Assembly: GCA_018644785.1 (NCBI GenBank) | Contig: JABGPV010000184.1 | Coordinates: 1-10,145 of the forward strand | Origin: Deltaproteobacteria bacterium | GTDB lineage: Bacteria; Desulfobacterota; DSM-4660; Desulfatiglandales; Desulfatiglandaceae | Direction of reading: 5' to 3' | DNA length: 10,145 bases | In this document: piece by piece, positions 1 through 10,145 of the stretch | Layout of the letters: the number at the start of each line of letters is the position of its first letter | Position numbering within the stretch: the first letter of the stretch is position 1 | Position numbers and translations under genes: made by a program | The notes under the pieces: model-generated | Database searches by the model: none | The model's input: only the letters and a program-made list of their open reading frames with translations | What the model was told of the DNA's origin: nothing

Positions 1-488
1 TGGCCGAGTTCAGTTACAACCGCCTCAATGACAAAGCCTGTGAAGCAATGGCATGGGCACAGTATCTGGGAGCCATGACCTATGCCATGGGTGGTGGCCT
101 TGGCATGATCCATGGGTTGGCCCATCAGATTTCTGCCATGAATGATTTACATCATGGCCTGACCAATGCTATGACCATGGTGCCTGTGGTTAAACGCAAC
201 TATGTGGCTGCACCCGATGGGTATGCCGAGTTGGCCAGGAATGCTATGAGTGTTGATACAAGCGGCATGGATCGTTTCCAGGCTGCGGAAATAGCAGTAG
301 AGAAAATTGAGTATCTCCGCAACGTAGTCGGTATTACTGATGAAGCCTGTAAACTGAGCACATACGGCCTTACTGAAGAAGATTGCAAGCACATGGCAGG
401 AAACTCAGTTAATGACCTGTGCAACGAGGGAAGTGCCAGGGATTGGACTGTAGAAGACTCATTTGAGGTCTATATGAGCATGATGTAA
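1..488 (+). CDS. Iron-containing alcohol dehydrogenase, C-terminal part (5' end outside window)
   Basis: The reading frame is open from base 3 to TAA at 486-488, giving about 161 C-terminal residues of a family usually near 380-400 aa. Group III Fe-dependent alcohol dehydrogenases oxidise alcohols to aldehydes with NAD(P) and a divalent metal in the cytoplasm. The diagnostic segment IHGLAHQISAMNDLHHG aligns with the FucO-type VHGMAHPLGAFYNTPHG. The His codons at 111-113 and 153-155 match the two C-terminal metal ligands (14 residues apart), and the His at 123-125 matches the conserved active-site His. The C-terminal helical region (SARDWTVEDSFEVYMSMM) is also typical. A mycofactocin precursor gene follows 115 bp downstream. 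Some Fe-ADHs (methanol:NDMA oxidoreductase type) are known mycofactocin-dependent nicotinoproteins, so this enzyme may use that cofactor; this is inferred from context, and the substrate is unknown. Confidence 0.88.
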   Translation, partial: AEFSYNRLNDKACEAMAWAQYLGAMTYAMGGGLGMIHGLAHQISAMNDLHHGLTNAMTMVPVVKRNYVAAPDGYAELARNAMSVDTSGMDRFQAAEIAVEKIEYLRNVVGITDEACKLSTYGLTEEDCKHMAGNSVNDLCNEGSARDWTVEDSFEVYMSMM

Positions 489-494
489 TCCCAA

Positions 495-522
495 AAGGCG
501 CGGATCTGTTGATCCGCGCCTT
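495..522 (+). terminator. Strong hairpin after the alcohol dehydrogenase gene, probable terminator
   Basis: A perfect 12-bp inverted repeat (AAGGCGCGGATC / GATCCGCGCCTT) with a TGTT tetraloop lies 6 bp after the stop codon. The position and GC-rich stem suggest transcription termination or 3' end protection of the ADH mRNA. Only two T residues close the stem and no U-tract follows (CATGTTCTG), so it is not a textbook intrinsic terminator. It could allow read-through to the mftA-like gene downstream. Confidence 0.6.
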
Positions 523-603
523 CATGTTCTGTGCTGTCCGGGTAGTCAGGTTAAATATGTTGTTGAAAATCAAGCGAATCAAACGGAGGCGGTATTTAAA
601 CAA

Positions 604-735
604 ATGGTCAATCATGAAGATAACATAATATTCCAGAATGATGAGAAAAAACCCACCCAGGAAGATGATATTTTTTGTACAGAAGAGATCGGGATTGAAG
701 AGATGGCAATTGATGGGATCTGCGGGGTTTATTAG
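604..735 (+). CDS. mftA: Mycofactocin precursor peptide (MftA-like), 43 aa
   Basis: This small ORF encodes an acidic 43-residue peptide ending in EEMAIDGICGVY before TAG at 733-735. MftA precursors are short acidic leaders with a nearly invariant C-terminal core IDGMCGVY. In the known pathway MftC, with chaperone MftB, oxidatively decarboxylates the terminal Tyr and cross-links it to Val, and MftE releases the modified Val-Tyr that becomes the redox cofactor mycofactocin. Here the Val-Tyr pair, the preceding Gly, the Cys and the Ile-Asp-Gly are all present, and only Met is replaced by Ile. ATG 604 is the only start codon in frame. A GGAGG lies at 585-589, a long 14 nt upstream, so the ribosome site is imperfect. 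A MftB-like gene lies about 1.8 kb downstream, which supports the call. The 43-aa length is normal for the family. The leader is AT-rich compared with the downstream enzyme genes. Confidence 0.82.
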   Translation: MVNHEDNIIFQNDEKKPTQEDDIFCTEEIGIEEMAIDGICGVY

Positions 736-779
736 AAAGTTTGAATTTTTGTTAGGCAATGGCGGTCCTTGGGATAAAT

Positions 780-784
780 GGAGA
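780..784 (+). promoter_or_regulatory. Ribosome binding site fixing the start of the acyl-CoA synthetase
   Basis: GGAGA at 780-784 sits 5 nt before ATG 790. The alternative ATG at 778 overlaps this site and has no good Shine-Dalgarno sequence of its own, so 790 is preferred. The 54 bp between the mftA-like gene and this start contain nothing else I recognise. Confidence 0.6.
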
Positions 785-789
785 TTCTG

Positions 790-2391
790 ATGCGAACGTC
801 CAGTGTAAACAAAAGTATTCTGACGCCGGTCGAATTCCTGACCAGGAGCGCCCTCGTCTATCCCCACAAGACAGCAGTTGTCTATGGAGAAAAACGGTAT
901 AGTTACAGGGAATTTTCCCGGAGAATCTATCGCCTGGCCAGCGCACTGCGGCAAAACGGCGTCGGCAAGGGTGACAAGGTGGCTTTCATCTGTCCGAATA
1001 TCCCGGCCATGCTCGAAGCACATTATGCCGTACCCCTGAGCGGTGCAGCCCTCGTCAGCGTTAATATCCGTCTCTCTCCGGGAGAGGTTTCATACATAAT
1101 CGATCATTCAGATGCAAAATTCGTGGTTGTCGACAGCGAGTTTGCATCAATGGTTCAACCGGGTGAACTGCCAAAAGTCAAAACCTATGTCACGGTCTGT
1201 GATGTCAGCGACTCCATCTCTCTTGAGGGTATGGAGTATGAAGCCTTCCTGTCAACCGGTTCACCCGAGCCATTTATCGCAGATATCGATTCCGAAGACC
1301 AGCTGCTTTCCATCAACTATACCAGCGGTACCACCGGTCGCCCTAAAGGCGTCATGTACCATCACCGGGGAGCGTACCTCAATGCCATCGGCGAAGTTCT
1401 TGAATCCGGTTTGACGGCGTCTTCAGTTTACCTCTGGACCCTACCCATGTTCCACTGCAACGGCTGGTGCTTCACTTGGGGCGTTACCGCCGTCGGCGCC
1501 ACCCATGTATGCCTGCGTACGGTGGTCGCTGAAGAAATTTATCGTCTGATCGAAAAGGAAGATGTATCTCACCTCTGCGCCGCCCCAACGGTACTCATTA
1601 CCATGAGCACCTGGCCGGGCGCTTCCAAAATAAAAATGAAGCGTACCCTCAAGATCATGACCGCCGGCGCCCCGCCGGCGCCCACCATTATCCGGAATAT
1701 GGAGGCTATTGGAGCCGATATTACCCATACATACGGCCTCACGGAGGTGTATGGGCCCCACAGTGTCTGCGCCTGGCAGCCTGCCTGGAATACGATCTCA
1801 GCTGATGAAAAGGCAACGATGAAATCACGGCAGGGGGTCCCCTATATTGTCACGCACTTCATGGATGTGGTAGAGCCTCTAACCATGGAACCGGTCGCCA
1901 GGGATGGTAAGACCATGGGAGAGATTGTCATGCGGGGAAACAATGTCATGACCGGTTATTACAACGACCCTGAGGCGACCGCAGTCGCATTTGAGGGCGG
2001 CTGGTTCCACAGCGGCGATCTGGCTGTCATGCACCCGGACGGCTATGTCCAGATCATGGACAGGAAAAAGGATATCATCATCAGCGGCGGTGAAAATATT
2101 TCCACGGTCGAAGTTGAAAACGCCATATACGGGCATCCTCATGTCCTGGAAGTAGCCGTCATTCCGGTACCGGACCCGAAATGGGGCGAGGTTCCAAAGG
2201 CTTTTGTCGTATCCAAACCGGGTAGCAGCCCATCGGAAGAGGATATCATTGTATTTACCAAGAAACACCTGGCCCGTTTCAAGGCACCCAAACATGTGGA
2301 ATTCGGTGAGCTGCCAAAAACCGCTACGGGTAAAATACAGAAGTTCAAACTCCGGGAAAAGGAGTGGGCGGGGAAAAAGCGGATCAATTGA
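790..2391 (+). CDS. AMP-forming acyl-CoA synthetase (fatty acid/organic acid-CoA ligase)
   Basis: The protein has 533 aa from ATG 790. Members of the ANL superfamily activate a carboxylic acid with ATP to an acyl-adenylate and transfer it to CoA. Conserved motifs occur in order: the P-loop YTSGTTGRPKG (residues 177-187), TYGLTE (314-319), FHSGDL (Asp410 binds the ribose), the hinge segment DRKKDIIISGGENIS, and the C-terminal PKTATGKIQK with catalytic Lys515. The N-terminal LTPVEFLTRSALVYPHKTA and the overall spacing resemble the short/medium-chain subgroup that includes DmdB (methylmercaptopropionate-CoA ligase) and plant AAE enzymes. The exact substrate cannot be read from the sequence. It lies between the mftA-like and mftB-like genes, probably in one transcript. 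With the alcohol dehydrogenase and the aldehyde oxidoreductase it could form an alcohol-to-acyl-CoA route (inference). No truncation or missing motif is seen. Confidence 0.92.
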   Translation: MRTSSVNKSILTPVEFLTRSALVYPHKTAVVYGEKRYSYREFSRRIYRLASALRQNGVGKGDKVAFICPNIPAMLEAHYAVPLSGAALVSVNIRLSPGEVSYIIDHSDAKFVVVDSEFASMVQPGELPKVKTYVTVCDVSDSISLEGMEYEAFLSTGSPEPFIADIDSEDQLLSINYTSGTTGRPKGVMYHHRGAYLNAIGEVLESGLTASSVYLWTLPMFHCNGWCFTWGVTAVGATHVCLRTVVAEEIYRLIEKEDVSHLCAAPTVLITMSTWPGASKIKMKRTLKIMTAGAPPAPTIIRNMEAIGADITHTYGLTEVYGPHSVCAWQPAWNTISADEKATMKSRQGVPYIVTHFMDVVEPLTMEPVARDGKTMGEIVMRGNNVMTGYYNDPEATAVAFEGGWFHSGDLAVMHPDGYVQIMDRKKDIIISGGENISTVEVENAIYGHPHVLEVAVIPVPDPKWGEVPKAFVVSKPGSSPSEEDIIVFTKKHLARFKAPKHVEFGELPKTATGKIQKFKLREKEWAGKKRIN

Positions 2392-2500
2392 GAAACGATG
2401 GAGGTGGATGAACTTTAAGCCACCAAAATCAATGTGGTTAGAATGTTCAAAATCCTGTCGGGTGGGAAATGGATCCTGCATTATGGAGAGGGCCTCACCA

Positions 2501-2505
2501 AGGTG
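2501..2505 (+). promoter_or_regulatory. Ribosome binding site deciding the mftB-like start
   Basis: AGGTG at 2501-2505 is 5 nt before ATG 2511. The longer in-frame start at ATG 2469 has its only purine-rich site (GGTGGGA) almost touching the ATG, and the 14 extra residues it would add do not resemble the family. The shorter start is therefore preferred. Confidence 0.5.
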
Positions 2506-2510
2506 AATCA

Positions 2511-2786
2511 ATGGAGCCAACAGAAGATCCAAGATATATTTTGTCATCTGGAACACAGGTCAGAGAAGAGGATTTTGGACTCCTTTTCTATACAATGAAT
2601 GGGCCCCGTCTCTATTTTTTGTCGTCCGGTCCATTGCTTGATACTTCATTCTTTAGGGGTGAAATTACTCTTGACCTGTGGATACGATTGAAAAAGGAGG
2701 GGAGATCTGCACCAAAAAAAGAGATAAATAGTATAAAAAAAACCTTGGATCAGCTGAGAGCGAAAGGGGTCATCATTGAGTGCTAA
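2511..2786 (+). CDS. mftB: Mycofactocin chaperone MftB-like RRE protein, 91 aa
   Basis: The 91-aa product has the layout of MftB, the small RiPP-recognition-element (PqqD-like) protein that binds the MftA leader and presents it to the radical SAM enzyme MftC. The N-terminal half, with DPRYILSSGTQVREEDFG then LLFYTMNGPRLYFLSSG (residues 6-40), matches the family pattern of a tyrosine/leucine start, a V-R-x-E-x-F-G step and a two-strand segment ending in Y/F-L. The C-terminal half is charged and probably helical, ending in LDQLRAKGVIIEC, as in the winged-helix part of RRE domains. It follows the acyl-CoA synthetase gene by 119 bp and the mftA-like gene by about 1.8 kb. No mftC follows; the next gene is the aldehyde oxidoreductase. 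The stretch is noticeably more AT-rich than the enzyme genes on either side. I recognise it by pattern only, so a profile search would be decisive. Confidence 0.72.
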   Translation: MEPTEDPRYILSSGTQVREEDFGLLFYTMNGPRLYFLSSGPLLDTSFFRGEITLDLWIRLKKEGRSAPKKEINSIKKTLDQLRAKGVIIEC

Positions 2787-2946
2787 TATGGCCAGGGCGG
2801 GGCTTCGGGCCCGGTGAACGTCACCTGGGGAAATTACGCTGATGCGTAGATGTCCTTGGGGACGATGAGCTGGCCTTGACTGCTGTTTCTGAGACAACGG
2901 CCCTCACCACAAACGCAAATATCCCGCTAGATCGGCGGCGACAAAA

Positions 2947-2975
2947 TTGATTTAAACCCATTGGGGGCGTGTAAA
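2947..2975 (+). promoter_or_regulatory. Possible weak sigma70-type promoter for the aldehyde oxidoreductase
   Basis: TTGATT (2947-2952) and TGTAAA (2970-2975) are separated by 17 bp and each matches 4 of 6 consensus bases. The site is 38 bp before the start codon. This is a weak match found by eye and could be chance. Confidence 0.22.
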
Positions 2976-2998
2976 CAAAAACCTAATTTTTCAAAAAA

Positions 2999-3005
2999 AG
3001 GAGGG
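2999..3005 (+). promoter_or_regulatory. Strong Shine-Dalgarno site of the aldehyde oxidoreductase
   Basis: The purine run AGGAGGG lies 7 nt before ATG 3013. It is the best ribosome binding site in the window and suggests high translation of this enzyme. Confidence 0.7.
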
Positions 3006-3012
3006 AAAGGCT

Positions 3013-4755
3013 ATGGACAAAATTGTTCGAATTAACATGGGTGGGGAGGCAGGACCTAAGGTGAGCACCGGGCCTCTGGGGGATTATGCCGGTTTTGGTG
3101 GCCGTGCCATGACATCGGCGATCGTTTCAAAGGAGGTTCCCCCGCTATGTCATCCTCTGGGAGCAGATAACAAGTTGATCATAGCCCCCGGAATGTTGAG
3201 CGGATCTGTTGCGGCTATGTCCGGACGTATTTCCGTGGGGTGTAAGAGCCCGCTGACCGGCGGTATCAAAGAAGCCAATTCGGGCGGCCAGCCGTCGCAG
3301 ATGCTGGGCCGGCTGGGTTATGCCGCCATCGTGCTTGAGGGAAAACCAAAGGACGACACACTTTACAAAGTTTTCATCAATTCGGATGGTGTTCAGATCA
3401 CTCCGGACAACAGCCTAAAGATGCTCGGCAATTACGACCTGGTGGCCAAAATGAATGCGGAATACGGTGACAAGATCGCCTGCATCTCCATCGGCCAGGC
3501 CGGTGAACAGAAGCTGTCCGCCGCATCGATTGCCTTTACAGACATGGAACAACGGCCCACACGTCACGCCGGCCGCGGGGGTGTCGGCGCCGTGATGGGC
3601 GCCAAGGGCGTTAAGGTCATTATAGTGGATGACGCCGGTATGTCAAAACGCTCACCGGGAAACCCGGAAAAGTTCAAAGAAGCAAACAAAGCGTTTGTGG
3701 CCGGACTGAAGAAACATCCGGTGACCGGCGAAGGACTCCCGGCTTACGGAACCAACGTCTTGACCAACGTATTGAACGAAGCCGGCGGATATCCCACCCG
3801 AAACTTTTCATCCGGCCAATTTGAAGGTGCTTCCAAGATCAGCGGCGAAGCCCAGGCCGAAATGGAAAACGCCAGGGGCGGGGAAGGGTCTGCCACCCAC
3901 GGCTGCCATAAGGGCTGTGTTATCCGCTGCTCCGGAACCTTTTATGACAAGGACGGAAAATTTGTGACCAAACAGGTTGAATACGAAACCATCTGGGCCC
4001 ATGGCGGAAACTGCGGCATCGACGACCTGGACGCCATCGCAAAGTTAGACCGAATGGACGATGACTTCGGGGTGGACACCATTGACATGGGCGTCACCAT
4101 CGGTGTGGCCATGGAAGGGGGGCTGGCGAACTTCGGTGATGCCGAAGCAGCCATCAACCTGGTCAAGGAAGTGGGCGCGGGAACACCCCTTGGGAAAATA
4201 CTGGGCAGTGGTGCGGCTGTCACCGGACAGGTTCTCGGCGTGGAACGGGTACCGGTTGTCAAAAAACAGGCGCTTCCGGCCTATGATCCCAGAGCAGTTC
4301 AGGGGATCGGTGTGACCTATGCCACGACCCCAATGGGTGCGGATCACACAGCCGGGTATGCCGTGGCCACCAACATCCTCGGTGTGGGCGGCAGTGTGGA
4401 TCCTTTGAAACCCGAAGGGCAGGTCGAGCTGTCCAGGAATCTGCAAATTGCAACAGCCGCCATTGACGCCACGGGCATGTGCCTGTTCATCGCCTTTGCG
4501 ATTCTGGACCAACCAGACACTTTTCAGGCCCTGGTCGATCTGGTCGGTGGCTTTCTTGGTGCGGACATGACGGCGGATGACGTCACGGAACTCGGCAAAA
4601 ACATCCTCAAGATGGAAAGGGATTTCAACAAACGAGCCGGTTTTACCAACAAAGACGATCGGTTGCCCGCGTTTTTCAAGGAAGAGGCATTACCGCCTCA
4701 CAATGTGACCTTCGGGGTGACGGACGAGGAGTTGGATCAGGTCTTTAACTTTTAA
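3013..4755 (+). CDS. Aldehyde:ferredoxin oxidoreductase, tungsten-pterin type
   Basis: The 580-aa product is close to the usual size (about 600 aa) of AOR-family enzymes, which oxidise aldehydes to carboxylic acids in the cytoplasm with a tungsten bis-pyranopterin and one [4Fe-4S] cluster, passing electrons to ferredoxin. The N-terminal pterin-binding domain is clear (SGRISVGCKSPLTGG near residues 70-84, HAGRGGVGAVMGAKG near 190-205). Cluster cysteines are Cys298, Cys302 and Cys306 in HGCHKGCVIRC, plus Cys490 in DATGMCLF, the usual distal D-x-x-G-x-C site. His445 in GADHTAGY matches the conserved active-site region. The first cysteine spacing is C-x3-C-x3-C rather than the C-x2-C-x3-C of the founding archaeal enzyme; I believe this is typical of a bacterial subgroup but cannot confirm it here. 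It is preceded by a long leader and followed by a terminator, so it is probably its own transcription unit. Substrate is unknown; context suggests the aldehyde made by the upstream alcohol dehydrogenase. Confidence 0.92.
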   Translation: MDKIVRINMGGEAGPKVSTGPLGDYAGFGGRAMTSAIVSKEVPPLCHPLGADNKLIIAPGMLSGSVAAMSGRISVGCKSPLTGGIKEANSGGQPSQMLGRLGYAAIVLEGKPKDDTLYKVFINSDGVQITPDNSLKMLGNYDLVAKMNAEYGDKIACISIGQAGEQKLSAASIAFTDMEQRPTRHAGRGGVGAVMGAKGVKVIIVDDAGMSKRSPGNPEKFKEANKAFVAGLKKHPVTGEGLPAYGTNVLTNVLNEAGGYPTRNFSSGQFEGASKISGEAQAEMENARGGEGSATHGCHKGCVIRCSGTFYDKDGKFVTKQVEYETIWAHGGNCGIDDLDAIAKLDRMDDDFGVDTIDMGVTIGVAMEGGLANFGDAEAAINLVKEVGAGTPLGKILGSGAAVTGQVLGVERVPVVKKQALPAYDPRAVQGIGVTYATTPMGADHTAGYAVATNILGVGGSVDPLKPEGQVELSRNLQIATAAIDATGMCLFIAFAILDQPDTFQALVDLVGGFLGADMTADDVTELGKNILKMERDFNKRAGFTNKDDRLPAFFKEEALPPHNVTFGVTDEELDQVFNF

Positions 4756-4775
4756 TTTTCATCAGCATCATGGTT

Positions 4776-4813
4776 AAATGGGGGGAGGCCCTGCATGGTT
4801 CCCCCCATTTTTT
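4776..4813 (+). terminator. Rho-independent terminator after the aldehyde oxidoreductase
   Basis: A perfect 10-bp stem AAATGGGGGG (4776-4785) / CCCCCCATTT (4801-4810) with a 15-nt loop is followed by a T-run (4808-4813). This is a good intrinsic terminator 20 bp after the stop codon. It separates the enzyme from its MoaD-like neighbour. Confidence 0.85.
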
Positions 4814-4860
4814 CTGAAAACCATCATTTTCATATGTAAGCTTGATGTTAAATACGCCCT

Positions 4861-5097
4861 ATGCCGGTCACTATCGAAATAAAACTTTTTGCTTCTCTGA
4901 AAAAGTACCTGCCCGCTGGCTCAGCATGCCGTTACCCTGTTGAACCAGGCACGCCTTTATCCGCCTTGCTTGATCAACTGCGTATCCCAGAAGACGAGGT
5001 CAAGCTCATTTTTATCGATGGTGTGAAAGAAGATACGAGCGTCCTTCTCCACGGCGGCGAAAGGGTTGGTGTTTTCCCACCCATAGGGGGCGGTTAA
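4861..5097 (+). CDS. MoaD/ThiS-family small sulfur carrier, 78 aa
   Basis: The 78-aa protein has the beta-grasp pattern of MoaD/ThiS: an N-terminal VTIEIKLFASLKKYLP strand-helix, a central helix (TPLSALLDQLRIP), the FIDGVKEDTSVLLHGGERVGVFPP segment, and a C-terminal Gly-Gly ending (PPIGGG). The terminal Gly is activated as an adenylate and thiocarboxylated so that it can donate sulfur, here most likely for pyranopterin dithiolene synthesis. MoaD-like genes commonly sit beside AOR genes, and this one starts 105 bp after the AOR stop, but beyond a terminator. An in-frame TAA lies just upstream (4849-4851), so ATG 4861 is the only ATG start. No clear Shine-Dalgarno precedes it, so translation may be weak. 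Assignment to the AOR cofactor is inferred from position. Confidence 0.85.
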   Translation: MPVTIEIKLFASLKKYLPAGSACRYPVEPGTPLSALLDQLRIPEDEVKLIFIDGVKEDTSVLLHGGERVGVFPPIGGG

Positions 5098-5140
5098 CTG
5101 AAAACAGCCAAATGTGCTTATCATCAATAGGAGTGCTACT

Positions 5141-5752
5141 ATGATAAAAACAAGCTTGGCGGCAGAATTCCTGTTTGACACAATGGATTCGGGTGTCGTG
5201 GCGTTTTCATCCATTTTGCAGGCAGGTTTCAAAGTCAATGTCCACACCGGTGTCAGCATCAGGGATCTGCTCTGCAATCAGTTTGATGTGAATCCTGACT
5301 ATGTGGAAGACCGAATCCGAACGGCCTTCCTGAACGGAAAGCCGGTTGACGATTTTTCAACGGCCATCATGGAAAGCGGCGCCACGCTGGCGCTTTCGGC
5401 TGCCATGCCGGGACTGGTCGGCGCAACCTTTCGCAAGGGTGGAGACCTGGCCGTCTTTCGCGGCACGATCACGCACCGGCGGGGGGATACGATCGTCGAG
5501 GAACGTCTAGGAGTGGTATCCATCAAGTTGTTCAATCTTCTGGCCAAAGAAATCGGCTTAACCTTTCTCAAGCGTGGTGTTATGGTCGACTCGGATACGG
5601 CGAGGTGGTTTTTTTCCGATCCACCGGATGCATTTCGAAGGGGTTGCAAAAGCATCCTGGTAAATGGAGAGGATATTCATATGGACCAACTATCTCAAAC
5701 GATTACATCGGGGTCGGAGGGTTTTGTCGAGCTTCGGCTGATGGCTTCATAA
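5141..5752 (+). CDS. Conserved-looking hypothetical protein, 203 aa
   Basis: I do not recognise this family with certainty. ATG 5141 is chosen over the upstream ATG 5114 because AGGAG (5129-5133) lies 7 nt before it. No signal peptide or membrane segment is evident. Residues about 30-100 contain a pattern suggestive of a ubiquitin-like beta-grasp domain: a helix, then AFLNGKPVDDFSTAIMESGATLALS, comparable with the NGE-x-V-x-D...DGD-x-V-x-L part of MoaD/ThiS proteins. The following segment AAMPGLVGATFRKGG is rich in Gly. The C-terminal half is mixed alpha/beta with a second VNGEDI segment. It follows the MoaD-like gene by 43 bp and precedes the FIST gene by 53 bp, so it may act with either the sulfur carrier or the sensor group. 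The beta-grasp idea is speculative. Confidence 0.7.
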   Translation: MIKTSLAAEFLFDTMDSGVVAFSSILQAGFKVNVHTGVSIRDLLCNQFDVNPDYVEDRIRTAFLNGKPVDDFSTAIMESGATLALSAAMPGLVGATFRKGGDLAVFRGTITHRRGDTIVEERLGVVSIKLFNLLAKEIGLTFLKRGVMVDSDTARWFFSDPPDAFRRGCKSILVNGEDIHMDQLSQTITSGSEGFVELRLMAS

Positions 5753-5805
5753 AACATTTTTTCTTCAAATACCCATCTAAGAGCTTTTCGGAAAGCGTCC
5801 AGACT

Positions 5806-6966
5806 ATGTTCAAGGCAGCGACAGTTCAATTAAAGGCGCCTTTTTCGGAGAGCAAGGGGCGACGTTTGGGAGAGGGTCTGATCGGTAAATTAGACCAAGA
5901 ACCCCATGTATGCTGGCTTTTTTGCTCGGCCCAAAAGGGTGTAAAGAGCCTCTTGAAAGGCGTCAATGATGTTGTGAAAACCGATAACCTGATCGGTTGT
6001 ACCACAGACGGCGAGGTATCCAATGAAGGTTTCAGCAGTGAGTCGGCGGTCCTGGTCGGGATCGTTACCGATCGTATTGATTTTCATCTTTCGGTTGTAG
6101 AGAATCTCTCCCAAGGCTGTGAGGGCGCCGGCCGCAAACTGGCGCAGGGCCTACCGAAATCCACCCGATACCTTCAGCTGTTTTCAGACGGCATTACCAG
6201 CAATGGCTGTGCCATACTGAGAGGCATTTCGTCGGTTTTAGGTGAAGAAATCCCGGTTTCGGGCGGCACGGCCGGAGATGATGGTCGATTTGTGCGGACA
6301 TGGCAATTTGCCGGCAGGAAGATGCTGACGGATGCCGCTGTTGCGTTAGGTTTTTCGGGTGATTTTCAGCTGGGCACCGGCGTTCGAAGTGGCTGGACGC
6401 CGACCGGCCTGACAAAAACGGCTACGAGTGCTTCAGGGAACACGCTGTTTGAACTCAACGGGGAGCCGGCTCTGAAAGTATATGAACGTTTTTTGGGAAA
6501 ATATGCCCATAAGCTGCCCTCGATCGGCGTCGAATATCCCCTGGGGCTTGTCGGGCCAGCCGGAGATATTGGAAAAACCAATTATTTCCTGTTGCGCGCC
6601 ACCATGTCGGTGAACCGGGAAGAAGGTTCCATCACTTTTGCGGGAGAGATACCTGAAGGCGCCGAGGTGAGTCTGACTTGTGGAGATATTGCCTCTGTCT
6701 TGCACGCTTCAGAAGAAGCCGCCCAATTGGCCATATCGGATCTGGGAGATGCCACGGTCGCCATGATTTTCTGTTATTCCTGCATGGCCCGGAAAATCGT
6801 TCTGGGCAGCCGCACGCGGGAGGAAATCGAGCTGATACGGCAGAAGATCGGTCCCAACCTACCGATTGCGGGGTTTTACTCTTACGGTGAATACTCGCCC
6901 ATGAGATGTGGCAGTACCAGTTATCTTCATAATGAAACGACTACCGTATCCGTGATCGGGTTCTAG
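5806..6966 (+). CDS. FIST-domain (FIST_N + FIST_C) sensor protein
   Basis: The 386-aa product from ATG 5806 has the usual size of stand-alone FIST proteins, predicted small-ligand sensors. Recognisable segments are LIGCTTDGEVSNEGF near residues 62-77 (FIST_N glycine/threonine motif), VSGGTAGDDGRF near the end of FIST_N, and IAGFYSYGEYSPM near the C-terminus (FIST_C signature). No membrane helices or signal peptide are seen. The frame extends upstream to ATG 5605, but that part overlaps the preceding gene and is not FIST-like. ATG 5806 has only a poor ribosome site, so the start is uncertain by a few codons. The next gene, a hybrid kinase, starts 2 nt after the stop. FIST proteins of the NosP type bind haem and nitric oxide and control a co-encoded histidine kinase; the pairing here fits that theme, but I cannot identify a haem ligand. 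Confidence 0.88.
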   Translation: MFKAATVQLKAPFSESKGRRLGEGLIGKLDQEPHVCWLFCSAQKGVKSLLKGVNDVVKTDNLIGCTTDGEVSNEGFSSESAVLVGIVTDRIDFHLSVVENLSQGCEGAGRKLAQGLPKSTRYLQLFSDGITSNGCAILRGISSVLGEEIPVSGGTAGDDGRFVRTWQFAGRKMLTDAAVALGFSGDFQLGTGVRSGWTPTGLTKTATSASGNTLFELNGEPALKVYERFLGKYAHKLPSIGVEYPLGLVGPAGDIGKTNYFLLRATMSVNREEGSITFAGEIPEGAEVSLTCGDIASVLHASEEAAQLAISDLGDATVAMIFCYSCMARKIVLGSRTREEIELIRQKIGPNLPIAGFYSYGEYSPMRCGSTSYLHNETTTVSVIGF

Positions 6967-6968
6967 TC

Positions 6969-8972
6969 ATGAAAGAAATCAAGGGCCTCCGACTGCGGAT
7001 TAAAGAGCTTGAAAGTCTCTTGGCCCAGGCGGAACGTAGGTCTTACATCCTCACCAACCTGTTAAAGGAGGCCACCACCGAGTTCAAGCAGGCCTTGGAG
7101 CAAGTCACCACCTCCGAGGCAAACTTCCGCGCCATCATCGAAAACGCCCCCGAAGCGATCTATATTGCCGATGCCGAAACGCGCCAAATTCTGGACTGCA
7201 ATCCTTACACGACCCAATGGCTCGGCTACACGCGGTCGAAACTGTTGTCTATGAGGATAGAAGACATTCTCGATATCGGTTCCAGGGGGGTGCGGGAAAA
7301 TATCCGAAAGGCAGTTGAATACGGCTTCGTCCATGTACAGGAAAGACGTTTTCGCAAAAAATCGGGTGCATTTGTGGATGCGGAAATGACCGGAACCGTG
7401 GTGGAAATCCAGGGGCGCAAATGCTTTCTGGCTCTGGTTCGCGACATTACCGAACGCAAAACCATCGAAGAACTGTCAAGGTACAAAGAGCTCTTTGACC
7501 ATGCCATCGATCCGATAATCATCAGTCATTCCCAGGGCGCATTTCTTGAAATTAACGCCGTGGCCTGTAAGCGATTAGGTTATAGCCGCCGACGGTTGCT
7601 TAATATGTCATTCAAAAATGTCGTATCCCCGGATCAGATGGATATCCTGAGAGAAATGGGGCAGAAAATCCGATCCGGGGAAACCGTTCAGTTTGAGGTG
7701 GACATTCTGACCCGGTCCGGCGGGACCATCCCGTTCGAATTTCACTCAAGAATGATCAATTACCAGCACAAGCCAGCGGTTTTGAGCATGGCGCGTGATT
7801 TGAGCATCCGGAAACAGATGGAAAAAACCCTGATCCGTGGGGAACGGCTTTCGGCCGTCGGAGAAATGGCCAGCGGCGTTGCCCACAACTTCAACAACTT
7901 GCTGCAAGTCATCATGGGGGCCGGTGAAGCGGCGATCAGAAAACTTGAATCAGGTGAAATCAGAAAATGTCACGATGCCCTCGGCAATATTCTCGATGCA
8001 TCCCACAGAGGGGCCGATATCGTGAACAGGATTAAGGATTTCACCCTGTTGACAACCGGAGAAACGGATACGGTCCGTGTGTTTTCAATTGGTGAACTCA
8101 TCGAAGAAGCCGTGAACCTGACACGGCCGTTGTGGAAAAACCCCCTTGAAACGCGAAAATATCGTTTGAATTATTTCCGTACCCCCGGATGCCTGGTGGA
8201 AGGCAACCCCTCCGAGATCTATGAGGTCGCGGTCAATTTGATAAAAAATGCGCTGGAGGCCATGCCCCGGGGCGGGACGCTATCCATCAGTTCCGAAATT
8301 CGTGAGGGTCGGATATTTACCTCCTTCACAGACACTGGGAAAGGTGTCGTCGACGAAAACATCCAGCGCGTTTTCGAACCCTTTTTTACCACCAAAGGGC
8401 CTCAAAGCAGCGGTTTGGGGCTATCTTCCAGTTACGGGCTCGTTAAAAAGCACGGGGGCGACATACGCGTCGCGAGTGCTTTCGGCAAGGGCACAACCTT
8501 TACCATCGTTTTACCTCTGGCTGTGTCAAAAAAAAGGACAAGGGATCAACGTTTGTCCGCCCAGGAGTTCAAAACAGATAACTGCCTTCGCTTTCTGATG
8601 ATTGACGATGAACCCAATATCCTCAAAATGATGGAGCTCTGGTTCGAGGATTCGGAGGTGGAGTTGTATACAGCCAGTACGGCCGAAAAAGGTCTGCAGA
8701 CCATTCGCCAAGAGCGGTTCGATGTTATTCTGTGTGATTTCGGCATGGACGATATGAACGGTCTGGAAGTGGGAAAGGCGCATCTAGATTTTTGTCGGAT
8801 CGCGGGCATTCCCAAAACACCTTTTATGCTTTTGACCGGTCTGGATACCCAATTGGACGCCGAGACGTTAAGGGTAGTGGGTGTCGATCGGGTGGTTAAA
8901 AAACCGATTCCTGCCGATAAACTGTTTCATATTATCCAGGAAATGGCTGCCGCATCGGTCAATGCTATATGA
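6969..8972 (+). CDS. Hybrid sensor histidine kinase: coiled coil-PAS-PAS-HisKA-HATPase-REC
   Basis: The 667-aa soluble kinase starts with a coiled coil (residues 1-48), followed by two PAS domains (about 50-163 and 170-285), a HisKA domain with phospho-acceptor His306 in GVAHNFNNLL, an HATPase domain with N-box NLIKNALE (Asn427), G1 DTGKG (455-459), F-box FEPFFTTK (469-476) and G2 GLGL (482-485), and a C-terminal receiver domain. In the receiver, the acidic pair is Asp546/Asp547, the phospho-acceptor is Asp590, and the conserved Thr623 and Lys645 are present. All catalytic residues are there, so it should autophosphorylate and pass phosphate to its own receiver. The residue after His306 is Asn rather than the common Asp/Glu. 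No transmembrane segment is seen, so signals are cytoplasmic, possibly delivered by the FIST protein encoded 2 nt upstream. It has no DNA-binding output, so another phosphotransfer partner is expected. Confidence 0.95.
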   Translation: MKEIKGLRLRIKELESLLAQAERRSYILTNLLKEATTEFKQALEQVTTSEANFRAIIENAPEAIYIADAETRQILDCNPYTTQWLGYTRSKLLSMRIEDILDIGSRGVRENIRKAVEYGFVHVQERRFRKKSGAFVDAEMTGTVVEIQGRKCFLALVRDITERKTIEELSRYKELFDHAIDPIIISHSQGAFLEINAVACKRLGYSRRRLLNMSFKNVVSPDQMDILREMGQKIRSGETVQFEVDILTRSGGTIPFEFHSRMINYQHKPAVLSMARDLSIRKQMEKTLIRGERLSAVGEMASGVAHNFNNLLQVIMGAGEAAIRKLESGEIRKCHDALGNILDASHRGADIVNRIKDFTLLTTGETDTVRVFSIGELIEEAVNLTRPLWKNPLETRKYRLNYFRTPGCLVEGNPSEIYEVAVNLIKNALEAMPRGGTLSISSEIREGRIFTSFTDTGKGVVDENIQRVFEPFFTTKGPQSSGLGLSSSYGLVKKHGGDIRVASAFGKGTTFTIVLPLAVSKKRTRDQRLSAQEFKTDNCLRFLMIDDEPNILKMMELWFEDSEVELYTASTAEKGLQTIRQERFDVILCDFGMDDMNGLEVGKAHLDFCRIAGIPKTPFMLLTGLDTQLDAETLRVVGVDRVVKKPIPADKLFHIIQEMAAASVNAI

Positions 8973-9556
8973 CAAGGCTACAGCAGCAAATTCGATTCAT
9001 TCTCGAGGCCGATAAATTAAAACAGGTTATTCGCTGGACCCTTTTAACCGACGGTTCAAGGCGGGAAAACGCTGCGGAACATTCATGGCAATTGGCCATC
9101 ATGGCGATGGTACTGATGGAGCATCATTGCCCGAGCCAATTGAACCTTCTGCGCGTGCTCCAAATGCTTTTGGTACATGATCTTGTGGAGATTGATGCAG
9201 GCGATGTTCACTTTTGTGATACAGCGCAACGGCGCAAGCAAATTGACAAGGAGGCTAAAGCCGCTGATCGCCTGTTCAATTTGCTGCCCCATGACCAGGC
9301 ACGAATCCTCCTTCGCCTGTGGCATGAATTTGAAAACCAAGAATCCGAAGAAGCGATATTCGCGCACATTTTAGATCGCTTTCAGCCGATTTTGCATGGC
9401 TATGTCACTGAGGGGCGGACATGGCGGGAGAACGGCGTCTCACATCATCATCTGTTATCGATCATTGAGCCCATGAAAACGTCAGCCCCCGAAATACACG
9501 ACCATGCAGCCACTTTGATCGCAGATGCGGTTGCCAAAGGGTTCCTGCCGAAATAG
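8969..9556 (+). CDS. HD-domain phosphohydrolase (YfbR / 5'-deoxynucleotidase-like)
   Basis: The 195-aa product belongs to the HD_3-type group of metal-dependent phosphohydrolases, many of which act on nucleoside 5'-monophosphates. Metal-binding residues appear in order: His38 in AAEHSWQLA, the His70-Asp71 pair in LLVHDLVEIDAGD, and Asp136 in LDRFQPILHGY. Length matches the family (about 190-200 aa). The start ATG overlaps the kinase stop as ATGA (8969-8972), indicating translational coupling. The true substrate is not deducible. Given the coupling it may act in nucleotide signalling with the kinase, but such HD genes also occur as housekeeping hitchhikers. Confidence 0.9.
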   Translation: MTRLQQQIRFILEADKLKQVIRWTLLTDGSRRENAAEHSWQLAIMAMVLMEHHCPSQLNLLRVLQMLLVHDLVEIDAGDVHFCDTAQRRKQIDKEAKAADRLFNLLPHDQARILLRLWHEFENQESEEAIFAHILDRFQPILHGYVTEGRTWRENGVSHHHLLSIIEPMKTSAPEIHDHAATLIADAVAKGFLPK

Positions 9557-9593
9557 TGCCTTTCGGTGTAACGCTGAAACAGGGTAGTCATCA

Positions 9594-10145
9594 ATGATCC
9601 GAATTCTGGGTATCAATAGTTCGGCGCGAACCAAAGGGAGCCACGCCCTTTACGAATCCCATTGCGCCGTGATGTTGCAGGGTCTGATGGATACCATTCG
9701 GGAATCTTGTAACGATTGTCACACCGAAATGATCCATTTAAGTCAAATGAATATCCATCCCTGCCGAGCGTGTTTCTCTGATATGGAAACCAGGTGCCAC
9801 TATCTATGCGACTGCTTTGACGACGATTTCAGCATGGTCGCCAAGAAGATGATCGAAGCAGACGGGATTTTTTTTGCATCCCCAACTTATATGTTTGGTA
9901 TGGCCGGCATTTTAAAGCAATTTCTTGAGCGCTGGATCAGCTTCAAGGCGCCACCCGTTCCCCGTGAAAAAGTGACCAAATCGCTGGACGAATGCTTTGA
10001 TCTGGTGGAGCAGATGGCAGACGGCACATTAAAGGCCTCCAACCCTCTTCAGGGCAAAGTGGGAGGTATCGTAGTGGCTGGAAGCGAACTGGGCCAAGAC
10101 AACGTTGCAAAGGAAATAATGCTGATTCTAAATCTTTATGGATTT
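9594..10145 (+). CDS. Flavodoxin-fold NAD(P)H-dependent FMN reductase, cysteine-rich (3' end outside window)
   Basis: The frame is open from ATG 9594 to the window edge, 184 codons. AGGGT at 9581-9585 lies 8 nt before the ATG, and the gene begins 37 bp after the HD gene. The N-terminal ILGINSSARTKGSHA is the FMN phosphate-binding loop of the NADPH-dependent FMN reductase / iron-sulfur flavoprotein family. The segment ADGIFFASPTYMFGMAGILKQFLER is the family's flavin-ring loop. Cys57, Cys60, Cys68, Cys72 and Cys74 cluster in residues 57-74 and could carry an iron-sulfur centre, as in Isf-type flavoproteins, though the spacing is not the compact form I know. It probably mediates electron transfer or redox defence in an anaerobe. 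Product specificity is unknown. Confidence 0.87.
   Translation, partial: MIRILGINSSARTKGSHALYESHCAVMLQGLMDTIRESCNDCHTEMIHLSQMNIHPCRACFSDMETRCHYLCDCFDDDFSMVAKKMIEADGIFFASPTYMFGMAGILKQFLERWISFKAPPVPREKVTKSLDECFDLVEQMADGTLKASNPLQGKVGGIVVAGSELGQDNVAKEIMLILNLYGF

What the first reader, a model, noticed from the sequence alone, without database searches (positions are those of the whole stretch)
604..735. Short mycofactocin precursor gene (MftA-like) in a Deltaproteobacterium-like setting
The 43-residue peptide ends in IDGICGVY, almost identical to the MftA core IDGMCGVY, with the reactive Val-Tyr at the extreme C-terminus and an acidic leader. Mycofactocin is best known from Actinobacteria and is sporadic elsewhere. 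Such a small gene is easily left unannotated. Its presence implies a ribosomally made redox cofactor in this organism.
Basis: partly seen in the sequence, partly recalled or inferred. Interest (0 to 1): 0.9.

Follow-up and report, generated by a model that had tools for sequence, protein, structure and literature searches.

The report
Mycofactocin precursor beside broken maturase gene
A bacterium akin to sulfate reducers carries the tiny gene for the precursor of the redox cofactor mycofactocin and its partner protein, but the gene for the enzyme that starts turning the precursor into the cofactor survives here only as a short broken stump, so this locus cannot make the cofactor by itself.

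Summary
In detail: window 604-735 encodes a 43-residue MftA (TIGR03969 27.3 bits, cutoff 25; NF040489 30.4, cutoff 30). Its IDGICGVY end is shared by 7 of 7 homologues and is the common form in the 29 comparison loci. Mycofactocin in Deltaproteobacteria is in print since 2011 (PMC3023750, passages).

MftB is here too (2511-2786), but an acyl-CoA ligase lies between the two, and mftC survives only as about 54 nt after mftB (2788-2842), frame broken twice. In 29 of 29 comparison loci mftC follows mftB. A second stump, probably of nickel-pincer gene larE, abuts it (2849-2902). The AOR - FIST - kinase unit downstream matches the tail of mycofactocin clusters with mftF and lar genes before it (L063, L121). 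So this is a mycofactocin locus with internal deletions: real MftA and MftB, no maturase in cis. Whether MftC exists elsewhere is untestable (no genome held). AOR genes are enriched beside mycofactocin clusters in this group (13 of 25 loci, about 1 expected); my searches found no paper on that.

The parts
3..488 (+). C-terminal part of an iron-containing alcohol dehydrogenase, cut by the window edge
   Evidence: PF25137 66.5 bits; best NCBIfam lactaldehyde reductase 100 bits, NDMA_methanol 73 bits, both far under cutoff
495..522 (+). terminator-like 12-bp stem between the dehydrogenase and mftA
   Evidence: such patterns are not commoner than in shuffles: 5 found, 6.2 expected in the scanned region
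604..735 (+). mftA, mycofactocin precursor peptide, 43 aa, ends IDGICGVY
   Evidence: TIGR03969 and NF040489 over cutoff; homologues; conserved end
778..2391 (+). acyl-CoA synthetase (AMP-forming) lying between mftA and mftB
   Evidence: NF006020 732.9 bits; nearest named relatives Desulfomarina, Desulfofustis, Desulfopila
2511..2786 (+). mftB, mycofactocin chaperone (an upstream ATG at 2469 would give 105 aa)
   Evidence: TIGR03967 46.9 bits, cutoff 33; none of 37 highly conserved positions altered
2788..2842 (+). relic of the 5' end of mftC; frame broken twice, rest of the gene absent
   Evidence: blastn 92.9% over 42 nt to mftC starts of L011/L016, E 4e-10, and 81.8% over 55 nt to L007; frame-tolerant alignment scores 48-72 against shuffle maxima 32-41
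2849..2902 (+). probable relic of larE (nickel-pincer cofactor sulfur transferase), an inner piece only
   Evidence: ungapped likeness to LarE of L121 and L064, score 51 and 50, 0 of 40 shuffles reach either (one shuffle came to 49); tblastn E 0.041
3013..4755 (+). aldehyde ferredoxin oxidoreductase (AOR)
   Evidence: PF02730 187 bits, PF01314 264 bits
4861..5097 (+). MoaD/ThiS-like small sulfur carrier
   Evidence: PF14451 28.2 bits over cutoff 23
5147..5752 (+). conserved protein of unknown function found beside AOR genes
   Evidence: no Pfam/NCBIfam match; present after AOR in 14 of 20 AOR loci
5803..6966 (+). FIST-type sensor (NosP-like)
   Evidence: NF041558 97 bits, under cutoff 450; relatives in mycofactocin loci L063, L064 and in L121
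6969..8972 (+). PAS histidine kinase with receiver domain
   Evidence: 62% identical over 659 aa to the kinase of L121

Best explanation
This is a genuine mftA-mftB pair in a mycofactocin locus with internal deletions. SHOWN: MftA and MftB are intact; an acyl-CoA ligase lies between them; mftC is a short broken stump one base after the mftB stop codon; a probable larE stump abuts it; the AOR - unknown - FIST - kinase unit behind it is the unit that follows mycofactocin genes in two relatives. INFERRED: the locus once ran mftB - mftC - (mftF) - larE - larB - larC - AOR and lost most of that stretch by deletion. INFERRED, most likely: MftA and MftB are still made and serve an MftC encoded elsewhere. 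MftB would present the MftA leader, MftC would decarboxylate and cyclise the C-terminal Val-Tyr, and the product would carry electrons for alcohol oxidation; AOR and the ligase would turn the aldehyde into acid and acyl-CoA.
For: MftA and MftB profiles over cutoff. mftC after mftB in 29 of 29 comparison loci. mftC stump. larE stump: (controls LarB, MftF, MftC and the ligase within shuffles, LarC reached by 3 of 40). Downstream unit equals L063 and L121. MftB keeps all 37 positions that are at least 90% conserved outside its clade. MftA core invariant. Two MftB places in one genome do occur: G058 and G292, among 18 MftB genomes of 395. AOR beside mft loci: 13 of 25 against 0.97 expected.
Against: No mftC or mftF gene in the window; a second mftC elsewhere is unproven and untestable here. 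If the loss is recent, intact mftA and mftB prove nothing. Close MftB relatives P0009 and P0010 each alter one nearly invariant residue, and P0011 is shortened, cause unknown. The dehydrogenase is truncated and far under the cutoff of the mycofactocin-linked model. MftD is over cutoff in 1 of 24 and MftE in 0 of 24 relatives, so even a complete system here may not make the mycobacterial molecule. The mft part resembles one cluster type and the AOR-FIST-kinase part another, so a simple deletion in one ancestral cluster does not explain everything.
Confidence: 0.56

Rival explanations
1. A dying system: mycofactocin was lost recently in this lineage and mftA/mftB are leftovers without function.
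For: mftC and larE stumps; mftF missing; a ligase placed between mftA and mftB; MftB is rare in the order that holds the nearest ligases (1 of 257 genomes); conserved-site changes in P0009/P0010.
Against: mftA and mftB are intact with every highly conserved MftB position kept in the window; MftA and MftB homologues of this clade are found on several contigs.
Confidence: 0.35
2. The contig is a metagenome misassembly joining the 5' end of one mycofactocin cluster to the 3' part of another; the window may not be one molecule.
For: mftA, mftB and the mftC stump are of the type of L001-L011, while AOR-FIST-kinase is of the type of L063/L121; mftA/mftB have 38-41% GC against 48-56% for the other genes. 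Sequencing errors could account for the frame breaks, though not for the missing rest of mftC.
Against: A chimeric join does not explain two stumps, mftC and larE, in cluster order and on one strand between mftB and AOR, nor a ligase between mftA and mftB; the other long genes of the window are uninterrupted.
Confidence: 0.08
3. Chance ORF with a mycofactocin-like end.
For: None found.
Against: Profile scores over cutoff, MftB and an mftC stump beside it, homologues with the same end.
Confidence: 0.01

Closest known systems
Mycofactocin system (mftA-F), Haft 2011, PMC3023750; Deltaproteobacterial case Geobacter uraniireducens
   Same: MftA with the conserved C-terminal core; MftB; an iron-dependent dehydrogenase close by
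   Different: No mftC or mftF in cis (mftC is a stump); ligase between mftA and mftB; AOR module downstream
Clusters L006, L010, L060 found here: Zn-type alcohol dehydrogenase, AOR, then mftA-mftB-mftC, then OYE-type and EtfA-type genes (clusters 2-5; names through representatives, the EtfA-type one under its cutoff)
   Same: MftA/MftB type; AOR in the neighbourhood
   Different: AOR lies after mftB here and before mftA there; those keep mftC and the OYE and EtfA-type genes
Second-type cluster L063 (G058) and L121 (G151): mftF, lar genes, AOR, unknown, FIST, kinase
   Same: AOR about 75% identical, followed by the same unknown protein, FIST and kinase in the same order; the larE stump of the window fits the lar genes before AOR
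   Different: MftA/MftB of another type (core VDGICGIY in L062 and L063); mftF and lar genes intact there; mftA-mftB-mftC intact in L063; L063 shows larB and larC, not larE, at that place
Herbiconiux sp. L3-i23 (passage of PMC11778925)
   Same: A published case of a mycofactocin locus with partial gene loss including mftC
   Different: There mftB, C and E are reported lost and D, F and a potential A kept; here A and B are kept

Membership tests
MftA (TIGR03969 / NF040489) | Profile score over the curated cutoff | tested here: met
   27.3 vs 25 and 30.4 vs 30 bits; PF23709 24.8 vs 27, just under
MftA (TIGR03969 / NF040489) | C-terminal core ending in Tyr, conserved in relatives | tested here: met
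   29 of 29 loci end [IV]DGICG[VI]Y; 7 of 7 homologues end IDGICGVY
Mycofactocin biosynthesis cluster | MftB (TIGR03967) | tested here: met
   46.9 vs 33 bits
Mycofactocin biosynthesis cluster | Intact radical-SAM MftC (TIGR03962) in the cluster | tested here: not met
   Only about 54 nt of mftC with broken frame at 2788-2842; 29 of 29 other loci have mftC after mftB
Mycofactocin biosynthesis cluster | Glycosyltransferase MftF (TIGR03965) in the cluster | tested here: not met
   tblastn of two MftF against the window, best E 0.23; over cutoff in 20 of 24 related genomes
Mycofactocin biosynthesis cluster | MftC and MftF anywhere in the genome | not testable with these tools
   No genome held for the window
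Mycofactocin biosynthesis cluster | MftD and MftE | tested here: not met
   No match among the scanned window genes; over cutoff in 1 of 24 and 0 of 24 relatives, best MftE 170.4 vs 172; not universal in published systems either
Mycofactocin-dependent nicotinoprotein dehydrogenase | Member of a mycofactocin-linked dehydrogenase model | tested here: inconclusive
   Only the C-terminal part lies in the window; NDMA_methanol 73 vs 625 bits
Mycofactocin | The Val-Tyr derived redox product | not testable with these tools
   Needs mass spectrometry

The most novel reading that the evidence does not exclude
A split mycofactocin system kept working without its maturase in cis, wired to an AOR and an acyl-CoA ligase: in these anaerobes mycofactocin would be the electron carrier of an alcohol-to-aldehyde-to-acyl-CoA route, with AOR as a redox partner of the pathway rather than a chance neighbour.
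Probability: 0.2. Interest if true: 0.7.

Novelty: new variant of a known kind. Interest (0 to 1): 0.42.

Why it matters
It shows that finding an MftA gene, even with a perfect MftB, does not by itself mean that a genome makes mycofactocin: the maturase can be gone. The wider comparison shows AOR genes, and in some loci nickel-pincer genes, beside mycofactocin clusters of anaerobes; this makes the role of mycofactocin outside mycobacteria, where it has mostly been studied (recalled), directly testable.

Tried and rejected
Rejected: chance ORF (profiles, homologues and MftB beside it). Rejected: 'the window's AOR subfamily is specific to mycofactocin' - 172 of 395 phylum genomes hold a match at E 1e-100 (at most three candidates scored per genome), 16 of 18 with MftB and 156 of 377 without. 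Rejected: 'the ligase belongs to mycofactocin clusters' - in 18 fetched loci (18 of 29 genomes with a match, two of the loci under 5 kb) it has no MftA, MftB, MftC or iron-dehydrogenase match nearby, and of AOR only one 27% match. Tried: extending the mftC stump beyond 2842; of four MftC sequences three scored within the shuffles and one just above its 40 shuffles, so the stump is called only to about 2842; the next stretch fits LarE better. Tried: a viral-contig scan with MftB, no relative; plasmid search with the gap, three short weak matches; Rfam, nothing at gathering scores; PDB search with the MftB profile, 8 chains at E 0.69 to 0.99, taken as chance. Tried: finding a closer genome by MftB in the order and class of G058 (5 genomes each time) and in the order of G004 (257 genomes): none but those already known. 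Not tested: dN/dS, because the nearest relatives are known here as proteins only. Dropped rows: the query MftC_L020 was translated from the wrong strand and its rows are not used; HK and FIST rows were left out of that printout; HK matches under 30% identity were left out. One of 20 MftB places (G292:C45) was not fetched; 14 were fetched and 5 lay in loci already held. The AOR probability treats loci as independent, which related operons are not.

Full report
The ORF at 604-735 gives a 43-residue peptide ending AIDGICGVY. It scores over the curated cutoffs of TIGR03969 (27.3 vs 25 bits) and of NF040489, variant-type mycofactocin precursor (30.4 vs 30), and slightly under PF23709 (24.8 vs 27). 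A search of 5.8 billion proteins gives 7 homologues, 7 of 7 ending IDGICGVY; two already bear the JGI name mycofactocin precursor. Ile in the core is ordinary: 29 of 29 comparison loci end in [IV]DGICG[VI]Y.

The surroundings change the reading. MftB lies at 2511-2786 (TIGR03967 46.9 vs 33 bits). Between mftA and mftB sits an acyl-CoA synthetase, 778-2391. Upstream is the end of an iron-containing alcohol dehydrogenase, separated from mftA by a terminator-like stem at 495-522. Downstream follow an AOR, a MoaD-like carrier, a conserved protein without family, a FIST sensor and a histidine kinase.

Comparison set. A genome-contig scan with 31 aligned MftB sequences gave 15 loci, 11 of them with titles of the Deltaproteobacteria/Thermodesulfobacteriota kind and 4 actinobacterial. 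In those 11 genomes MftC and MftA are over cutoff in 11 of 11. In the phylum of G006 (Desulfobacterota by inference from titles; the tool names none), 18 of 395 genomes hold MftB. With 14 further loci the set is 29 loci, 25 of them from 24 genomes of this group. In 29 of 29 an mftC follows within 240 nt of the MftB match. In 28 of 29 mftA lies within about 300 nt upstream of mftB; in L013 it lies about 5 kb away.

In the window that mftC is a stump. From 2788, one base after the mftB stop codon, to 2842 the sequence matches the beginning of mftC: at DNA level 92.9% over 42 nt to L011/L016 (E 4e-10), and at protein level with frame changes allowed, scores 48-72 against maxima of 32-41 in 60 shuffles for each of seven MftC sequences. 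The frame is broken twice within it and about 95% of the gene is missing. Plain tblastn of seven MftC against the window finds nothing better than E 0.11. I name no change that would restore it; intact copies exist in relatives.

A second stump abuts it. 2849-2902 reads, in one frame, like an inner piece of LarE: scores 51 and 50 against LarE of L121 and L064, reached by 0 of 40 shuffles for each, though one shuffle came to 49. The controls LarB, MftF, MftC and the ligase score within shuffles, and LarC is reached by 3 of 40. tblastn alone gives only E 0.041, so I call it probable.

The neighbours of relatives explain this. In L063 (second cluster of G058) the order is mycofactocin-coupled SDR - mftA - mftB - mftC - mftF - larB - larC - AOR - unknown - FIST - kinase, with the AOR 75.5% identical to the window's. 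In L121 (G151) it is mftF - larE - larB - larC - AOR - unknown - FIST (56%) - kinase (62%). In L064, larE, larB and larC stand between mftC and FIST. In the other 19 of 20 fetched loci with a close AOR no FIST match and no kinase match above about 32% was found; L118 ends too early to show them. So the window's 3' part is the tail of a mycofactocin cluster of that kind, and the gap between mftB and AOR holds stumps of two genes that belong there, in cluster order. Large deletions removed the rest. That history is inference. One thing does not fit a single ancestral cluster: mftA, mftB and the mftC stump are of the other type. The MftB tree groups the window with P0009 and P0010 (support 100/99), apart from L062-L064 (100/100); it rests on few columns. 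G058 carries both types, so recombination between clusters is possible; so is misassembly, though the stumps speak against it.

Are mftA and mftB still in use? The window's MftB departs from none of the 37 positions that are at least 90% conserved outside its clade. Between it and two close relatives the changes fall mostly on variable positions, though P0009 and P0010 each alter one conserved residue, and P0011 is shortened. This leans towards continued use with an MftC from elsewhere, but no genome is held for the window, so it stays open. I put in-trans use at 0.56, recent decay at 0.35 and misassembly at 0.08.

The product. Related genomes have MftF over cutoff in 20 of 24, MftD in 1 of 24 and MftE in 0 of 24, the best MftE score being 170.4 against 172. 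Haft 2011 already noted that these two are not universal (PMC3023750, section 9 read). Whether these bacteria finish the cofactor as mycobacteria do is unknown.

The AOR link. 13 of 25 loci contain an AOR where the AOR density of each genome predicts 0.97 (P 4.5e-13 if loci were independent, which related operons are not). Eleven of the 13 are at least 46% identical to the window's AOR, two (L007, L067) only about 31%. In L006 the order is alcohol dehydrogenase (TIGR03989 334 bits, under cutoff 440) - AOR - ThiS-like (under cutoff) - mftA - mftB - mftC - OYE-type (named through its representative). With the ligase this suggests alcohol to aldehyde to acid to acyl-CoA. But the AOR family is common without mycofactocin (156 of 377 genomes without MftB), and the ligase is not a usual neighbour. 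Full-text searches for mycofactocin with aldehyde ferredoxin oxidoreductase (0 papers) and with tungsten (2 papers, listing and starts of abstracts seen only) showed no paper on this link; most subscription papers are not in the library.

The host. The nearest named ligases are of Desulfomarina profundi (85%), Desulfofustis (84%) and Desulfopila aestuarii (83%); in the order of G004, where such ligases occur, MftB is in 1 of 257 genomes. The host's order is not settled.

Novelty. Mycofactocin in Deltaproteobacteria is known (Geobacter uraniireducens and Geobacter sp. M18 in PMC3023750, passages; G. pickeringii in PMC4358379, passage), and partial loss has a published parallel (PMC11778925, passages). 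New, as far as these searches reach, are the particular variant - precursor and chaperone kept, maturase a stump, ligase between them - and the AOR enrichment.

Noticed in passing
L121:1242-4178; L063:5143-7228; L064:11237-14201: Nickel-pincer cofactor genes sit inside mycofactocin clusters: larE, larB, larC in L121 and L064, larB and larC in L063; larB kin also in L065 and L069.
   Followed up: partly
window 5147-5752: A 201-residue protein with no Pfam or NCBIfam match follows AOR in 14 of 20 AOR loci: a conserved AOR partner of unknown function.
   Followed up: partly
L001 (G001, single contig of 6.8 Mb): MftA and MftC over cutoff and MftB present but no MftF over cutoff.
   Followed up: no
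24 related genomes: MftE over cutoff in 0 of 24 and MftD in 1 of 24: the end of the pathway may differ in this group.
   Followed up: partly
window 604-735 and 2511-2786: mftA and mftB have 38-41% GC against 48-56% for the other genes of the window, which hints at a separate origin.
   Followed up: no
window 8969-9556 and 9594-10145: An HD-domain protein and an NADPH-dependent FMN reductase-like protein follow the kinase.
   Followed up: no
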